DNA of 64,000 nt from Alcaligenes faecalis (GTDB taxonomy: Bacteria; Pseudomonadota; Gammaproteobacteria; Burkholderiales; Burkholderiaceae_B), in the NCBI RefSeq assembly GCF_005311025.1, contig NZ_CP031747.1:3571870-3635869 (forward strand), given 5' to 3'. Shown piece after piece: positions 1 to 64,000 of the stretch (position 1 is its first letter; the number at the start of each line of letters is the position of its first letter). The notes under the pieces are model-generated. The model did no database searches. It was not told where the DNA came from and saw only the letters and a program-made list of their open reading frames with translations. Both the position numbers and the translations under genes were made by a program.

Positions 1-180
1 ACCGGTGCGCAGCACCGGCAAGGAGCCAAGCCCGGAGGACGGCCCCCCGGCCCAGACCGGCGTTTTCACGAGTCACTATCTAAACATGCAGGCTCTCCGC
101 ACTCCTTATCTCCCAACCCTCCTGCTCCCCCCCCACTCCTCAACACTCAGGAAAACGAAGAAGAAGAAGCCCAAAACAAA

Positions 181-213
181 ACCGCCTCAGTTCCCAAAAG
201 AAACTGAGGCGGT
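181..213 (-). terminator. Terminator hairpin downstream of tsdA
   Basis: An inverted repeat of 12 bp (ACCGCCTCAGTT at 181-192 and AACTGAGGCGGT at 202-213) lies about 35 bp beyond the end of the minus-strand cytochrome gene. On the minus strand it is followed by a T-rich stretch, as expected for an intrinsic terminator of the oxidase operon. The first 180 bases of the window show no gene I can support. Confidence 0.75.
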
Positions 214-248
214 CTCATCTTCAAACAAACAGCAAACAGGCCAAAGGC

Positions 249-1337
249 TTACTTCTCCACGCCCCCACCCAAAATCACGCCGTTCACCTCCTTACCGTAG
301 TAACTTTCCTCGCCATCATGGAACTCCACACGCGCTTGCTCAACCGTCCCCTTCTGACGAGCATCCTTGGGACGCTCATGACTGTTGATGTAAGCCGCTA
401 CGTCCCAGGCATCCTGATCGGACAAGGAGAACGGTTTACCCAAAGGCATATTGGCCTTGATGAAACCAGCAGCCGTATCAATACGAGCCATCCCTGCACC
501 CCAGTTATACGAGTTGGGGCCCCACAAAGGCGGGAACACCACGCCACTTTCGGCATCCTTCTGCCCCTGGCCATCGACCGCATGACACAAGACACAGTTG
601 TTGGTGTAGACCTCTTTACCGCGTGCTACGTCATAGCCCAGTTCGGTCTTCTTAACTTTGGGGAAACCAGCACCCGGCAACTTCTGACCCGTAGGCGCCC
701 CATCGGACATCCAGTACATATAAGTCATCAAGTCACGATACACGTCGCTGCCAGCGGGCGGCGCAACACCCGAGGGCGAAGCCTGCGCATTCATGGAATA
801 GGTAAAACAGCCAATGATGCGATCTTCCAGCGTGCTGATCGCCTTGGTCTTGGCACGATAGGCGGGATAGCTGACATAGGCTCCCCACATAGGCGCAGAG
901 TGTTCACGACGACCACCGTCCAGGTGGCAGTTCACACAAGCCAAGGTATTGCCCACGTGATCCGACACCGTGGTCGAGGTTTCCATAAAGATCTTGTGAC
1001 CGCGACGAACCGCCTCGCCATACGGCGTATCCGGAATGCTGCTCTCTGGCGGTGGCACGTAATAACCATCTGCGCCTACCGGCATACCAGCCGTGACCGA
1101 ATGCTTGTCCTTGCTCTGTGCCTTGCGATCGGCTTCCATGGCCTCACGACTATAGGTGGCCTCGCCAAGCTGGATAGTGCCCTTGTCGGGCGAACCCAAG
1201 GAAAAGGACAACCAGCCCTTGGCATTCAAACCGTAGCCAATCGCAAAAAGCAGCACACCAATACCGGCCCCCCAGGCCAGTCTGCGTCCACCCGACATGG
1301 TGGATTTGCTGCGACCATTTTTTTGAGTGTCTTTCAT
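249..1337 (-). CDS. tsdA: TsdA-type dihaem thiosulfate dehydrogenase
   Basis: A dihaem c-type cytochrome of 362 residues. An N-terminal hydrophobic segment (about residues 18-37) gives export or a membrane anchor. Haem motifs are CVNCH (134-138) and CVLCH (248-252). Between them, R173, C177 and S181 follow the R-x3-C-x3-S spacing that I recall for Arg92, Cys96 and Ser100 of Allochromatium TsdA, where the Cys is the unusual axial ligand of the active-site haem. M297 in NMPLG fits the second haem's Met ligand. TsdA enzymes join two thiosulfates to tetrathionate in the periplasm. It is the last gene of a minus-strand operon with a c4-like cytochrome and ccoO/ccoN, which suggests electrons flow to that oxidase. 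The family call is firm; the direction (thiosulfate oxidation or tetrathionate reduction) is inferred. Confidence 0.85.
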   Translation of the reverse strand: MKDTQKNGRSKSTMSGGRRLAWGAGIGVLLFAIGYGLNAKGWLSFSLGSPDKGTIQLGEATYSREAMEADRKAQSKDKHSVTAGMPVGADGYYVPPPESSIPDTPYGEAVRRGHKIFMETSTTVSDHVGNTLACVNCHLDGGRREHSAPMWGAYVSYPAYRAKTKAISTLEDRIIGCFTYSMNAQASPSGVAPPAGSDVYRDLMTYMYWMSDGAPTGQKLPGAGFPKVKKTELGYDVARGKEVYTNNCVLCHAVDGQGQKDAESGVVFPPLWGPNSYNWGAGMARIDTAAGFIKANMPLGKPFSLSDQDAWDVAAYINSHERPKDARQKGTVEQARVEFHDGEESYYGKEVNGVILGGGVEK

Positions 1338-1358
1338 AAAAAGCTCTCTGTTCTGATC

Positions 1359-2174
1359 TTATTTCGCCTGCTTGCCATTGGCTGGCAGCGAGGCGGCGTA
1401 ATAGGAAACCGCATACAGGTCCTCGTAGGACAAGCGCGATGCGATGTCATCCATCAGGCTTTGCGGCGAGTTGTGACGATGGCCGCCTTTCCAGGCCGAC
1501 AACTGACTGAACAAGTACTCGGCCTGTTGCGCAGCCAACGGCGGGAAAGACGTACCTACGCCTTCACCCTGACTGCCGTGGCAACTGATACATGCAGGCA
1601 CGTTCTGCTTCCAGTCCCCTTTATGGAACAGGGCTTCGCCACGGGCCAGGTTCGCTTCCGAACTGGGCACATTAATGGCGGGAGCAGGCAGCTTGGCGTA
1701 GTAAGCAGCCAGCTCTTTCATATCCTCAGGCTTCAAACCGCGAGCTACGTACTGCATGGACTCGTTCAGGCGTGTACCTTGAGCAAAATCCTCCAGCTGC
1801 TTGAGCAGATACGCCTCGGGTATACCGGCCAAACGAGGAGTGATGCCTGCGCCTTCACCGGCCTCGCCGTGGCAGGAAGCACAGCTCCACACACTGCCCT
1901 GCCCCGAATGCACCAGTACGGGCGCATCCTTCAATGCGGGAATGGCTGGCACCACAGGGGTGCCGCCTGCATTGGAAGCAACGATAGCGGCGGTCGGCTT
2001 GTCCGCTGCGGCATGTGGCGCCAGATCGTGCAGGTAAAGACCCACACCGGCCAAGGCCAACGCGAACAGCACAGCCAACAGGAAGATCGGAATGGGACGC
2101 GGCGGCTCCCACGGCTCGAAGGTGGGGTCGATGTTCTCGACCTGGGGCGAACTAGAAACTTTTTCCATTGTCAT
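1359..2174 (-). CDS. tsdB: Membrane-anchored dihaem cytochrome c, c4/TsdB-like
   Basis: 271 residues: a short cytoplasmic start, one transmembrane helix (about 28-48), then two cytochrome c domains with CASCH and CISCH motifs, each followed by the G-x-G-x-G type loop usual in cytochrome c4. TsdB, the dihaem partner of TsdA in other bacteria, is c4-like, so this is the natural electron acceptor of the adjacent TsdA. A single anchored dihaem chain could also take the place of CcoP, for which no gene is visible here. It sits 21 bp upstream of tsdA and 8 bp downstream of ccoO, in one operon. The symbol tsdB rests on context; the cytochrome assignment itself is secure. Confidence 0.75.
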   Translation of the reverse strand: MTMEKVSSSPQVENIDPTFEPWEPPRPIPIFLLAVLFALALAGVGLYLHDLAPHAAADKPTAAIVASNAGGTPVVPAIPALKDAPVLVHSGQGSVWSCASCHGEAGEGAGITPRLAGIPEAYLLKQLEDFAQGTRLNESMQYVARGLKPEDMKELAAYYAKLPAPAINVPSSEANLARGEALFHKGDWKQNVPACISCHGSQGEGVGTSFPPLAAQQAEYLFSQLSAWKGGHRHNSPQSLMDDIASRLSYEDLYAVSYYAASLPANGKQAK

Positions 2175-2182
2175 GACTTGTC

Positions 2183-2833
2183 CTATTTAGCGCCCGAATC
2201 CGTCGAGGCTTCAGCGGGGCGACGATCGTAGCCACGGTCACGTTTATCCAGTTCCTGCGCGCTGGTCGCATAGGTGCGATCCAGAGCCAGCAGGTACTCC
2301 ACCAAGTCCAGCGCTTCCTTGCGAGCAACCACATGCTTGCCCGCAGGCTGCAGGGACTCTGGCAAACGCACCACTACATCGCCTTCGGAAACCTGGTCTT
2401 TCAGCTCGAACATATAGGGATAGGACGGCATCAGGCTCCAGTCAAAAATCGCACGGGGCTGATACAGGTGGGTCAAATGCCAGTCACGGCTTTTCATGCG
2501 CGCACCGACGTTAAACAGGTCCGGACCGGTACGCATGGTGCCCAGCAGGTGGGGCGAATCGTAAAAGTAATCGCCCGGTGTGGACGCACGGCCCCAGCCA
2601 CGTGCCGTATCAAACAGGGTTTGACCGGTAGAGCGTGGCTGCTGGCTGTGACAGTACAAACAGCCGTTGGCCACGTACTCGTCACGCCCCAGCAGTTGCT
2701 GGGCGGTATAGGGTTGCAACTGCTCCGGCGGTTCCGAGGTACGCAATTGCCAGGCTGGCAAAATCACCAGCATCAAGGTAGCCAGCAGCAACACGCCAAT
2801 GGCCCCGATTAGTAAAGGTAAGAGTCGATTCAT
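2183..2833 (-). CDS. ccoO: cbb3-type cytochrome oxidase subunit II (CcoO-like)
   Basis: 216 residues with an N-terminal membrane anchor (about 5-27) and one haem c motif, CLYCH (58-62), within the NGCxYCHSQQ context typical of CcoO. The later SLMPSYPYMF region supplies the expected Met ligand and is a CcoO signature. The start overlaps the end of the subunit I gene by 4 bp, which indicates translational coupling. CcoO is the monohaem subunit that hands electrons to the haem-copper subunit. Length is normal for the family. Confidence 0.93.
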   Translation of the reverse strand: MNRLLPLLIGAIGVLLLATLMLVILPAWQLRTSEPPEQLQPYTAQQLLGRDEYVANGCLYCHSQQPRSTGQTLFDTARGWGRASTPGDYFYDSPHLLGTMRTGPDLFNVGARMKSRDWHLTHLYQPRAIFDWSLMPSYPYMFELKDQVSEGDVVVRLPESLQPAGKHVVARKEALDLVEYLLALDRTYATSAQELDKRDRGYDRRPAEASTDSGAK

Positions 2834-4425
2834 GACGCATCTGCCCGAGCAAGTGTAGGAGTCGCATTAACAGCGGAACCTTTGCGCAGCAAGAGCAAGG
2901 CAAAGTGAGCCGCAAAGACAAAGTGGCCCAGTGTCATCATGGTGCCGCCAATAGAGCGGGCTTCCAGATACGGAACCATCTTGCGAGTGATCTCGCCAAA
3001 ACTTGAACCTGGGTCCATCAAGCCCATGCCCTGCACCACACCGGCAATGCTCAGAGCCAGCACGTAGATCGTGAAGCCTGCCGTCACCAGCCAGAAATGG
3101 GTTTTGATCAGAGCCGGGAAGGGCCAGCGACGTCCCAGAATGTGCGGCATCATGTAATACAGCGTGCCGAACATCACCATGGACACAAAGCCGTAGGCGC
3201 CCAGGTGAGCGTGACCGACGGTGTAATGTGTGAAGTGCGTCACCGAGTTCACCGAGCGGATCGCTTCCAGCGAACCCTGGAAGGAGGACAAGGTGTACAT
3301 CAGCGCGCCAATCCAGACGAAACGCAGGGCCATGGATTGCTTGAAGGCCCACAGGTTCTGCGCAACGGTTACGTGCTGGTTAATGGCCACGGCAATCACC
3401 GGCACAAACATCATGATGCTGTGCACCACGGACAAGGTGACGGCCCAGGTTGGCACCGGACCGCCCATCAAGTGGTGAATACCGACCTGGCTGTAGAACA
3501 GCGCCAGACTCCAGAAACCCAGCAAGGACACGTTGTAGGAATACACGGGCTTGCCGATGATCTTGGGGATGATGTAGTACGCCGCCCCCACACCCATAGG
3601 CGTCAGCCACAGACCCAGCACGTTGTGAGCAAACCACCAGTTCACGGTTGCTTGCTGAGCACCGATGTGCAGACCGGGGATGTTGGACACCAGAAACAGG
3701 AACGGAAACCAGACCATGCCGGCCAGGAAATACCAGCCCGACACATAGATGTGGCGCGATTTGCGGTTGGCGGCGGTTTCAATGGCAGGCCAGGCCAGGA
3801 AAAAGCCCCCTACTGCCAACAGAATGTCGATCTGCCAGGGGAATTCCAGCCACTCGATCCCGTCGGACCAGCCATTGGCCACGGCAATCGTGCCGCCCAG
3901 TACCCCCAGGGTCCACAAGGCGGCGCCGAAGTACACCATATTGGGACGTCGCAAAGGCGTATGAAAAATACGCGGCAACAACCACAGGGCCACGCCAATC
4001 CCGGTCACCGACAACCAGCCGTAAGCCACGATGTTCAGGTGCAAGGTACGCGCACGACCAAAGGTCACTTGTGCCACGTCGGCCAGCCAATCGGGCCAAT
4101 GCAATTTCAGCGAGGCCATCACGCCAAACACCGAACCGATCAGCAGCCAGGTAATCCCGACCGTGACCAGAAGCAGAACCGGCCCCCGACCACTACGGTC
4201 AATACCGGCACGCAAAACGTCAAAGCGATGTGTCTGTGCTTCGTTCTCCCCCCCAAAGGAAGCACTATCATCCGGCTGACCAAGCTCACCTTTCATGAAG
4301 ATGGTCTCAGCTTCGTTCTTCCCAACGAAGATCAGCTTGTTTGCCACGGCCCAGACAAGAATGCCCAGTGCCACCAAAGAGGCGACAAAACTGGTCGCCA
4401 GTAATATTCCTAATATAGGAGTCAT
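2830..4425 (-). CDS. ccoN: cbb3-type haem-copper oxidase subunit I (CcoN-like)
   Basis: 531 residues with about 13 membrane segments. The segment WWFAHNVLGLWLTP carries a copper-B histidine, PVYSYNVSLLGFW carries the tyrosine typical of cbb3 oxidases, HHLMGGPVPTW carries the His pair, and HYTVGHAHLGAYG carries the haem-b ligands. The glutamate-rich VEGVWE signature of nitric-oxide reductase NorB is absent, so an oxygen-reducing oxidase is favoured. It is longer than usual CcoN (about 475): an extra N-terminal helix (about 1-28) and a polar linker (to about 80) precede the normal fold. It is first in the operon with ccoO, the dihaem cytochrome and tsdA; no ccoQ, ccoP or ccoGHIS gene is present in this window. 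Confidence 0.92.
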   Translation of the reverse strand: MTPILGILLATSFVASLVALGILVWAVANKLIFVGKNEAETIFMKGELGQPDDSASFGGENEAQTHRFDVLRAGIDRSGRGPVLLLVTVGITWLLIGSVFGVMASLKLHWPDWLADVAQVTFGRARTLHLNIVAYGWLSVTGIGVALWLLPRIFHTPLRRPNMVYFGAALWTLGVLGGTIAVANGWSDGIEWLEFPWQIDILLAVGGFFLAWPAIETAANRKSRHIYVSGWYFLAGMVWFPFLFLVSNIPGLHIGAQQATVNWWFAHNVLGLWLTPMGVGAAYYIIPKIIGKPVYSYNVSLLGFWSLALFYSQVGIHHLMGGPVPTWAVTLSVVHSIMMFVPVIAVAINQHVTVAQNLWAFKQSMALRFVWIGALMYTLSSFQGSLEAIRSVNSVTHFTHYTVGHAHLGAYGFVSMVMFGTLYYMMPHILGRRWPFPALIKTHFWLVTAGFTIYVLALSIAGVVQGMGLMDPGSSFGEITRKMVPYLEARSIGGTMMTLGHFVFAAHFALLLLRKGSAVNATPTLARADAS

Positions 4426-4677
4426 GTGAATAAATGCCCGATATCTGTCATGCGGCTAAGCCTAAAGAAACGTCATTGCCCAAGCCGGTTTTATTAAAAA
4501 AGTAAGTACCGAGATACAAATGCAATGCAATCTACATCACAGTAGAGGATCAGGATTAAGGCCAAATTAAGAGAACTTTCCCTCTCGCCCCTGCCCTCAA
4601 GGCTGCTAACATGAACGCCGAAACGTAATAAACATCAGGCTTTGCCTGCACAAGCCGCATTTACCACAGGGGGGAGA
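4426..4677. promoter_or_regulatory. Divergent promoter region, oxidase operon and two-component system
   Basis: 252 bp separate the start of the minus-strand ccoN operon from the plus-strand response regulator. It must hold both promoters. I see AT-rich stretches around 4490-4570 but no clear FNR box or tandem repeat that would name the regulator. The arrangement suggests that the response regulator acts on the oxidase operon, which is inference. Confidence 0.5.
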
Positions 4678-5340
4678 ATGCACGTTTTACTTGTTGAAGA
4701 TGATGCGCTCGTCGCCAGCGGAATTGTGGCGGGCTTGCGACTGCATGGGCTGACCGTGGACCACGTGGGCACGGCCAGCCTGGCCGACACGGCCTTGCTG
4801 TCTTCGCACTTTGATGTCTGTATTCTGGATCTGGGTTTACCTGATCAGGACGGGCTGACGCTGCTGCGGCGTTGGCGCGAACAAGGCCGTAAACTGCCCA
4901 TTCTGATTCTGACGGCTCGCGACGCCCTGCATCACCGGGTTGAAGGGCTGCTGGGTGGGGGCGATGACTATGTCATCAAACCTTTTGACCTGGACGAGCT
5001 GCTGGCACGCCTGCATGTATTGACACGACGTGTGGCGGGCCACGAAACAGATTGCATTGAATATGGGCGACTCAGTTTCTGTGCCTCCACCGGCCATGTC
5101 ACCCTGGACGGCAAGCCAGTCAGTCTGGCGCGACGTGAGCTCTCCTTGTTGCGTGCCCTGCTCAGCAAACCGCACACCATCCTGAGTGCCGAACAACTGT
5201 GCGACAGCGTCTACGGCTACGATCAGGATCTGGAAAGCAATGCCATCAATGTGCACATCTACCATTTGCGCCGCAAGCTGGGCAGCAATATTGTCGAGAC
5301 CGTGCGGGGCCTGGGCTACAAACTGGGGCCTGCCGGTTAG
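4678..5340 (+). CDS. OmpR-family response regulator (QseB/TctD-like)
   Basis: 220 residues: receiver domain (1-115) with acidic pocket E7/D8/D9, phosphoacceptor D51 and K101, then a winged-helix DNA-binding domain (about 125-218) ending in the usual TVRGLGYKL motif. The ATG at 4678 was chosen because a strong ribosome site (GGGGGGAGA) lies just before it and the receiver fold begins at once; an in-frame upstream start at 4642 would add an unrelated tail. The histidine kinase follows after 12 bp. Divergent placement to the ccoN-tsdA operon suggests control of that operon or of the sulfur genes downstream; the signal is unknown. Confidence 0.9.
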   Translation: MHVLLVEDDALVASGIVAGLRLHGLTVDHVGTASLADTALLSSHFDVCILDLGLPDQDGLTLLRRWREQGRKLPILILTARDALHHRVEGLLGGGDDYVIKPFDLDELLARLHVLTRRVAGHETDCIEYGRLSFCASTGHVTLDGKPVSLARRELSLLRALLSKPHTILSAEQLCDSVYGYDQDLESNAINVHIYHLRRKLGSNIVETVRGLGYKLGPAG

Positions 5341-5352
5341 GTATTTCACACC

Positions 5353-6705
5353 ATGAGCCTACGCCTTAGATTGCTGCTGGTTATCGGCATTTCCCTGACC
5401 GTGCTCTGGAGTGCAGTCGCCACCTGGATGCTGATGGATGCACGCCACTCCTTGCGTGAAGCGCTGGATAGCCGACTGGCAGCATCGGCCCGCATGGTGG
5501 CTGGACTGGTTGCCCAATTTCCAAACTTGCAGGAGTTGGCCCAATCCGCAGAGCGCCCCCTGGACATCATTGCCCGAGATGGGGTGGCTTGCGAAATCAG
5601 TGTGGTGCGCAGCGAAGTAGAAATTCAGGCGGTCAGCCGAACTGCGGGTAGCCCGGATATGTCACAAGTGGCTTTGGGCTTTGGCACGCACGTGCATGGT
5701 GGCAAGCGCTGGCGCACCTTTGTGCTGCGCGAAGGCCATATTCAGATTGCCGCCGCCGACAGCATAGAAATACGCGAAGCACTGGTACGGGAAATCATGC
5801 TCTCGGCTGGCCTGCCCTTTGTCGTGGCCTTGTTTGGTAGCCTGCTGCTTTTGTGGGTTGGTATCGGTCACGGCCTGGCTCCCCTGGAGCGAATTCGGGA
5901 CATGCTGTCGCGCCGTCGTCCCGGGGACGACAGCCCACTGCCCAAAGTCAACGTCCCGGTTGAGCTGCAACCCTTGCTGCGAACCCTTGAGGAACTACTG
6001 GAGCGGCAACAAGCCGCCATCATGCGCGAACGCCGCTTTACCGATAGCGCTGCCCACGAACTGCGTACACCCCTTACCGGAATCAAAACCCATATTCAAG
6101 TTGCCCATCTGGCTGCCCAGCGTCCTGGAGAACGCAACACGCTGGATACGGCCTTGAGCCAGGCAGACCAGGGCGTGCAACAGCTACAGAACATTTTGCA
6201 GCGGCTGCTGGAGTTGGCACGGCTGGACGGGCAAAGCGCCCGAATGGAAAGTAGCCAGGCCGACGAGGCGGTATACGCTGCCCTGCATGCCCTTAAAGCC
6301 ATCTACGGCGACACCATAGACCAGATCACGCTGGATATACGCAGCAAACCCGGCCCGGTGCAGATTGAAAAATCCCTGCTGACAGTGGCCGTACAGAATC
6401 TGATCGACAATGCCTTGCGCTATACCAAAGCCCAGCAACCGATCAGCCTGCGGATTGAAGCAGGAGAGCCGGGCTATCTGCGTCTCAGGGTGCTGGACCA
6501 CGGTCCCGGATTAAGCGACAGCGAACGGGATCTGGCCATGAACCGTTTTTGGCGCGGCTCGCAACAACAGGCGGGCTACGGCTTGGGCTTGTCGATTGTG
6601 AACGCGATCGCCACCCAGCATGGCGGAACGCTGGAGCTGCTGAATCGCAAAAGTGGCGGGCTGGAAGCGCGTCTGACCGTGCCCCTTGCCGACCAGGGCA
6701 ACTAA
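5353..6705 (+). CDS. Sensor histidine kinase (QseC/TctE-like)
   Basis: 450 residues. Transmembrane helices at about 8-28 and 148-171 flank a periplasmic sensor region of roughly 120 residues. The dimerisation domain has H235 in the HELRTPL box; the ATP-binding part has N353 (N box), D382 in the DHGPGLS box and GYGLGLSIV (about 408-416). It is cotranscribed with the response regulator 12 bp upstream. The sensor domain shows no named fold that I recognise. A terminator follows at 6725, so the pair is its own unit. Confidence 0.92.
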   Translation: MSLRLRLLLVIGISLTVLWSAVATWMLMDARHSLREALDSRLAASARMVAGLVAQFPNLQELAQSAERPLDIIARDGVACEISVVRSEVEIQAVSRTAGSPDMSQVALGFGTHVHGGKRWRTFVLREGHIQIAAADSIEIREALVREIMLSAGLPFVVALFGSLLLLWVGIGHGLAPLERIRDMLSRRRPGDDSPLPKVNVPVELQPLLRTLEELLERQQAAIMRERRFTDSAAHELRTPLTGIKTHIQVAHLAAQRPGERNTLDTALSQADQGVQQLQNILQRLLELARLDGQSARMESSQADEAVYAALHALKAIYGDTIDQITLDIRSKPGPVQIEKSLLTVAVQNLIDNALRYTKAQQPISLRIEAGEPGYLRLRVLDHGPGLSDSERDLAMNRFWRGSQQQAGYGLGLSIVNAIATQHGGTLELLNRKSGGLEARLTVPLADQGN

Positions 6706-6724
6706 AACCAAGCCACGCAATAAA

Positions 6725-6757
6725 AAAAGGCCGGAGCCCATCAGGGTCCGGCCTTTT
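6725..6757 (+). terminator. Terminator after the histidine kinase gene
   Basis: AAAAGGCCGGA at 6725-6735 pairs with TCCGGCCTTTT at 6747-6757. It is an 11-bp stem with A and T ends, so it can stop both the two-component operon and the convergent cold-shock gene. Confidence 0.85.
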
Positions 6758-6798
6758 CTGTTTGACGAGGTGCTTGCCTGTTTCAGGCAAGCCCATCA

Positions 6799-7008
6799 TC
6801 AAAGAATTTGGATTTTAGTTGCGCATGGGCCTTTTTGGCCTGCACCTTCGATGAAGGAAACGCGTTGGTTCTCTTCCAGAGTTTTGAACCCGGTTCCCTG
6901 AATTTCACTGTGGTGTGCGAAGAGATCCTTGCCGCCGTTCTCCGGCACGATGAATCCGAAGCCTTTTTCGCTGTTGAACCACTTCACAATACCAATTTCT
7001 GTCTTCAA
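6799..7008 (-). CDS. Cold-shock-domain protein (CspA family)
   Basis: 69 residues forming one cold-shock domain. The RNA-binding motifs KGFGFI (RNP1, about 15-20) and LFAHHS (an RNP2 variant, usually VFVHFS) are present, as is the [12 protein letters not shown] start usual for the family. Such proteins bind single-stranded RNA or DNA and loosen secondary structure. It stands alone, convergent to the histidine kinase and divergent to the sulfur locus. The HH in RNP2 is a mild departure from the common HFS. Confidence 0.93.
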
Positions 7009-7412
7009 AATAAGTCCTAAATGTAATAACGATCAGAGAAAAAAATTTTCTCTCCCTGAACTATCCTCCGATTGCGTCCACAAAGATAGCTCCGTTACTT
7101 TTTAATTGTAAAAATCCGGAAATTCTGTTGTTTCCTGAGCCTGTCCATCCTGTTTGTCTAGCGCCGCCCTTGCATCCGGGATGCCACTGCGCACCATGTC
7201 CGGGCCAGTTGCCCCTGCCATCTCCAACACAAGAACGCCTGGGGAAAAGCGCCGCCATTTCAGCGCCAAACGGTATTTGAGGCCTGAACAACTTACTTCA
7301 GCCTATAAAAAATCCCCACGCAATCAAAGCACTCTTGGCTATACTGGCTCGCACTTAGCGGTCTACTTATCCTGATTGACGTGTGTCATGTCATGATCAC
7401 GAGGAACATACA
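7009..7412. other. Gene-free region: csp leader and fccB/sox promoter
   Basis: About 400 bp between the divergent cold-shock gene and the sulfur locus. The part next to the cold-shock gene (to about 7130) is AT-rich and likely its transcribed leader. A TATACT hexamer at 7340-7345 could be a -10 element for the sulfur operon, but no good -35 partner is visible. I see no credible coding sequence. Confidence 0.4.
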
Positions 7413-8741
7413 ATGAATCGTAGAAACTTCCTGCTGGCCACGCCGGCTGCCGCATTTGGAACCCTGGTTCTGCCCTCTGCCAGCCTCTCGGCCCCCTCCA
7501 TCATTACCAACACCAGCCAGATCCTGCCGCGCCACACCAAGGGCCCGCGCATTGTCATTTGTGGGGGCGGCTGGGGTGGGATGACAGCTGCCAAGTACCT
7601 GTCCAAGCTGGTGCCCCAGGCACAAGTGGTGCTGATCGAACGCAACCCCACGTTCTGGTCCGGCCCCATGAGCAACAAGTGGCTGATTGACATCGTCAAC
7701 ACGGATTTCCTGAACCACGACATGCTGGCGCCCTCCATCAAGTACGGCTACAGCCTGGTTCATGCCGAAGTCACCGCCATCGAGCGCGACAAGAAAACCG
7801 TGCGCACGACCCAAGGCGCGCTGGAGTACGACTACCTGATCCTGTCGGGCGGCATACGCAATGCCTACGATGCCTGGTTTGGCAATGACACTTACGCGGC
7901 GGAATACACCCGCCAGCACTTTCCCAACGCCTACATCCCGAATGCCGAGATGTTTGCCTTGAAGAACAAGCTCAAAGCCTTCAAGGGCGGCACCATTGTG
8001 ATGACGCTGCCCCCGCCACCGCATCGCTGCCCGCCCTCGCCCTACGAGCGCGCCTGTTTGATGGCCTGGCATATCAAGACCAACAAGATTCCGGGCAAGA
8101 TCATCATTCTGGACCCCAAGCCCACCATTGCCCCGATTGGCGAGGGATACCGCGCAGCCTTCCAGGAGCTGTACCCGGACATCATCACCCACGTCCCCAA
8201 TGCCCGAGTGCGTGAGGTCGATCCCTTCAAGAAGCACATCAAGACCACCGCCGGCGATTTTGATTTTGACGACGCGGTGCTGATGCCCCCGCACCAGGCC
8301 GCCGATATGGTCTGGAACGCAGGCCTGGTCGGTACAGGCCCCGATGGCAAACCCACGGGCTGGGCCAATATTGACCCACGCCTGTTCACTGCCCGCGACG
8401 ACGACAATGTCTACGTGGTGGGGGACTCCATGGGCTTTATTTCCGACCAGTTCGGCCACTACCCCAAGAGCGCCCACGTGGCACACGCCGTAGCCAAGAT
8501 TGTTTCCCAGAACCTGGCCGAACGTATCGCGGGCAAGGAAGTGGTGCCCGTGCTGCCGGATAATCTTTGCTACATGATGGTCAACGGAGATCCGCAAGAA
8601 GAAATCTCGGTCAAGTTTGAATACGAGCTGGACGCAAGCGGCAAGGTTCTGCAAACCCAGATCGATATGGATGTCCGTACCTCCGACCTTGTTCAAGAAG
8701 ACTTCCAGTGGATCAAGACCCGTTTCAATGACTTCCTCTAA
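7413..8741 (+). CDS. fccB: Flavocytochrome c sulfide dehydrogenase flavoprotein-like (FccB paralogue 1)
   Basis: 442 residues starting at the ATG behind GAGGA. A Tat signal (RRNFLL, residues 3-8, plus hydrophobic stretch) directs the folded FAD protein to the periplasm. FAD-binding GGGWGG is at 51-56. In characterised FccB proteins one Cys in the xTCPxxN motif binds FAD covalently and two others form the redox disulfide. Here the first motif reads WSGPMSN, with G84 in the Cys position, while C206 (RCPPSPYERAC) and C386 (NLCYMMV) remain. It may hold FAD non-covalently or do a different persulfide reaction. It overlaps soxY by 14 bp. A complete paralogue with all three Cys lies at 10093. Confidence 0.85.
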   Translation: MNRRNFLLATPAAAFGTLVLPSASLSAPSIITNTSQILPRHTKGPRIVICGGGWGGMTAAKYLSKLVPQAQVVLIERNPTFWSGPMSNKWLIDIVNTDFLNHDMLAPSIKYGYSLVHAEVTAIERDKKTVRTTQGALEYDYLILSGGIRNAYDAWFGNDTYAAEYTRQHFPNAYIPNAEMFALKNKLKAFKGGTIVMTLPPPPHRCPPSPYERACLMAWHIKTNKIPGKIIILDPKPTIAPIGEGYRAAFQELYPDIITHVPNARVREVDPFKKHIKTTAGDFDFDDAVLMPPHQAADMVWNAGLVGTGPDGKPTGWANIDPRLFTARDDDNVYVVGDSMGFISDQFGHYPKSAHVAHAVAKIVSQNLAERIAGKEVVPVLPDNLCYMMVNGDPQEEISVKFEYELDASGKVLQTQIDMDVRTSDLVQEDFQWIKTRFNDFL

Positions 8742-9231
8742 ACTTCCCTCCCGTTTTGTCCGCCGCCGCCAGCTTGTACTGGGCAGTGCCGCCGGACTGG
8801 GTGCCGCGTGGCTGCCCCTCAATCTGCATGCGCAAGTTGCCTTTGATCAATTGCTGAAACCGGCCACTGCGGCCCAGGTCCAAGCCATTGTGGACGAGTT
8901 CCTGAAAGGCGCCAGCCCAGAAGAAAAAGGCATGAAGCTGGATATGCCCGCTCTGGGCGACAACCCCGCCGCAGTGCCCGTCAAAGTGGTGCTGGACTTG
9001 CCCGCGAGCGACGATGTGTACTGCCAGGAACTGATCATTCTGGCCCAGGGCAACCCGCATCCGCTGGCCTGCCGCTTTAACTTCACCGCCCTGGCCGGAA
9101 CAACAGAAGTCGCAGTTCGCCTGCGCCTGATTGAAACCCAAACCATCCGCGCCCTGGCACGGTTAAGCGATGGCCGCGTCCTGAGCGCCCAGCATCACAT
9201 CACGGTGACTGCTGGCGGCTGCGGCATGTAA
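8728..9231 (+). CDS. soxY: SoxY sulfur carrier subunit
   Basis: 167 residues with a Tat-type signal (RRRQLVLGSAAG, about residues 10-21) and a C-terminal GGCGM tail, the swinging-arm cysteine of SoxY on which sulfur intermediates are carried as thioconjugates. SoxY needs the twin-arginine path because it is exported folded with SoxZ. The start at 8728 places the Tat motif in the normal position and overlaps the flavoprotein gene by 14 bp. soxZ follows 13 bp later. No soxXA, soxB or soxCD is in the window, so it probably serves sulfide or thiosulfate handling by the flanking flavoproteins rather than a full Sox multienzyme. Confidence 0.92.
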   Translation: MTSSKLPSRFVRRRQLVLGSAAGLGAAWLPLNLHAQVAFDQLLKPATAAQVQAIVDEFLKGASPEEKGMKLDMPALGDNPAAVPVKVVLDLPASDDVYCQELIILAQGNPHPLACRFNFTALAGTTEVAVRLRLIETQTIRALARLSDGRVLSAQHHITVTAGGCGM

Positions 9232-9244
9232 ACAAGGGGCACTC

Positions 9245-9571
9245 ATGAGTAAACCACGTATCTGGATCAGCAATGCCAAGCCCAAGGCGGGCGACATGGT
9301 GCGCGTGCGCGCCCTGGTCGAACACCGTATGGAAAGCGGTCTGCGCCTGAGCAAGGAAGGCCAGGTTGTGCCGCGCAACATCATCCACGAATTCAAGGCC
9401 ACCTTTAACGGCGAGCCCTTGTTCAACTGGCAGCCGGAAACCGCGATTTCCCAAAACCCGTACATTGAATTTACCTTTGTCGCACGACGTTCCGGAGTGC
9501 TGGAAATGAGCTGGACGGACGATCAAGGCGCTGTCATTACCGGCCAGACGGAGCTGAGCATCAGCGACTGA
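9245..9571 (+). CDS. soxZ: SoxZ sulfur carrier partner
   Basis: 108 residues without a signal peptide, matching the usual SoxZ size and its immunoglobulin-like fold; the run PKAGDMVRVRALVEHRMESG near the N terminus is a family hallmark. SoxZ forms the heterodimer with SoxY and rides on its Tat export. It directly follows soxY. A hairpin at 9612-9634 lies between it and the next gene. Confidence 0.93.
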   Translation: MSKPRIWISNAKPKAGDMVRVRALVEHRMESGLRLSKEGQVVPRNIIHEFKATFNGEPLFNWQPETAISQNPYIEFTFVARRSGVLEMSWTDDQGAVITGQTELSISD

Positions 9572-9611
9572 TTGCGGACCAGTTCCAGCCCGGCCCCCTG
9601 ACCTGCCCCAT

Positions 9612-9634
9612 TCAGCGCCCTTAACGGGCGCTGA
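9612..9634 (+). terminator. Hairpin between soxZ and the cytochrome gene
   Basis: TCAGCGCCC (9612-9620) pairs with GGGCGCTGA (9626-9634) over a 5-base loop. No long T-run follows, so it may be a weak terminator or an mRNA-stabilising element that divides the sulfur locus into two units. Confidence 0.5.
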
Positions 9635-9736
9635 GTTCATAACAGTGTTCTATATAGTCATACAAGGTGGGCGTAAGGGGAATGCTACGCTGAGCGTCCT
9701 TTCCTACAACGATGCACATTGACAAGAAGAATGCCC

Positions 9737-10090
9737 ATGTCCCTCTCTCTGGTAGGTCGTCTCCTTTTTGCCCCCGCCTTGCTCGTGGCCAGCAGTGCTA
9801 CCGCACCGGCCTGGGCCAGTTCCACGCTGGACATCAAAACGGTGGCCAGCTCCTGTGCGAACTGTCACGGCCCGGATGGGCGTTCCACGACCATCATTCC
9901 CTCGCTGGCTGGCCGCCCCGAAGCGGTGTTGCTGGAGCAACTGCGCGCCTTTGCCTCCGATACGCCTCCGGCTGGCACCACCATCATGAGTCGCCTGGTC
10001 AAAGGCTACCAGGATGCGGATCTGGAAGCCCTGGCACGTTATTTCTCTGCAGTCTCCTCCACCCCTCGCAGCGTTGCGGAAGGACGTTAA
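9737..10090 (+). CDS. fccA: Small cytochrome c, FccA-like subunit
   Basis: About 117 residues: Sec signal peptide ending near APAWA, then one cytochrome c domain with CANCHG and a later Met in the TTIMSRL region as candidate axial ligand. It directly precedes the second flavoprotein gene (2 bp gap), the arrangement of FccA/FccB or SoxE/SoxF pairs, in which the cytochrome takes electrons from the flavin of FccB. It has a single haem, unlike the dihaem FccA of Allochromatium. ATG at 9737 has an AAGAAGA site six bases upstream; ATG at 9731 is an alternative. Confidence 0.82.
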   Translation: MSLSLVGRLLFAPALLVASSATAPAWASSTLDIKTVASSCANCHGPDGRSTTIIPSLAGRPEAVLLEQLRAFASDTPPAGTTIMSRLVKGYQDADLEALARYFSAVSSTPRSVAEGR

Positions 10091-10092
10091 GA

Positions 10093-11388
10093 ATGAGCAC
10101 ACCCTTGAACTCCTCCCGTCGCCAGTGGCTGAGCCGTGTCGGTAAAACCAGTGTGGCTGGTCTGGCCTTGAGCACTCTGCCTGTGTACGCGCGCAGCAGC
10201 TCGGCCCATGTGATTGTGGTCGGTGGCGGCTTTGGCGGTGCAACCGCTGCCCGTTACTTGAAGCGCGGTGATCCATCCCTGAAAGTCACCTTGATTGAAC
10301 CGGCCACCACCTTTTACACCTGCCCGTTCACCAATCTGTATCTGGCCGGTTTGCGCCGTTTTGAACAGCAAGGCCACGGCTTTGATGATTTGCGCGCAGC
10401 CGGTATCGATGTCATTCACGACCTGGCCACCGCGGTCGACTCCCAGGCCAAAACCCTGACCTTGGCCAAGGGCCAGAAGCTGTCTTACGACAAGCTGCTG
10501 CTCTCACCCGGTATTGATTTTCGCTGGAACACGCTGGAAGGCTATGACGAAGCCGCTTCCTTGCTGGCCCCGCACGCCTGGAAAGCGGGCGATCAAACCC
10601 GTTTGCTGAAAAGTCAGCTGGATGCCATGCCCGACGGCGGCACCTTCATTATGGTGGCCCCCGAAAACCCCTTCCGCTGCCCGCCCGGCCCTTACGAGCG
10701 CGCCAGCATGGTGGCTCACTACTTCAAGCAGAACAAACCCAAGTCCAAGATCCTGCTTCTGGATGCCAAAGACAGCTTCTCCAAACAGGGCCTGTTCCAG
10801 GATGGCTGGAAACAAGTCTATGGCGACATGATCGAATGGGTGCCCTTCTCCAAAGACGGCAAAGTCACTCGCGTGGATGCCGCCAAGCTGAGCGTGGAAA
10901 CCGAGTTTGGCGAGATCCACAAAGCCGATGTGTTGAACGTGATCCCGCCACAAAAAGCCGGAGCCATTGCCGAACAGGCCGGTGTCACCAACGCCAGCGG
11001 CTGGGTGCCAATTGACCCGCATACCTTCGAGTCCGAACAGGTCAAGGACATCTATGTGGTGGGCGATGCCACCATTGCCTCACCCATGCCCAAATCCGGT
11101 TTCTCTGCCAATACGCAAGCCAAGCTGGCAGCGGCTGCCATCATTAATGCCTTGAGCGGCAAGCCTGCGCCACAGGCCACACTGAGCAATACCTGCTACA
11201 GTTTGATCGCTCCCGACTATGGCATTTCTGTGGGGCACTTGTACGCCTTTGCCGATGACAAGCTGGCTGAAGCGTCCGGCGGGGTCAGCCCTAAAGAAGC
11301 CAGCCCGGCCTTTCGCAAGCAGGAAGCCCAGTATGGCGAGGCCTGGTATGCCGCGATCAGTCGCGACATCTGGGGCACCAAAGGCTAA
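10093..11388 (+). CDS. fccB: Flavocytochrome c sulfide dehydrogenase flavoprotein (FccB paralogue 2)
   Basis: 431 residues with a Tat signal (RRQWLS at 9-14). The FAD site GGGFGG is at 44-49. All three functional cysteines expected for FccB are present: C77 in YTCPFTN for covalent 8-alpha FAD linkage, C196 in RCPPGPYERAS and C368 in NTCYSLI for the redox disulfide. It should oxidise sulfide or persulfide in the periplasm and pass electrons to the small cytochrome encoded 2 bp upstream. The match to FccB/SoxF is strong along the full length, in contrast to paralogue 1, which lacks the first cysteine. Confidence 0.93.
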   Translation: MSTPLNSSRRQWLSRVGKTSVAGLALSTLPVYARSSSAHVIVVGGGFGGATAARYLKRGDPSLKVTLIEPATTFYTCPFTNLYLAGLRRFEQQGHGFDDLRAAGIDVIHDLATAVDSQAKTLTLAKGQKLSYDKLLLSPGIDFRWNTLEGYDEAASLLAPHAWKAGDQTRLLKSQLDAMPDGGTFIMVAPENPFRCPPGPYERASMVAHYFKQNKPKSKILLLDAKDSFSKQGLFQDGWKQVYGDMIEWVPFSKDGKVTRVDAAKLSVETEFGEIHKADVLNVIPPQKAGAIAEQAGVTNASGWVPIDPHTFESEQVKDIYVVGDATIASPMPKSGFSANTQAKLAAAAIINALSGKPAPQATLSNTCYSLIAPDYGISVGHLYAFADDKLAEASGGVSPKEASPAFRKQEAQYGEAWYAAISRDIWGTKG

Positions 11389-11421
11389 GTTGTTCCAACC
11401 CGGTCCTAACATCCAGCACAC

Positions 11422-12429
11422 ATGATGAATACAGAACTTGTACTGTGGGTCAGCTTGGCCATTGGCCTGCTCTTTGGCATTAGTGGCCAGCTCAGTGGTT
11501 TTTGCTTTTATCGTGGCTTGACCGAGCGCTGGTCCGGGCGTAGCGGCTACAAGCTTCAGGGCTTTGCCCTGGCGCTGGCCGTGGCCCTGGCCGGGACACA
11601 ACTGGCGGCGGGCTACGGGCTGATCAGTCTGGACAAGGTCCTGTACCTGAACCCCACTTTCTCCTGGCTGCTGGTGCCGCTTGGAGGTGTGCTCTTTGGG
11701 GCAGGCATGACCCTGGCTAATGGCTGCGGCGCCCGAGCTCTGGTTCTGTTGGGACAGGGAAATCTGCGCTCCTTTGTCGTCGTGCTTTGTCTGGGTATCG
11801 CCGCCTATGTCACCTTGACGGGCCTGCTGGCGCCGCTGCGCATGAGCATCGCCCAAGCCAGCAGTGTCACCTTGCCCGCAGCGACCCTGTCCGAGGGTCC
11901 CCTCCGCTCTATGGTGATTGCCCTCCTCGTCGCCGCCCTGATCGCTTTTGCCTTACTGCGTCGCCAGGACGGCCAACGCCTGAATGACCTGCTGGCCGGA
12001 GCATTTGTAGGGCTGCTGATTGTGGCAGGCTGGCTGACTACCGGCTGGCTGGGCGATGATCCCTTCGAGCCTTTACCCGTCAGCTCGCTAAGCTTTGTCG
12101 CCCCGATTGGGGAAAGCATTCAATACGCCATGATCTCCACCGGCATGAGCCCGCGCTTTACCATCATGATTGTGGTGGGTGTGGTGGCTGGCTCCTTGCT
12201 GAGCGCCCTGCTGCGTCGCCGCTGGAAGCTGGAAGGTTTTGAGTCGCCCCGCCACATGCTGCGCTCCATGGCAGGCGGTGCCTTGATGGGCGTAGGTGGC
12301 GTGCTGGCCCTGGGCTGCACCATAGGCCAGGGCTTAAGCGGCTTGTCCACCTTGTCGGCCACCTCCTTGCTGGCGGTGCTGGGCATTATCGTCGGTGCAC
12401 GTCTGACCTGGACCCGCCCAAGCGCCTGA
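11422..12429 (+). CDS. YeeE/YedE-family (TsuA-type) thiosulfate or sulfur transporter
   Basis: 335 residues, about nine hydrophobic segments. Three conserved cysteines sit in family positions: C28 in SGFCFYRG, C102 in ANGCGARALV and C299 in ALGCTIGQGLSG; in YeeE these pass thiosulfate across the membrane by S-H-S hydrogen bonding. It follows fccB2 by 33 bp on the same strand, so it probably imports thiosulfate or exports a sulfur product of this locus. The family call is firm; substrate and direction are inferred. Confidence 0.88.
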   Translation: MMNTELVLWVSLAIGLLFGISGQLSGFCFYRGLTERWSGRSGYKLQGFALALAVALAGTQLAAGYGLISLDKVLYLNPTFSWLLVPLGGVLFGAGMTLANGCGARALVLLGQGNLRSFVVVLCLGIAAYVTLTGLLAPLRMSIAQASSVTLPAATLSEGPLRSMVIALLVAALIAFALLRRQDGQRLNDLLAGAFVGLLIVAGWLTTGWLGDDPFEPLPVSSLSFVAPIGESIQYAMISTGMSPRFTIMIVVGVVAGSLLSALLRRRWKLEGFESPRHMLRSMAGGALMGVGGVLALGCTIGQGLSGLSTLSATSLLAVLGIIVGARLTWTRPSA

Positions 12430-12527
12430 CTCCGTGTTTCAATAAGGGCTTGATTGACGGCGCTTCAGAATGGCCCTGGTGAGCTCCGCCTGACATTCGC
12501 TGAAGCACTCTTACCGAGCCCACTGCA

Positions 12528-13010
12528 ATGCGACAGATCCTCCTTGTTGTCGATGTGCAAAGCTGCTTTTCACCGCCCCCCTGGCTGATCGACGGCATTA
12601 ACGCCCTGAGCACCCGCCTGCCTTGCGCGGCCTTGATTGAACTGCACGACGAGTCTCAAACCCCTTTTTCCAGTCAGCTAGGCTGGTGTCCGCCGCGCAG
12701 CGATCGCTGTCTGGTCGATGCCAAACAAATCTTCATCAAGCACGGCTACGCCCCCAGCCCCGCTGCAATGGAATATTTGCAGCAATGTCAGGCTGATCGC
12801 ATTCTGGTCTGCGGCATTCAAACCGATACCTGCGTGCTGGCTGCCGGGTTTGCCTTGTTTGATGCCGGGCTGCACCCCACCCTGATTACGGATCTGACGG
12901 TTGGCTCGTCCCTGGATCGCTCCGGCGAGCTGGGTATCAAATTGTGGAAACATCACTTCGGGAGCACGATCCACAGCAGCGAACTACTGGCTGAACTGGA
13001 CCGGCAATAA
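12528..13010 (+). CDS. Isochorismatase-family cysteine hydrolase
   Basis: 160 residues. The catalytic triad of the family is visible: D9 in LLVVDVQ, K71 in FIKHGY and C102 in GIQTDTCVLA. Members hydrolyse amides or related bonds (nicotinamide, isochorismate and others); sequence alone does not tell the substrate. It stands about 100 bp after the YeeE-type gene at the end of the sulfur locus, so cotranscription is possible but not certain. Confidence 0.82.
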   Translation: MRQILLVVDVQSCFSPPPWLIDGINALSTRLPCAALIELHDESQTPFSSQLGWCPPRSDRCLVDAKQIFIKHGYAPSPAAMEYLQQCQADRILVCGIQTDTCVLAAGFALFDAGLHPTLITDLTVGSSLDRSGELGIKLWKHHFGSTIHSSELLAELDRQ

Positions 13011-13178
13011 TCACGCGCATGGGCGGGTAAAGCCGGACTTGGCTCAGCAACCCAAAGGTAGCGCCCACACGCGTCAAGCCACTACTCTACAGCGAACCGC
13101 TCATCAAATCCGCCCCCCTGTTCTCTCTGCTGCATCAGACAAATGCTGATTGAACATTCAACCATCGCGCCCCTGATT

Positions 13179-13203
13179 AATCATTACGTTTAGCGTAATC
13201 ATT
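13179..13203. promoter_or_regulatory. Inverted repeat, candidate operator upstream of the MatC-like gene
   Basis: AATCATTACG and CGTAATCATT form a 10-bp inverted repeat with one mismatch around a 5-base centre, about 95 bp before the transporter start. No regulator gene adjoins it. The rest of 13011-13295 shows no gene. Confidence 0.45.
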
Positions 13204-13295
13204 CACCCATAAGCTTTATTGATAGCCCTATACCGCCACTGATATGGTCGTTTCCAGAAACCTGCAAAAGGTTCAATTACAAGGAGACGAGACAT

Positions 13296-14657
13296 ATGCA
13301 TTGGCTATCCATTGCCGTTTTAGGAGGCATATTCGTACTGGCGACCGCCCTACCCATCAATATGGGGCTGATTGCTTTTGTAGGCGCTTTTCTGGTGGGT
13401 ACGCTAGTGGCGGGCATGGGCGCCAAGGAAATCATGGGCGGCTTTCCGGCTGACCTGTTTCTAACACTGGCCGGTATTACCTATTTGTTCGCGCTGGCTC
13501 AAAACAATGGCACGATCAACTGGCTGGTCAGCATGGCCGTGCGAGCCGTGCGTGGCCGCATCGCCGCCATTCCCTGGATCATGTTTCTGATCACGGCCGC
13601 ATTGACCGCTGTGGGTGCCGTCAGCCCGGCCGCCGTTGCCATCATTGCCCCGATTGCGCTGGGCTTTGCCCGCCAGTACGGCATCAACCCGCTCTTGATG
13701 GGTTTGCTGGTGATTCATGGCGCCCAAGGGGGCGGCTTCTCCCCCATCAGTATTTACGGTGGCATCACCAACCGTGTGGTCAGCGCCGCCGGTTTGCCCT
13801 TGAATGAAATGGCCACCATGATGGCCAGCCTTGGCATCAACCTGGCCGTGTCCATTTTGCTATTCGTGTGGATGGGCGGTTTGAAGCTGATGCGCCAGAA
13901 AGTGGACTTAAGTTCGGCAGACGTAAACGTTGCCCGCGTGGCCCATGGCTCGGGTGGTCCGCAAGTGTTTGGCGACGCTGAAGCCGAAGCCTTTGGTGAA
14001 GAGCGCAAGACCGCCCGGAAAAGCCCCGATGCCCTGGTCGAAGCCGGTAATGGTGCCAACGAGGCCCCCCACTGGTATCGCGTTCTTACCTTGGTCGGCC
14101 TGTTCATCCTGGCCGTGCTGACTTTGTTTTTCAAACAGGATATTGGCTTTACCTCGATCACCATCGGCCTGGTACTGACCTTGATGGCCCCCAATCTGCA
14201 AAAACGCGCGCTGGGCCAAGTGTCCTGGCCTGAAATCATGCTGATTGTGGGTGTCAGCACCTATGTGGGCGTGATGGAATCCATGGGCACGATTGATTTT
14301 GTCGGCCATAGTGTTGCCCAGCTGACCTCTCCCTTGATGGCGGCCTTGCTGCTGCTTTTTGTGGGCGCGGTCGTGTCAGCGTTTGCCTCCTCCACCGCCG
14401 TGCTGGGTTCACTGATTCCGCTGGCGGTGCCCTTTCTGCAAGGCGATGGCGGCGTGGGGCCGGTGGGCTTTATTGCGGCTATGGCCGTGTCCTCCACCAT
14501 TGTGGACGTCAGCCCCTTTTCCACCAATGGCGCACTGGTACTGGCCAATGCCCAGGGAGTGTCGCGTGATGCCTTCTTCCGTCAGCTATTGCTGTACGGT
14601 GCTGCCGTCACGGTTATTGCCCCAGTCGTCGTCTGGCTGCTGTTTGTGGTGCTCTAA
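13296..14657 (+). CDS. MatC-like dicarboxylate/malonate transporter
   Basis: 453 residues with about eleven membrane segments and a polar central loop (about 205-262). The N-terminal half resembles the MatC family of dicarboxylate carriers (ion-transporter superfamily), including the GGGFSPISIYGGITN stretch near 148-162 and its repeat-like counterpart VDVSPFSTNGALV near the C terminus. The start follows a clear AAGGAG site. It is monocistronic with its own terminator. The exact substrate cannot be read from sequence. Confidence 0.82.
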   Translation: MHWLSIAVLGGIFVLATALPINMGLIAFVGAFLVGTLVAGMGAKEIMGGFPADLFLTLAGITYLFALAQNNGTINWLVSMAVRAVRGRIAAIPWIMFLITAALTAVGAVSPAAVAIIAPIALGFARQYGINPLLMGLLVIHGAQGGGFSPISIYGGITNRVVSAAGLPLNEMATMMASLGINLAVSILLFVWMGGLKLMRQKVDLSSADVNVARVAHGSGGPQVFGDAEAEAFGEERKTARKSPDALVEAGNGANEAPHWYRVLTLVGLFILAVLTLFFKQDIGFTSITIGLVLTLMAPNLQKRALGQVSWPEIMLIVGVSTYVGVMESMGTIDFVGHSVAQLTSPLMAALLLLFVGAVVSAFASSTAVLGSLIPLAVPFLQGDGGVGPVGFIAAMAVSSTIVDVSPFSTNGALVLANAQGVSRDAFFRQLLLYGAAVTVIAPVVVWLLFVVL

Positions 14658-14684
14658 AACTCCTGGCGAAGCAGAAATCCAGCT

Positions 14685-14716
14685 GGCCCCGGCACTTTGC
14701 TAGCCGGGGCCTTTTT
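14685..14716 (+). terminator. Terminator after the MatC-like gene
   Basis: GGCCCCGG (14685-14692) pairs with CCGGGGCC (14704-14711), followed by TTTTT. It is a standard intrinsic terminator. Confidence 0.9.
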
Positions 14717-15007
14717 GATGGGAATTCTGACCTCATCAACCGGCAGTTAACGCTCTCTGGTCCAACTGCATAGACCATAAGATTTGCGAGTGGCGTGGAA
14801 TGCCTGCAAGGCATATTCCCTTCTGCCTCATCCCGGCGTTCAGCCCTCAGCCCGGAACCGACAAGATTTATTCCCGCCCGAGTCTCACCAGCTCATCGCC
14901 CCGCCTCCCTCTCAACCGCGTTTTTCCCTATGGAAAACGCCAAAACAGCTATGGCGCCGCATTAATTTCTGAATAAAGCCTTGAAAGCTGGAAATTCCCA
15001 ACACCGA

Positions 15008-15030
15008 AATGAGAATGATTGCTATTATTC
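15008..15030. promoter_or_regulatory. Fur-box-like operator
   Basis: The stretch ATGAGAATGATTGCTATTAT resembles the repeated GATAAT/ATTATC Fur motif and lies about 210 bp upstream of the PepSY-led operon, whose families are iron-linked. The remainder of 14717-15238 shows no convincing gene. Confidence 0.65.
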
Positions 15031-15238
15031 TGCCGTTGTTTCAAGCCTGATGCCCTCTTCCCCTCTCTGTCACCAAGAACTTGCTTACTGAAAAGCGAAG
15101 CTTGCGTGATGAGCGCAGCGTACAAGAATGGCGGACTCCATCCGTCACCCACCGTTGCCAAGCAAGCACGGCTTTTCTCGGTTTAATGATCATCAATCCA
15201 GCATCCGGAGACGGTGTTGTAGTAGGAGGCGCGTCAGC

Positions 15239-16900
15239 GTGAAAGAGTCATTTCGCCAATGTATGGCATGGCTGCATACCTGGGTCGGTCTGGTGGTGGG
15301 CTGGATCCTGTTTTTCGTCTTCGTCACTGGCACGGCTGGCTATGTGGACGATGAAATCACTCGCTGGATGGAGCCGGAGCGCCCCTTGCCCATGCAAGTC
15401 CTGCCCGAGCAATCCAGCCAGATGCTGGATCAGGCCCTGGCGCAGTTGCAAGCGCATGCCCCGGCAGAGTCCAAAGCCTGGACCATTACCCTGCCGCATC
15501 AAGCCCTGAACCCGCGTGCCACGCAAGGGCTGTCCATTGCCTGGGAAGAAATGCCCCAGCCCGGTCAACGCGGCCGTCGCGGGGGAGAAGAACTGGACCC
15601 TGTCACTGGCCAGATTCAGCCGGAAGTGGAACCCCGCGCAACTGCTGGTGGCACCGGCCTGTACCGCATGCATTACGCCTTGCACTACCTCCCCTATCCG
15701 GTCGCTATCTGGCTGGTCGGTATCTGTACCATGCTGATGCTGCTGGCCGTGATTACGGGCGTGGTGACTCACAAGAAAATCTTTACCGACTTCTTCACCT
15801 TCAGGCCCGGCAAGGGGCAGCGTTCCTGGCTGGACGCGCACAATATCGTCAGCGTGATGTCCCTGCCCTTTTTCCTGATGATTACCTACACGGGCCTGAT
15901 CTTTTTCATGTCCATCTACATGCCGACCGGGCGAGAAGTCATGTATGGCGCGACAGAAGAAGGACGGCAGGCTTACTTCCAGGATATTCGTCAGCAAAAA
16001 CGCGACTTCCTGCCCGTGAGCATGCCGCAGGCTCCCCTGGGCGAGATGATGCACAGCGCAGAACAAGCCTGGGGCAAGAACAGCATTGCCTCGGTGCAGA
16101 TTACCCATCCGGCAGATAGCCAAGCCTATGTAGAACTGCGTCGCACCGGCGTCACGGGCGTGTACTGGACCCGTGCCGAGACCCTGCGCTTTAACGCCTC
16201 TAATGGCAGCCTCATGGAGCCGGAGGACAATAGCAATGTCACCGGAGACACTCACCGCGTGCTACTGGCCCTGCATGAAGGTGTGTTTGCCGAATGGTGG
16301 TTGCGCTGGCTGTACTTTATTTCAGGCTTGCTGGGCTGCGCCGTCATTGGGACAGGTCTGGTGCTGTGGACGGTAAAGCGTCGTACCCAGCATCAAAAAC
16401 GCAAGGCCAAAGCCGCCCCGCTTAGCGCATCCGAGCGTTTTGATGCCGCTGGCCTGCGTTTAGTAGAAATCCTAAATGCCGGAACTCTGGCCGGTTTGCC
16501 CTTGGGACTGGCGGCCTACTTCTGGGCCAACCGCCTTTTGCCTGTGAATATGGCCGACCGCGCCGCCTGGGAGTTTCATGCTCTGTTCCTGGTCTGGGGC
16601 TGGTCCTTCCTGTATGCCTCCTGGCGGCCATTAAAACGCGCCTGGCTGGAGCTGCTGTACCTGACAGCCTCCGCCTACGCCTTGATTCCTGTCCTGAACC
16701 TGCTGACGACCGACCGTCACCTGGGTGTCACCGTCATCCATGGTGACTGGGGCCTGGCAGGCTTTGACCTGACCATGTTTGGCCTGGCCGCTATCTTTGT
16801 CTATATCGTCATCAAAATGAAACACAAATGGGATATGGCCAGCGTGCCTAAAAAAGCCGCTGCCCCGGCCAGCTTGCAAACTGCGGGAGTGAACGGATGA
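15239..16900 (+). CDS. PepSY-domain membrane protein, iron-uptake type
   Basis: 553 residues from the GTG at 15239, which has AGGAGG nine bases upstream; an ATG at 15128 would add 37 basic residues of no family likeness. The protein starts with a helix containing HTWVGLVVGW, typical of PepSY-associated membrane proteins, and carries further helices near 150-180, 215-235, 355-380 and four or more at the C terminus. Relatives are often encoded beside TonB receptors and are thought to reduce or handle ferric siderophores at the inner membrane. It shares a 4-bp overlap with the next gene and lies downstream of a Fur-like box. Confidence 0.82.
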   Translation: MKESFRQCMAWLHTWVGLVVGWILFFVFVTGTAGYVDDEITRWMEPERPLPMQVLPEQSSQMLDQALAQLQAHAPAESKAWTITLPHQALNPRATQGLSIAWEEMPQPGQRGRRGGEELDPVTGQIQPEVEPRATAGGTGLYRMHYALHYLPYPVAIWLVGICTMLMLLAVITGVVTHKKIFTDFFTFRPGKGQRSWLDAHNIVSVMSLPFFLMITYTGLIFFMSIYMPTGREVMYGATEEGRQAYFQDIRQQKRDFLPVSMPQAPLGEMMHSAEQAWGKNSIASVQITHPADSQAYVELRRTGVTGVYWTRAETLRFNASNGSLMEPEDNSNVTGDTHRVLLALHEGVFAEWWLRWLYFISGLLGCAVIGTGLVLWTVKRRTQHQKRKAKAAPLSASERFDAAGLRLVEILNAGTLAGLPLGLAAYFWANRLLPVNMADRAAWEFHALFLVWGWSFLYASWRPLKRAWLELLYLTASAYALIPVLNLLTTDRHLGVTVIHGDWGLAGFDLTMFGLAAIFVYIVIKMKHKWDMASVPKKAAAPASLQTAGVNG

Positions 16901-17193
16901 GTGGACTGACTTCCCGCTACCGCCTGCAAGTGCTCTCGCGCATTGTGGCAGCCACTGTCGGCGGCTACGCCCTGGCAGCCGCTGCCACGGTATTGCTGAC
17001 TTTGCTCTGGCCTCTGCCCAAAGCCCAGGCCGTTCTGGCAGCGAATATGTTGAGCTTTGTCTGGTACACCATCGCCGTGATGTGGGTGTTCAGCACCAAA
17101 AGTGCCGCTCGCGCTTGGGTGGGCATGGTTCTACCGACGGCTTTGATCGCCTTGCTGAGCGTTCTGTTGATGCCAGCAGGAGTGCTGCCATGA
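16897..17193 (+). CDS. DUF3649-type small membrane protein
   Basis: 98 residues with three hydrophobic segments and a RIVAATVGGYALA start that marks the DUF3649 family, found next to PepSY and DUF3325 genes in iron-uptake loci. It overlaps the upstream gene by ATGA and its own stop overlaps the next start (17190-17193), so all three are translationally coupled. No catalytic residues can be named. Confidence 0.75.
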   Translation: MSGLTSRYRLQVLSRIVAATVGGYALAAAATVLLTLLWPLPKAQAVLAANMLSFVWYTIAVMWVFSTKSAARAWVGMVLPTALIALLSVLLMPAGVLP

Positions 17194-18155
17194 TTAATAC
17201 CAGTCTGTGGCTGAATCTGGCCGTTTTTATCATCAGCCTGGCAGGCTTTATCTGCCTGGCTTTGGCCAGTGATCGCCAGGGGGAATTCCTGCTGCATCGC
17301 ATGCCCAGCGAGAAGGAAAGACGGATCTTTCGTCTGCTCGGCTGGCCCTTGCTGGCTGTGGCTTTAGCTCTATGCTGGCAAGGCTGGGGCTGGAGCAGGG
17401 GCACCGTTGCCTGGCTGGGTTGGCTGACCATGGCCGGTGCCGGGTTGACCTTTTACTTGCCCTGGTGGCCTTGGCAGGAAAAGAAACCTGTGCGGGCCAA
17501 ACCTGCACCAGTTGCGAAGGCAGCGCCTAAAGCGGTTGGAGCGGGCAACACTGCATCGACATCAAGTGACGCTATAGCTGGGAAAAATGGAGTGGCGGCG
17601 GCAAATTCAAGCGCTGCTTCAACTAGCGCTGGGGCTACACGTACAGAGCCAACTCACGCTGGAACGGCACCAACAACATCACGGTTTTCCACACGCAGCC
17701 TGGTTTTTGTCAGCGGCCTTTTGGCCATCCCTGCCGCCTTCATGATTTATCTGGCGCAACAAGGCCCCGAGCCTGTGTTTGGCAACCATGCCCTGCAAGG
17801 CCAGATTGGCCCCTGGTCGTTTGCTCTGGCTGAGACGAATAACAAAGCCCCCATCAGCGGGCCCACCGGCGCTCATCGCAAAGCATTTCAGATTCGCTTT
17901 TGCCAGGCCTGCGACCCACATATACGCCGCGCCTATCTGCAAGTGAGCAAGCCCGAGCCTATGCCTGCGCCCCGTCAAGCTTTCAGCAACACGCGCTGGA
18001 CACGAGCGGTAGAAATCGTCATTCCGCCCAATAGCGAACTAGAACATCAACTATGGCTAACCGTGGAAGCCAAGAGTGGAGAGATCTACCATCAGGCTTT
18101 TGATTTCCACCAGGTATCCCCCATGACGGCGGCATTCATCCAGCAACAGCCGTAA
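17190..18155 (+). CDS. DUF3325-like membrane protein with long C-terminal extension
   Basis: 321 residues. The first 100 or so (four helices, with LALASDRQGE) look like the DUF3325 family, normally about 110 residues. They are followed by a low-complexity Ala/Thr/Ser linker (about 110-165), another helix and a soluble domain of about 130 residues containing FCQACD and ending in MTAAFIQQQP. The extra part is unlike the standard small DUF3325 protein and I do not recognise it; it may sense or bind something in the periplasm. It is the last gene of the Fur-associated operon. Confidence 0.7.
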   Translation: MINTSLWLNLAVFIISLAGFICLALASDRQGEFLLHRMPSEKERRIFRLLGWPLLAVALALCWQGWGWSRGTVAWLGWLTMAGAGLTFYLPWWPWQEKKPVRAKPAPVAKAAPKAVGAGNTASTSSDAIAGKNGVAAANSSAASTSAGATRTEPTHAGTAPTTSRFSTRSLVFVSGLLAIPAAFMIYLAQQGPEPVFGNHALQGQIGPWSFALAETNNKAPISGPTGAHRKAFQIRFCQACDPHIRRAYLQVSKPEPMPAPRQAFSNTRWTRAVEIVIPPNSELEHQLWLTVEAKSGEIYHQAFDFHQVSPMTAAFIQQQP

Positions 18156-18250
18156 GCGCGATCCGAATAGAAAGGGCCAAGATTGAACCGCCCCCCGAGT
18201 GTTGAACAACAATTCACGCTTTGGTGGGCCATTCAAATTCCGACCCTTTT

Positions 18251-18676
18251 TTATTCCTGGGCCACGCGGGTTCCTTGATGAAACACCATCTGCCAACGCC
18301 CCTGACTCTGCTTCCAGATGGAGCTGCGCAAGGATTGCTGCGGCTTTTCATCACCTGATACCTCACACACATAAGTCGCCAGGACGACATCCTCTGACAG
18401 GATGGTCAGCTTGAAGTTGTTGAGGTGGCGCTGCACAAAATCCTGTTCAGGCAGATCGCCTAGCACTTCTGCTCTACCCCACGCCGCGCCTCTGGCTCCG
18501 AACTCTACAAACTCGTCGGCCAGTAAAGCGCCAAGCGCCGCCACATCCTGACGAGTGGCACGCTCAAACAGGCGCTCTTCAAGAGACAGGATCAAGGATT
18601 CAAGGGAGTGAGGCATGTGGATGTGAGGGAATTGGGAGTGATGTTCAGCGTCAGAATCGTCAACACAATTCTTCAT
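18251..18676 (-). CDS. DUF4440 / SnoaL-like small protein
   Basis: 141 residues with an alpha+beta cone fold pattern typical of DUF4440 (NTF2-like): LEERLFERATRQDVAALGALLADEFVEFG near the start and a final IWKQSQGRWQMVFHQGT strand. An internal ATG at 18616 gives a shorter 121-residue version that better fits family length; neither start has a strong ribosome site. Function unknown. It is convergent to the iron operon. Confidence 0.72.
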   Translation of the reverse strand: MKNCVDDSDAEHHSQFPHIHMPHSLESLILSLEERLFERATRQDVAALGALLADEFVEFGARGAAWGRAEVLGDLPEQDFVQRHLNNFKLTILSEDVVLATYVCEVSGDEKPQQSLRSSIWKQSQGRWQMVFHQGTRVAQE

Positions 18677-18859
18677 AAACCAGACAAAATCCTACACCTG
18701 ACACAAGCCGCCACGCCACCGATATTTCTCACATTTACTATAAAAAAACACCACCCTAAACAAAGGAAAATTTTTGACAGTTGTTTTCCTTTCAAGCACT
18801 TAGCGCTTCCCGCTTATCGCTAGAATCCAGCCGTGTTAAATGACTAACAGGGCAATATC

Positions 18860-19558
18860 ATGTCTTTATTAAAACGATGCACCGCAGAAACGCTGGGCAC
18901 TTTCTGGCTGGTCTTTGGGGGCTGCGGGAGTGCGATCTTTGCCGCTGCCTACCCTGAACTGGGGATTGGTTTTGCCGGGGTAGCCCTGGCCTTTGGTCTG
19001 ACTTTGCTGACCATGTGCTATGCCATCGGCAATATCTCTGGTTGTCACATCAACCCGGCTGTCACGCTGGGCCTGGTCGCTGGGGGACGCTTCCCCGCTC
19101 GTGATGCCATTCCCTACATCATTGCCCAGGTTCTCGGCGGTCTGCTGGCCGGCGGTGTTCTGTACCTGATCGCCAGCGGCAAAACCGGCTTTGATCCCGT
19201 GGCAGGTTTTGCCTCCAACGGCTTTGGCGAGCACTCGCCCGACAACTACAGCCGCAACGCTGCCCTGATCGCAGAAATTGTGCTGACCGCCTTCTTCCTG
19301 TTCATCATCATGGGCGCAACCCACAAGCGTGGTCACGCTGGCCTGGCAGGCGTAGCCATTGGTCTGGCACTGACTTTGATTCACCTGATCAGCATCCCTA
19401 TCACCAACACTTCCGTGAACCCTGCGCGTTCTACTGGCGTGGCCTTCTTCCAGGGCACCTGGGCCATGGAGCAGCTGTGGCTGTTCTGGGTAGCTCCCTT
19501 GATTGGTGGGGTGATCGGCGCGCTGGTGTATCGCTTTCTGCACGCCAACGACGAGTAA
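18860..19558 (+). CDS. aqpZ: Aquaporin Z
   Basis: 232 residues, six helices and both pore motifs: NPA at 65-67 and NPA at 187-189 followed by R190. H175, T184 and R190 match the water-selective filter of AqpZ and not the wider GlpF pore. Cys21 lies in the position known for mercury sensitivity. It is monocistronic with a TTGACA hexamer at 18774 as a possible -35 element. It carries water through the inner membrane. Confidence 0.95.
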
Positions 19559-19586
19559 GCTGCGCTAACTCCTGCTGGCAGGACCC

Positions 19587-19642
19587 TTGAGCCGCATTGG
19601 CTTGAATCGAGCATATGGCCCGTTCAAGACAATGCGGCTCAA
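19587..19642 (+). repeat. Long hairpin downstream of aqpZ
   Basis: The 20-base arms 19587-19606 (starting TTGAGCCGCATTG) and 19623-19642 (ending CAATGCGGCTCAA) are inverted with a single mismatch around a 16-base loop. No T-run follows. It may end the aqpZ mRNA or be part of a small RNA. Confidence 0.7.
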
Positions 19643-19804
19643 CGCTATTTATGGAACCCTGTTATCACCCGGCAAAGCATCAGGCTTGCCGCCCTTTGTA
19701 GTAGGATTTACACCCTGCACCGAGCAAATGGGCAGTACGCACTGCATCTGGCGATTCAACTGAGCCTCATACGTTTATCAACGCCCACAAAACCGGAGAC
19801 CCCC

Positions 19805-20224
19805 ATGAAAAAAGCATTGAATACCGGCCTGATCGCTTTAGGACTGAGCTTGATGACAAGCGCCTCTTCCGTTCAGGCGGCCGACTGCGACAGCATGAGC
19901 AATCAAAATGCCATGAACCAGTGCTTTAGCAACGAGTACAAGAACTCGGACGCCGAACTGAACAAGCTCTACAAGGAAATCAGCCATCGTCTGAAAGATG
20001 ATGCCGACACCCTCAAAGCCTTGCGTAACGCCCAACGGGCCTGGATCAGCTTCAAGGATGCAGAATGCGACTTTGCAGCGATCAACACCGAAGGCGGCAG
20101 CATTCACTCCATGCTGATCACCACTTGCCGGAACGAATTGACCCAGGCCCGTATCAAGAACTTCAACACCTACCTGTCCTGCGAAGAAGGCGATATGAGC
20201 TGCCCGGTTCCACCGGCCATGTAA
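19805..20224 (+). CDS. LprI/DUF1311-type secreted protein
   Basis: 139 residues with a Sec signal peptide cut near VQAAD and a DUF1311 domain: paired cysteines (DCDS, NQCFS, ECDF, TTCRNE) and the LNKLYKEISHRL and RNAQRAWISFKDAEC segments that define it. The family includes LprI, a lysozyme-inhibitor-like protein, so a periplasmic protective role is plausible but not shown. The LysR gene starts 4 bp after its stop. Confidence 0.82.
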   Translation: MKKALNTGLIALGLSLMTSASSVQAADCDSMSNQNAMNQCFSNEYKNSDAELNKLYKEISHRLKDDADTLKALRNAQRAWISFKDAECDFAAINTEGGSIHSMLITTCRNELTQARIKNFNTYLSCEEGDMSCPVPPAM

Positions 20225-20228
20225 TGAC

Positions 20229-21167
20229 ATGCCCGACACCAAACACCCATCCACGCGCGATTTGAACGACCTTTACTACTTTGTACAGGTCGTGGACCAC
20301 GGAGGATTTGCACCGGCCGGACGGGCTTTGGGCATCCCGAAATCCAAGCTAAGCCGACGCATCACCTTTCTGGAAGAATCCCTGGGTGTGCGTCTGATTC
20401 AGCGCTCCAGCCGCCATTTCAGCGTCACGGAAATTGGCCAGATGTACTACCAGCGCTGCGTAGCCATGCTGGTGGAAGCCGACTCCGCTCAGGACATCAT
20501 CGAGCGCCATCGCAGCGAGCCGCAAGGCTCAGTACGCATCAGCTGCCCCCTGGCTTTGCTGGACTACGGCGTCAATGAATTGCTGGCCCGCTATATGGCG
20601 GCCTATCCGCAGGTCAAGCTGGAAGTGGAAAGCACCAACCGCCGCGTGGACGTGATTCGCGAAGGCTTTGATGTGGCCTTGCGCGTCCGCTTCCCTCCTT
20701 TGGAAGACAGCGGTCTGGTGATGAAAGTCCTGGGCGAGAGTACACAGTATCTGGTTGCCAGCCCGGCCCTGATCGAACGCATGGGCGGGCTGCCCAAGCT
20801 GGACCAATTAGGGAACTGGCCCGCCTTGAGCGACGAGCATCTGCAACGCAATCCCACCTGGCAACTGCAAACCGCAGAAAACACCCTGATGGACGTGCCC
20901 TACCAACCCCGTCTGGTCTGCGACGACCGCATGACTTTGCTGCAATCAGCCTTGCAGGGAATTGGCGTCGTTCAGATGCCGGCCATGCTGATCGCTCCGT
21001 ACATGCAGGACGGCAGACTGGTGGATGTGGCCCCCGGCTGGAACCCCCGCTCTGGCGTGGTACATGCCGTCTTTCCTTCACGCCGAGGCCTGGTGCCTGC
21101 GGTACGCGCTCTGCTGGATTTTCTGGGCCAGGAGTTCGTCACTATTTTGCATACGCCCGCCCCCTGA
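20229..21167 (+). CDS. LysR-family transcriptional regulator
   Basis: 312 residues; N-terminal winged helix (about 9-68) with the FAPAGRALGIPKSKLSRRI recognition helix, then a LysR substrate-binding domain. It resembles the class of regulators that often controls quinone or drug-response genes. It begins 4 bp after the LprI-like gene and lies upstream of the EamA and DoxX genes, which it may control. Confidence 0.9.
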   Translation: MPDTKHPSTRDLNDLYYFVQVVDHGGFAPAGRALGIPKSKLSRRITFLEESLGVRLIQRSSRHFSVTEIGQMYYQRCVAMLVEADSAQDIIERHRSEPQGSVRISCPLALLDYGVNELLARYMAAYPQVKLEVESTNRRVDVIREGFDVALRVRFPPLEDSGLVMKVLGESTQYLVASPALIERMGGLPKLDQLGNWPALSDEHLQRNPTWQLQTAENTLMDVPYQPRLVCDDRMTLLQSALQGIGVVQMPAMLIAPYMQDGRLVDVAPGWNPRSGVVHAVFPSRRGLVPAVRALLDFLGQEFVTILHTPAP

Positions 21168-21312
21168 ATCCCTGCTGCAAATTACCCAAAGCCAGCTTCC
21201 AAGCAGTCGTTCTAATTATGGAACGCTGATGGCCATATTCATATCTATTCAAGCCATCGTTGCACTTATATAGTCTCTTCATCACACTATTCATGATGGG
21301 GAGTACATCAAC

Positions 21313-22188
21313 ATGAACGCCAAAATGGCTGCGGCCACCGCCGCTATTCTCTGGGGCTTTACCTACATTCTGACCACAACCTGGTTGCCACCTAATCCCT
21401 TGTTCCTGGCTGCTGTCCGGGCTTTGGGAGGCGCCATCGTCCTGCTGGCATTGGTACGCAGCCTGCCGCCCCGTGCCTGGTGGGGGCGCCTGGCCGTGCT
21501 GGGCACCCTGAACACCGGCCTGTTCTTTGGTCTGTTCTTTATCGCTGCCACCCGTCTGCCCGGTGGCGTGGCCGCCATCTTCCAGGCGCTGACACCACTG
21601 GCCACCATCTTTATCGCCTGGGGCATTTTGCGTGCTCGCCCTGCCCTAACGCGGATTGGAGCCGTTCTCTTGGGTGCGCTGGGCGTGTCGCTGGTTGTCC
21701 TGTCCAGCAATGCCACTCTGGATCTGATCGGCATTGCCGCCGCTTTGGGCAGCATGTTGTCCATTGCGACGGGCGGGGTCTTGATGAACAAATGGGGTGC
21801 GCCACCTATCCCTTTGCTGGGTTTTACCGGTTGGCAGCTCTTGATTGCCGGTGTGGAACTGAGTGTGGTTGTGCTGCTGACGCAGGACATTCCAAGCCAT
21901 CTTATCCCTGTGCATTGGCTGGGCCTGTTCCTGCTGGCAACTGTACTGACGGCTGGTCCCTTCGCGCTGTGGTTCAGTGCCATCAAGCAACTGGGCGCCG
22001 TCACTGTTGCCCCCTTCATGCTGCTGGTGCCTGTGACCGCTTTTATTCTGGACGCGCTGATCAAGGGCATCTGGCCCACCACGCTGCAACTGGTGGGAGT
22101 GGCACTGGTCATGGGTGGACTGGTCTTGAGCCAGCAAACACTGGCCGTCGCACGCTCCACGCTGGAAGCATCTGTCCACAAGCCCTGA
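21313..22188 (+). CDS. EamA/DMT-family transporter
   Basis: 291 residues with ten hydrophobic helices in two EamA repeats (about 5-135 and 145-280). Such carriers export small metabolites or amino acids; substrate unknown. The next gene starts 25 bp later behind GGAGGAGG, so the two are likely cotranscribed. Confidence 0.85.
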   Translation: MNAKMAAATAAILWGFTYILTTTWLPPNPLFLAAVRALGGAIVLLALVRSLPPRAWWGRLAVLGTLNTGLFFGLFFIAATRLPGGVAAIFQALTPLATIFIAWGILRARPALTRIGAVLLGALGVSLVVLSSNATLDLIGIAAALGSMLSIATGGVLMNKWGAPPIPLLGFTGWQLLIAGVELSVVVLLTQDIPSHLIPVHWLGLFLLATVLTAGPFALWFSAIKQLGAVTVAPFMLLVPVTAFILDALIKGIWPTTLQLVGVALVMGGLVLSQQTLAVARSTLEASVHKP

Positions 22189-22213
22189 ACGCCCCACCCA
22201 AGGAGGAGGCATC

Positions 22214-22630
22214 ATGAACCACGTCATACAAGAATTACTGCGTTCACGAGTGTATTTTGTACTGGCTACTCTGCTCCTGACCTACATTTTCTGGTGGAGC
22301 GGTGTGAACAAGGTTTGGGACTTCAGCGCTGCAAAAAAGGAAATGGCCCACTTCGGACTGGAGCCCCAGGCTTTATTCGCCGTGCTGACTATCACAGTTC
22401 AATTGCTGGGCAGCTGGCTGATTATCAGCGCGAGTCGCCTGGCCTGGTTGGGAGCGCTGATGCTGAGTGTCTTTACTTTGTCCACGATTCCCCTGGCGCA
22501 TCGGTTCTGGGAAATGCAGGGCTTGGAAGCCTTTCTGGAACAAGCTCTGGTGCAGGATCATATCAGTGTGATCGGCGGACTGGCGGTGGCCGCCGCTTTG
22601 GCCCATGCTTACCGGCAGGCGCGCCAGTAA
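22214..22630 (+). CDS. DoxX-family membrane protein
   Basis: 138 residues with four membrane helices and the YIFWWSGVNKVWDF opening usual for DoxX-like proteins. Despite the sulfur genes nearby it is a generic DoxX relative, and I see no DoxA partner needed to call it thiosulfate:quinone oxidoreductase. It ends the LysR-EamA-DoxX row at a terminator. Confidence 0.78.
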   Translation: MNHVIQELLRSRVYFVLATLLLTYIFWWSGVNKVWDFSAAKKEMAHFGLEPQALFAVLTITVQLLGSWLIISASRLAWLGALMLSVFTLSTIPLAHRFWEMQGLEAFLEQALVQDHISVIGGLAVAAALAHAYRQARQ

Positions 22631-22656
22631 GCGCGGTATCAAGCGTTCTTCTTGCA

Positions 22657-22690
22657 AAAACGGCAGACATGGTTTGATGTCTGCCGTTTT
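22657..22690. terminator. Bidirectional terminator
   Basis: AAAACGGCAGACA (22657-22669) pairs with TGTCTGCCGTTTT (22678-22690). It separates the DoxX gene from the convergent DedA-rhodanese gene and has A and T ends for both directions. Confidence 0.88.
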
Positions 22691-22693
22691 CCT

Positions 22694-23638
22694 TTACAGG
22701 GCCGGTTCGGGCTGATCAGGGTCGCGCTGTATATCAAAACCAGCGGCCCGCCAGGCTTCCAATCCGCCTTCCAAAGGGCGCACCCGACTATAGCCACTTT
22801 GCAGCAAGCGTTTGGACACCAAGGCCGCTGACACTTCATTGGGGCAATCGCAATACACAATAATTTCCCCGTCGGTAATCAGGTTCAATGTGGCCTCACC
22901 CAAGGCCAGGCTGATGGCCCCCGGAATACGTCCTTGCGCCTGCATCAGAGTCGAACGTACATCCACAATCGTGGGGGGCGTATCCGAGGACAGCATCTGG
23001 TGCAACTCTTGCACGCTGACACGCTCCATGCACAAGGATTTCATGAAGCGATGGCGCTGCCACCACTTTCTGGCAATGAATACCGCCAAAGCCAGCGCCA
23101 ACAGGATTCCACCCACCACCCCCAGACTGATCAGCACATTCAGCAGCTCATCCACCGCCGAGCTGAACAAGGAGCCCAGGAACACGGCAGAACCGGCCCA
23201 GACCGTAGCCCCGATGATGTCGTAAAGCAGGAAGCTTCTTCTGGGCGTCCCCACCGTACCGGCCAACACACTGGCAATGGAAGCAAAGCCGGGTATGAAC
23301 TTGGCCACCATCAAGGACGGTGCCCCCCAACGCATATAAATGGATTCGGTCTGCCGAATACAGGAGTCCGGCGACAGTGAGATTTTGCACAGCAAAGCCA
23401 GCAATTTGCCACCATAGCGTCGCCCAGCCAGGTACCAGCCGTAATCCGCAATCATCGCGCCCAGCACGGCAAAACCCAGCAAGCCCCACAGGCTGTAACC
23501 ACCGGACTCGTGCAAGGCACCCGTTACCACCAACACCGGATAGGCCGGCACCGGCGCCCCTGCCTGCTCCACCAGGACATTGAAAAACACGATCAACAGA
23601 CCGTGTTGCTCGATAAGTTGCAGAATCGATTCGACCAT
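22694..23638 (-). CDS. DedA-family membrane protein fused to a rhodanese domain
   Basis: 314 residues. Residues 1-200 are a DedA/SNARE-associated (VTT) domain with five to six helices and the FIPGFASIASVLAGT signature; a polar linker is followed by a rhodanese domain (about 212-305) with the loop YCDCPNEVSAA, where C263 is the likely sulfur-accepting cysteine. DedA proteins flip undecaprenyl or phospholipids or support the proton gradient; rhodaneses transfer sulfane sulfur. The cytoplasmic rhodanese could act on persulfide near the membrane. It stands alone. Confidence 0.88.
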   Translation of the reverse strand: MVESILQLIEQHGLLIVFFNVLVEQAGAPVPAYPVLVVTGALHESGGYSLWGLLGFAVLGAMIADYGWYLAGRRYGGKLLALLCKISLSPDSCIRQTESIYMRWGAPSLMVAKFIPGFASIASVLAGTVGTPRRSFLLYDIIGATVWAGSAVFLGSLFSSAVDELLNVLISLGVVGGILLALALAVFIARKWWQRHRFMKSLCMERVSVQELHQMLSSDTPPTIVDVRSTLMQAQGRIPGAISLALGEATLNLITDGEIIVYCDCPNEVSAALVSKRLLQSGYSRVRPLEGGLEAWRAAGFDIQRDPDQPEPAL

Positions 23639-23932
23639 ATTGCGAGGTACAAAAATTGCCAGACAGCCGATATTGTAGGCTGGTGTCGGCCGATTTCTGT
23701 TTCAACGCTAAAGCATTCCGGCATAGCTTCCATGCAAAAAACACGGTCCCTTTTAAGGGCATCTGGCCAGACTCGACGCCGCCACTTTCATCACGCCCCT
23801 GCACTATCCCCGAGGCTGGCTCTGCAGCCACAAAACCGCTCAACAAACAAGAACTATTCTCATTAAAAGCCTACAGGTTAACGCTAGTAGTCATCGCTTT
23901 TTACCTGTCTATACAATAGCGGCGTCAATAAC

Positions 23933-24105
23933 GGTTCAGGTGAGAGTCTTCACTTTGATGAAGCGCCGACGGAGCAACGACCCCGGAATCTCTCAGGCAA
24001 AAGAATCCTGAACCTTTGACCATCTGGAGAGAGGCACACCCGTGCCCACCGAAGGGGACCATCGCGAACCGATGGATAAGCTCTCAGGTAAACGGACAGA
24101 GGGGG
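23933..24105 (+). ncRNA. Tandem glycine riboswitch
   Basis: Two glycine aptamers in series. Aptamer 1 (23933-24014) is closed by GGTTCAGG and CCTGAACC and contains GCGCCGACGGAGCAACG and CTCTCAGGCAAAAG. Aptamer 2 (about 24022-24105) contains GAGAGAGGCACACCCGTGCC, CACCGAAGGGG and CTCTCAGGTAAACGGACAG. These conserved blocks and the short linker are diagnostic. It stands about 290 bp upstream of the CycA-like permease, so binding of glycine probably changes that gene's expression. Confidence 0.95.
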
Positions 24106-24166
24106 TACAGAGGCCATATGGCCTGTGTTCACCTATTCGTCCGGAGCCTATTTATGAGCAGATAGT

Positions 24167-24325
24167 CAGGCGCCTTTTCTGGCCGCCTGGCATACCACAT
24201 CCCTATTCCCATTTTTAATCGCACACAGGTCTGTTTTGACATTTCATGTCGTCAGAACAAGGAGGACTGCTGTGCGCTCCTCAGCTTATCTAGATCGGCA
24301 TCAAGAAAACCGTCCTTGAGGACGG
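24167..24325 (+). promoter_or_regulatory. Leader hairpins between glycine riboswitch and permease
   Basis: Two stems lie in the leader: CAGGCG (24167-24172) with CGCCTG (24184-24189), and CCGTCC (24310-24315) with GGACGG (24320-24325). The second is followed by a moderately T-rich tract and could act as the expression platform or a terminator; which one is used cannot be decided from sequence alone. Confidence 0.5.
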
Positions 24326-24396
24326 GTTGTGCCCTTTGTTTTCTCGCAGCACAGTCATAATTACGCATTTGAACGAAAAAAAATTAGGAGAACAGT

Positions 24397-25803
24397 GTGT
24401 CTCAGCAACATTCATCTGGACTGCAGCGCTCGTTGAAAAACCGGCACCTGCAACTGATAGCAATTGGAGGCGCTATCGGTACAGGGCTATTTATGGGATC
24501 AGGCCGCACCATTAGCCTGGCCGGACCCTCGGTCTTGTTTACCTACATGATCATTGGGTTCTTTTTATTCTTTGTGATGCGGGCGATGGGGGAATTGCTC
24601 CTGCATAACCTGGAATACAAATCTTTTGTGGATTTCTCCGCCGATATTCTCGGGCCCACCATGGGTTACTTTTTGGGCTGGAGTTATTGGTTCTGCTGGG
24701 TGGTGATTGGTATTGCGGATATTGTCGCCATTACCGGCTATACCCAGTTCTGGTGGCCGGACATTCCGCTCTGGTTACCCGGCCTGGCGTGTATCGCCTT
24801 CTTGCTGATCTTTAACCTGCTGTCGGCCAAATTGTTTGGCGAGCTGGAGTTCTGGTTTGCCCTGGTCAAGATCATCGCCATTGTGGCCCTGATTGGTGTG
24901 GGTGCTTACCTGCTGTTCACCGGCTTTGTCGGCCCAACCGGCGAAAAAGCCAGCCTGACCCACTTGTGGGATCGCGGCGGCATGTTCCCCAATGGCCTGC
25001 ATGGTTTCTTTGCGGCCTTCCAGATCGCCATCTTTGCCTTCGTAGGGATCGAGCTGGTGGGTACGGCCTCGGCTGAAACGGCTGACCCTGCCAAGAACCT
25101 GCCCAAAGCCATCAACAAGATTCCCGTTCGCGTGATTGTGTTCTACGTGCTGGCCCTGACCGCCATCATGACCGTCACCCCCTGGGACATTGTGGCGCCC
25201 AACAAGAGCCCGTTTGTAAACATGTTCTTGCTGATTGGCGTGGGTGCCGCAGCAGCCATTATCAACTTTGTAGTGCTGACCTCGGCCCTGTCGTCGGCCA
25301 ATAGTGGCATGTTCTCGACCGGTCGCATGTTGTACGGTCTGTCCAAGAACAAGCTGGCTCCTGAAGCCTTCAGCCAGTTGTCGCGTAACGGCACTCCCCG
25401 CAATGGTCTGATCTATTCGTGCGCCCTCTTGCTGTCCAGCCTGTTCCTGCTTTATGCAGAAGGCGACGTCATGCGCGTGTTCACGATTGTGACAACGGTA
25501 GCCAGCATCTGCTTTATCTTTGTCTGGGCCGTGATTCTGATCACCTACCTGAAGTACCGTCGCATTCGTCCTGAGGCCCATGCTGCATCGAGCTACAAAA
25601 TGCCCTTTGCGATTCCCATGTGCTATCTGACCCTGGCGTTCTTTGCCTTTGCGCTGTACTTGTTCAGCCAGGAAGAAGAAACTCTGATCGGTCTGATTGC
25701 GACGCCTTTCTGGTTCCTGGCCCTGTTCCTGTGCCTGCCTTTCTACAAGAAACGCATGAAGCAGAATCTGGCCCTGGGCCTGGCGGCGCAAAGCGTACGC
25801 TAA
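24397..25803 (+). CDS. cycA: CycA-like D-serine/D-alanine/glycine:H+ symporter
   Basis: 468 residues from a GTG behind AGGAG. Twelve helices of the amino-acid permease (APC) superfamily, with GGAIGTGLFMGSG at 26-38 as the substrate loop and an RSLKNRHLQLIAIGG start as in CycA. It stands downstream of the tandem glycine riboswitch, which supports glycine/alanine/serine uptake and suggests control by intracellular glycine. Monocistronic, followed by hairpins. Confidence 0.9.
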   Translation: MSQQHSSGLQRSLKNRHLQLIAIGGAIGTGLFMGSGRTISLAGPSVLFTYMIIGFFLFFVMRAMGELLLHNLEYKSFVDFSADILGPTMGYFLGWSYWFCWVVIGIADIVAITGYTQFWWPDIPLWLPGLACIAFLLIFNLLSAKLFGELEFWFALVKIIAIVALIGVGAYLLFTGFVGPTGEKASLTHLWDRGGMFPNGLHGFFAAFQIAIFAFVGIELVGTASAETADPAKNLPKAINKIPVRVIVFYVLALTAIMTVTPWDIVAPNKSPFVNMFLLIGVGAAAAIINFVVLTSALSSANSGMFSTGRMLYGLSKNKLAPEAFSQLSRNGTPRNGLIYSCALLLSSLFLLYAEGDVMRVFTIVTTVASICFIFVWAVILITYLKYRRIRPEAHAASSYKMPFAIPMCYLTLAFFAFALYLFSQEEETLIGLIATPFWFLALFLCLPFYKKRMKQNLALGLAAQSVR

Positions 25804-25816
25804 GTTGTGATGGGCA

Positions 25817-25844
25817 CAACACGGTTCTACCAAGAACCGTGTTG
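25817..25844 (+). terminator. Hairpin after cycA
   Basis: A perfect 12-bp stem (CAACACGGTTCT with AGAACCGTGTTG) around a 4-base loop lies 14 bp after the permease stop. It lacks a T-run, so it may be a rho-independent terminator of low strength or an mRNA-end stabiliser. Confidence 0.6.
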
Positions 25845-25954
25845 CCGCAGTCGGGTCTGGCCTCGTTCTACAAAACCTGGCTGGCACACACTGGCAACAC
25901 TCCACCTTGCTGTCCCTGGACAGCAGATCTGGAACGAGGCTGGAGCCCGGCAGC

Positions 25955-25983
25955 AAAAAGCCACCCAAACGGGTGGCTTTTTT
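25955..25983 (+). terminator. Strong terminator before the TRAP operon
   Basis: AAAAAGCCACCC, a 4-base loop and GGGTGGCTTTTTT. The same stem sequence appears in another terminator at 52258-52286. Confidence 0.88.
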
Positions 25984-26063
25984 CATGCTCATTGTCGCCC
26001 CGAAAGTCTGGCTTTCACCTTCAGGCCCAGCACGATTTCCCAAGAAAATCACCCTTATTTACG

Positions 26064-26109
26064 CCTTATTACCCTTAATTATTAAACTCAAGTTTACGTA
26101 AGGGTAAAC
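26064..26109. promoter_or_regulatory. Repeated ACCCTTA/TAAGGGT motif ahead of the TRAP operon
   Basis: The bases before the TRAP operon repeat ACCCTTA (near 26050 and 26070) and its complement TAAGGGT (26099-26105). A 6-6-6 inverted repeat GTTTAC / GTAAAC occupies 26092-26109. This may be a binding site for an unlinked regulator. The remainder of the interval from 25984 to the operon start shows no gene. Confidence 0.35.
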
Positions 26110-26187
26110 CCAAGTTGTGGCGCTTTAGAGCTTACTCATAGACTAAACCCGGTGTGTGGCCAATAAAAACGTACAAAAGGGACAAGC

Positions 26188-26688
26188 ATGGTTTTGCGTC
26201 TAATCGACTCAATCAATGAATGGATAGGAAAGCTCATTTCCTTTATTGCCATCATTTTCTCCGCCATTATTATTTACGAAGTGTTCATGCGCTATGTGAT
26301 GAATCAGCCCACTCGCTGGACTTTTGACGTCACCAAGCAGCTATATGGGTTCTACTTTCTGATGCTGGGCGCCTACGCACTTAAACATCAGGCCCATGTC
26401 CGGGTGGATTTGCTGATCAACCGCTTTTCCCCCACCGTTCGCAAATGGACCGAGATTGCGGGTTATCTGATTTTCTTCTTCCCTTTTGCCTGGGTATTTC
26501 TGACACGCAGCTACGACTTCGCCATGCGCTCGCTGGCGCAAGGCGAAACCACGTACGGCGCAGTACAGTTGCCCGTCTATCCCTTGAAGATGTCCATGGT
26601 CCTGGCCGCCGCGCTTTTGCTGCTCCAGGGCATTGCTGAAGTTATTCGTTTGTTGACCCAGAAGGAAGCCGCTCACCATGACGCCTGA
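26188..26688 (+). CDS. dctQ: TRAP transporter small membrane subunit (DctQ)
   Basis: 166 residues, four helices, DctQ-type; the ending overlaps dctM by 11 bp, showing coupling. It works with DctM in sodium-driven uptake of a carboxylate presented by DctP. Order Q-M-P with all three parts present. Confidence 0.88.
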   Translation: MVLRLIDSINEWIGKLISFIAIIFSAIIIYEVFMRYVMNQPTRWTFDVTKQLYGFYFLMLGAYALKHQAHVRVDLLINRFSPTVRKWTEIAGYLIFFFPFAWVFLTRSYDFAMRSLAQGETTYGAVQLPVYPLKMSMVLAAALLLLQGIAEVIRLLTQKEAAHHDA

Positions 26689-28000
26689 ACTGATTGCACT
26701 TGTCATGGGTGGCCTGCTCCTGCTTGGGCTATTCATGGGCCATCCCTTGGCCTTTGTTCTGGGCAGCACAGCCGTTATCGGTGCGCTGGTCGCGGGAAAA
26801 CCCATGGTTCTGGGCATTGTCGTCAACCGCATTTACGGCGATGTTCTGGACAACTACACCCTGATCGCCATTCCTTTATTCATCCTGATGGCGCGCTTTC
26901 TGTCCGACTCGGAAGTGACTGACAAGATGTTCGAAGCCTTGCGCCTGCTCATGTCCCGCGTTCGTGGCGGGCTGGCACTGGCCGTGGTGTTCATCTCCAT
27001 CCTTCTGGCGGCCACCACCGGCATTATTGGCGCCTCCATTACCGTTACCGGCATGATGGCCTTGCGCCCCATGCTGCGCTACGGCTACTGCCCCAAGCTG
27101 ACCACCGGTGTTATTGCGGCCTCCGGCTGTCTGGGCATTCTGATTCCACCGTCCATCATGTTGATCCTGATGGCCAGCTACTCTCCCCTGTCCATCGGTG
27201 AATTGTTCGCCGGCGCATTGATACCGGGTGTCCTGCTGGGCCTGCTGTATGCCGTCTGGGTCGTGTTTGTTGCATGGCGTCACCCGGAACGTGCCCCCTC
27301 GGTGGAGCCTGATGAAAAGATCTCCAAGCCCGCCTTGATCCGCATGCTGCTGGTGGAAGCCGTGCCACCCATCTTTCTTATTCTGGGCATTCTGGGTTCC
27401 ATGCTGGCCGGTATTGCAACGGCCACCGAAGCCTCGGCCATTGGGGTATTGCTGTCCCTGCTGATTGTTATTTTCCGGGGCAAGTTCAAATGGTCCATTT
27501 TCCTGAATGCGCTTTACGAAACGGGCCGTACTTCCTCCATGATCTTATTTATCGTGGTGGGTGCCACCGCCTTTACCGGCGTCTTTAATATCACCGGCGG
27601 TCTGGGTGCCGCACAGGATCTGATGCGTGGCCTGGATATGGAACCCTGGCTACTTATCGTGGTGATGCTGCTGATTATTTTTGTGCTGGGCTGCTTTCTG
27701 GACTGGACCGGTATTGTCCTGCTTTCCTTCCCGATTCTGTTGCCCATTGTGCAAGAGATGGGCATCAGCCTGCTGTGGTTTGTGATTCTGGTCGCCGTGG
27801 TTTTGCAGACCTCTTTCCTGACCCCTCCCTTTGGTTATGCACTGTTTTATTTGCGGGCCATTACGCCCAAATCCGTCAAAACCATGGAGATCATTACCGG
27901 GGTCATTCCATTCATTGGCCTGATTATTTTGATGTGCATCTTGCTGGCCATTTTCCCTGGCCTGGCCACTTGGCTACCCACCGTCTTGTACGGAACTTAA
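26678..28000 (+). CDS. dctM: TRAP transporter large membrane subunit (DctM)
   Basis: 440 residues, about twelve helices, DctM family, with the GASITVTGMMALRPMLRYGY stretch near 128-147 and PPSIMLILMA near 163 that are hallmarks of the family. It overlaps dctQ and is followed by dctP after 18 bp. It forms the translocation channel; substrate is set by DctP. Confidence 0.92.
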   Translation: MTPELIALVMGGLLLLGLFMGHPLAFVLGSTAVIGALVAGKPMVLGIVVNRIYGDVLDNYTLIAIPLFILMARFLSDSEVTDKMFEALRLLMSRVRGGLALAVVFISILLAATTGIIGASITVTGMMALRPMLRYGYCPKLTTGVIAASGCLGILIPPSIMLILMASYSPLSIGELFAGALIPGVLLGLLYAVWVVFVAWRHPERAPSVEPDEKISKPALIRMLLVEAVPPIFLILGILGSMLAGIATATEASAIGVLLSLLIVIFRGKFKWSIFLNALYETGRTSSMILFIVVGATAFTGVFNITGGLGAAQDLMRGLDMEPWLLIVVMLLIIFVLGCFLDWTGIVLLSFPILLPIVQEMGISLLWFVILVAVVLQTSFLTPPFGYALFYLRAITPKSVKTMEIITGVIPFIGLIILMCILLAIFPGLATWLPTVLYGT

Positions 28001-28018
28001 ATAAAACAAGGAGACACC

Positions 28019-29116
28019 ATGAAGCTAACAAAGAAGGCACTCTTCGCCTTGAGCGGCTTTGCCCTGCTGGGCATGACAAGCCTGAGCCAGGCGGCACAGA
28101 AGTGGACCATGACCAGTACCTGGCCCGCTTCGATCGAACTGGTCGAACTGGACAAGAAATGGGTAGAGCTGGCTAACAAGCTGGTCGGTGATGAGCTGAA
28201 GATCGAGTTCTTTGAAGGCGGCGCACTGGTTCCAACCGGCGAAGTCTTCAGCGCGGTGGAGTCCGGCACCATACAAGCCGGAGCCGACTGGCCAGGCTAT
28301 TGGGCCGGCCGCAACCCGGCTTTCTCCCCTTTAGGAACACACTCCAGCCTGTTCAACGCGGTTGACTACGCAAACTGGATCAAGGAATGGGGTGGCGCCG
28401 AGCTTTATAACGAGATCTACGGCAAGTACGGCATGGTGTACCTCCCCTACGCCATCACCAATAACGAATCCGGCTTCCATACCAATGTGCCGATTCGCAA
28501 CCTGGAAGAAATCAAGGGCAAGCGTCTGCGCCTCTCTGGCCTCGAACAAGGCAAGGTGCTGGAAAAAATTGGTGGTACGCAGGTGTCCATGGCTGGCCAG
28601 GAACTGTATCAATCGCTTGAGCGTGGCGTGATCGAGGGAGCCGAGTTCTCCACTCCGAACGTGGACGTTTCTGCCGGGCTGCATCAGGTCACCAAGCACT
28701 GGACCACGCCGGGTTGGCACCAGTCCGCTTCCGTGTTTGGCGTCATGATCAATAAAACCGCCTGGGATGCGCTCAGTGATTCGGCCAAGGAGAAACTGCA
28801 AATTGCCGCCGACGCCACCATGATGTGGTCCATTGCTTTTACAGAGAAAAAAGCGACGGAAGGTCTGCGCACCTTCCAGAAAGCTGGCGTGGAAATCCAC
28901 CGCATGGATGATGAAAGCCTGAAGACTATTCAGCAAGTCACCAACGAGGTGATGATTTCCATGGCCTGCAGCAACCCTGATGCGGCCAAGGTATATGCCA
29001 GCCAGATGGAGTATCTGCATGACTACAAGGACTGGCGCGAAACCTCCATGCCCTTCAATCTGGGACGTCCGATTGATGGCCCGGATCTGGAGAAAATCAA
29101 AGCCTGCCTGAAATAA
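28019..29116 (+). CDS. dctP: TRAP substrate-binding protein (DctP)
   Basis: 365 residues: Sec signal (cleavage near SQAAQ), then a two-domain DctP fold with GKRLRLSGLEQGKVLEKIGG and ELYQSLERGVIEGAE, of the type that binds 2-oxo or hydroxy acids through a conserved arginine. It resembles TakP-like proteins more than C4-dicarboxylate DctP, so a monocarboxylic 2-oxo acid is a fair guess, not proven. Terminator follows. Confidence 0.85.
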   Translation: MKLTKKALFALSGFALLGMTSLSQAAQKWTMTSTWPASIELVELDKKWVELANKLVGDELKIEFFEGGALVPTGEVFSAVESGTIQAGADWPGYWAGRNPAFSPLGTHSSLFNAVDYANWIKEWGGAELYNEIYGKYGMVYLPYAITNNESGFHTNVPIRNLEEIKGKRLRLSGLEQGKVLEKIGGTQVSMAGQELYQSLERGVIEGAEFSTPNVDVSAGLHQVTKHWTTPGWHQSASVFGVMINKTAWDALSDSAKEKLQIAADATMMWSIAFTEKKATEGLRTFQKAGVEIHRMDDESLKTIQQVTNEVMISMACSNPDAAKVYASQMEYLHDYKDWRETSMPFNLGRPIDGPDLEKIKACLK

Positions 29117-29138
29117 AACGCCCTCCTCCAGTGAGCTT

Positions 29139-29172
29139 AAAAGCGATAGTGGTCCGCCACTATCGCTTTTTT
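29139..29172 (+). terminator. Terminator after the TRAP operon
   Basis: AAAAGCGATAGTGG (29139-29152) and CCACTATCGCTTTT (29157-29170) with further T residues form a strong stem, shared with the convergent minus-strand genes. Confidence 0.92.
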
Positions 29173-29208
29173 ATGCGCCCCGCAATTAAGTCTGAATCGC
29201 TTTGATCG

Positions 29209-30450
29209 CTACAGGACCTGCAGAAAGGCCAGCAAAGCCTGAAGTTCCTCATCGCTCAAGTTCAAGACCTGTATCCGTTCCGATTTACGCGGCACCAAAA
29301 GCCCGGTTTCTTTGGGGTCCGGCCCCATTGCCACGTCATACATACGCAACAGGCCATCCAGGGTGGGGAACAAACCGTTATGCATCCAGGGACCTGCCTT
29401 GGCAACATTGCGCAGGCTGGGTGTTCGGAACAGCCCCAGATCCGCAGGGTCTCGGGTCCATTCAAATCGTCCCAGATCCTGCAAGCGACGCCCATAAAAA
29501 GACAGACCGATATTGTGAAAACCGTTGTCTGTCAGCATGGGACCGTTATGGCAATTCATGCAGCGCGCCTTGGTACGAAACAAGTGCAGGCCGATCAGTT
29601 CCTGATCATTCAAGGCAGCCGTATCCCCGGCGATAAAATCATCAAAGCGCGTTGCTGCCGGGCGAATGGTAACTACATAGGCGGCCAAGGCACGGGCCAA
29701 TCGGTCGACGTCGATGGGATTAGATGAGGATGCGCCATAGGCCTGTTGAAATGCCTGTCTATAGTCTTCTGAGTCCTGCAAACGTGGGATCAAGTCACTC
29801 AAGGCATGGTTCATTTCTACCGGGTTTTCTATGGGGCCGACAACTTGCTCCTGCAAGGTTCGAGCACGGCCATCCCAGAACAGATCTTTAGCAAAAGGCG
29901 CAGCAAACAAGGGTGGAGTACGGCGCTTGCCCATCAAGCCGTCCTCCCCTACCGCTGATGCCTTGCCATCGGTAAAGGACTTGTCGGGCTGATGACAGGA
30001 CGCACAGGAGATCTGTTTTTTACGCGACAGCTGCGTGTCAAAAAACAATCGGGCGCCCAAGGAGACGATCTGCGTGTTCCTGGCATCCTCTGCCGCCTCG
30101 GGCTGGGCGCTGGAGCCCGGCCCAGGCACGGGCCCCCACTCTTGCCAGGGCTGCCCCGGATCAATAGTGGGCGCAGGCCATTGAGCGGGGACATTTTTAT
30201 AGAGGGCGCGTAGACACCTGGCCTCAAGCATGTCCTTAGCTCCACAGGATTGCTCTGTTGTCTCCGACGCGGAAAGCCCCGTAGTGACCACAGGAGCAGA
30301 AGCTAAACCTGAGCCAAGCTTCTGGTCCGCTCCTGTCTCCACTCCCCCCGCCGCGCAGGCTGCCCCTGACAGCACTGTTGCCAGTGCTACCATCAGCAAA
30401 CTTGCGCCCGCTCGTCCTCCTGTTAATACCGGTAGGAAGCGCGCAGCCAC
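29209..30450 (-). CDS. Dihaem MauG/cytochrome c peroxidase-like protein
   Basis: 413 residues: hydrophobic signal (about 12-33), a spacer rich in S/T/A (to about 120), then a two-haem domain with CASCH (149-153) and CMNCH (297-301). LFWDGRARTLQEQVVGPIENP at 190-210 and PWMHNG near the end are typical of this peroxidase/MauG family. It overlaps the upstream TonB-receptor gene by 28 bp and so is made with it. Members either reduce H2O2 or oxidise protein side chains; the FecI/FecR/TonB context recalls methanobactin loci with the MauG-like MbnH, but no MbnP partner gene is seen. Confidence 0.85.
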   Translation of the reverse strand: MAARFLPVLTGGRAGASLLMVALATVLSGAACAAGGVETGADQKLGSGLASAPVVTTGLSASETTEQSCGAKDMLEARCLRALYKNVPAQWPAPTIDPGQPWQEWGPVPGPGSSAQPEAAEDARNTQIVSLGARLFFDTQLSRKKQISCASCHQPDKSFTDGKASAVGEDGLMGKRRTPPLFAAPFAKDLFWDGRARTLQEQVVGPIENPVEMNHALSDLIPRLQDSEDYRQAFQQAYGASSSNPIDVDRLARALAAYVVTIRPAATRFDDFIAGDTAALNDQELIGLHLFRTKARCMNCHNGPMLTDNGFHNIGLSFYGRRLQDLGRFEWTRDPADLGLFRTPSLRNVAKAGPWMHNGLFPTLDGLLRMYDVAMGPDPKETGLLVPRKSERIQVLNLSDEELQALLAFLQVL

Positions 30451-33140
30451 AACTCTCGTCCTGTGCGATAAAGGTTAGGGTTCAGCACGGAGGTCGGTGT
30501 CGAGACCACCACTGGCGCTTGCTTATCCAGCACGTTCAGCACATCCAGCCCCAGGCCCAGACCTTTAAGCATGGCTGGCTCCCAGTCCAGACGCATATCC
30601 CAGGTCCAATAGGAACCGACCCGACCGGATTCATACTTCTCCAGCCCATCACCCCGATTCAGACCCACATAGTGCACATCCATGCGAGCGCTGTTCCAAT
30701 TGATCCGGTTGTTCATCTGCAAGCCATACCGCGCCCACATGCCGGTTACGCCAGCGCTGACTCGCCAAGGCAGGTTGTAGTCCCCCACTGGACGATCACC
30801 ACGGCGTATCAGGTCGCCGTTGTAATAGATGTTCTCCTCCTGTGCCTCGGCTTCACCGTCATAACCGTCGGCCAACTTGTTATTACGCTTGCTGTGCTGA
30901 TAGGTCACATCCACACGCCCCGTCCACAAGCTCTCGCCCAAGGTCCAAGGGGCCGTGTTCATCAAACTCAAGGTAACAGCATCGGTTTTGGACTTGCCAT
31001 TATTGGTGTAGGTGTAGCCTGTCTTCGCCAGCCCTTCGATAGAGACTTGTTGACGGCCATAGCGGCGCACATAGGCCAGTTCGGCGGCCACTTTGTTCGT
31101 CAGCTGTTGCTGCAAACGCAAGGCCCACTCGTCGTCATACGGGGTTTTCAGGCCATCCAGCTTGTAGGCCGTGTGCGAAGGACGGTCTACCGGATTGCCT
31201 CCCGTCACCAGCAAGGTGTGCAGTTGGCTCTTGCGCTCGCGCATGGCAATTCCAAGAATATCCATGCCGTAATAGCGCGACCAGCCACCCGACAGACGGG
31301 TTTCACCCGTTCCCAGCACATCCCATTCCAGCAAGGTGCGCGGAGCCAGATTGGTATTGCCAAAGTAATTGTCCTTATCCATGCGCAAGCCCGTTGTCAG
31401 GGCCAGACGCTGCCAGGACATGCGGTCCGATACATAAACGGACGCATTGGTATAGCTGACGCCCACCTCTCCAGCGCGGTAATAATTCAAGACCTGAACC
31501 TTGCTGGGCTGCCCATCGCTGTAATGGCGTTTCTGCCCCCCGTAGGCATCCCGATCTCGGACAAACTCTCCCTTGGTATGGGCCAGCTCAAAACCTACGT
31601 AGGGCGTATGTTCGATTGCCCCGGTCTGAAACGGCTTGAACTCCAGTCGGGTCTTCATGGTCAGATTGCGTTGCTCGGTAGACTCCTGCCCGAAACCACC
31701 GCTGATATAGGTGTAGTCGGGACGGCCATTGGGCAGAAACACCATATTGACCATATATTCCGTGCCGTCTGAATTACGGTAGCTGTTCATCTGGTCGTAA
31801 CCCAGCTGAACCCGCCCTTGCCCCCAACCAAAGTCATGGTTCAGGTCGAAACCCAGACCATAGGCTTTTTGTTGATGCTGCCACTGAACACGATTGGCCA
31901 TCATGCCGGAATCGACCAGATCCTCGCGCCGGTCCGCGTACTTGAAGGTCAAGGCGGAATCCGTGCTGGCACTCCAACGGGTATGGACTTTGGCAAACAC
32001 ATTATCGACACGGTCTTTGGAGTTCGTATTCACATCACTGAACTCCTTCTCGTGCAAGACCCGCATGGTGCGATCAATGCTGGATTCACGCCGGGACACA
32101 TTGATCAAGGCCGAGGTATTGTCCGTAATACCCACATCCAGCATGGCGGACGAAAAACGCTTGGTCCAGGCAGGGGTAAAACCCGGTTCGCCTGCCCCAA
32201 ACTTTTTCTTTTGCTCTTCAGGTACAGTCTGGGAGGTCAACCCGGAGGAGTTGTAGCTGAAGTCCGCACGGAAGCTGTTATTGCCCTTGGGATCACGCAC
32301 CTTGGCATCGACCACGCCCCCAGTGAAGCGGCCGTATTCCACGGGAATGCTGCTATCGAGCACCGTCACGCTTTCCAGCATATTCGTGTCCAGGTTGTAG
32401 GCCTGGGAGTAGGCGGGCACATTGCCTACCTGCAAATTCAAATTGCGGCTGGCAGGGTCAATCTGATTGGTGGAGCTGATGCCATCAATCTGGAACTGAT
32501 TCTGGAACGGACTAGCCCCGTAAAAGCTGATATCTTCCAGCGCCAGAGAGCCACGGTTGGCACTGGTTTTTGCGGCCTCGTTCTGACGCACGGCCGGGTT
32601 ATCGGCCAGAAGGCTGGACAGATCACGGTTACCTGCAGCACGTTGATCCAGTTCCTCGCGGGTATAGTTGCGTTCACCAACACGCTGGCCTTGTACACGG
32701 ACGGGCTCCAGCACGGACAAACCTTTGGCAACAGTAGCCGTCACAATCGTATAGCGCTGATCGCCCTGGGCTCTGGCCGCCAGTCCCCAAGGGGCCAGTA
32801 AGGTATCCAAGGCCTGCTCAACCGTCAGTTCGCCTTGCAAGGCTACGGCTCGCTTTTCCCGAACCTGTCCCGGTGAAAACGCGATCTCCACCTGGGCCAG
32901 ACGGCCAATTTGCAAAAGTGCATCCGCCAAAGGCTGAGAGGCCATATCCAGCACAATAGGCCCGGCAGCGTGTGCCGGCATGGGCTGCATCACGAGCAAA
33001 ACACCGGCCATCAAGAAAGCCAGTTGCCCCTGCTTGAAGCGCGAGCCTTGGGAAGAAGAAAGAGACTTGGTTGTCACGCCGGGGCGAGCTTGCCTGCGCA
33101 AGGCAAAAAGAGACGGCGTGTCCTGCAAAGCGCACTTCAT
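30423..33140 (-). CDS. TonB-dependent receptor with N-terminal signalling domain
   Basis: 905 residues. After a signal peptide, a secretin/TonB short domain (about 62-125) matches FecA-type receptors that relay ligand binding to FecR. A plug domain (about 165-290) and a beta-barrel ending in SYRY follow. It should import an iron or other metal complex and trigger the sigma factor encoded upstream. The gene cannot tell the ligand. An AT-rich Fur-like stretch lies just before it, overlapping the end of fecR. Confidence 0.9.
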   Translation of the reverse strand: MKCALQDTPSLFALRRQARPGVTTKSLSSSQGSRFKQGQLAFLMAGVLLVMQPMPAHAAGPIVLDMASQPLADALLQIGRLAQVEIAFSPGQVREKRAVALQGELTVEQALDTLLAPWGLAARAQGDQRYTIVTATVAKGLSVLEPVRVQGQRVGERNYTREELDQRAAGNRDLSSLLADNPAVRQNEAAKTSANRGSLALEDISFYGASPFQNQFQIDGISSTNQIDPASRNLNLQVGNVPAYSQAYNLDTNMLESVTVLDSSIPVEYGRFTGGVVDAKVRDPKGNNSFRADFSYNSSGLTSQTVPEEQKKKFGAGEPGFTPAWTKRFSSAMLDVGITDNTSALINVSRRESSIDRTMRVLHEKEFSDVNTNSKDRVDNVFAKVHTRWSASTDSALTFKYADRREDLVDSGMMANRVQWQHQQKAYGLGFDLNHDFGWGQGRVQLGYDQMNSYRNSDGTEYMVNMVFLPNGRPDYTYISGGFGQESTEQRNLTMKTRLEFKPFQTGAIEHTPYVGFELAHTKGEFVRDRDAYGGQKRHYSDGQPSKVQVLNYYRAGEVGVSYTNASVYVSDRMSWQRLALTTGLRMDKDNYFGNTNLAPRTLLEWDVLGTGETRLSGGWSRYYGMDILGIAMRERKSQLHTLLVTGGNPVDRPSHTAYKLDGLKTPYDDEWALRLQQQLTNKVAAELAYVRRYGRQQVSIEGLAKTGYTYTNNGKSKTDAVTLSLMNTAPWTLGESLWTGRVDVTYQHSKRNNKLADGYDGEAEAQEENIYYNGDLIRRGDRPVGDYNLPWRVSAGVTGMWARYGLQMNNRINWNSARMDVHYVGLNRGDGLEKYESGRVGSYWTWDMRLDWEPAMLKGLGLGLDVLNVLDKQAPVVVSTPTSVLNPNLYRTGRELWLRASYRY

Positions 33141-33215
33141 GATTGAGCATCCTATGTAAACAACTACCCTCAGGACGCTGTGCTACCCCTCTCCCCTCAC
33201 CCCTGATTGCCATCG

Positions 33216-33246
33216 TATTTTTTAATTGTTAATAATTATCATTAGT
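33216..33246. promoter_or_regulatory. Fur-box-like site before the TonB receptor
   Basis: TAATTGTTAATAATTATCAT, containing AATAATTATCAT, lies at the end of the fecR gene and upstream of the receptor start. It resembles a Fur motif but is less exact than the one at 34704. Confidence 0.45.
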
Positions 33247-34186
33247 AAATAACTATAAGTCCTGGTAACTCCTTGATTTGCAAGCCTTGGCCCGAGGTCA
33301 GCAAGTTCAGGGCAGCGGCTGGGCGAGCCGCTTGCACCACACCGGACACTCGCATTGAGCCCGCCTGCTCGCTGCCAATCCAGATCACTCGATGTGTGTA
33401 TTCGCCCAACTGGCGGGCTACGTCCCGCAAGCTGACATCATCAAAGCTCAACAAACCGTTGGTCCAGGCCGGTGCCGCTTCCGCTTGAGTGGAAGCCGTA
33501 GACTGAGCCAACTGCGCCCGCAGTTGCCCGCCCGCTACCGTGGCGCTATCCCCCGGCTGCAAGATTACTGGCTGCGAGCTCTCGCAAGACTGGCACTGCA
33601 CCTGCACGGTATGTTCGTATACCGCCACGGCGCTGATCTGATCTTTAAGGCTGACCTCGTAGCGCGTTCCCAAAGCCGTCGCTTGTGCCGGACCGGCCTG
33701 CACGGTGAACGGACCTGTCTGGGGCGAAGCAGGCACCACCTGGAAGAAGGCACGCCCCGACTCCACGCTGACTTGTCGTTGGCCATTTTCAAAATTCAGA
33801 CGCACACGAGTCTGTGCGTCCAGAATCGCCACCGAACCATCAGGCAAACTCAACTGAGTGATCTCCACCCCGCTGCGGATCGAGCCTTGCAGCTCAAACA
33901 TCTGCCAGGCGTAAAAAGACGCACCCATCAAGACACAGGCACTGGCCAGGGTTTTGACGCGTGACTTTCTCTTTTTACGGGCGATAGGCAACACCGAAAC
34001 CTGATCCAGCCTCCGCCAACTGGCTGCCAAGGCATCGTAGGTTTGGGCATGCAACGGATCGGCTTCATACCAGGCGTCGAACTGGGCCTGGGCGTCCGGC
34101 TCCAGCTTGGTGCCTTCTTTGCGCACCACCCAGCGGGCGGCGTCTTCGTCTACACGGCTCCAGGCCGAATCTGACTGCGCGTTCAT
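33242..34186 (-). CDS. FecR-family anti-sigma/transducer protein
   Basis: 314 residues: cytoplasmic FecR N-terminal domain with WVVRKEGTKLEPDAQAQFD and WYEADPLHAQTYDALAASWRR, one membrane helix (about 88-105), then a periplasmic FecR domain and a C-terminal STN-like part ending in VIY. It should pass the signal of the loaded receptor to the sigma factor. Its start overlaps the sigma gene's end by 4 bp. Confidence 0.9.
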   Translation of the reverse strand: MNAQSDSAWSRVDEDAARWVVRKEGTKLEPDAQAQFDAWYEADPLHAQTYDALAASWRRLDQVSVLPIARKKRKSRVKTLASACVLMGASFYAWQMFELQGSIRSGVEITQLSLPDGSVAILDAQTRVRLNFENGQRQVSVESGRAFFQVVPASPQTGPFTVQAGPAQATALGTRYEVSLKDQISAVAVYEHTVQVQCQSCESSQPVILQPGDSATVAGGQLRAQLAQSTASTQAEAAPAWTNGLLSFDDVSLRDVARQLGEYTHRVIWIGSEQAGSMRVSGVVQAARPAAALNLLTSGQGLQIKELPGLIVIY

Positions 34187-34677
34187 ACTGCGGAATTAAA
34201 GACTTGGTGCGCCACCAGCAAAATGCGCATCATGTGTTTCTCAATCGTGCTCTCGGACACTGACAACTTCTGGGCGATCTGCGCGTAGCTCATCTCTTCA
34301 CAGCGATGCATCATGAAAATCCGCACACTGCGCTGGGACTGGGCCATCAAGGCCTGCTCCAGGCGCTGCAAGGTTTCCTTGGCCAGCACTTCCTCATACG
34401 TATCCGGGGCATGGTGATGGGCGACACTCAAGGCATAGCCATCGAAAGCAGCCTGCTCACGTGTTTGACGCCGATACCAGTCCGCCACAATATTGGCAGC
34501 CACTCTGAACACATAAGCCCGGTGGTTGTCTGCCGTGACCTGCTTGCCCTTCTCCAGTAAACGCAGCCAGGTGTCATGCGCGCAATCTTGCGCCAGTTCA
34601 GAGCAGTGAGTACGCCTGCGCAGATAGCGGATCAAATCCGGGTAATGGGTCAGGAACGCCGCCGTCAGCTTGGACAT
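34183..34677 (-). CDS. FecI-like ECF sigma factor
   Basis: 164 residues with sigma region 2 (about 10-75) and region 4 (about 105-160, MSYAQIAQKLSVSESTIEKHMMRILL). The ending and length match FecI/FpvI-type factors. It begins the minus-strand unit and is preceded by a Fur-like box, so its expression likely rises when iron is low. Confidence 0.92.
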   Translation of the reverse strand: MSKLTAAFLTHYPDLIRYLRRRTHCSELAQDCAHDTWLRLLEKGKQVTADNHRAYVFRVAANIVADWYRRQTREQAAFDGYALSVAHHHAPDTYEEVLAKETLQRLEQALMAQSQRSVRIFMMHRCEEMSYAQIAQKLSVSESTIEKHMMRILLVAHQVFNSAV

Positions 34678-34703
34678 AGAGACAATCAGGTTAATAACTA
34701 ATT

Positions 34704-34722
34704 AATAATCATTCTCATTATT
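34704..34722. promoter_or_regulatory. Fur box upstream of fecI
   Basis: AATAATCATTCTCATTATT shows 14 of 19 matches to the Fur consensus GATAATGATAATCATTATC by my count. It lies 27 bp upstream of the sigma-factor start. Confidence 0.75.
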
Positions 34723-34817
34723 ATATACACGTCCGGCGCCTTGTTTGCTACTACCTGCCATCAATACGCTAGCTGATAGTTGCTGTCGCCTGGATGCCTT
34801 ATTCTGTCTGCAGACAT

Positions 34818-34848
34818 AAAAAAAGCGCAGCGTGTCTATACGCTGCGC
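34818..34848 (-). terminator. Terminator of the yjdM-like gene
   Basis: GCGCAGCGT (34825-34833) and ACGCTGCGC (34840-34848), with a run of A on the left that is a T-run on the minus strand. It lies just past the stop at 34874. Confidence 0.9.
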
Positions 34849-34873
34849 CTGCAAAAAAACCAAGTTTGGGTAC

Positions 34874-35218
34874 TTAGGCTTTCTTCAAATACATGGCCTT
34901 CAACAAGTAGCTGATGCCATCAATTTTGCAATCGACTTCGTGGTCACCACGAACCAGACGTATGCCTTTGGCCTTGGCACCTTTCTTCAAGGTGCTGGAG
35001 CCTTTGACCTTCAAGTCGCGGATCAGAATCACATCGTCACCCGCGGCCAGCAAGTTACCGTTGCTGTCTTTAACGATCAGCTCATCGTCATCGGTGTCTG
35101 ATTCGGCAGCCGGGTCCGCATCTTGCCATTCATAGCCGCAATCGGCACATACCCATTGCTCCGTGTCATGGTAGGTATTTTCCAAGGTGCACTGAGGACA
35201 GGGAAGCGGTGTGCTCAT
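34874..35218 (-). CDS. yjdM: YjdM/PhnA-like zinc-ribbon protein
   Basis: 114 residues: CPQC and CADC form a zinc ribbon at the N terminus, followed by the PhnA C-terminal domain with [26 protein letters not shown] and the [15 protein letters not shown] end. Although sometimes annotated as alkylphosphonate utilisation protein PhnA, the true role is unknown. Stands alone. Confidence 0.92.
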
Positions 35219-35401
35219 ATTTTTTTCCTGTAAAAAGCTGGGTGCTGCTGCACCAGAAGTGCGGCCAGTTTAGCCTTTTGCATCCGGAAGACCAAAAACG
35301 CAAGATTCACATCAACCATGGCAATGGGCTTGCGGCCAAGCCGTACCTCATTCATAGCAACGTCAGCCCCCTTAAAAAGGGCAAACAAGCTGCGCATCAG
35401 G

Positions 35402-36274
35402 CTACAGAATTAACAATCTCTTCAAACACCAATCCCATACTGCCTCCACCGACTGTCTGACCGGGGCTGATCGCTTGCGTACCAGATAGAAATCCGGCCC
35501 TAAAGCCCCTGCTTCCGCCACCTGAACCAAACGCCCAGCGGCCAGATCTGTTGCCACAAAAGCCCTGCACGCCAAAGCCACACCTTGACCCGCCATGGCT
35601 GCATCCAATGCCAGCGTTGTCTGGTTGAACACCGGGCCCGGCAATCTGCCACTGCCTTTCAAAAACGTAGCCCAATGATCGTGAGCATCATGCAATAAAG
35701 GTAAAGCACTCAGTTGCTCAATCGACAATGGAAGCGTCATGTTCCCTATCAAACGAGGACTGGCCACGGCCACCAGATCCTGACGAAACAGCAGTTGGGC
35801 CTCCAGATCCGGAGCAAACGGTGGACGAGTCAGGCGCACGGCAATATTAACCTGATCGCGCTCAAAATCCGACAAGGCCTCGGTTGCCACGGTACGCAGC
35901 TCCACATCGGGCAAGACCGCTTGCAAATCCCCCAGGCGGGGAATCAGCAATTTGGCCGCCACCGTGGGCGTGACGCTGATCGTGACTGTATCGGGGCGCA
36001 CCAACAAGTGCCCTGTTGCATCAGCCAAAGTGTCAAAAGCACGAGTCACCTCGGCCAAATAGGCCGCGCCCGCTAAAGTCAGCTGCAAACCACGCGGATG
36101 ACGCTGAAACAGCGCCAGCCCCAGATGCTCTTCCAAGGCCCGAACTTGCTGGGCGACCGCACCTTGAGTCACGCCCAGCTCATCAGCAGCGGCACGGAAA
36201 CTCAAACGACGGCCAGACACTTCAAAAGCACGCAAGGCATTGAGCGGAGGCAATGAACGGCGAGATTTCATCAT
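35402..36274 (-). CDS. LysR-family regulator (GcvA-like)
   Basis: 290 residues with the LPPLNALRAFEVSGRRLSFR start and a winged-helix domain characteristic of the GcvA subgroup, then the effector domain. It is divergent to the SDR gene, with about 100 bp between the starts, so it probably controls that gene and itself. The stretch 36275-36378 must hold both promoters. Confidence 0.92.
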   Translation of the reverse strand: MMKSRRSLPPLNALRAFEVSGRRLSFRAAADELGVTQGAVAQQVRALEEHLGLALFQRHPRGLQLTLAGAAYLAEVTRAFDTLADATGHLLVRPDTVTISVTPTVAAKLLIPRLGDLQAVLPDVELRTVATEALSDFERDQVNIAVRLTRPPFAPDLEAQLLFRQDLVAVASPRLIGNMTLPLSIEQLSALPLLHDAHDHWATFLKGSGRLPGPVFNQTTLALDAAMAGQGVALACRAFVATDLAAGRLVQVAEAGALGPDFYLVRKRSAPVRQSVEAVWDWCLKRLLIL

Positions 36275-36378
36275 TATTCTGACAGTAGTTTTTCTACATC
36301 CTGGAAGGTTTATTTATCGCATGATTTTTCCATTTACAGCTGAAATAATAGTATTAATCTCAGCACACGGAGGCTCTC

Positions 36379-37083
36379 ATGACTGTAGAAAAAGTAGCAC
36401 TGATTAGCGCAGGCGGCTCGGGCATGGGCGCCGCTGCGGCCCGCAGGCTGGCTCAAGATGGTTATCGCGTCGCCATCCTGTCCTCGTCCGGCAAGGGCGA
36501 GGCACTAGCTAAAGAACTGGGCGGGGTGGGCCTGACTGGCTCGAATCAATCTAACGAAGATCTACAGCGCCTGGTTGACCTGGCCATGCAGCGCTGGGGG
36601 CGTATCGACGCCCTGGTCAGCTCCGCCGGACACGGTCCACGCGGCCCGGTTCTGGAGATCAGCGACGAAGACTGGCATAAGGGCATGGATGTCTACTTTC
36701 TGAATGCCGTGCGTCCAGCACGACTGGTAGCGCCCATCATGGCCGCGCAAGGTGGTGGGGCTATTGTGAATATTTCTACAGCCTGGGCGTTTGAGCCTGC
36801 GGAGATGTTCCCCACTTCGGCGGTATTCCGCGCCGGGCTGGCCAGCTTCACCAAGATTTTTGCAGACAGCTATGCAGCCAAGAATGTACGCATGAACAAC
36901 GTGCTGCCTGGCTGGATTGATAGCCTGCCGGCGACCGAAGAACGGCGAGAAAGCGTGCCTATGGGACGTTATGGAAAAGCCGAGGAAATTGCCGCGACAA
37001 TTGCGTTTTTGTTGTCGGATGGGGCTGGCTACATTACGGGACAGAACATCAAGGTGGATGGTGGGCTGACTCGGTCAGTGTGA
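36379..37083 (+). CDS. SDR-family protein with degenerate active site
   Basis: 234 residues with a Rossmann fold and the glycine motif AGGSGMGAAAA near residue 11, NAG-like SSAGHG near 80, and the C-terminal INVDGGLTRS-type end (IKVDGGLTRSV). The catalytic Y-x3-K of classical SDRs is missing: in TSAVFRAGLASFTK the Tyr position reads S and the Lys position reads R. The serine in NISTAW remains. It may bind cofactor without normal catalysis or use other residues. The divergent LysR gene suggests regulated expression. Confidence 0.85.
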   Translation: MTVEKVALISAGGSGMGAAAARRLAQDGYRVAILSSSGKGEALAKELGGVGLTGSNQSNEDLQRLVDLAMQRWGRIDALVSSAGHGPRGPVLEISDEDWHKGMDVYFLNAVRPARLVAPIMAAQGGGAIVNISTAWAFEPAEMFPTSAVFRAGLASFTKIFADSYAAKNVRMNNVLPGWIDSLPATEERRESVPMGRYGKAEEIAATIAFLLSDGAGYITGQNIKVDGGLTRSV

Positions 37084-37244
37084 ACTGCCAAGCGCTGAGC
37101 TGACTGGCTGTATTCACACTAAGGCCGCTGTGCGCACACTAACCAAGGGCCTTATGGGATCCATGAGTTCAATCCAGCAGCTGAGGCATAAACCAGCAAA
37201 GCAGTAATCATGTCTTGACGCAATGCTACGGTGCCTGGACGTCC

Positions 37245-37270
37245 AGGTCGGCTCGAACGAGAGCCGACCT
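37245..37270. terminator. Hairpin in the tauC / SDR intergenic region
   Basis: AGGTCGGCTC and GAGCCGACCT form a perfect 10-bp stem with a 6-base loop in the space between two convergent genes. No T-run, so the terminator role is uncertain. The rest of 37084-37341 shows no gene. Confidence 0.5.
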
Positions 37271-37341
37271 ACTCACACCGCACAACATCAACTCTGAACC
37301 TCTGCACCAAAAACCCCAGGCGAACAATCACATCCCAGCTG

Positions 37342-38232
37342 CTAACGCGCTTGTCCGTGCCACGGAACAAGCTTGGCCTGCAATCGACGCAAACCGATTT
37401 CAAGCGCAAACGCCACCAAGGCGATAAGCAGAATCCCCGCCATCACCACGTCAGTTGCCAGAAACTGCCCTGCTGACTGAACCATAAATCCCAAACCACG
37501 CGTGGCAGCAACCAGCTCCGAAGCCACAAGGGTTGACCACCCCACTCCCAAACCGATGCGCAAGCCCGTCAAAATATCAGGCAAGGCACTGGGGATAATG
37601 ATGTAACGCAGCAACTGAGCACGCGTCGCCCCGAAAGATTGAGCCGCACGCAGTTTCACCGGATCCACATTACGCACACCACCTGCCGTCGCAATCGTGA
37701 TCGGCGCAAAAATTGCCAGATAAATCAGCAGCACTTTGGACAACTCACCAATCCCAAACCAGATCACGATCAGCGGCAAATACGCCAGCGGCGGAATCGG
37801 ACGATAGAATTCAATCAAAGGATCCAGAATGCCCTGGGCAATGCGATTACGACCAATCGCGATACCCGTAGGAATCGCCAACAAGACAGCGGCAAACAAT
37901 GCCAAGCTAATCCGCCACAAACTGGCCGCCAGATGCTGCTGCACCGTGGCATCCATATAACCCACAGTGAACAGACGAAAAACGCGACTCAGCACGGCCT
38001 GGGGTGATGGGAGAAACAGCGGATCCACATAGCCCCACTCAGTAACGGCCCACCACAAGAACAGCACTCCACTTAGGGTAAGCAAACTGATCACGGCAAT
38101 AGACATTTGCCGAGGCTTAGTGGACGTTGACTGATGAGGCTTGGAATCGCCACCCACGCTTAAAGACGAAACGCCCGACAAGCCAGCAACATCACCCGGC
38201 TGCAGAACCTCGCCAGCGACAGAGGATTTCAT
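37342..38232 (-). CDS. tauC: Taurine/alkanesulfonate ABC permease
   Basis: 296 residues from the ATG at 38232 preceded by AGGAG; an upstream start at 38286 would overlap the ATPase gene. Six helices and the binding-protein-dependent transport signature (AAQSFGATRAQLLRYIIIPSALPDILTG). It is the membrane part of the tauABC transporter and the last gene of the operon. Confidence 0.9.
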   Translation of the reverse strand: MKSSVAGEVLQPGDVAGLSGVSSLSVGGDSKPHQSTSTKPRQMSIAVISLLTLSGVLFLWWAVTEWGYVDPLFLPSPQAVLSRVFRLFTVGYMDATVQQHLAASLWRISLALFAAVLLAIPTGIAIGRNRIAQGILDPLIEFYRPIPPLAYLPLIVIWFGIGELSKVLLIYLAIFAPITIATAGGVRNVDPVKLRAAQSFGATRAQLLRYIIIPSALPDILTGLRIGLGVGWSTLVASELVAATRGLGFMVQSAGQFLATDVVMAGILLIALVAFALEIGLRRLQAKLVPWHGQAR

Positions 38233-38248
38233 GAACAATCTCCTAAGT

Positions 38249-39034
38249 TCAGGCCGAAGCGGCAACAGGATGCGCCGAGAACACATGCTCCAGCACGCGC
38301 TCTCGCGCCGCGATAAACTCCGGCGAGGACTTCACCTGACGCACCGGCTGCCCATCGGTGTAACGTCGCCCAAAATCCAGCACCAAACGCTCCACCACAT
38401 GCCCAGGCGTACCACCCAAAATAATCAGATCGGTAGCCAGAAACACAGCTTCCTCAATATCGTGAGTAATCAGAAAAACAGGCTTGGCGCTACGCTGCCA
38501 GACATTCAACAAAAGCGTCTGCGCCTGCTCTCGGGTAAAGGCATCCAGCGCCCCAAAAGGCTCATCCAGCAAGAGCACACGCGGGTCCGACGCCAAAGCA
38601 CGTGCAATGTCTACCCGCTGCTTCTGACCTCCAGACAATTGCCAGATACGGCGCTGCTCCAAGCCCTCAAGCCCCACCAAGGCCAATTGATGACGAGCTA
38701 CCGCCTGCCGCTGCTCCTTGGAGTCACCCCGCAGCGTCAAACCAAAAGCCACATTTTCCAGAACCGTCTGCCAAGGCAGCAAGGCATCGTCCTGGAACAC
38801 CACACCGCGATCAGCCCCAGGGCCGCGCACAGGTTCGCCGTCAAGCGTAATCGTCCCAGCGCTGGGCAAGGTAAAGCCCGCGATCAGGTTCAACAAGGTA
38901 GTCTTGCCACTGCCCGAAGGCCCCAGCACCACCACCAACTGCCCCGGCCCCAATTGCAGCGACACATCTCGCAGCGCCAAATGATCGGCACCGGGATAAC
39001 GTGCGCTGACGCGATTCAGTGTTAACTGCGCCAT
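38249..39034 (-). CDS. tauB: Taurine-type ABC ATPase
   Basis: 261 residues with Walker [10 protein letters not shown] (38-46), LSGGQ at about 134-138 and Walker [13 protein letters not shown], as in TauB/SsuB. It lies between tauA and tauC with small gaps. Confidence 0.93.
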
Positions 39035-39039
39035 CAGAA

Positions 39040-40038
39040 TTACTTGGCCGACGAGGCAGCCGCCTCGACATATTTGCCGGTGGTGTAACCGGCGTAATCA
39101 GGCAAAACCTCGTCGATACGACCCTGCTCTTTCAAAAAAGCAGAGGTATCGGCCAAGGCCTTGGCAGTGGGCTGACCTAAGGTCTTGATCTGATCAGCCG
39201 CAGATAAAAAGCCGCTGCCAGCCAGCACATTGGGGATTTCTTGAGGCGTCGCGCCAGTCAGGCGAGACAGCTTGTTGATGTTGTCAGCATTGGCAACCCA
39301 GGCAGCAGGATCATGCGTATAGCTCTCGTACGCAGCCAAGGTGACACGAGCAAAAGCAGACACAATATCCGGATGTTTTTCCGCAAAATCCTTGCGCACC
39401 AACCACACATCGAAAGTCGGAGCACCCAGCTTGGCCAGTTCCCCGGAACTGATCAGCACCTTGCCGCTTTCCTTGGCCTTGCTCAAGGCCGGGTCCCACG
39501 TATAAGCACCATCAATATCACCGCGAGCCCAGGCTGCTACGATATTGGCCGGAGTCAGATTAATGATATTGAGCTGCTTGGGGTCGATCTTCCAATGCTT
39601 GAGCGCAGCCAGCAGACTGTAGTGACTGGTCGACACAAAAGGCGTGGCAATCGTCTTGCCAACCAAATCTTGTGGAGACGCAATGTCCGAAGCATTACGC
39701 ACAACCAGCTCTTCGCTGGTACCCAGTTCGGCCGCAATCAGAAAGGTCTCAATAGGTAATTTACGACTGGCCGCAGCGGCCAGGGGGCTGGAACCTAAAT
39801 AGGCAATCTGCACATCGCCTGAAGCGACGGCATTGATGACTTCTGCCCCACCATCAAACTTGCGCCAATCGATTTTCGCGCCGGTTTCTTTTTCATAAGA
39901 ACCGTCTGCCTGAGGCACGTTCGACGGAGTGGGAATGGTTTGATAGGCGACCGTCAGACTGGTGGCCTGAGCTGTCAAAGATACGACGCTGGCCGCCAAT
40001 GCCAGGCCCAGATACTGCAGAGTTCTCGTCAACGACAT
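39040..40038 (-). CDS. tauA: Taurine ABC substrate-binding protein
   Basis: 332 residues. Sec signal ending near AQA; the mature part begins [20 protein letters not shown] and contains [21 protein letters not shown], close to the TauA consensus. The operon is tauA-tauB-tauC; the tauD dioxygenase that usually frees sulfite from taurine is not present in this stretch, so imported sulfonates must be processed elsewhere. Confidence 0.88.
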
Positions 40039-40231
40039 GGAGCATTCCTCGATTATTTTTGCGGCCCGATAAGCCGTTAGGTCGAGAAATCAGGATAGAC
40101 AAAGCAAGGCGGCAGGCAAAAGAACGATTTCGCTTATTGTTAGTGCGCGAATTTATGAAGTCTGTAAACACAGCATTTGGGCACCTGCACCAACTACCGC
40201 ATAAACCATGCCCCTATTCCACTAAAGCGCC

Positions 40232-40262
40232 CCCACCACCCTTGTCTGACAGGAGTGGTGGG
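40232..40262 (-). terminator. Hairpin after the RND operon
   Basis: CCCACCAC (40232-40239) pairs with GTGGTGGG (40255-40262), 25 bp past the stop of the outer-membrane gene. The following T content is weak, so confidence is moderate. Confidence 0.55.
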
Positions 40263-40286
40263 TAACAAGATAAAGGCTTAAAGCCA

Positions 40287-41813
40287 TTAATTCGAACGGG
40301 CCGCTAGAGCCTCCCGTTCAGGCAAGGAAGAGGGCCACCCGCCTGCCAGCGCCTTATACAAGGCAACCGCACTGAGCATGGTACGGGTACGCGCCTCAGC
40401 CAAGGCATCCTGGGCAAGCAGTTGCGTGCGCTCTGCATCCAACACCTCCAACAAACCGGCAGCCCCAGCCTCAAAACGAGTACGGGCAATGCGCGCAGCC
40501 AGTTCGCTATCAGCAGCAGCACGCTCCAGATGGGCGTCCTCAATACGAGTACGTGCATGCAGGACCAAGGCATTCTCGGTTTCCTCCAGGGCCAGCAATA
40601 CGGTTTGGCGGTACCGCGCCAAGGCCGCTTGCGCATCGGCATCAGCGGCCGCGATGCGTGACTGCACACGGCCCACATCCAAGAAAGACCAATCGATGCC
40701 CAGTACCACCAGGCGCGTCTCACTCTCTCTGGAGAACAGCTGGCTGCTATCAATGGCATGACTCCCTATCAAGCCACCCAATGTAAAGCGTGGGAACAAA
40801 TCGGCTGTCGCAACGCCAATCCGTGCCGTTGCTGCATGCAAGCGCGCCTCGGCAGCGGCAATATCAGGACGACGACGCAACAGTTCCCCCGGTGAGCCTG
40901 CATCCAGACGCGCTGGTACAGGCATCCCCTGGAACGGAGTCAACTGCTTGACCAAGGCCAAGGGCTGACGGCCCGTCAGAACGGCTAGACGATGCATCTG
41001 CACTGCAGCCTGAGCTTGCAAAGCCGGAATACGCGATGCAGTGGTTTCTGCCTGCGCACGCAAACGCGCGGTGTCAAACTCCGTGCCGGTACCAGCATCC
41101 AGCCGCTGTTGAACCAAGGACAACGTATTTTGCTGATTAAGCAGATTGGCTTGTGCCACCAGCAGCCTGGCCTGCGTACCCCGCAATTGCGTATAACTCT
41201 GCATGACTTCGCTCACAATCAGCACCTGCAAGGCACGCAAATCCGCAGTACTTGCGAAGGTATCCGCCTGACCGGCTTCAATCAGGCGACGGACACGACC
41301 AAATACATCCAGTTCCCAGCCAGCAACAAGACTGGCCTGCCAATTCTGATTGTCCCGGCCCGAAGCGCTGACACCGGGCATTTGATCGACACTGCTACGG
41401 TGATGCCCTGCCTCCCCCTGTGCCGTCACACTGGGCAAAGCCTCCAGCCGCGTATTGCGTAACAAGGCCTGCGCACGGTCCAGTCCAGCCAGAGCCGCAC
41501 GCAAATCGTAATTGGTGCGTAAGGCATCCTGCACCAGCCCGGCCAATGTGGGATCGCCCAAGCCCTCGACCATGACTTGATCCGCACTCTGTGACAGCGG
41601 CACATCCTGCTTATCGGACAAAGTCGTTCCAAACTCATCCGGGATCGTCGTATCCGGTTGCTGGTGGTCAGGACCCACTGCGCAGGCAGCTAGGTACAGC
41701 GTAGCAAGAGTTGAGGCAGTCACGCGCCACAGTCGTCGGAACGATAAAGAACGGAGCACACGTCTGGCGCGACTTGTGGGAAAAAAAGCAGTCGCAAAGA
41801 TAAGTTTAATCAT
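40287..41813 (-). CDS. Outer-membrane efflux lipoprotein (OprM/NodT type)
   Basis: 508 residues from ATG at 41813 (overlapping the pump gene's end by 8 bp). A signal region ends in a lipobox YLAAC, so it is a lipoprotein. Two OEP repeats form the TolC-like barrel and tunnel. The third gene of an RND operon: adaptor, pump, outer-membrane channel. A start further upstream at 41882 lies inside the pump gene and lacks a signal. Confidence 0.92.
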   Translation of the reverse strand: MIKLIFATAFFPTSRARRVLRSLSFRRLWRVTASTLATLYLAACAVGPDHQQPDTTIPDEFGTTLSDKQDVPLSQSADQVMVEGLGDPTLAGLVQDALRTNYDLRAALAGLDRAQALLRNTRLEALPSVTAQGEAGHHRSSVDQMPGVSASGRDNQNWQASLVAGWELDVFGRVRRLIEAGQADTFASTADLRALQVLIVSEVMQSYTQLRGTQARLLVAQANLLNQQNTLSLVQQRLDAGTGTEFDTARLRAQAETTASRIPALQAQAAVQMHRLAVLTGRQPLALVKQLTPFQGMPVPARLDAGSPGELLRRRPDIAAAEARLHAATARIGVATADLFPRFTLGGLIGSHAIDSSQLFSRESETRLVVLGIDWSFLDVGRVQSRIAAADADAQAALARYRQTVLLALEETENALVLHARTRIEDAHLERAAADSELAARIARTRFEAGAAGLLEVLDAERTQLLAQDALAEARTRTMLSAVALYKALAGGWPSSLPEREALAARSN

Positions 41814-44800
41814 GAGATACCTGTATAGGAGCCTGAGCGCGCTGCACCGATGAACGGCTGGCAAGCTTACGCAGTGCGACATAAAAGGCAGGAGTCAGGA
41901 ACAGGCCAAATGCCGTCACTCCAACCATGCCTGCAAATACGGTAATACCCGTGGCTGCGCGCACCTCGCTGCCGGCTCCCGAGGACACCATCAATGGCGC
42001 CACACCAGCACAGAACGCAATGGACGTCATCACAATAGGACGCAGACGCAGACGGCAAGCCTGCAAGGCAGCATGCACAATATCCAAGCCTTCCTGCTCC
42101 AACTCACGAGCGAACTCGATAATCAAAATCGCGTTTTTACAGGCCAGACCCATCAATACAACCAGTCCGACCTGAACAAATACGTTGTTATCGCCGTTCG
42201 TTAACCACACGCCAAACAAAGCCGCCAACAGGCACATCGGCACAATCAGAATGACCGCCAAGGGCAATGTCCAGCTCTCGTACAAAGCGGCCAGAACCAG
42301 AAAAACCAACAAGACCGCCATAGGAAACACGATCATGGCAGCACCACTTTGGTTGGCCTGCTGATAACTCAGGTCACTCCACCCAATCCCCATGCCTGCT
42401 GGCAGGACCTGACTTGCCAACTGCTCGACATACGCCATCGCCTGACCTGACGACAAGACACGCGGATCCGCATCGCCCAACAAATCAGCCGCAGGATAGC
42501 CATTAAAGCGAATAACCGGATCGGGGCCATACGTACTTTGAACCTGCAATAGCGAGCCAATCGGGACCATCTCGCCCTGATCATTGCGAGTGCGCAAGCG
42601 ACTAATATCTTCAGTACTGGCACGAAAAGCGCCATCAGCCTGGGCGATTACTTGCCAGGTTCGGCCAAACATATTGAAGTCATTGACGTAAGACGAGCCC
42701 AAATACGTTTGCAAAGTATCAAACAGCTCGGTCAACGGTACGCCTTGCGCCTTGGCCTTAATACGATCGACCACCGCATCCAATTGAGGGACATTCGCCT
42801 GATAGCTGCTGATGGGATAAGCCATTCCCGGCGTCTGGACCACAGCCCCCTGGAAAGCCTGAACCGCCTGCTGCAACGATCCGTAGCCCAGTTGCTCTCG
42901 ATCCTGAATAAACAGGGACCAGCCAGACCCATTACCCAAACCTTGAATAGGAGGCGGCATAAAAGCAAAAGCCAGACCTTCTTGAATCTCAGCAAACTTT
43001 TGATTCAGCTCTGCAGAAATATCCTCTGCGCTGCGACTACGCTCGGAAAATGGCTCCAACACATAGAACACCACACCATTATTAGGCGTATTGGTGAACT
43101 GCAATGGATTCAGGCCTGGAAATGCGATTTCGTTGGACACACCATCAACCTTCATGGCGATCTCAGTCATACGCTTGAGGACCACATCGGTGCGTTCAAT
43201 AGACGCCCCCTCGGGCATCTTGACGCCCGCAATCAAGTATTGCTTGTCTTGAACGGGGATAAAACCAGACGGCACGAGATTGAACATCAAGCCCGTTGCA
43301 GCCAACAAACCCACATACACCACCATCACTACACCACGACGGCCCAATACACGGCCAATGCTGCTTTGATAGCGCTCAGCGCTACGCTGAAACATGCGGT
43401 TAAAAGGAACAAACAACCAGCCAAAAGCCCGATCGATACCACGGGTCAGGGCATCTTTGGGAGCGTCATGCGGCTTGAGTAATCGCGCCGCCAACGCGGG
43501 AGACAAGGTCAAGGAGTTCAAGCCCGAAATCGCCACAGAAATAGCAATGGCCACAGCAAACTGCTTATAGAACTCGCCAATGACTCCATCCAAAAAAGCC
43601 ATAGGAATGAATACGGCGCACAACACCAGTGTGATGGCGATAATCGGACCTGAAACTTCCCGCATTGCCAGATGGGCAGCCTGCAAGGGAGGTTCGCCAT
43701 TCTCGATATGGCGCTCAACGTTTTCCACCACCACAATGGCGTCGTCCACCACAATACCGATCGCCAGGACCAAACCGAACAGCGTCAGGGTATTGATTGA
43801 AAATCCCAATACATGCAGCACCGCAAACGTGCCGATGATAGACACCGGAACCGCCAGCAAAGGAATGATGGAGGCACGCCAGGTCTGCAAGAACAGGATC
43901 ACAACCAAAATCACCAATAGCACGGCCTCCAGCAAGGTAGTGATTACGGATTTGATGGAATCACGCACAAAGACCGTGGTGTCATAAATGGACTGGATCT
44001 CAATGCCCGGCGGCAACTTCTGGCGGATATCTTCCATTTTGGCTACAACTGCATCGCGAATTTCCAGGGCATTAGCGCCCGGGGCCTGAAAAATACCAAT
44101 GGCTGACGCGCTCTTGCCATCCAAACGTGCTCGCAAGGTGTAATCGCCCGCCGCCAACTCAATCCGGGCTACATCCGCCAGTCGCACAATCTCGCCAGCC
44201 GCACCGCTCTTCAACACAATATCGCCAAACTCCTCCACGCTTTCTAAACGGCCTTTGGCATTGATCGGCAATAAGAAATCACTGGGATTTGGCATAGGTT
44301 CGGCACCTAGCTGACCAGCCGACACCTGAATATTCTGTTCACGTACGGCACGCAGAACATCGCTGGCCGTCAAACCACGCGCAGCCACTTTGTCCGGGTC
44401 CAACCAGATACGCATGGCATAGTCGCCCCCGCCAAACTGCTGAGCATCCCCCACCCCCGGTATGCGCGCCATTGCGTCCTTAACATGCAGGCGCATGTAG
44501 TTACGCAAGTACAAGGTGTCATAACGATCGTCTTCGGCGGTCAAATGAACCACCATCAAAAATACGGGCGACTGCTTTTGAACCGTCACCCCTTGCCGGC
44601 GTACATCCTCGGGCAAACGTGCCTGAGCCTGGGCAACCCGGTTCTGCACCTTGACAGCGGCATCATCCGGGTCTGTGCCGGGTTCGAAGGTAACGGTCAT
44701 TTGCAATACACCGTCCGAACCTGCCACCGACTTCATGTACATCATGTTTTCCACGCCGTTAATAGCTTCCTCCAAAGGCGTCGCGACTGTTTCCGCAATC

Positions 44801-44973
44801 ACCTTGGGATTGGCGCCAGGATAGACAGTGCGCACCATCACGGCCGGTGGCACGACTTCCGGATACTCACTGATTGGCAGGGAGGGAATCGCAATGAGCC
44901 CTCCGATAAATATCACGATCGACATGACAGCCGCAAAAATCGGCCTATCGATGAAAAATTTTGAAAAATTCAT
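41806..44973 (-). CDS. RND multidrug efflux pump (MexF/OqxB-like)
   Basis: 1055 residues starting MNFSKFFIDRPIFA. Twelve helices and two large periplasmic loops of the HAE1 RND family; GIVVDDAIVVVENVERH near 400 holds the paired aspartates for proton relay. Closest overall pattern is the MexF/OqxB subgroup. The ATG at 44973 was picked since it gives the canonical start and an AGGA site; the longer frame begins in the adaptor intergenic region. Probable substrates are phenicols, quinolones or similar, by family only. Confidence 0.94.
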   Translation of the reverse strand: MNFSKFFIDRPIFAAVMSIVIFIGGLIAIPSLPISEYPEVVPPAVMVRTVYPGANPKVIAETVATPLEEAINGVENMMYMKSVAGSDGVLQMTVTFEPGTDPDDAAVKVQNRVAQAQARLPEDVRRQGVTVQKQSPVFLMVVHLTAEDDRYDTLYLRNYMRLHVKDAMARIPGVGDAQQFGGGDYAMRIWLDPDKVAARGLTASDVLRAVREQNIQVSAGQLGAEPMPNPSDFLLPINAKGRLESVEEFGDIVLKSGAAGEIVRLADVARIELAAGDYTLRARLDGKSASAIGIFQAPGANALEIRDAVVAKMEDIRQKLPPGIEIQSIYDTTVFVRDSIKSVITTLLEAVLLVILVVILFLQTWRASIIPLLAVPVSIIGTFAVLHVLGFSINTLTLFGLVLAIGIVVDDAIVVVENVERHIENGEPPLQAAHLAMREVSGPIIAITLVLCAVFIPMAFLDGVIGEFYKQFAVAIAISVAISGLNSLTLSPALAARLLKPHDAPKDALTRGIDRAFGWLFVPFNRMFQRSAERYQSSIGRVLGRRGVVMVVYVGLLAATGLMFNLVPSGFIPVQDKQYLIAGVKMPEGASIERTDVVLKRMTEIAMKVDGVSNEIAFPGLNPLQFTNTPNNGVVFYVLEPFSERSRSAEDISAELNQKFAEIQEGLAFAFMPPPIQGLGNGSGWSLFIQDREQLGYGSLQQAVQAFQGAVVQTPGMAYPISSYQANVPQLDAVVDRIKAKAQGVPLTELFDTLQTYLGSSYVNDFNMFGRTWQVIAQADGAFRASTEDISRLRTRNDQGEMVPIGSLLQVQSTYGPDPVIRFNGYPAADLLGDADPRVLSSGQAMAYVEQLASQVLPAGMGIGWSDLSYQQANQSGAAMIVFPMAVLLVFLVLAALYESWTLPLAVILIVPMCLLAALFGVWLTNGDNNVFVQVGLVVLMGLACKNAILIIEFARELEQEGLDIVHAALQACRLRLRPIVMTSIAFCAGVAPLMVSSGAGSEVRAATGITVFAGMVGVTAFGLFLTPAFYVALRKLASRSSVQRAQAPIQVSHD

Positions 44974-45034
44974 GAAAATGTCCTGTGCATCGGCAGCCAT
45001 CGAACGATGTGCCGACCTCATAAGAGAACGTGAA

Positions 45035-46261
45035 TCAGCCAGGCATCACCGCGAGTGCGGAGGCGGCTTGCGGCACGGGCGTGCCGAGAAGCTGGGCCAC
45101 AGCAGGCGAATCAACCAAAGTCGGCGACACCGCCATGCCGGGCATGGGAACTTTTTGATGACCGCTGACAACAACTCGGTCGCCTTCAGCCAACCCCTTC
45201 TTGATCACGCGCAGTCCCTGAACAATGGGCCCCAGCGCAATATCACGCCGCTGAACACGGTTGTCCTGATCTACGATCAACACATACTTACGGTCTTGAT
45301 CCGTCAGTACCGCCTTCTCATCGACCAGCATGGCTGTGTACGCTTGGCTACCCCCTAACTGCACACGAGCAAACAGGCCAGGGGTCAGTACGCCATCCGG
45401 GTTAGGCAACACAGCTCTGGCCCGCAAGGTGCCCGTAGCGGGGTCAACATGGTTATCAATAAAGTCCACATAGCCCGCATGCGGATACATCTCATCCGAG
45501 GCCAGCCCAACTTGAACAGGGCTTTGTGTCGTGCTGCGTTGCCCGTCCCGAGCTTGGCGTGCATAGCGCAGCCATGTACTCTCGTCCACGTCAAACAGCA
45601 CATGCACAGGATCCTGAGACACTACCGTCGTCAAAACCGTCTGGTTGGCTTGGGCCAGATTACCCGTCGTAAGGAAAGCACGGCTGGCACGGCCTGTGAT
45701 TGGCGAACGCACTTCGGTATATTGCAAATCCAGCGACGCCGCCGCCACCGTGGCCTCAGCAGCACGGACAGCCGCCAAGGCCTGTGAGGCCGACGCATTG
45801 CGGCTATCGAACTCTTCACGAGAAATCGCCTTGGACTGCACCAGCACTTTAGCCCGCCGTTGCTGCGTCACCGCAAACTGCGCATTACTGCGTGCACGCG
45901 CCAGTTCTGCCTGAGCCTGATCCAAGGCCGCACGATATGGCCGTGCATCAATCACAAACAGAAGATCCCCTTTGCTGACAGTTTGCCCTTCCGTGAAAGC
46001 GACATGATCAATGTAGCCACTGACGCGCGCGCGCAGTTCCACAGAGTCAACTGCTGCCACCCTGCCGGTGAATCCCTCCCATGGCTGAATCGGTTGAGCC
46101 GCTACCGACATGATGCTGACAGACGGAGCAGGCATGGCTTGATCAGATGCTGCCTGGCTATAACAAGCCGTCAGCAAAACAGCCGACAAGACCAGGGAGG
46201 CAGGAGCAAGCCATCGACGAGACCGTGTAACGAAATTAATGGAGCGAGTGTGATGAGACAT
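45035..46261 (-). CDS. RND periplasmic adaptor (MexE/OqxA-like)
   Basis: 408 residues with a signal peptide (lipobox-like VLLTAC near 34, so likely lipid-anchored), a biotinyl-lipoyl-like hairpin and beta-barrel domains; VELRARVSGYIDHVAF is the family's lipoyl motif. First gene of the efflux operon. The start is the ATG at 46261. Confidence 0.92.
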   Translation of the reverse strand: MSHHTRSINFVTRSRRWLAPASLVLSAVLLTACYSQAASDQAMPAPSVSIMSVAAQPIQPWEGFTGRVAAVDSVELRARVSGYIDHVAFTEGQTVSKGDLLFVIDARPYRAALDQAQAELARARSNAQFAVTQQRRAKVLVQSKAISREEFDSRNASASQALAAVRAAEATVAAASLDLQYTEVRSPITGRASRAFLTTGNLAQANQTVLTTVVSQDPVHVLFDVDESTWLRYARQARDGQRSTTQSPVQVGLASDEMYPHAGYVDFIDNHVDPATGTLRARAVLPNPDGVLTPGLFARVQLGGSQAYTAMLVDEKAVLTDQDRKYVLIVDQDNRVQRRDIALGPIVQGLRVIKKGLAEGDRVVVSGHQKVPMPGMAVSPTLVDSPAVAQLLGTPVPQAASALAVMPG

Positions 46262-46371
46262 CAAGGCGACATCCTGTTTAAAGCAGAAGGAATAAGGCGA
46301 CGAATCGGTGGCAGTGGCGCAGGCGTAGATCTACCAGGAGTCAACGGCAGGATTATCCCGTTTTCGATTGC

Positions 46372-46404
46372 CCCACTGCTGGGATAGTTTCTCCCAGCAG
46401 TGGG
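46372..46404. promoter_or_regulatory. Perfect 13-bp inverted repeat in the RND operon leader
   Basis: CCCACTGCTGGGA (46372-46384) and TCCCAGCAGTGGG (46392-46404) around a 7-base centre, about 110 bp upstream of the adaptor start, within the space shared with the divergent LysR gene. It may be an operator or a leader stem. The rest of 46262-46757 shows no convincing gene. Confidence 0.6.
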
Positions 46405-46757
46405 ACATTGAGCCTCAGCCAGGTAGCGATAGGAGAATTGGGGAACGGGTAGCCAAGCTCCGGATTGCACGATAAATGGCCCGGCCCCCACCTGCCGGAT
46501 ACGATGTTCTGCTTTCATATAACCCCCTGTTAAACCTGAATATATTTTTAATGATGAAAAGTTTTTCAGCAGGCTTAAGTGAACTCTTCCCGTGGCGTTT
46601 ACAGCCTCTTGGACAATGACGGGCAACTCATTCGGGCACTTCCCTGCATCCAGGTTGATACTCTACAAGTGAACAACTGAATTGATTAGTCATGAATTAA
46701 GGGAAAGATTGTCCTTCAGGTGGGCTAATATAGGCGTTTTGCTCGGATGCAATTCCC

Positions 46758-47807
46758 ATGTCTCACGATCTGAATGACACACTTATCTTCGGCAAGGTAG
46801 TCGAGCACGGCAGTTTTATCGGAGCTGCCAAGGCCCTGCGCCTGCCCAAAACAACGGTCAGCCGTAAAGTGCAGGAGCTTGAAGCCAGGCTGGGCGTGCA
46901 GTTATTGCATCGCACTACACGCCGTCTGGGTTTGACAGAGGCGGGCAACGTTTACGTGGAATATGCGCAACGCATTGCACGCGAACTGAACGAAGCTGAA
47001 AGCGCCGTCGGCCAGTTGCAGGCCGGGCCGCGAGGTTGGCTACGGTTTTCTGCCCCCTACTCCATCGGTATCGACAAAATCGCTCCGTTATTAGGCGAGT
47101 TCCATATGCGCTACCCTGAAGTGCGCGTTGAAATGCTGCTAAATAACGAGCAGGTCGATCTGATCGACAATGAGATTGATCTGGCCCTGCGCATTGGCGA
47201 TCTACCCGACTCCACCCTGGTCGCACGCAAGCTGGGGGTCCTGACCACACAGGTATTTGCGGGCAATGCGTATATCACTCGATACGGCGAGCCCTCACAT
47301 CCTGATGAGCTTTGGCATCACCGCACTATCGCGATGAGCAAGAACCGCAATGGCAATGACTATCAATGGACACTGGACGACGGCACTGGAAAACGTGCGT
47401 TTCCCATCAATCCTATTCTGGTTGCCAATGATCCGGCGGCCTGGAAAGGCGCTCTTTTATGTGGAGAGGGTCTGATCATCGGTGCGGATGTGATGGTCAA
47501 ATCATATGTCGAGCACGGACTAGTCAAGCGAGTCCTGGCAGGCTGGAGCGGTGGCGAATACACATTGAATGCCGTATTTCCAAGAGGTCACGGACAGTCT
47601 CCGAAGGTAAGGGTATTTGTAGACTTTTTGCTCGAACGCCTTAACCTGGAAATTGACTATATGTCGGCGTATTGCCCGTTGATGCAGAAGGACGAGCAGG
47701 CGTCGATCGCTGCAGCACCTCCTGAGCTAAAAAGGCGGACCAGCGCCGATGATTTGCAGGCCATCGAAATCGGCAAGTGCATTCCGGAAGTAGCGACCCT
47801 GCCCTGA
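46758..47807 (+). CDS. LysR-family regulator of the efflux operon
   Basis: 349 residues, a little longer than usual owing to a 40-residue C-terminal tail. Winged helix at 5-65 with KALRLPKTTVSRKVQELEARLG. It is divergent to the adaptor gene, the position of MexT-type activators, though the family resemblance is general. Followed by a terminator at 47893. Confidence 0.9.
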   Translation: MSHDLNDTLIFGKVVEHGSFIGAAKALRLPKTTVSRKVQELEARLGVQLLHRTTRRLGLTEAGNVYVEYAQRIARELNEAESAVGQLQAGPRGWLRFSAPYSIGIDKIAPLLGEFHMRYPEVRVEMLLNNEQVDLIDNEIDLALRIGDLPDSTLVARKLGVLTTQVFAGNAYITRYGEPSHPDELWHHRTIAMSKNRNGNDYQWTLDDGTGKRAFPINPILVANDPAAWKGALLCGEGLIIGADVMVKSYVEHGLVKRVLAGWSGGEYTLNAVFPRGHGQSPKVRVFVDFLLERLNLEIDYMSAYCPLMQKDEQASIAAAPPELKRRTSADDLQAIEIGKCIPEVATLP

Positions 47808-47892
47808 ACTGTTAATTAAGCAAGCCAGCCGCCGGAACGCAGCACTCAGGCTCACACCAGTCTTGGGGGAAGCCTCTCAAGTCATTAGAAAC

Positions 47893-47923
47893 CTAAAAGG
47901 AGCGCATGTAGCGCTCCTTTTAG
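47893..47923 (+). terminator. Terminator after the LysR gene
   Basis: CTAAAAGGAGCGC (47893-47905) and GCGCTCCTTTTAG (47911-47923) with a 5-base loop; perfect stem with T's. Confidence 0.88.
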
Positions 47924-48088
47924 CAGGGAGGATTGGGCTGCTCATTCTGCGTAGATAGCTATTGGCCCATTCAGACCAAATCGTCGGCCTGCACTGACAT
48001 CAATCACGTTTCTTTCTGCCAAGCCATCGCGCGAACAAGACAGTCCCTGCCCAAAACAGACTCTCGCTCCAAGCCAGACGACAAAAAA

Positions 48089-48165
48089 AGCCCACATTGC
48101 TGTGGGCTGTTTTCTTTATCTTGATGGATCACAGCACAGATAAAGAGGCCCGCCATAGAGCGGGC
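48089..48165 (+). terminator. Two further terminator-like hairpins in a gene-free stretch
   Basis: AGCCCACA/TGTGGGCT (48089-48108, then TTTTC) and GCCCGC/GCGGGC (48148-48165, then TTTTTT) follow each other within 80 bp. With the one at 47893 this makes three in a gene-free 465-bp region (47808-48272), suggesting an unannotated small transcript. No protein-coding frame is convincing. Confidence 0.6.
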
Positions 48166-48272
48166 TTTTTTGCGCTCGCAACAACACCTACCACTGCTAG
48201 GTAAAACACAAAAAGACAATGCCAGCAATCGATAGCCAATATGTAGCGATGATCCTCTTCCACTAAAAGGCT

Positions 48273-49574
48273 TCAGCGCGCAGGCATATCAGCTAAACCG
48301 TAGACTAGGTCCGCACGCGCATTCAGCGGAATCGGTGGCATGCTACGCTCCCAATTCAAATAGCGATCACGCATAGCCTTTAAACGTTCCGGATCGAGAC
48401 GCGATAAATTTGCACGCTCTCTCTCGTCCAATGCCAGGTTAAACAAATATTCTAGCTCGTCCACCTTCAAATACTTCCAATCACCTTCAATCAAAGCTCG
48501 CTGTCCCCTGTGCTTCATCCGCCAATAGAGGGGGCGCTGAATGTCCGGGCCCTGGCCCCCACGCAACAACGAGGCGAGCGACACCCCATCAGGTGCAAAG
48601 GCCCCGGGCGGCTGAACCCCAGCGATATCCCAGATCGTCGCCGTCAAATCCATAGTCATACACGGCACCGCACACTCCCACGAGCCCACCTCTCTTGGCC
48701 AGTGCACAATAAGGGGAACCCGAATACCACCTTCGGTTAGATCCATTTTCCCACCAACCAGTGGCCAGTTGTTCGAGTAGCGTTCGCCACCATTGTCACT
48801 AGTAAAAACCACTACCGTGTCATCAAGCAGACCCTGTTCACGCAACTCCTGCATCAACGTGCCTATCCCCTCATCCATTTCGCGAATCATCTGTTGGTAA
48901 ACATGGATAGAACCACTTTCAAGATCACTCAGCGATGTCGGAAAGCGATATTCTGAATTATGTTGCATATCACGTGTCTGCCAAGGCCAATGCGGGGCCG
49001 TGTAGTGCAGACTCAGCAAAAACGGTATTCCATCACGACCACGCTCACGTACAAATTTCACAGCTTGCTCGCTAAACAGATCGGTCAGATACCCTTCGGC
49101 CTGGATAGGTTCGCCATTGCCAAATAATGCTCCCTCACCTTTGTTGTCGGTGTGACGCAAGTAATCGGCCCCCCCAGAGAGAATTCCCCAATGTTCTTGG
49201 TAACCACTTTTTAAAGGTCCGAAATACGGCGGATAGCCCAGATGCCATTTACCGATGAGAGCAGTCTTGTAGCCATGGTCGCGCAACAATGACGGCAAAG
49301 TAGGATGCTCCGGCGGCAGTCCAGCTACCTTATCCCCCTTAAAAAGCGGTGTTAAAGGCTCGTGGGCTCCGCCATGCAAACGATATTGGTAACGACCCGT
49401 CATCAATGCAAATCGTGTCGGCGAGCACACCGGCGAATTAGCATAGGCTCTCGTGAAACGCACACCCTCTTGAGCCAGGCGATCCAAGTTAGGACTGGTG
49501 TCAAGCAGCCCTCCGTAGCAGCCTAAATCCGCGTGCCCCAGATCATCCGCCAAGATAAAAATAAAATTCGTCAT
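48273..49574 (-). CDS. Type I sulfatase
   Basis: 433 residues. The N-terminal metal site ADDLGHADLG (with two aspartates) and the sulfatase motif C-S-P-T-R in SPVCSPTRFALMTGRY (about residues 48-63) identify a formylglycine-dependent sulfatase; the Cys is modified to formylglycine. No signal peptide, so probably cytoplasmic. The substrate is unknown. It is followed upstream on the same strand by two Bug binding-protein genes, which may bring its substrate or product. Confidence 0.9.
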   Translation of the reverse strand: MTNFIFILADDLGHADLGCYGGLLDTSPNLDRLAQEGVRFTRAYANSPVCSPTRFALMTGRYQYRLHGGAHEPLTPLFKGDKVAGLPPEHPTLPSLLRDHGYKTALIGKWHLGYPPYFGPLKSGYQEHWGILSGGADYLRHTDNKGEGALFGNGEPIQAEGYLTDLFSEQAVKFVRERGRDGIPFLLSLHYTAPHWPWQTRDMQHNSEYRFPTSLSDLESGSIHVYQQMIREMDEGIGTLMQELREQGLLDDTVVVFTSDNGGERYSNNWPLVGGKMDLTEGGIRVPLIVHWPREVGSWECAVPCMTMDLTATIWDIAGVQPPGAFAPDGVSLASLLRGGQGPDIQRPLYWRMKHRGQRALIEGDWKYLKVDELEYLFNLALDERERANLSRLDPERLKAMRDRYLNWERSMPPIPLNARADLVYGLADMPAR

Positions 49575-49585
49575 CCGGTACCCTT

Positions 49586-50554
49586 TTACAAAGTGCCCGC
49601 TAAACCAGCATCGGTAATGACCTGCTTATATCTAACACCATCCCGATCGATCTGTTGTTGAAACTCTGCCCCACGCTTAATAGTGACGTCCATACCCAGC
49701 TGGCGTAACTTGGACACTAAATCCGGATCAGACAATGCCTGCACAAAGGCATCCTCCAGCCACTGTCGCTTGGCGGGATCAGTGCCTGCCGGGACAAAAA
49801 ACCCAGTCCAGCTAGCCAAATCCACGCCCGAAAATCCCGCCTCTCCAGCAGCGGGGACGTTAGGCAGAATCGGCGTACGCGCCTGAGTCGTGACTATTAA
49901 AGGGCGCAACTTATCAGCTTTAAGATGAGGCAGCGATGGTGCCAACGCATCAATCAACACAGGCACGTGGCCGCCCAGAACTGCCTGTAGCGCCGGAGTA
50001 CTGCCATTAAACGGCACTGGCGTAAGCGTGATGCCAGCCGAGCGCGTTATGATTTCCATGGCAATGCGGCCCGGCATAGCCCCATGCGCATACATGGCAT
50101 AGTCTGTCTGCCCTTTCTTAAGGCTCTCGATCCACTGCTCCACTGTCTGAATGCTGGAATCAGGTGCCACACTTAACACCAACGGCATATAGGTAGCCAT
50201 GGCTACTGGATCAAAGTCCCCACTTGGCTCATAGGACAGCTCTTTGTACAGAACAGGGTTAAAGAGCATAGTGGCGTCGATCGCCGTCAGAACGGTATAG
50301 CCATCCGGCTTCGCGCGTGCAACGTATCGCGCACCGATAGTCGTGTTGCCACCGGGCCGGTTTTCCACCACGAGAGATGCCCCTTGCTGCTCTGCAACCT
50401 TTTGGGCCACCAGACGTGACAGGGTATCCGAGCCACCACCAGGAGCAAACGGCACAACCATAGTAATAGGTCGCTCAGGATACTGCGCTTGAACGTGCCC
50501 TCCCGGCATCACGCTCGCCAAGGCAAGCATGCTCAAAAAATATGGAGTTTTCAT
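49586..50554 (-). CDS. Bug-family (TctC) periplasmic binding protein
   Basis: 322 residues. Signal peptide ends near VQAQ; then YPERPITMVVPFAPGGGSDTL, the classic Bug start, and a two-domain fold. No TctA/TctB membrane genes nearby, so it is an orphan binding protein. It lies 11 bp upstream of the sulfatase in the same direction. Confidence 0.9.
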   Translation of the reverse strand: MKTPYFLSMLALASVMPGGHVQAQYPERPITMVVPFAPGGGSDTLSRLVAQKVAEQQGASLVVENRPGGNTTIGARYVARAKPDGYTVLTAIDATMLFNPVLYKELSYEPSGDFDPVAMATYMPLVLSVAPDSSIQTVEQWIESLKKGQTDYAMYAHGAMPGRIAMEIITRSAGITLTPVPFNGSTPALQAVLGGHVPVLIDALAPSLPHLKADKLRPLIVTTQARTPILPNVPAAGEAGFSGVDLASWTGFFVPAGTDPAKRQWLEDAFVQALSDPDLVSKLRQLGMDVTIKRGAEFQQQIDRDGVRYKQVITDAGLAGTL

Positions 50555-50582
50555 TGTCTCGCTCTCTGTTTAAATGTGGAAG

Positions 50583-51536
50583 CTAATCCAGCTGTATACC
50601 CAAGCGCTGTATCATGGGGCCGTAAAACTGTGACTGTGCTTGGATAAAATTCTCAAAATCCAACCCCGCCCGCAAATCCACCACCATGCCTTTGCCAGCC
50701 AGCTGACTGCGCATGCCGTCGCCCTCCATCGCCAGAGCAAGTGCAGCTTGCATCGCGGCAATATCTTGCTCTGACGCATTACGGGGCGCGACCACGCCAA
50801 ACCAACTAGAGAACACTAAAGGCTGGCCCAGTTCAGCTAATGTCGGCACCTGCTCCACCTGAGCTAAGCGTGAATCGGCGGCTACAGCCAAAGCCCGTAG
50901 CCGCCCATCGCTCAGCAAGGGGGAACTACCCACCAGTAGCTCGAACATGAAATCCACTTCTCCTCCAACAAGGTCTGTCAAAGCCTGGATAGCACCACGA
51001 TAGGGAATATGATCCGCCTCGACGCCAAGATCGTGAGCGAACTGGGCGCCTGCAAGGTGAGCCACTGTACCGATGCCTGCTGATCCATAGCGCAAGCGAC
51101 GTTGCTTCCCAACAGCACGTAAGTCTTCTAAGGAAGTTAGACCGCTATCGGCACGCACCAGTAGTAGTAAGGGCGCTTGCGCCAAAAGCGTGACCGGCCT
51201 CAACTGCTTCGCAGCCATCCGCTGGTCAACACTGCGAAATAAAAAGGGGTTCAAAGATAGCAGGCCGGTGTGGGCCATAAGAAAACTCTGCTCGCCAGCC
51301 CGTTGCGTCAACGTAGCTCTGATAGCGACCATGCCACCCGCTCCCGGTTTATTTAATACAACAACAGGTTCACCCAGATAACGGGCCAAAGGTTTCTCCA
51401 GATCCCGAGCCAATTGGTCTACAGCGCCAGCTGGCGGAAACGGCAAAACTAGATTGATAGAGCCCGCCCCTGCCGTTAGCGGGATTAAGCACATCAAGAG
51501 AACACCTAGCAGCATCCGTAAACTCGTCGTGCTCAT
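50583..51536 (-). CDS. Bug-family periplasmic binding protein 2
   Basis: 317 residues from ATG at 51536 behind AGGAG. Signal peptide ends near TAGAGS; the mature protein begins INLVLPFPPAGAVDQLARDL. It is a diverged Bug protein, next to another; both may serve sulfatase-related substrates. Preceded by a striking 19-bp palindrome. Confidence 0.88.
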   Translation of the reverse strand: MSTTSLRMLLGVLLMCLIPLTAGAGSINLVLPFPPAGAVDQLARDLEKPLARYLGEPVVVLNKPGAGGMVAIRATLTQRAGEQSFLMAHTGLLSLNPFLFRSVDQRMAAKQLRPVTLLAQAPLLLLVRADSGLTSLEDLRAVGKQRRLRYGSAGIGTVAHLAGAQFAHDLGVEADHIPYRGAIQALTDLVGGEVDFMFELLVGSSPLLSDGRLRALAVAADSRLAQVEQVPTLAELGQPLVFSSWFGVVAPRNASEQDIAAMQAALALAMEGDGMRSQLAGKGMVVDLRAGLDFENFIQAQSQFYGPMIQRLGIQLD

Positions 51537-51546
51537 AGCCAACTCC

Positions 51547-51588
51547 TTTAATCTTAAAAATATACTGCGGTATATTTTTAAGATTAAA
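51547..51588. promoter_or_regulatory. Perfect 19-bp palindrome upstream of the Bug/sulfatase operon
   Basis: TTTAATCTTAAAAATATAC (51547-51565) is exactly complementary to GTATATTTTTAAGATTAAA (51570-51588), with a TGCG centre. It ends directly next to the ribosome site of the first gene (start at 51536). A long AT-rich palindrome like this is either a regulator's operator or a transcribed hairpin. Confidence 0.8.
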
Positions 51589-51969
51589 AAAACTACTCAA
51601 TTTCCTCCATACTTGGTTTCCCTAATGCTAGGCGCCAACACTGACGCTCTTTAACGCAGCACTCTGATCGGCGTAGCCTCTATCTCAACATCCAAACGCC
51701 ACTGGAACGGGCGCTGGGCGGTGGCACAGTAGCTATCGCCTCTCAGAGCCCCGCATCCGCTGACGAGCGCGACCACGCGCAGCCTCATCATCCAGGCGCT
51801 CAATCGTTTGAGCTGCATCACATCCTACCTCCGCTGCGGCCACATCCACCTTTGTTTGTTTCTGCTCTGCCCGGGCCCCCTGCCTTAACGCCGCCCGAAC
51901 TGCAGCAGCGCCAGAGCAGCTCCGCTAAATGGGCACATGCTGGAAGTGGTCCAGCGCCGGGGAGGAACC
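51589..51969. other. Decayed sequence between the Bug gene and integrase remnant
   Basis: About 380 bp hold no intact gene. Minus-strand reading shows short broken frames, one ending at TAA 51651-51653, that might be a worn phage-type gene, but I cannot name it. Confidence 0.35.
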
Positions 51970-52299
51970 CATGCAAGCCTAGTCTTTTCTCGGGTTTGAA
52001 CGGGCTCAAGAATTGAGCAGGTTGACCGCAGGGCATTCACGGCAACAAGGAAGGAAGTTGGATTGCGGAACGTCCGCTTTCACAATCTGCGCCATATCTG
52101 GGCGAGCTGGCATGCTCACAACGGTACCCTGCTCTTTGTATTGAAGAAGCGTGGCGACTGGGAGACGCTGGACATGGTAAAGAAGTACGCCCACTTGGAC
52201 GCTGATCATCTGGCACAGTACGCAATCACGCCACGTTTAGGTCACAGCAAACAACAAAAAAGCCACCCGATTGGGTGGCTTTTTTGTCCTGATTTAACA
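51970..52299 (+). pseudogene. Remnant of a tyrosine-recombinase integrase (C-terminal part)
   Basis: Translated from about 52018, the C-terminal catalytic part is clear: FHNLRHIWASWH (H-x2-R box) and GDWETLDMVKKYAHLDADHLA, with Y in KYAHL as the nucleophile. Upstream, HASLVFSRV-stop-TGSRIEQVD reads like the preceding strand of the same protein interrupted by TGA at 51997. The frame has no own stop near the family's usual end and continues into the tRNA. It is a broken gene, a scar of a mobile element integrated next to the tRNA. Confidence 0.8.
52257..52287. terminator. Terminator between integrase remnant and tRNA-Met
   Basis: AAAAAAGCCACCC, a 4-base loop and GGGTGGCTTTTTT. On the minus strand it lies just after the tRNA gene, which it probably terminates. 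Confidence 0.88.
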
Positions 52300-52308
52300 G
52301 GGGTATTC

Positions 52309-52385
52309 TGGTGGCGCATCCCTGATTCGAACAGGGGACCTGCGGATTATGATTCCGTCGCTCTAACCTGCTGAGCTAATGCGCC
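52309..52385 (-). tRNA. tRNA-Met (CAU)
   Basis: The minus strand reads GGCGCAT as acceptor stem, a D arm with GCTCAG, anticodon loop ATCATAA with CAT at positions 34-36, T arm CCCTGTTCGAATCAGGG and the ATGCGCC closing strand followed by an encoded CCA. Length is 77 nt with CCA. The first anticodon-stem pair is A-C. The sequence fits elongator tRNA-Met better than tRNA-Ile(CAU), inferred from the acceptor stem. Confidence 0.93.
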
Positions 52386-52701
52386 GAAGAAGAAATTATA
52401 GCAAGGTTTCGTCTTTTAGCAAGCACTTATCTCGATCTTTTTTCATCTTTTTAACGATTCTCTCCTATGAAAACGCTAAGCCCTTGTATTCATTGAGCTT
52501 CCCTTCTTCAATGCCGGTTCCGGCCATCCAATCAAATGATACAAAAAGTAAACACGCTAGCCATTCCCTGCTACTCCTCCCCCTTGCGCCCTATCAAGCC
52601 TGTTTGTCATCCCCTATTGCTACACTGCCTGCTTGGCGTTTGATCCGTCCTTGTTAATTGACTGACGTCCGTGATCCGGACTTTCCACAGGAACTTTGTT
52701 T

Positions 52702-54105
52702 ATGGCCAGTACGCTTGCTATTGTTGTCTCGCTTTTGCTGCTGATGTTCTTCGCTTATCGGGGGGTGACGGTTCTGTTGCTGGCCCCCTTGATGGCCGCC
52801 CTGGCTGTGCTGCTCTCGGGGGACTCCGGGTTTTTGTTGCCCATCTACACCTCCACCTTCATGAGCGCGCTTAGCGGCTATGTGCTTCAGTTCTTGCCCA
52901 TCTTCTTGTTAGGTGCCTTGTTTGGTCAGTTGATGGCGGACTCCGGAGCGGCTCAGGCGATTGCTCAGTGGATTACGCGCAAGCTGGGGCATCGTCATGC
53001 TATTGCCACCATTGTGATGGTGTGCGGCGTACTGACTTATGGTGGTGTGTCCTTGTTCGTGGTGGCCTTTGCCATTTATCCGATTGCCAAGGATCTGTTT
53101 CGCGCAGCGGGTATCCCCAAGCGTCTGATTCCTGCGGCAATTGCACTGGGTTCCTTTACCTTCACCATGACTGCTCTGCCTGGCACGCCTGCCATTCAGA
53201 ACGCGATTCCTATTCCTTACTACGGCACTAACGTGTTTGCTGCACCTGGGCTGGGGATTATTGGTGGTTTGATCATGGCTTTGGGCGGCTTGTGGTGGCT
53301 GCAGTCGCGTGCGCGCAAAGCAGCAGCCAAGGGTGAAACCTATGGCGATCACGGTCAGGATCATTTCGATGCCAGCGACGATCACAGCACGCATGGTCAG
53401 AAACCCATGCCTATCTTCCTGGCCATCTTGCCGCTGATTCTGGTGATTGGCGTCAATGCCTTGTTCACTTATGGGATTTTCCCCGGCACGAACTTCGAGT
53501 TCATGGCCGAGCGTTTCCCTCAGGTTGATCCCGCCAAGATTACGGGTCTGTGGGCGCTGATTATTGCCTTGATTACCGCGAACCTGGTGTTGATCATCAG
53601 CCGCTTAGGTCACTGGAAGAGTCTGCGTGAAAGCATCAACAAAGGCGTGTTTGGTTTCATGCTGCCTTTGTTCAATACCGCTTCTGAAGTTGGTTACGGC
53701 GCGGTGATTGCCAGCCTGGCAGGCTTTGCGATTATTCGGGACTTTGTGTTGAACGTGGCTCCGGGTAATCCGCTTATTTCTGAAGCAGTTGCCATGACGA
53801 CATTGGCCGGGATTACGGGTTCGTCTTCGGGCGGTTTGAGTATTGCCTTGCAGACGCTGGGTTCGGATTATTTGGCGATGGCCCAGCAAGCTGGCATCAG
53901 CCCTGAACTGCTGCACCGTGTGGCGGTGATGGCAGCGGGTGGTCTGGATACCCTGCCCCATTGCGGCGCGATCATTACCTTGCTGTCCATCTGCAAGCTG
54001 AACCACCGTCAGTCCTATGGCAATATCGCCATGGTGACAATGGCTGCTCCTATCTTTGCGCTGATCACCGTGATTACGCTGGGTACGATTTTTGGCAGCT
54101 TCTAA
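52702..54105 (+). CDS. GntP-family permease
   Basis: 467 residues, about twelve helices, GntP family (gluconate, hydroxybutyrate and related acids). Typical stretches are LPIFLLGALFGQLMADSGAAQAIAQWI near 73-99 and TTLAGITGSSSGGLSIAL near 365. The ATG at 52702 was chosen over TTG at 52696. A polar, His/Asp-rich loop (about 215-238) separates the halves. Substrate unknown. Single gene with a terminator. Confidence 0.87.
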   Translation: MASTLAIVVSLLLLMFFAYRGVTVLLLAPLMAALAVLLSGDSGFLLPIYTSTFMSALSGYVLQFLPIFLLGALFGQLMADSGAAQAIAQWITRKLGHRHAIATIVMVCGVLTYGGVSLFVVAFAIYPIAKDLFRAAGIPKRLIPAAIALGSFTFTMTALPGTPAIQNAIPIPYYGTNVFAAPGLGIIGGLIMALGGLWWLQSRARKAAAKGETYGDHGQDHFDASDDHSTHGQKPMPIFLAILPLILVIGVNALFTYGIFPGTNFEFMAERFPQVDPAKITGLWALIIALITANLVLIISRLGHWKSLRESINKGVFGFMLPLFNTASEVGYGAVIASLAGFAIIRDFVLNVAPGNPLISEAVAMTTLAGITGSSSGGLSIALQTLGSDYLAMAQQAGISPELLHRVAVMAAGGLDTLPHCGAIITLLSICKLNHRQSYGNIAMVTMAAPIFALITVITLGTIFGSF

Positions 54106-54132
54106 GCAAGTTTAGGAGACAAGCTCTATATA

Positions 54133-54167
54133 AGCAGCTATGTGCAGATTCGCGCATAGCTGCTTTT
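54133..54167 (+). terminator. Terminator after the GntP gene
   Basis: AGCAGCTATG and CATAGCTGCT pair around a 12-base loop and are followed by a run of T. Confidence 0.9.
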
Positions 54168-54308
54168 TTTGACCTCAGATCACCACAAGCGTGTTTCGTT
54201 TTCTTCCGCGAAAACCCGTAACGCTTTGCTATCCGACATCGGCCCTGAGCGTGCTAGGATTCAGGCAGATGGTCCCGTATTATCCAGGTCAATAATCAGG
54301 AGCACACC

Positions 54309-54581
54309 ATGAACTACACCTACACCCTTAATGAGTTAGGCACTGAAGCGATTCGTCAGTTTGTTCTGGATCGTGGTCAGCCTGATCTGAACCTGCAGGC
54401 TTACATTGCTGCTGCCGAGGTAGAGGCCGACAATTTCAATGCGGATGGCAGCCAGCGCGGCCAGATCGAGATCGATTCCAACTGCAGCAAGGATGGTTTA
54501 ACGCATACCCTGCTGCTGGAAAAACACTGGTTTGCGACTCAGCCAGTTCCTGAGGCGCCCAGTGAAGACAGCTTCTTCTAA
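54309..54581 (+). CDS. Small hypothetical protein
   Basis: 90 residues, acidic and soluble, begins MNYTYTLNELGTEAIRQFV behind AGGAG. No known motif. The good ribosome site and normal codon use make it likely to be real. The stretch 54582-54861 after it shows no gene; it has small stems (CCCAGG/CCTGGG at 54680-54706) only. Confidence 0.65.
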   Translation: MNYTYTLNELGTEAIRQFVLDRGQPDLNLQAYIAAAEVEADNFNADGSQRGQIEIDSNCSKDGLTHTLLLEKHWFATQPVPEAPSEDSFF

Positions 54582-54861
54582 ATAGAAGCTGGGTTTATCT
54601 GTGAGTTCACAATCGACTGACCGACTGTTAGACAGACACAAGCTCAGCTATCTGCCCCTCGTCTCTCTATAGATATTGACCCAGGTAAGCCCAAACAGCT
54701 GCCTGGGCCTCAAACTGTCTGAGGGGCCAATAAGATTCATATAGAAACTGGGCATATTGCCGCATGATCTGATGCCTGCGGGTGCCGGAACACCATCAGA
54801 GGAAAACCCGTCGCTTGCGTTCCAGGAGTCAACGAGTCCGCAAAGCAGGGCCCTACCCGCC

Positions 54862-55893
54862 CTAATCCACCTGCAAACCAATCTTGTAGGCCAAAGCCCC
54901 AAATCGGTCGATGTCGTTCCAGATCATGGCCTTGAAGCCACTGGCTTGTGCTGATTCATTGCCTTCTTGCGGCGTATAACCCAATGCCAGCAATTGCGAT
55001 TGCATGGCCGGGTCCGTCAGGGCTTTTTGCACGACGCGGTTCAGCGTATTGATAATGTGTTCAGGCGTGTGAGACGGAGCCAACAGGCCGTGCCATTGGT
55101 CCAGCTCGAAATCACTATGACTGACTTCAGCCACGGTTGGCACTTTAGGCAGAACGGGGCTGCGTTGGGCAGAGGTGACGGCCAAGGCGCGCAAGTGTCC
55201 GGACTCGATCAAGGTAGCCGCGCTGGACAAGGTCACAATGCCTAAAGGCACCTGGCCCGCGACCACATCGTTCAAAGCGGGGCCGCAGCCGCGATACGGG
55301 ATATGCAGCAAGGCCGTGCCTCGCAAGTCATAGAGCATCTCTCCGGCCAGATGCTGAGGAGTGCCATTTCCGCAGGACGCATAAGCCAAGACCGGTTCGG
55401 ACTGCTGCTCCAGAACTTGTTCCAGATTCTGAATATCCGAGCCGTGTCCAGTCACGATCACGGAGGGCACAAATCCTATATTCGCAATCGGCGCAAAGTC
55501 TTCTTTGGGTTTGAAGCCCAGGTTACGAAATACGCCAGGATTGATGGCAAAAGAGCTATTGGCCATCAGCAAGGTGTAGCCGTCAGCGCGGGCATAAGCT
55601 ACCGCCCGCGCACCAATATTGCCGCTGGCACCAGGTCGGTTGTCGATAATAACGGGTTGGCCCAGCGCTCTTTCCAGCCTGGGGCCCAGTTTGCGGGCCA
55701 GCAAGTCGGTCCCGCCGCCAGGCGGAAAGGTGACGATCACGGTAATCGGCTTGAGGGGATATTTCACAGCCTGCTCGGCTGCCACCTCCCTTGCCTGCGC
55801 CGCTGGATTACCCAAGCCTAGCGCCACCATTCCCAGCAAGGTGGCTGCTGCCGCCCGCTTCCCCACCTGAAAACCCGCCATGACAGCTAACAC
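54862..55893 (-). CDS. Bug-family binding protein linked to nadC
   Basis: 343 residues from a GTG at 55893 (an ATG at 55881 is an alternative). Signal peptide near PAAQA, then a Bug domain starting VKYPLKPITVIVTFPPGGGTD. It starts 10 bp after nadC's stop and is probably cotranscribed with it. The cooperation of a Bug protein and a NAD-synthesis gene points to a NAD precursor such as nicotinate, nicotinamide or quinolinate as ligand; Bug27 of Bordetella is reported to bind nicotinamide. This is inference. Confidence 0.87.
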   Translation of the reverse strand: MLAVMAGFQVGKRAAAATLLGMVALGLGNPAAQAREVAAEQAVKYPLKPITVIVTFPPGGGTDLLARKLGPRLERALGQPVIIDNRPGASGNIGARAVAYARADGYTLLMANSSFAINPGVFRNLGFKPKEDFAPIANIGFVPSVIVTGHGSDIQNLEQVLEQQSEPVLAYASCGNGTPQHLAGEMLYDLRGTALLHIPYRGCGPALNDVVAGQVPLGIVTLSSAATLIESGHLRALAVTSAQRSPVLPKVPTVAEVSHSDFELDQWHGLLAPSHTPEHIINTLNRVVQKALTDPAMQSQLLALGYTPQEGNESAQASGFKAMIWNDIDRFGALAYKIGLQVD

Positions 55894-55903
55894 GTTTCTC
55901 TAC

Positions 55904-56803
55904 TCAAGCGTCCAGACCAATATCCAGCACACGGGCACTGTGCGTAATCCAGCCCACTGCGATTCGGTCTACACCGCAACGGGCTATTTCTACGGCTGTT
56001 TCCGGAGTGATACGACCAGAGGCTTCTGTTTTGGCTCGGCCTGCGACGCGGGCCACGGCCTCGGTCAAGGTTGCGGTGTCCATATTGTCCAGAAGAATAC
56101 TATCCACACCCAGTTCCAGCACTTCGTCCAGTTGCTCCAGGGTATCGACTTCCACCTCAATGCAAACCAGATGACCAATATAAGCACGGGCTGCTTCCAC
56201 GGCGGCTTTGACGCCCCCGGCAACGGCAATGTGGTTGTCTTTAATCAGTACCGCGTCATCCAGACCAAAGCGATGGTTGCTGCCGCCCCCGACTCGAACT
56301 GCGTATTTCTGCACAGCGCGCAGACCAGGCATGGTTTTACGGGTGCAAGTGACTTTAGTGCCGTAAGGCGCAATCGCGCGGGCAATGGAGGCAGTAGCCG
56401 ATGCCACGCCACTTAAATGCCCCAGGAAATTCAAGGCGCAGCGCTCTGCCGTCAGCATGGAACGGGCCGAGCCGCTAATGACCGCAATCTGCGCCCCCGG
56501 AGTCAGGACATCGCCATCTTGCAGTTGAGCCTCAAAGCGCAACGTAGGGTCCAGCAAGGTAAAGGCCAGACGAGCCAGATCCAGGCCAGCCAACACACCA
56601 TCCTCGCGGGCCACCAGGCGCATTTGCGTGCGCGTTGCTGCGGGAACGATGGAGTCCGTCGTCAGATCACCAGCGCGACCCAAGTCTTCTTGCAAGGTGG
56701 CGCGCACCAAGGGTTCCAGGATGACGTCGGGCAAGGAAGGAATACGGTGAGCTCGTGTCTCTGCAGCTTGCGCTGTCGGCTCGGGGGCATTAATTATGCT
56801 CAT
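55904..56803 (-). CDS. nadC: Nicotinate-nucleotide pyrophosphorylase (carboxylating), NadC
   Basis: 299 residues covering the whole QPRTase fold: LQEDLGRAGDLTTDSI near 34-49, the TRKTMPGLRAVQKYAV core (about 156-171) and GGGSNHRFGLDDAVLIKDNH. It converts quinolinate and PRPP to nicotinate mononucleotide in NAD synthesis. Its ATG at 56803 lies inside a candidate NrtR operator. Confidence 0.95.
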   Translation of the reverse strand: MSIINAPEPTAQAAETRAHRIPSLPDVILEPLVRATLQEDLGRAGDLTTDSIVPAATRTQMRLVAREDGVLAGLDLARLAFTLLDPTLRFEAQLQDGDVLTPGAQIAVISGSARSMLTAERCALNFLGHLSGVASATASIARAIAPYGTKVTCTRKTMPGLRAVQKYAVRVGGGSNHRFGLDDAVLIKDNHIAVAGGVKAAVEAARAYIGHLVCIEVEVDTLEQLDEVLELGVDSILLDNMDTATLTEAVARVAGRAKTEASGRITPETAVEIARCGVDRIAVGWITHSARVLDIGLDA

Positions 56804-56814
56804 TATGAGTATTT
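56794..56814. promoter_or_regulatory. Candidate NrtR operator copy 2, at the nadC start
   Basis: TTATGCT, seven bases and AGTATTT at 56794-56814. It has the same left arm and spacing as the better copy at 56851 but an imperfect right arm. The nadC initiation codon falls within it. Confidence 0.5.
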
Positions 56815-56850
56815 AAATCGCTAAAAATAAGGCCTAATGGCACGGTGCAT

Positions 56851-56871
56851 TTATGCTATTCCTGAGCATAA
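56851..56871. promoter_or_regulatory. Candidate NrtR operator copy 1
   Basis: A 21-bp perfect inverted repeat, TTATGCT-N7-AGCATAA, in the 94-bp gap between nrtR and nadC. NrtR dimers bind 21-bp palindromes in other bacteria. Confidence 0.65.
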
Positions 56872-56897
56872 GCACTGTCAAGCCATAGGCCCGCTTT

Positions 56898-57842
56898 TTA
56901 ACGCGCTTGTTTCGCCAGCGGCAATTTACTGCCCGAGATGGCCCGTTCAAACAAAACGTCTCCACGAAAGCGAAACAATTTGGCGGGTCGGCCTGAACCA
57001 CCCACACTCATGGCGCCGGTTTCTTCCACCAGGGCTTGCTGTTCAATCAAACGGCGAAAGTTCTGCTTATGCAGTCCCCGCCCTGCCAGGGCTTCCACGG
57101 CCTGCTGCAATTGCAGCAAGGTGAATTCTGGCGGCATCAGTTCAAACACAACAGGACGGTATTTGATTTTGGCGCGTAGACGCGCCAGACCTGTGGCCAG
57201 AATACGGCGATGATCGTGACGCATGCCCAGGCCCAGCTCGTAATGCTTGCCCAGCTCTTGCTGTTCACGCTGGCGACGGCGGCAGGACTCGGGCAACAAG
57301 CCCGCTTCATACAGCAGCTCGTAACGCTGCAAAACAAAGTCCTCGTTCCAGATCGCCCCTTCCAGGCCAAAGCTGTAATTGACGCGCTGGCGGCGCAAGG
57401 CCCGCAAGGATTCGTCCTGCTCGCACCAGTCCAGCAAGGCAGGCACAATGGTTTTCTGAATAATGTCCGGTGCACCATCGCGTCGGTCTTCCCACGGGAA
57501 GTAACGGTAGCAGTCCTGCCAGATCACCTGGGCCACATCCGGCTGGCCCACTTCACGCGTCAGCCCGACATAGCTGACCGACACAATACGCGTGCCCTGC
57601 GCGTCAAAACGATCCCTGTCTGCAAAGGTATACAGCTGCTCCACATACCCCACCGGGTGATGGGTTTGGGTTTCCACCCAATCGCGCAGCCCCGTTTGCA
57701 AAGAACGGTGCGTGTGCTGAAACGGCCCGGCGGGCAAGGCTTGGCCGGCGTCCGTGGTCAAGACACGGGGCTCGCCGTCGCTGACAGCTACTAAAACAGC
57801 TACCAGTTCAGCACTGACTACAGGTTCCTGCGTATCGATCAC
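56898..57842 (-). CDS. nrtR: NrtR-family NAD regulator (Nudix-like plus winged helix)
   Basis: 314 residues. N-terminal Nudix-like domain (about 1-165); the catalytic Nudix box is degenerate (HRSLQTGLRDWVETQT, with the EExGU glutamates missing), as in NrtR. C-terminal winged helix (about 225-300) starting near PPEFTLLQLQQAVEALAGR. NrtR represses NAD genes and is released by ADP-ribose. Placement directly upstream of nadC, with two candidate operators in the gap, supports the call. Confidence 0.9.
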   Translation of the reverse strand: MIDTQEPVVSAELVAVLVAVSDGEPRVLTTDAGQALPAGPFQHTHRSLQTGLRDWVETQTHHPVGYVEQLYTFADRDRFDAQGTRIVSVSYVGLTREVGQPDVAQVIWQDCYRYFPWEDRRDGAPDIIQKTIVPALLDWCEQDESLRALRRQRVNYSFGLEGAIWNEDFVLQRYELLYEAGLLPESCRRRQREQQELGKHYELGLGMRHDHRRILATGLARLRAKIKYRPVVFELMPPEFTLLQLQQAVEALAGRGLHKQNFRRLIEQQALVEETGAMSVGGSGRPAKLFRFRGDVLFERAISGSKLPLAKQAR

Positions 57843-58247
57843 ATATTCTCCTTCTGAATCGCGCCAGCGCGCATCTGGCGGATTATAAGCGAGGCCCGCC
57901 CTGCTCCGGCGGGCGGCAGGGGCGCTACCCGAAAATACAGTGGGTACCTTATTTTCAGATGATCAAATTATGACCCATGAACATCTAAGCCTAAAGAAAT
58001 TCAGTTGCCTGTCGTTAAGCGTTCGAACTGTATGTGTTTGCCATAAATGACAAGCAAGCGCTCAGTCAGAGGCCGGATCAGACAACAGTTTCACGCTTTG
58101 TTCTGCTCCGCCATTCGCAAAAATAGAAGGTTTCTGACAATTCAGGTCGATCACGGACAGACAGAAGCCTATGCCCCGTTTTTGCATGGCCCATGCGGGC
58201 TTGACGGCCCCCCGCGTCCCCTTTGTTGTTCTCCTCCAGGATGATGA
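57843..58247. other. Gene-free region before the chemoreceptor pair
   Basis: About 400 bp without a convincing gene. It has a small stem GCCCGCC/GGCGGGC at 57894-57914 and must hold promoters for nrtR and the first chemoreceptor. I see no other structure. Confidence 0.35.
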
Positions 58248-59978
58248 ATGCGTAAGAATTTCCCCATTACCCAGGACGAGGTTCGCGTCCGGGCCGATCA
58301 GTACCTTATTTCAAAGACCGACCTGAAAGGTCGGATCACCTACGCGAACGCAGCCTTTATTGCGATCAGTGGCTTCACCCGTGAGGAGCTGGTTGGCAAG
58401 GCCCATAACCTGGTCCGTCACCCCGACATGCCGCCCGAGGCCTTCCAGGACTTCTGGGACACCTTGCAAAATAAACGCCCCTGGATGGGTGTGGTAAAGA
58501 ATCGCCGCAAAGACGGTGGTTTTTACTGGGTGTACGCCATGGCGGTGCCTATTTACGAAAATGGCACCGTCGCTGGCTATGCTTCGGTGCGCGTAAAACC
58601 CAGCCAGGAACAGATCGACGAGGCCGAAAGCCTGTACGCCGCCATTAATGAAGGCCGCGCCAAAGGTGTGCGCCTGCATGAAGGCCGTGCTGTGCCTACC
58701 GGCTGGCGCAAGGCCTTGAGTCAGTTGCGCCGCCCTTTCAGCAATTCCTTGCGTGCCAGCCTGTTCCGTATGGGCGCCCTGGCTTTGGCCACGACCGGCA
58801 CCGCCCTGTACTTCGCCCTGACAGGTGGCGTACCTCAAGGCTCGGGTTTGTGGCTGACAGGTGGTTTGTGCCTGGCCAGTGCCGTGATGATGGGTTACGG
58901 CTGGCTGATTGCCCAGCGTGTAATCCGCCCTCTGGACCAGGCCTCCCTGATCGCCCAGCAGATTGCCACCGGCAACTTGCAGCTGGATATTGACATCAAC
59001 TCCAGCGAAAGCAATTCGGAAATTGGCCAGCTCTACTTCTGTCTGGATTTGATGCGCAAGAGTCTGGTGGGAATTGCCAGTGATGCCCGCACCGGGATTG
59101 ATGCCTCTATCCATGCGGCCCGCATTCTGGAAGTCAACAATACCAATCTGGCATCGCGCACCGAAGATCAGGCCGCGTCCTTGCAGGAAACCGCCGCCAG
59201 CATGGAAGAGCTGACGGTAACCGTGCGTCAGAACGCCGATAACGCCAATCAGGCCAGCCAGTTGGCCGATGCCAGTATGCAGATTGCTCAGCGTGGCGGC
59301 GAAGTGGTCAATGAAGTGGTGCAGACCATGCAAGGCATTCACGACAGCTCGCGCCGCATTGGCGATATCGTCACCGTCATTGAAGGCATTGCCTTCCAGA
59401 CCAATATTCTGGCGCTGAACGCGGCGGTGGAATCGGCCCGTGCCGGTGAGGCTGGCCGTGGCTTTGCGGTGGTGGCGGGTGAAGTGCGCAGTCTGGCCCA
59501 GAAGAGTTCCCAAGCTGCTGGCGAGATCAAGAACCTGATTGATGCCTCGGTAAGCCGTATGGCCGTGGGTGCCGAACAAGCTGCCCGCGCGGGCGCCACC
59601 ATGGGCGAGGTCGTGGACTCGGTAAAACGTGTCACGGATATTATTGGCGAGATCTCCACCGCATCGATCGAGCAGGCCAGCGGTCTGGATCAGATCAACG
59701 AAGCGATGGCCAAGATGGATGGGGTCACCCAGCAGAATGCCGCCCTGGTACAGGATCTGGGCAACACCATGAGCGACCTGGCCTCCGAAGCCTCCGAGCT
59801 GGCCGATGCCATCAAGGCCTTGAATACCGGCTCTGTCGATTCCAACCAAAGTGCTCCTGCTTTGGCTCAGTTGAGCAAGGCTCCCACCATGCAGGTACTG
59901 TCCTACCAGAACACGCAGCCCTTTCAGGCTCAAAGTGCCAAAACAGCGAATACCCGCCTGGAAGCGATTCGCCGCTAA
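58248..59978 (+). CDS. PAS-domain chemoreceptor (Aer-like) 1
   Basis: 576 residues. N-terminal PAS domain (about 20-130, with YANAAFIAISGFTREELVG), a hydrophobic hairpin (about 175-225), a HAMP-like linker and an MCP signalling domain with the conserved tip FQTNILALNAAVESARAGEAGRGFAVVAGEVRSLA. Its architecture is that of Aer, a redox sensor using FAD in the PAS domain. It should pass redox or oxygen cues to CheA. No che genes are close. A paralogue follows at 60265. Confidence 0.93.
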   Translation: MRKNFPITQDEVRVRADQYLISKTDLKGRITYANAAFIAISGFTREELVGKAHNLVRHPDMPPEAFQDFWDTLQNKRPWMGVVKNRRKDGGFYWVYAMAVPIYENGTVAGYASVRVKPSQEQIDEAESLYAAINEGRAKGVRLHEGRAVPTGWRKALSQLRRPFSNSLRASLFRMGALALATTGTALYFALTGGVPQGSGLWLTGGLCLASAVMMGYGWLIAQRVIRPLDQASLIAQQIATGNLQLDIDINSSESNSEIGQLYFCLDLMRKSLVGIASDARTGIDASIHAARILEVNNTNLASRTEDQAASLQETAASMEELTVTVRQNADNANQASQLADASMQIAQRGGEVVNEVVQTMQGIHDSSRRIGDIVTVIEGIAFQTNILALNAAVESARAGEAGRGFAVVAGEVRSLAQKSSQAAGEIKNLIDASVSRMAVGAEQAARAGATMGEVVDSVKRVTDIIGEISTASIEQASGLDQINEAMAKMDGVTQQNAALVQDLGNTMSDLASEASELADAIKALNTGSVDSNQSAPALAQLSKAPTMQVLSYQNTQPFQAQSAKTANTRLEAIRR

Positions 59979-59986
59979 ACCATAAA

Positions 59987-60019
59987 ATCAGGATCGGCAG
60001 CGGCTCTGCTGATCCTGAT
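59987..60019 (+). terminator. Terminator after chemoreceptor 1
   Basis: ATCAGGATCGGCAG and CTGCTGATCCTGAT pair with one mismatch (59987-60000 with 60006-60019). A second stem, ATTCCGGG/CCCGGAAT, lies at 60046-60074. So the two receptors are probably separate units. Confidence 0.75.
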
Positions 60020-60264
60020 AAAACTGACAGCTAGACAAAACAATAATTCCGGGATCGGTTTTGATACCCGGAATACTTGAAAACAATAATTAATAATAAA
60101 ATCAAGGAAGTAGACCACGGGAACCTTGCTCTGAAACCCTGGATTTTGTTTGTCATTACCTTGACACATTTTGACTCTAATGCAAATACTAGGTAACAAA
60201 ATTGAGTCAATATGCAACATAATGATCTGTCCTTTTCCGCCTACGTCTTTAACAGGGCCAGATC

Positions 60265-61920
60265 ATGCGTGAAAACCAAGCCATTACGTCTCATGAAACA
60301 CAGGTACCCGAAAAAACCTATTTAATCTCCAAAACAGACCTGAAGGGGCGCATCATCTACGCCAATCCGGTCTTTATCGAGGTTAGCGGCTACAGCCATG
60401 ATGAGCTGATCGGGGCGCCCCACAATATCGTGCGTCACCCCCACATGCCGGCCGTGATTTTTCAGGATTTATGGCAGACCCTCAAGCAACAACGATCCTG
60501 GTCGGGGCTGATCAAGAACCGCCGCAAAGACGGCGGCTTTTACTGGGTGAAGGCCCGCGTCATTCCTTTAATAGAGAATGGCCGCGTCAATGGCTATGCC
60601 TCGGTACGAGTACGCGCCCAGCCCAAAGAGATCAAGGAAGCAGAATATTTGTACCACTCCATCCAGCAGCAAGGGTTGCGCGGCTTTCGTCTACATGAAG
60701 GTCAGTTGCAAGCCAGAGGCTGGCGCTCTGCCCTGAATACCCTGCTCCAACCCTTGAACCGCAGCCTGCGCGCCAGCTTGCTACGCTTCGGGATTCTGAC
60801 GGGCAGCCTGGTGACCTTGAGCGTCGGTTTGCTATTGGGCAGTGGCGCATCCGGCACCTATCTGACCGCCGGGCTGGCCTCGCTGGGGGTGCTCAGTCTG
60901 GCCACCTTGGCCTACGGCTGGATCGTGACCCAGCGCATGATGCAGCCCCTGCACAGTGCCACCCATATTGCTCAACAAATTGCGACGGGCAATCTGCTGA
61001 TCGACCTGAACCCGCAACACACCCGTAGCCAGGAAATTGCACAGCTGTATTTCTATATGGACATGATGCGCAAGAGCCTGCTGAGCCTTGCCCGCGATGT
61101 GCATCAGGGCATACAGGCCTCGCTGGATGTGTCCACACAAATTGAGGACGGCAACCGCCAACTATCCCACCGTACCGCCGCCCAATCGGGCTCCTTGCAG
61201 CGCACGGCCGCGAATATGGAGCAGTTGACCATGAATGTGCAGCAGACCGCGGACAATGCCAGGCTGGCCAATCAGCTGGCCGACCAAAGCCTGTCTACCG
61301 CAAGGCGTGGGGGCGAAGTGGTGCAGGACATGGTCAGCACCATGCAGGACATCCACAATAGCTCCGAGCGCATTGGCGATATTGTGTCGATTATTGAAGG
61401 GCTGGCGTTTCAGACGAATATTCTGGCACTGAACGCCGCCGTGGAATCCGCCCGTGCGGGCGAGGCCGGCAAAGGGTTTGCGGTCGTGGCCGGTGAAGTA
61501 CGCAGTCTGGCGCAGAAAAGTGCGCAGGCCGCCGGGGAAATCAAAAACCTGGTGGAAGACTCCTTGAAGCGCATGGCAACCGGCGCCCACCATGCCAAAC
61601 GGGCCGGTTCTACCATGGATGAAATCATGCAGTCCGTCTCCGATGTGACACATCTGATCAGCGAAATCTCCACGGCCTCCAATGAGCAAGCCAGCGGTTT
61701 GGCGCAGATTAACGACGCTGTCTCCACCATGGACAGCGATACCAATGACAACGCCGATCTGGCTCGAAATTTGGGAGTGACAGTGCATGAGCTCAGCCGT
61801 CAGGCACAAGAGCTGAAACTGTCCATCCAGCTTCTGAATACGGGGTCGACTGGCCGTTCTACCTACGCCCCCGACCCGAATGCCACCCAGGAGCCAGTTC
61901 CCTTGCTGAAAGTTGCCTGA
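60265..61920 (+). CDS. PAS-domain chemoreceptor (Aer-like) 2
   Basis: 551 residues with the same order of domains as the previous gene: PAS (about 18-130, YANPVFIEVSGYSHDELIG), hydrophobic hairpin (about 180-225), linker and MCP tip FQTNILALNAAVESARAGEAGKGFAVVAGEVRSLAQ. The two products are clearly paralogues, most alike in the PAS and MCP parts. It has its own 5' region of about 190 bp. Confidence 0.93.
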   Translation: MRENQAITSHETQVPEKTYLISKTDLKGRIIYANPVFIEVSGYSHDELIGAPHNIVRHPHMPAVIFQDLWQTLKQQRSWSGLIKNRRKDGGFYWVKARVIPLIENGRVNGYASVRVRAQPKEIKEAEYLYHSIQQQGLRGFRLHEGQLQARGWRSALNTLLQPLNRSLRASLLRFGILTGSLVTLSVGLLLGSGASGTYLTAGLASLGVLSLATLAYGWIVTQRMMQPLHSATHIAQQIATGNLLIDLNPQHTRSQEIAQLYFYMDMMRKSLLSLARDVHQGIQASLDVSTQIEDGNRQLSHRTAAQSGSLQRTAANMEQLTMNVQQTADNARLANQLADQSLSTARRGGEVVQDMVSTMQDIHNSSERIGDIVSIIEGLAFQTNILALNAAVESARAGEAGKGFAVVAGEVRSLAQKSAQAAGEIKNLVEDSLKRMATGAHHAKRAGSTMDEIMQSVSDVTHLISEISTASNEQASGLAQINDAVSTMDSDTNDNADLARNLGVTVHELSRQAQELKLSIQLLNTGSTGRSTYAPDPNATQEPVPLLKVA

Positions 61921-62084
61921 TAAGAAAGCCGTGGGGGCAAAGCGCTGAGCGTCTCGCTGCCCCGCCCCCTCCTACTCCTGCCTCGATAAGGCTGCGGATT
62001 CAGCTAACCCTGATCAGAAATGCTCTGCCCTGTTTTCCAAGCACGGCCAAGGCGCTGACAGGACGCTGATCTGGCAGGCTCTTT

Positions 62085-63407
62085 TTAAACCAAACCCAGT
62101 AACAGAATCGCGTGCAGGCCTACGCCAACCAAGCCGCCCACCACCGTGCCATTAAAGCGTATGTATTGCAGATCCGTGCCCACGGTCAGTTCCAGCTCGC
62201 GCACCAGTTGCCTGTCATCCCATTGACGCACGGTGCGCGAGATATGGTCTTTGGCCCCTTCACGTAGTTGCTCGGCCAGGCCCGCTGCTGCGGACAGCAT
62301 GTGTTCATTCAAGGTTTCACGCAGCGTCGCATCCGTATTCAAGCGTGTCCCCAAATCCTGCGCCATCTGACGCAGATGGGCCGCCACAGACGAATCCTCT
62401 TTGGCCAGATCATTGCGTACAACACGCATGACGTCCGTCCAGACGCCATCAACGTACTCACCCACATCTTTATGGTGCAAAAAGCGCTGCTTGATCGCCT
62501 CTACCTGCTCCATCAAGTCCGGGTCCTGACCCAGGCGCTGAATATAGTCGTGTACCCATTGCTCGTAATCCTTGCGCAAGGGGTGCTCGGGCTCGCTCAA
62601 AATGGTTTGCACTTCATCCACCAGAGCCCGCGCCAGACGGTCGGCCATCTTGCCCGACAACTCGTCTACCGAGGTCACTACCCCGACCATGGCCAGCAGC
62701 TTGGGCCACTCCCGCTGAGCGTAGCGCACCAATACATCAGCCACACGCTGTTTGACTGCCTCGTTGGACAAATAGCCACCCAATTGCTGCAAGACTTCGT
62801 CCAGCAGGCGCTGGTGTCGGGCATTGCGCGTCAACAAGCCCAGAATCTGGGAGCTGGAACCAGCCATGTCCACCCGCATCAAGTAACCGCGTACGCCATC
62901 GGTCAGTGCTTGTTTAACGCTGCGCTCGTCCAGCAAGCGCAGAGCCTCGCCCATGGCGGTTTGCAAGGCACGGCTGACACGTTCGCTTTGTTCAGGTTGC
63001 GACAGCCACTGCCCCAAACGCGCTGCCGGGTCCAGGCTGCGCAGCTTTTCCAGCAACATGGCAGAGTCCAGAAAGTGGTCGCGTACAAAGACGCCCAGGC
63101 TTTCACCCAGGCTGTTTTTCTTGTTGGGAATAATCGCAGTATGTGGAAACGGCAGGCCCAGCGGGTGGCGGAACAAGGCCACGACGGCAAACCAGTCTGC
63201 CAACGCACCGACGGTGCCGGCCTCGCTAAAGGCACGCAGCCAGGGCCAAAATCCGGCAATGGGCGCCGCCTCGCCCTGCCGCATCATGGCGTGGCTTAGC
63301 AGGAACAGGCAGATAGTCAGCGCCAGCAAAGCCAATGCGCTGCGCTTCATGCGACGCAGGCGGCGTTCGGGCGAGTCAGGGCGAGAGGACGATGTAGACA
63401 TTTCCAC
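62085..63407 (-). CDS. DUF445 (YjiN-like) membrane protein
   Basis: 440 residues. Helices at about 22-40 and 420-438 flank a long helical region. FSEAGTVGALADWFAVVALFRHPLGLPFPHTAIIP near 65-99 is the family hallmark. Function not known. Convergent to the second chemoreceptor, with 164 bp between that contain no gene. Confidence 0.92.
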   Translation of the reverse strand: MEMSTSSSRPDSPERRLRRMKRSALALLALTICLFLLSHAMMRQGEAAPIAGFWPWLRAFSEAGTVGALADWFAVVALFRHPLGLPFPHTAIIPNKKNSLGESLGVFVRDHFLDSAMLLEKLRSLDPAARLGQWLSQPEQSERVSRALQTAMGEALRLLDERSVKQALTDGVRGYLMRVDMAGSSSQILGLLTRNARHQRLLDEVLQQLGGYLSNEAVKQRVADVLVRYAQREWPKLLAMVGVVTSVDELSGKMADRLARALVDEVQTILSEPEHPLRKDYEQWVHDYIQRLGQDPDLMEQVEAIKQRFLHHKDVGEYVDGVWTDVMRVVRNDLAKEDSSVAAHLRQMAQDLGTRLNTDATLRETLNEHMLSAAAGLAEQLREGAKDHISRTVRQWDDRQLVRELELTVGTDLQYIRFNGTVVGGLVGVGLHAILLLGLV

Positions 63408-63637
63408 AGTCTATGCGTAGTTCAGCGCAAAAGCGGTATTGAATAGTGCGGAGCCAAGTCTCGGGGAAAACAATTCCAGGCCTCAGACCTCCCGTTCTGC
63501 CACAGAAATCTCATCACAAGCTGGGCATCACTGACGGTCAACACGGACAGAGCCAGACCTCAGCCCTCTTGGCAGGTTCACACATAGTCACCAGGCCCTT
63601 ATTGTGACCCTGTCTTTTTCTGCCTGTCCAGAAACGA

Positions 63638-63663
63638 ATCAGCCTGGGCGAACCCAGGCTGAT
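63638..63663 (-). terminator. Terminator of the last gene
   Basis: ATCAGCCTGGG (63638-63648) and CCCAGGCTGAT (63653-63663) form a perfect 11-bp stem just past the stop at 63689. Confidence 0.85.
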
Positions 63664-63688
63664 CACGGCACATCAACAAGCTATGTGT

Positions 63689-64000
63689 TTATTTGCAGGC
63701 TTGCTCGGCGCGCTTCACAAAGTCCGTTGTGGCATCACGCAGGGCTTTGGCAATCTGACCAGACTGCTTGGGAGCCAGTGTGACCCCGCCGGTTGCTGTT
63801 GCTGCGCAGGCCGACAAGCCCTGGCCGGTGATATCCACCACATTGATACGCAAACGTGGCTTGGCACGCGCAATGCTGCGCGACACGGCACAAATATCCT
63901 GATCGCAACCGTCATTGCCATCCACAAACAAGACGATCAAGGCATCCCGGTTCACCCCATCGACCCGGCTGGCCGCCAGATTCAGGGACTGCACCAGGTT
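63689..64000 (-). CDS. Partial protein, C-terminal end cut by the window edge
   Basis: At least 101 residues of the 3' part; the frame stays open to the window edge. Visible motifs: ALIVLFVDGNDGCDQDICAVSRS, the middle of a VWA-like fold (a von Willebrand factor-type A domain), and a C-terminal alanine-rich helix. The protein could be a substrate-binding or VWA-carrying secreted protein; family not decided. Confidence 0.6.
   Translation of the reverse strand, partial: NLVQSLNLAASRVDGVNRDALIVLFVDGNDGCDQDICAVSRSIARAKPRLRINVVDITGQGLSACAATATGGVTLAPKQSGQIAKALRDATTDFVKRAEQACK

Follow-up and report, generated by a model that had tools for sequence, protein, structure and literature searches.

The window, a 64,000-nucleotide stretch of Alcaligenes faecalis DNA, carries on its minus strand a compact ccoN-ccoO-dihaem cytochrome c-tsdA operon, which is best read as a new arrangement of known parts and which we consider, at a probability of roughly 0.7, to encode a dedicated thiosulfate:O2 oxidoreductase. 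Order and spacing of the four genes had been proposed in a sequence-only reading and were recovered at 4425-249: ccoO overlaps ccoN by 4 nt (ATGA), and gaps of 8 nt and 21 nt precede the dihaem cytochrome gene and tsdA, respectively. The central claim of that reading, a self-contained chain from thiosulfate to O2, is supported by a chimeric third subunit, by the conserved gene order and by the CcoN and TsdA clades. The following features were assigned:

2830..4425, minus strand: ccoN (ORF call, 531 aa), encoding the CcoN-like catalytic subunit (subunit I) of a divergent haem-copper oxidase of the C family (COX1 266.5 bits; 3mk7_A, E 9e-66)
4201..4425, minus strand: N-terminal extension of CcoN, aa 1-75, CcoS/FixS-like, one helix and a disordered linker
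3277..3279, minus strand: codon of Gln383, at the position of the conserved Glu323 of canonical CcoN (P. stutzeri-like numbering)
2183..2833, minus strand: ccoO-like monohaem subunit II, 216 aa (FixO 111.2 bits, cut-off 29.6), with CLYCH and SLMPSY
1359..2174, minus strand: dihaem cytochrome c gene ("c4-like"), 271 aa, by profile scores a chimera of a CcoP-type anchor and a TsdB dihaem cytochrome
2010..2120, minus strand: CcoP-type anchor of the chimera, aa 19-55, with FEPWEPPRPIP (anchor HMM, E 9e-10; hhalign)
1374..1919, minus strand: TsdB/c4 dihaem domain of the chimera, aa 86-267 (PDB matches and alignment)
249..1337, minus strand: tsdA, thiosulfate dehydrogenase, 362 aa (5lo9, E 2.5e-86; 4wqc thiosulfate dehydrogenase, E 2e-52)
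4555..4571, minus strand: direct repeat CTTAAT-N5-CTTAAT, 146 nt upstream of ccoN, the sole match in the window at ≤1 mismatch
4678..5340, plus strand: OmpR-type response regulator, PmrA/QseB-like, divergent from the operon (Pfam)
5353..6705, plus strand: sensor kinase with 2CSK_N domain (Pfam, NCBIfam)

All four operon proteins score above the curated Pfam cut-offs (COX1 266.5 bits, FixO 111.2, Cytochrom_C 59.1, SoxA-TsdA 35.4). Neither ccoQ nor a standard ccoP gene was found in the operon, and to this extent the earlier statement that both are missing stands; it is nevertheless too simple, as the CcoP anchor helix persists in the dihaem protein and CcoN has a CcoS(FixS)-like N-terminus. An Rfam scan gave no match in the operon. 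Among the matches listed in the open-licence literature (titles and abstract starts) the operon is not described, though the gene order may have been mentioned before.

The c4-like protein had been proposed to be TsdB and a substitute for CcoP at once, and both halves of this idea are borne out: the dihaem part is TsdB, the anchor is of CcoP type, and relatives show the parts as separate genes or as a fused trihaem chain. The protein reaches 203 bits against the TsdB HMM and 18.8 bits against the CcoP HMM, on which basis an ordinary CcoP was rejected for the dihaem part. The best PDB matches of its TsdB/c4 domain are 5lo9, which we take to be the TsdBA fusion of M. purpuratum (E 1.5e-34), and cytochrome c4 in 6q2u (E 2.4e-28); the 6q2u sequence is identical to a chain in 8smr/8snh. 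As in TsdB, a dihaem c4-type domain with conserved Met ligands (Met140 and Met241, invariant across 14 alignment rows) is encoded next to tsdA. TsdB as commonly defined is free of an oxidase anchor, while the window protein carries one (E 9e-10). The HMM used here was trained on the anchors that third subunits carry in related oxidases and finds 7 of 7 such proteins, none of 80 controls and none of 57 plain TsdB. By profiles built in this analysis the anchor is homologous to the CcoP-type helix: Glu23 lies in register with the Glu of the canonical CcoP segment ELNTPVPRWW (E-x3-P-x-P motif), and comparison with nine canonical CcoP segments gave a probability of 87.9 (E 3e-6) by local and 13.7 (E 5e-4) by global hhalign. 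The pattern E.{4}[ILVM]P, derived from the very anchors counted, occurs in 27/27 anchors and 0/78 controls. Pfam FixP_N did not match the window anchor; one of nine anchor pieces, from a paralogue in the same genome, was hit below the cut-off (E 0.015).

Three states of the third subunit occur among the relatives. Two gammaproteobacterial loci (L029, L032) have separate ccoP-like and tsdB genes, eleven others (L020-L028, L030, L031) encode one trihaem chain of 414-416 aa, and L013-L019 have the dihaem chimera; the single chain of the alphaproteobacteria consists of the anchor, a CcoP-like haem domain and TsdB. This series amounts to a natural experiment on the parts of CcoP that the oxidase needs, and suggests, at the level of sequence, that these are the helix with its Glu rather than the haem domains.

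Linkage of oxidase and dehydrogenase is consistent across genomes. Within 121 genomes of the family, nine TsdA matches (at least 64%) and nine CcoN matches (at least 69%, among the matches listed) fall adjacent to each other in the same nine genomes, the window's own included, as compared by eye. Of the 80 loci retained out of 125 TsdA relatives, 20 show ccoN-ccoO-(third gene or genes)-tsdA in this order (15 once near-copies are merged; L019 ends inside ccoO at a contig end), and these come from alpha-, beta- and gammaproteobacteria; the order, whose absence from relatives would have spoken against the earlier proposal, is thus conserved. The TsdA-linked CcoN form one clade (13 rows, support 99/99) in a tree with long branches (Acetobacter, L103), in which L029 and L032 are possibly joined falsely, and the oxidase-linked TsdA likewise form one clade (16 rows, SH-aLRT 95) in a quick tree with five near-copies left out. 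In a phylum sample of 398 genomes, with at most three candidates per genome scored, the TsdA-linked type of CcoN was seen in none of the 397 others. That all tsdBA loci are oxidase-linked was rejected, since 57 of the 80 loci have no CcoN match, absence being weak evidence at some of L033-L092 because 10 of these 60 have <4 kb upstream or <3 kb downstream of tsdA. A P1B-ATPase gene directly follows tsdA in 18 of the 20 linked loci, and no match to it was found in the DNA examined around the 60 other TsdA loci. It is missing from the operon in Alcaligenes, and the window genome holds only relatives at 32-33% identity.

The oxidase core is recognizable and divergent. A fold model of the window CcoN superimposes on 3mk7_A with a TMt of 0.85, and the His ligands of haem b, b3 and CuB are present together with the equivalent of Tyr251; in the alignment, the His ligands, Tyr251, T215, S240 and Y317 are kept in 13/13 TsdA-linked CcoN. 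The position of Glu323 is Gln in all 13 of these and in 19 of 21 sister CcoN (L117 and L118 have Glu), and Glu in 7/7 canonical sequences. The window CcoN is only ~33% identical to the canonical CcoN of its own genome and scores 247.8 bits with the NCBIfam ccoN equivalog, below the cut-off of 583.15. The name "cbb3" is a loose label for this oxidase, because CcoN belongs to a separate lineage (~33% identity to canonical, Gln for Glu). In the model, the CcoN extension forms a helix (2-28) followed by a low-confidence linker; FixS matches it weakly (E 0.033), exceeds the cut-off for a paralogue in the same genome (L004, E 3e-5) and stays below it for three other CcoN N-termini (6.6e-5 to 8e-4). 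L103 has a standalone FixS ORF upstream of ccoN (E 1.9e-5, over cut-off), and the extension is absent from the CcoN of L032.

TsdA is the sole match of its kind in the genome. Its two CxxCH motifs and the R-x3-C-x3-S signature (RIIGCFTYS), already noted in the sequence-only reading, recur in 21/21 oxidase-linked TsdA checked, counting the window and near-copies. By eye, its hydrophobic N-terminal stretch looks like an uncleaved anchor. In Pusillimonas ginsengisoli SBSA, knock-outs reportedly bear on the oxidation of thiosulfate to tetrathionate by TsdA. The haem-2 motif is KxNM, as in the Campylobacter tetrathionate reductase (Lys252, Asn254, Met255; excerpt of PMC5146829); as TsdA is bidirectional and shares this motif with the Campylobacter enzyme, the sequence leaves the direction unfixed. 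An excerpt of PMC9237845 describes TsdB as the immediate acceptor of TsdA that might donate to cbb3.

Upstream of the operon, the CTTAAT-N5-CTTAAT repeat matches by its consensus what we take to be a PmrA/QseB-type response-regulator box. A pattern widened to [CG]TTAA[TG] after the relatives were known, and in this sense post hoc, precedes 14 of 16 linked operons, near relatives included (left out were the near-copies L016 and L024-L027, and L017 and L019, which have no upstream DNA), and 0/77 controls (0/21 and 0/56). It is absent before the sister ccoN genes and before both gammaproteobacterial operons tested. The divergent response regulator scores 216.9 bits with NCBIfam PmrA and 211.4 with QseB, both below cut-off, and lies with the sensor kinase at the same position in L013-L016 and L018. 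Control of the operon probably lies with this PmrA/QseB-like pair of regulator and kinase, a two-component system. Linkage, clades and box together argue against chance co-location of the genes.

The operon is not the only oxidase source in its genome, as had been left open earlier: a complete ccoNOQP was found elsewhere (L011), as were two further divergent ccoN-ccoO-monohaem c sets without tsdA, which makes the window ccoN one of four C-family CcoN genes among the matches listed. Sister oxidases without tsdA occur in relatives as well, and for this reason recruitment of an existing oxidase to thiosulfate is more likely than its invention for that purpose, and the oxidase may also accept electrons from other cytochromes. 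SoxB had no match in the genome, and the SoxA profile found only TsdA itself, below cut-off; if the reading proposed here holds, the operon would point to thiosulfate oxidation in a genome with no SoxB found.

In the arrangement we propose, the Cys-ligated haem of anchored TsdA would be the site where two thiosulfates are oxidised to tetrathionate, and the electrons would leave by way of the second TsdA haem for the dihaem domain of TsdB. Being fused to a CcoP-type transmembrane helix, this domain would act as the third subunit of the oxidase and not as a free shuttle, handing electrons to the CcoO haem, from which they would pass by haem b of CcoN to its b3-CuB site for the reduction of O2. 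The Glu of CcoP has a role in the K channel, and the retained helix probably supplies a Glu at the entrance of this proton channel. Electrons would enter at the level of cytochrome c, with bc1 bypassed, and the proteins probably form a physical complex.

The c4 chimera could instead be the all-purpose input of a general oxidase, fed by bc1 and soluble cytochromes, with TsdA merely one co-transcribed donor. We judge this unlikely, although it is the alternative that deserves most weight: the two sister oxidases of this genome, like those of relatives, pair a monohaem third subunit with the lack of an adjacent tsdA, and c4, besides being one of the chains in the bc1-cbb3 supercomplex of P. aeruginosa, is a known donor to cbb3 according to an excerpt of PMC11549363. 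Against it, the third subunits of the linked clade have a TsdB-type domain, linkage holds in nine of nine genomes, and the sister ccoN genes lack the box. It is far less probable that TsdA works in reverse as a tetrathionate reductase fed by the chimera, with the oxidase as a separate branch, since gene fusion ties TsdB to an oxidase, an electron sink. The bidirectionality of TsdA and the C. jejuni enzyme, which has the same KxNM and acts as a reductase, would allow such a role, yet M. purpuratum TsdBA is biased towards oxidation (both in an excerpt of PMC5146829), and the alignment places NM at haem 2 of 5lo9 too.

A core that reduces NO, or that serves O2 detoxification instead of energy conservation, seems similarly far-fetched. 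The divergence of CcoN, its Gln at the Glu323 position and a weak sequence similarity to NorB chains are compatible with such a function, but the cross-link Tyr and the K-channel residues are invariant, and Foldseek places cbb3 chains above NOR chains. O2 reductases typically have these residues, and NORs lack them; an NO reductase proper was rejected on the ligands and the cross-link Tyr. Favouring a thiosulfate:O2 oxidoreductase, we lean towards the view that the oxidase traded its own cytochrome subunit for the acceptor of the dehydrogenase and retained the helix of CcoP to take up protons. The outcome would be one thiosulfate/O2 membrane complex free of mobile carriers, which would have spread over alpha-, beta- and gammaproteobacteria, in part by way of plasmids classed as conjugative. 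If so, TsdB would feed its oxidase from within the complex; for this lineage that would decide whether TsdB feeds cbb3, as an excerpt of PMC9237845 suggests it might, and a respiratory chain would have shrunk to one complex, with dehydrogenase, cytochromes and oxidase from one operon.

Among known systems, the sister oxidases found in this genome and its family have ~50% CcoN identity and Gln at 323 in 19/21, share the CcoS-like N-terminus in the genome's own two and the anchor pattern E.{4}[ILVM]P (12/12 third subunits compared), and differ in their monohaem third subunit, in having neither tsdB nor tsdA in the DNA examined, in lacking the box and in a SCO1/SenC-type gene that follows in 16 of 21 loci (two members tested). 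The 'Distal' cbb3, a lineage to which the window CcoN may belong, is characterised in an excerpt of PMC8788666 (citing Ducluzeau et al. 2008) as a second cbb3 subtree of other subunit composition, and its ccoNO rises on thiosulfate in Sideroxydans (same excerpt). Canonical CcoNOQP (P. stutzeri 3mk7) shares the CcoN ligands, the cross-link Tyr, the FixO-type CcoO, the CcoP-type anchor helix, a CcoS-like segment and, in relatives of the operon, an adjoining P1B ATPase; the operon differs by Gln for Glu323, ~33% CcoN identity, a ccoN model score of 248 against 583 bits, and the lack of ccoQ and of the CcoP dihaem domains. With TsdA/TsdB (4wqc and relatives; 5lo9) it has in common the TsdA motif, two haems and a dihaem TsdB with Met ligands just upstream, whereas its TsdB sits on a CcoP-type anchor (lacking in 57/57 plain TsdB) and its tsdA lies in an oxidase operon. 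Like the bc1-cbb3 supercomplex of P. aeruginosa (8smr/8snh), it would bring a dihaem c4 into complex with a cbb3-type oxidase; there c4 is a chain of its own together with bc1, whereas in the operon, judged from the genes, TsdB is covalently joined to the oxidase anchor.

The four genes of the operon ccoN-ccoO-dihaem c4-like gene-tsdA (minus strand) lie where the sequence-only reading had placed them, spaced by -4, 8 and 21 nt in an ORF check, and the gene families, the TsdA motif and the haem sites were all upheld. The observation itself was confirmed, and its interpretation as a self-contained thiosulfate-to-oxygen chain proved mostly right and is better founded after the analysis. The genome is complete (4.20 Mb) and a COX1 search of it yielded six strong matches and one weak match; in two cases score and length point to a probable A-type oxidase and a probable quinol-type NOR. 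A complete ccoNOQP set, whose existence had been left to be checked, is present at L011 as a canonical ccoN-ccoO-ccoQ-ccoP set (FixQ just at the cut-off, FixP_N E 3e-21), accompanied by ccoS, with 54 bits to FixS, and by a short gene resembling ccoI (L011:3797-4783, 328 aa only). The latter gave a partial E1-E2_ATPase match below the cut-off and retains the CPC motif, by eye; no hydrolase domain was found in it by Pfam. Two divergent sets of ccoN, ccoO and a monohaem cytochrome c gene (L004/L009 and L005/L010) are also present. TsdA is single-copy, and the operon therefore carries the sole TsdA of the genome. SoxA and SoxB were the Sox enzymes searched for in the genome and neither was found: SoxB gave no match and the SoxA profile returned TsdA alone, below the cut-off.

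Among the best 80 of 125 TsdA relatives from a scan of genome contigs, which were taken as loci, oxidase genes are located upstream of tsdA in 20 (L013-L032; ccoN is present in 19, and in L019 the contig ends within ccoO), or in 15 after merging near-copies (L015=L016; L023-L027). Among the named relatives that the scan recovered, two Alcaligenes are closest (TsdA identity 94 and 92%). Hosts of these linked loci are Alcaligenaceae and Alphaproteobacteria (Paracoccus, Shinella, Pelagibacterium and others, some of them MAGs), with three gammaproteobacterial loci. CcoN had no match at 57 of the 80 loci. A different order, tsdB-tsdA-ccoN-ccoO, with another CcoN lineage is found in two Acetobacter and one Komagataeibacter (L059, L061, L062) and is an independent link; the three matches to TsdA share an identical sequence, suggestive of a recent transfer. 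The operon with an ATPase gene is plasmid-borne in Paracoccus versutus (pBEN, typed as conjugative) and Indioceanicola profundi, and a P. aminovorans plasmid carries the ccoN and the trihaem form of the third gene. TsdA of L023-L027 is near-identical (343-344 of 344 aa) across a Shinella genome and MAGs labelled Tardiphaga, Bradyrhizobiaceae, Rhodospirillales and Rhizobiales, reflecting either a mobile island or MAG contamination. At several alphaproteobacterial loci, among them L023:3355-4266, a second TsdA-like dihaem protein, only distantly related (about 35%), is encoded immediately 5' of the operon. TsdA matches at E 1e-20 or better occur in 53 of 121 family genomes, and nine are at least 64% identical; by eye, among the matches listed, the same nine genomes, one of them the window's, hold a CcoN of at least 69% adjoining TsdA, and no other TsdA site lies near a CcoN site. 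The linked type was not seen in any of the 397 other genomes of the phylum sample, with up to three candidates scored per genome.

The third gene occurs in three forms. L029 and L032 have two genes, one encoding a CcoP-like cytochrome with an anchor and a single haem, the other TsdB on its own; in L020-L028, L030 and L031 a single protein with three CxxCH (414-416 aa) comprises anchor, monohaem domain and TsdB domain; and in L013-L019 the dihaem protein consists of anchor and TsdB only. By profile score the dihaem part is TsdB: it reaches 203 bits with a profile built from 57 plain TsdB and 18.8 bits with one of canonical CcoP. Profile comparison likewise assigns the anchor to the oxidase itself: a profile of 20 third-subunit anchors, built with the dihaem group excluded, detects 7/7 dihaem anchors (E 3e-14 to 1.5e-8), with no hit among 57 plain TsdB, 21 TsdA and 2 separate TsdB (best E 0.11). 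Local alignment to nine canonical CcoP gave a probability of 87.9 (E 3e-6; 13.7 in a global run), covering the CcoP segment before and within a helix and placing the anchor's E-x3-P-x-P on the CcoP motif ELN-x-PVP. Pfam FixP_N did not match the window anchor; the pattern E.{4}[ILVM]P is kept in 27/27 anchors versus 0/78 controls. In CcoP the Glu of this motif is the entry point of the K proton channel, a role that would account for retention of the helix in the chimera; Glu23, in register with it, may act in proton uptake. In the CcoN tree the linked sequences group as a single clade (99/99) adjacent to the sister oxidases without tsdA, and linked TsdA also form one (SH-aLRT 95, quick tree). 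The most parsimonious scenario is that tsdBA recruited an existing oxidase once, with fusion and then loss of the monohaem domain following; the dihaem L019, from a gammaproteobacterial MAG with its ccoN off the contig, could represent a second loss or a transfer.

CcoN retains the haem and CuB ligands, Tyr251, T215, S240, N289 and Y317, and Gln occupies the canonical Glu323 site in 13/13 linked, 19/21 sister and 0/7 canonical CcoN. Its N-terminal extension, missing in L032, is CcoS-like: Pfam FixS matches the L004 paralogue above its cut-off and the window protein at only E 0.033. In the predicted structure (pLDDT 71, pTM 0.80) a single helix at the N-terminus is joined by a linker of low confidence to a core resembling cbb3. 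At the sister locus L103 a separate FixS ORF lies directly upstream of ccoN, with FixS/ccoS, ccoN and ccoO as separate adjoining ORFs (L103:6189-8520), possibly the pre-fusion state of the CcoS-CcoN chain. A passage of PMC8267372 describes CcoS as required for the insertion of haem and CuB, and CcoI as required for copper. A P1B ATPase directly follows tsdA in 18/20 linked loci, is absent there at both Alcaligenes loci and was not found in the available flanking DNA of 60 other loci; its relatives in the window genome are distant only (32-33% identity). The sister oxidases have the gene set ccoN-ccoO-monohaem c, and a SCO1/SenC-type gene is present in 16/21 of their loci (L004, L005 and family genomes L100-L118).

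The operon lies in a sulfur neighbourhood, and the window contains the following features:
4555-4571, CTTAAT-N5-CTTAAT box, 146 nt upstream of ccoN
7413-12429, plus strand, sulfur cluster, beyond the two-component system
7413-8741 and 10108-11388, plus strand, two SQR/flavocytochrome-like flavoproteins
9719-10090, plus strand, one-haem cytochrome
23929-24018, plus strand, glycine riboswitch RF00504 (Rfam)
52312-52385, minus strand, tRNA (Rfam search)

The cluster further holds soxY, soxZ and a TsuA/YeeE-like transporter, SoxZ being its sole member over the cut-off. The box adjoins a divergent PmrA/QseB-like two-component system and presumably resembles a PmrA/QseB box. With a pattern widened after the relatives had been seen (background 0.013 per 500 nt), it precedes 14/16 linked operons, every one alpha- or betaproteobacterial, and 0/21 sister ccoN and 0/56 plain tsdB upstream regions. 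A response regulator 66% identical to that of the window is encoded near a plain tsdBA locus of Noviherbaspirillum (L056:10229-10888).

The best reading of the operon is a dedicated thiosulfate:O2 oxidoreductase, in which electrons would pass from TsdA to the TsdB domain, CcoO and CcoN. Its parts may form a single complex, and electrons probably run from TsdA towards the oxidase; the haem-2 motif of the window TsdA is KxNM. In Pusillimonas ginsengisoli, an older name for the species of L015, tsdA was reportedly found to be the needed enzyme. TsdA can run in both directions (PMC5146829, in excerpt), and the relevant passage of PMC9237845 offers TsdB as donor to cbb3 as a suggestion only. According to the same excerpted source, TsdA of P. 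thiocyanatus, the host of L020, exceeds the Sox system of that species in affinity for the substrate, and in Sideroxydans a 'distal' cbb3 increases on thiosulfate (excerpt of PMC8788666). Overall, the operon is a new variant assembled from known families.
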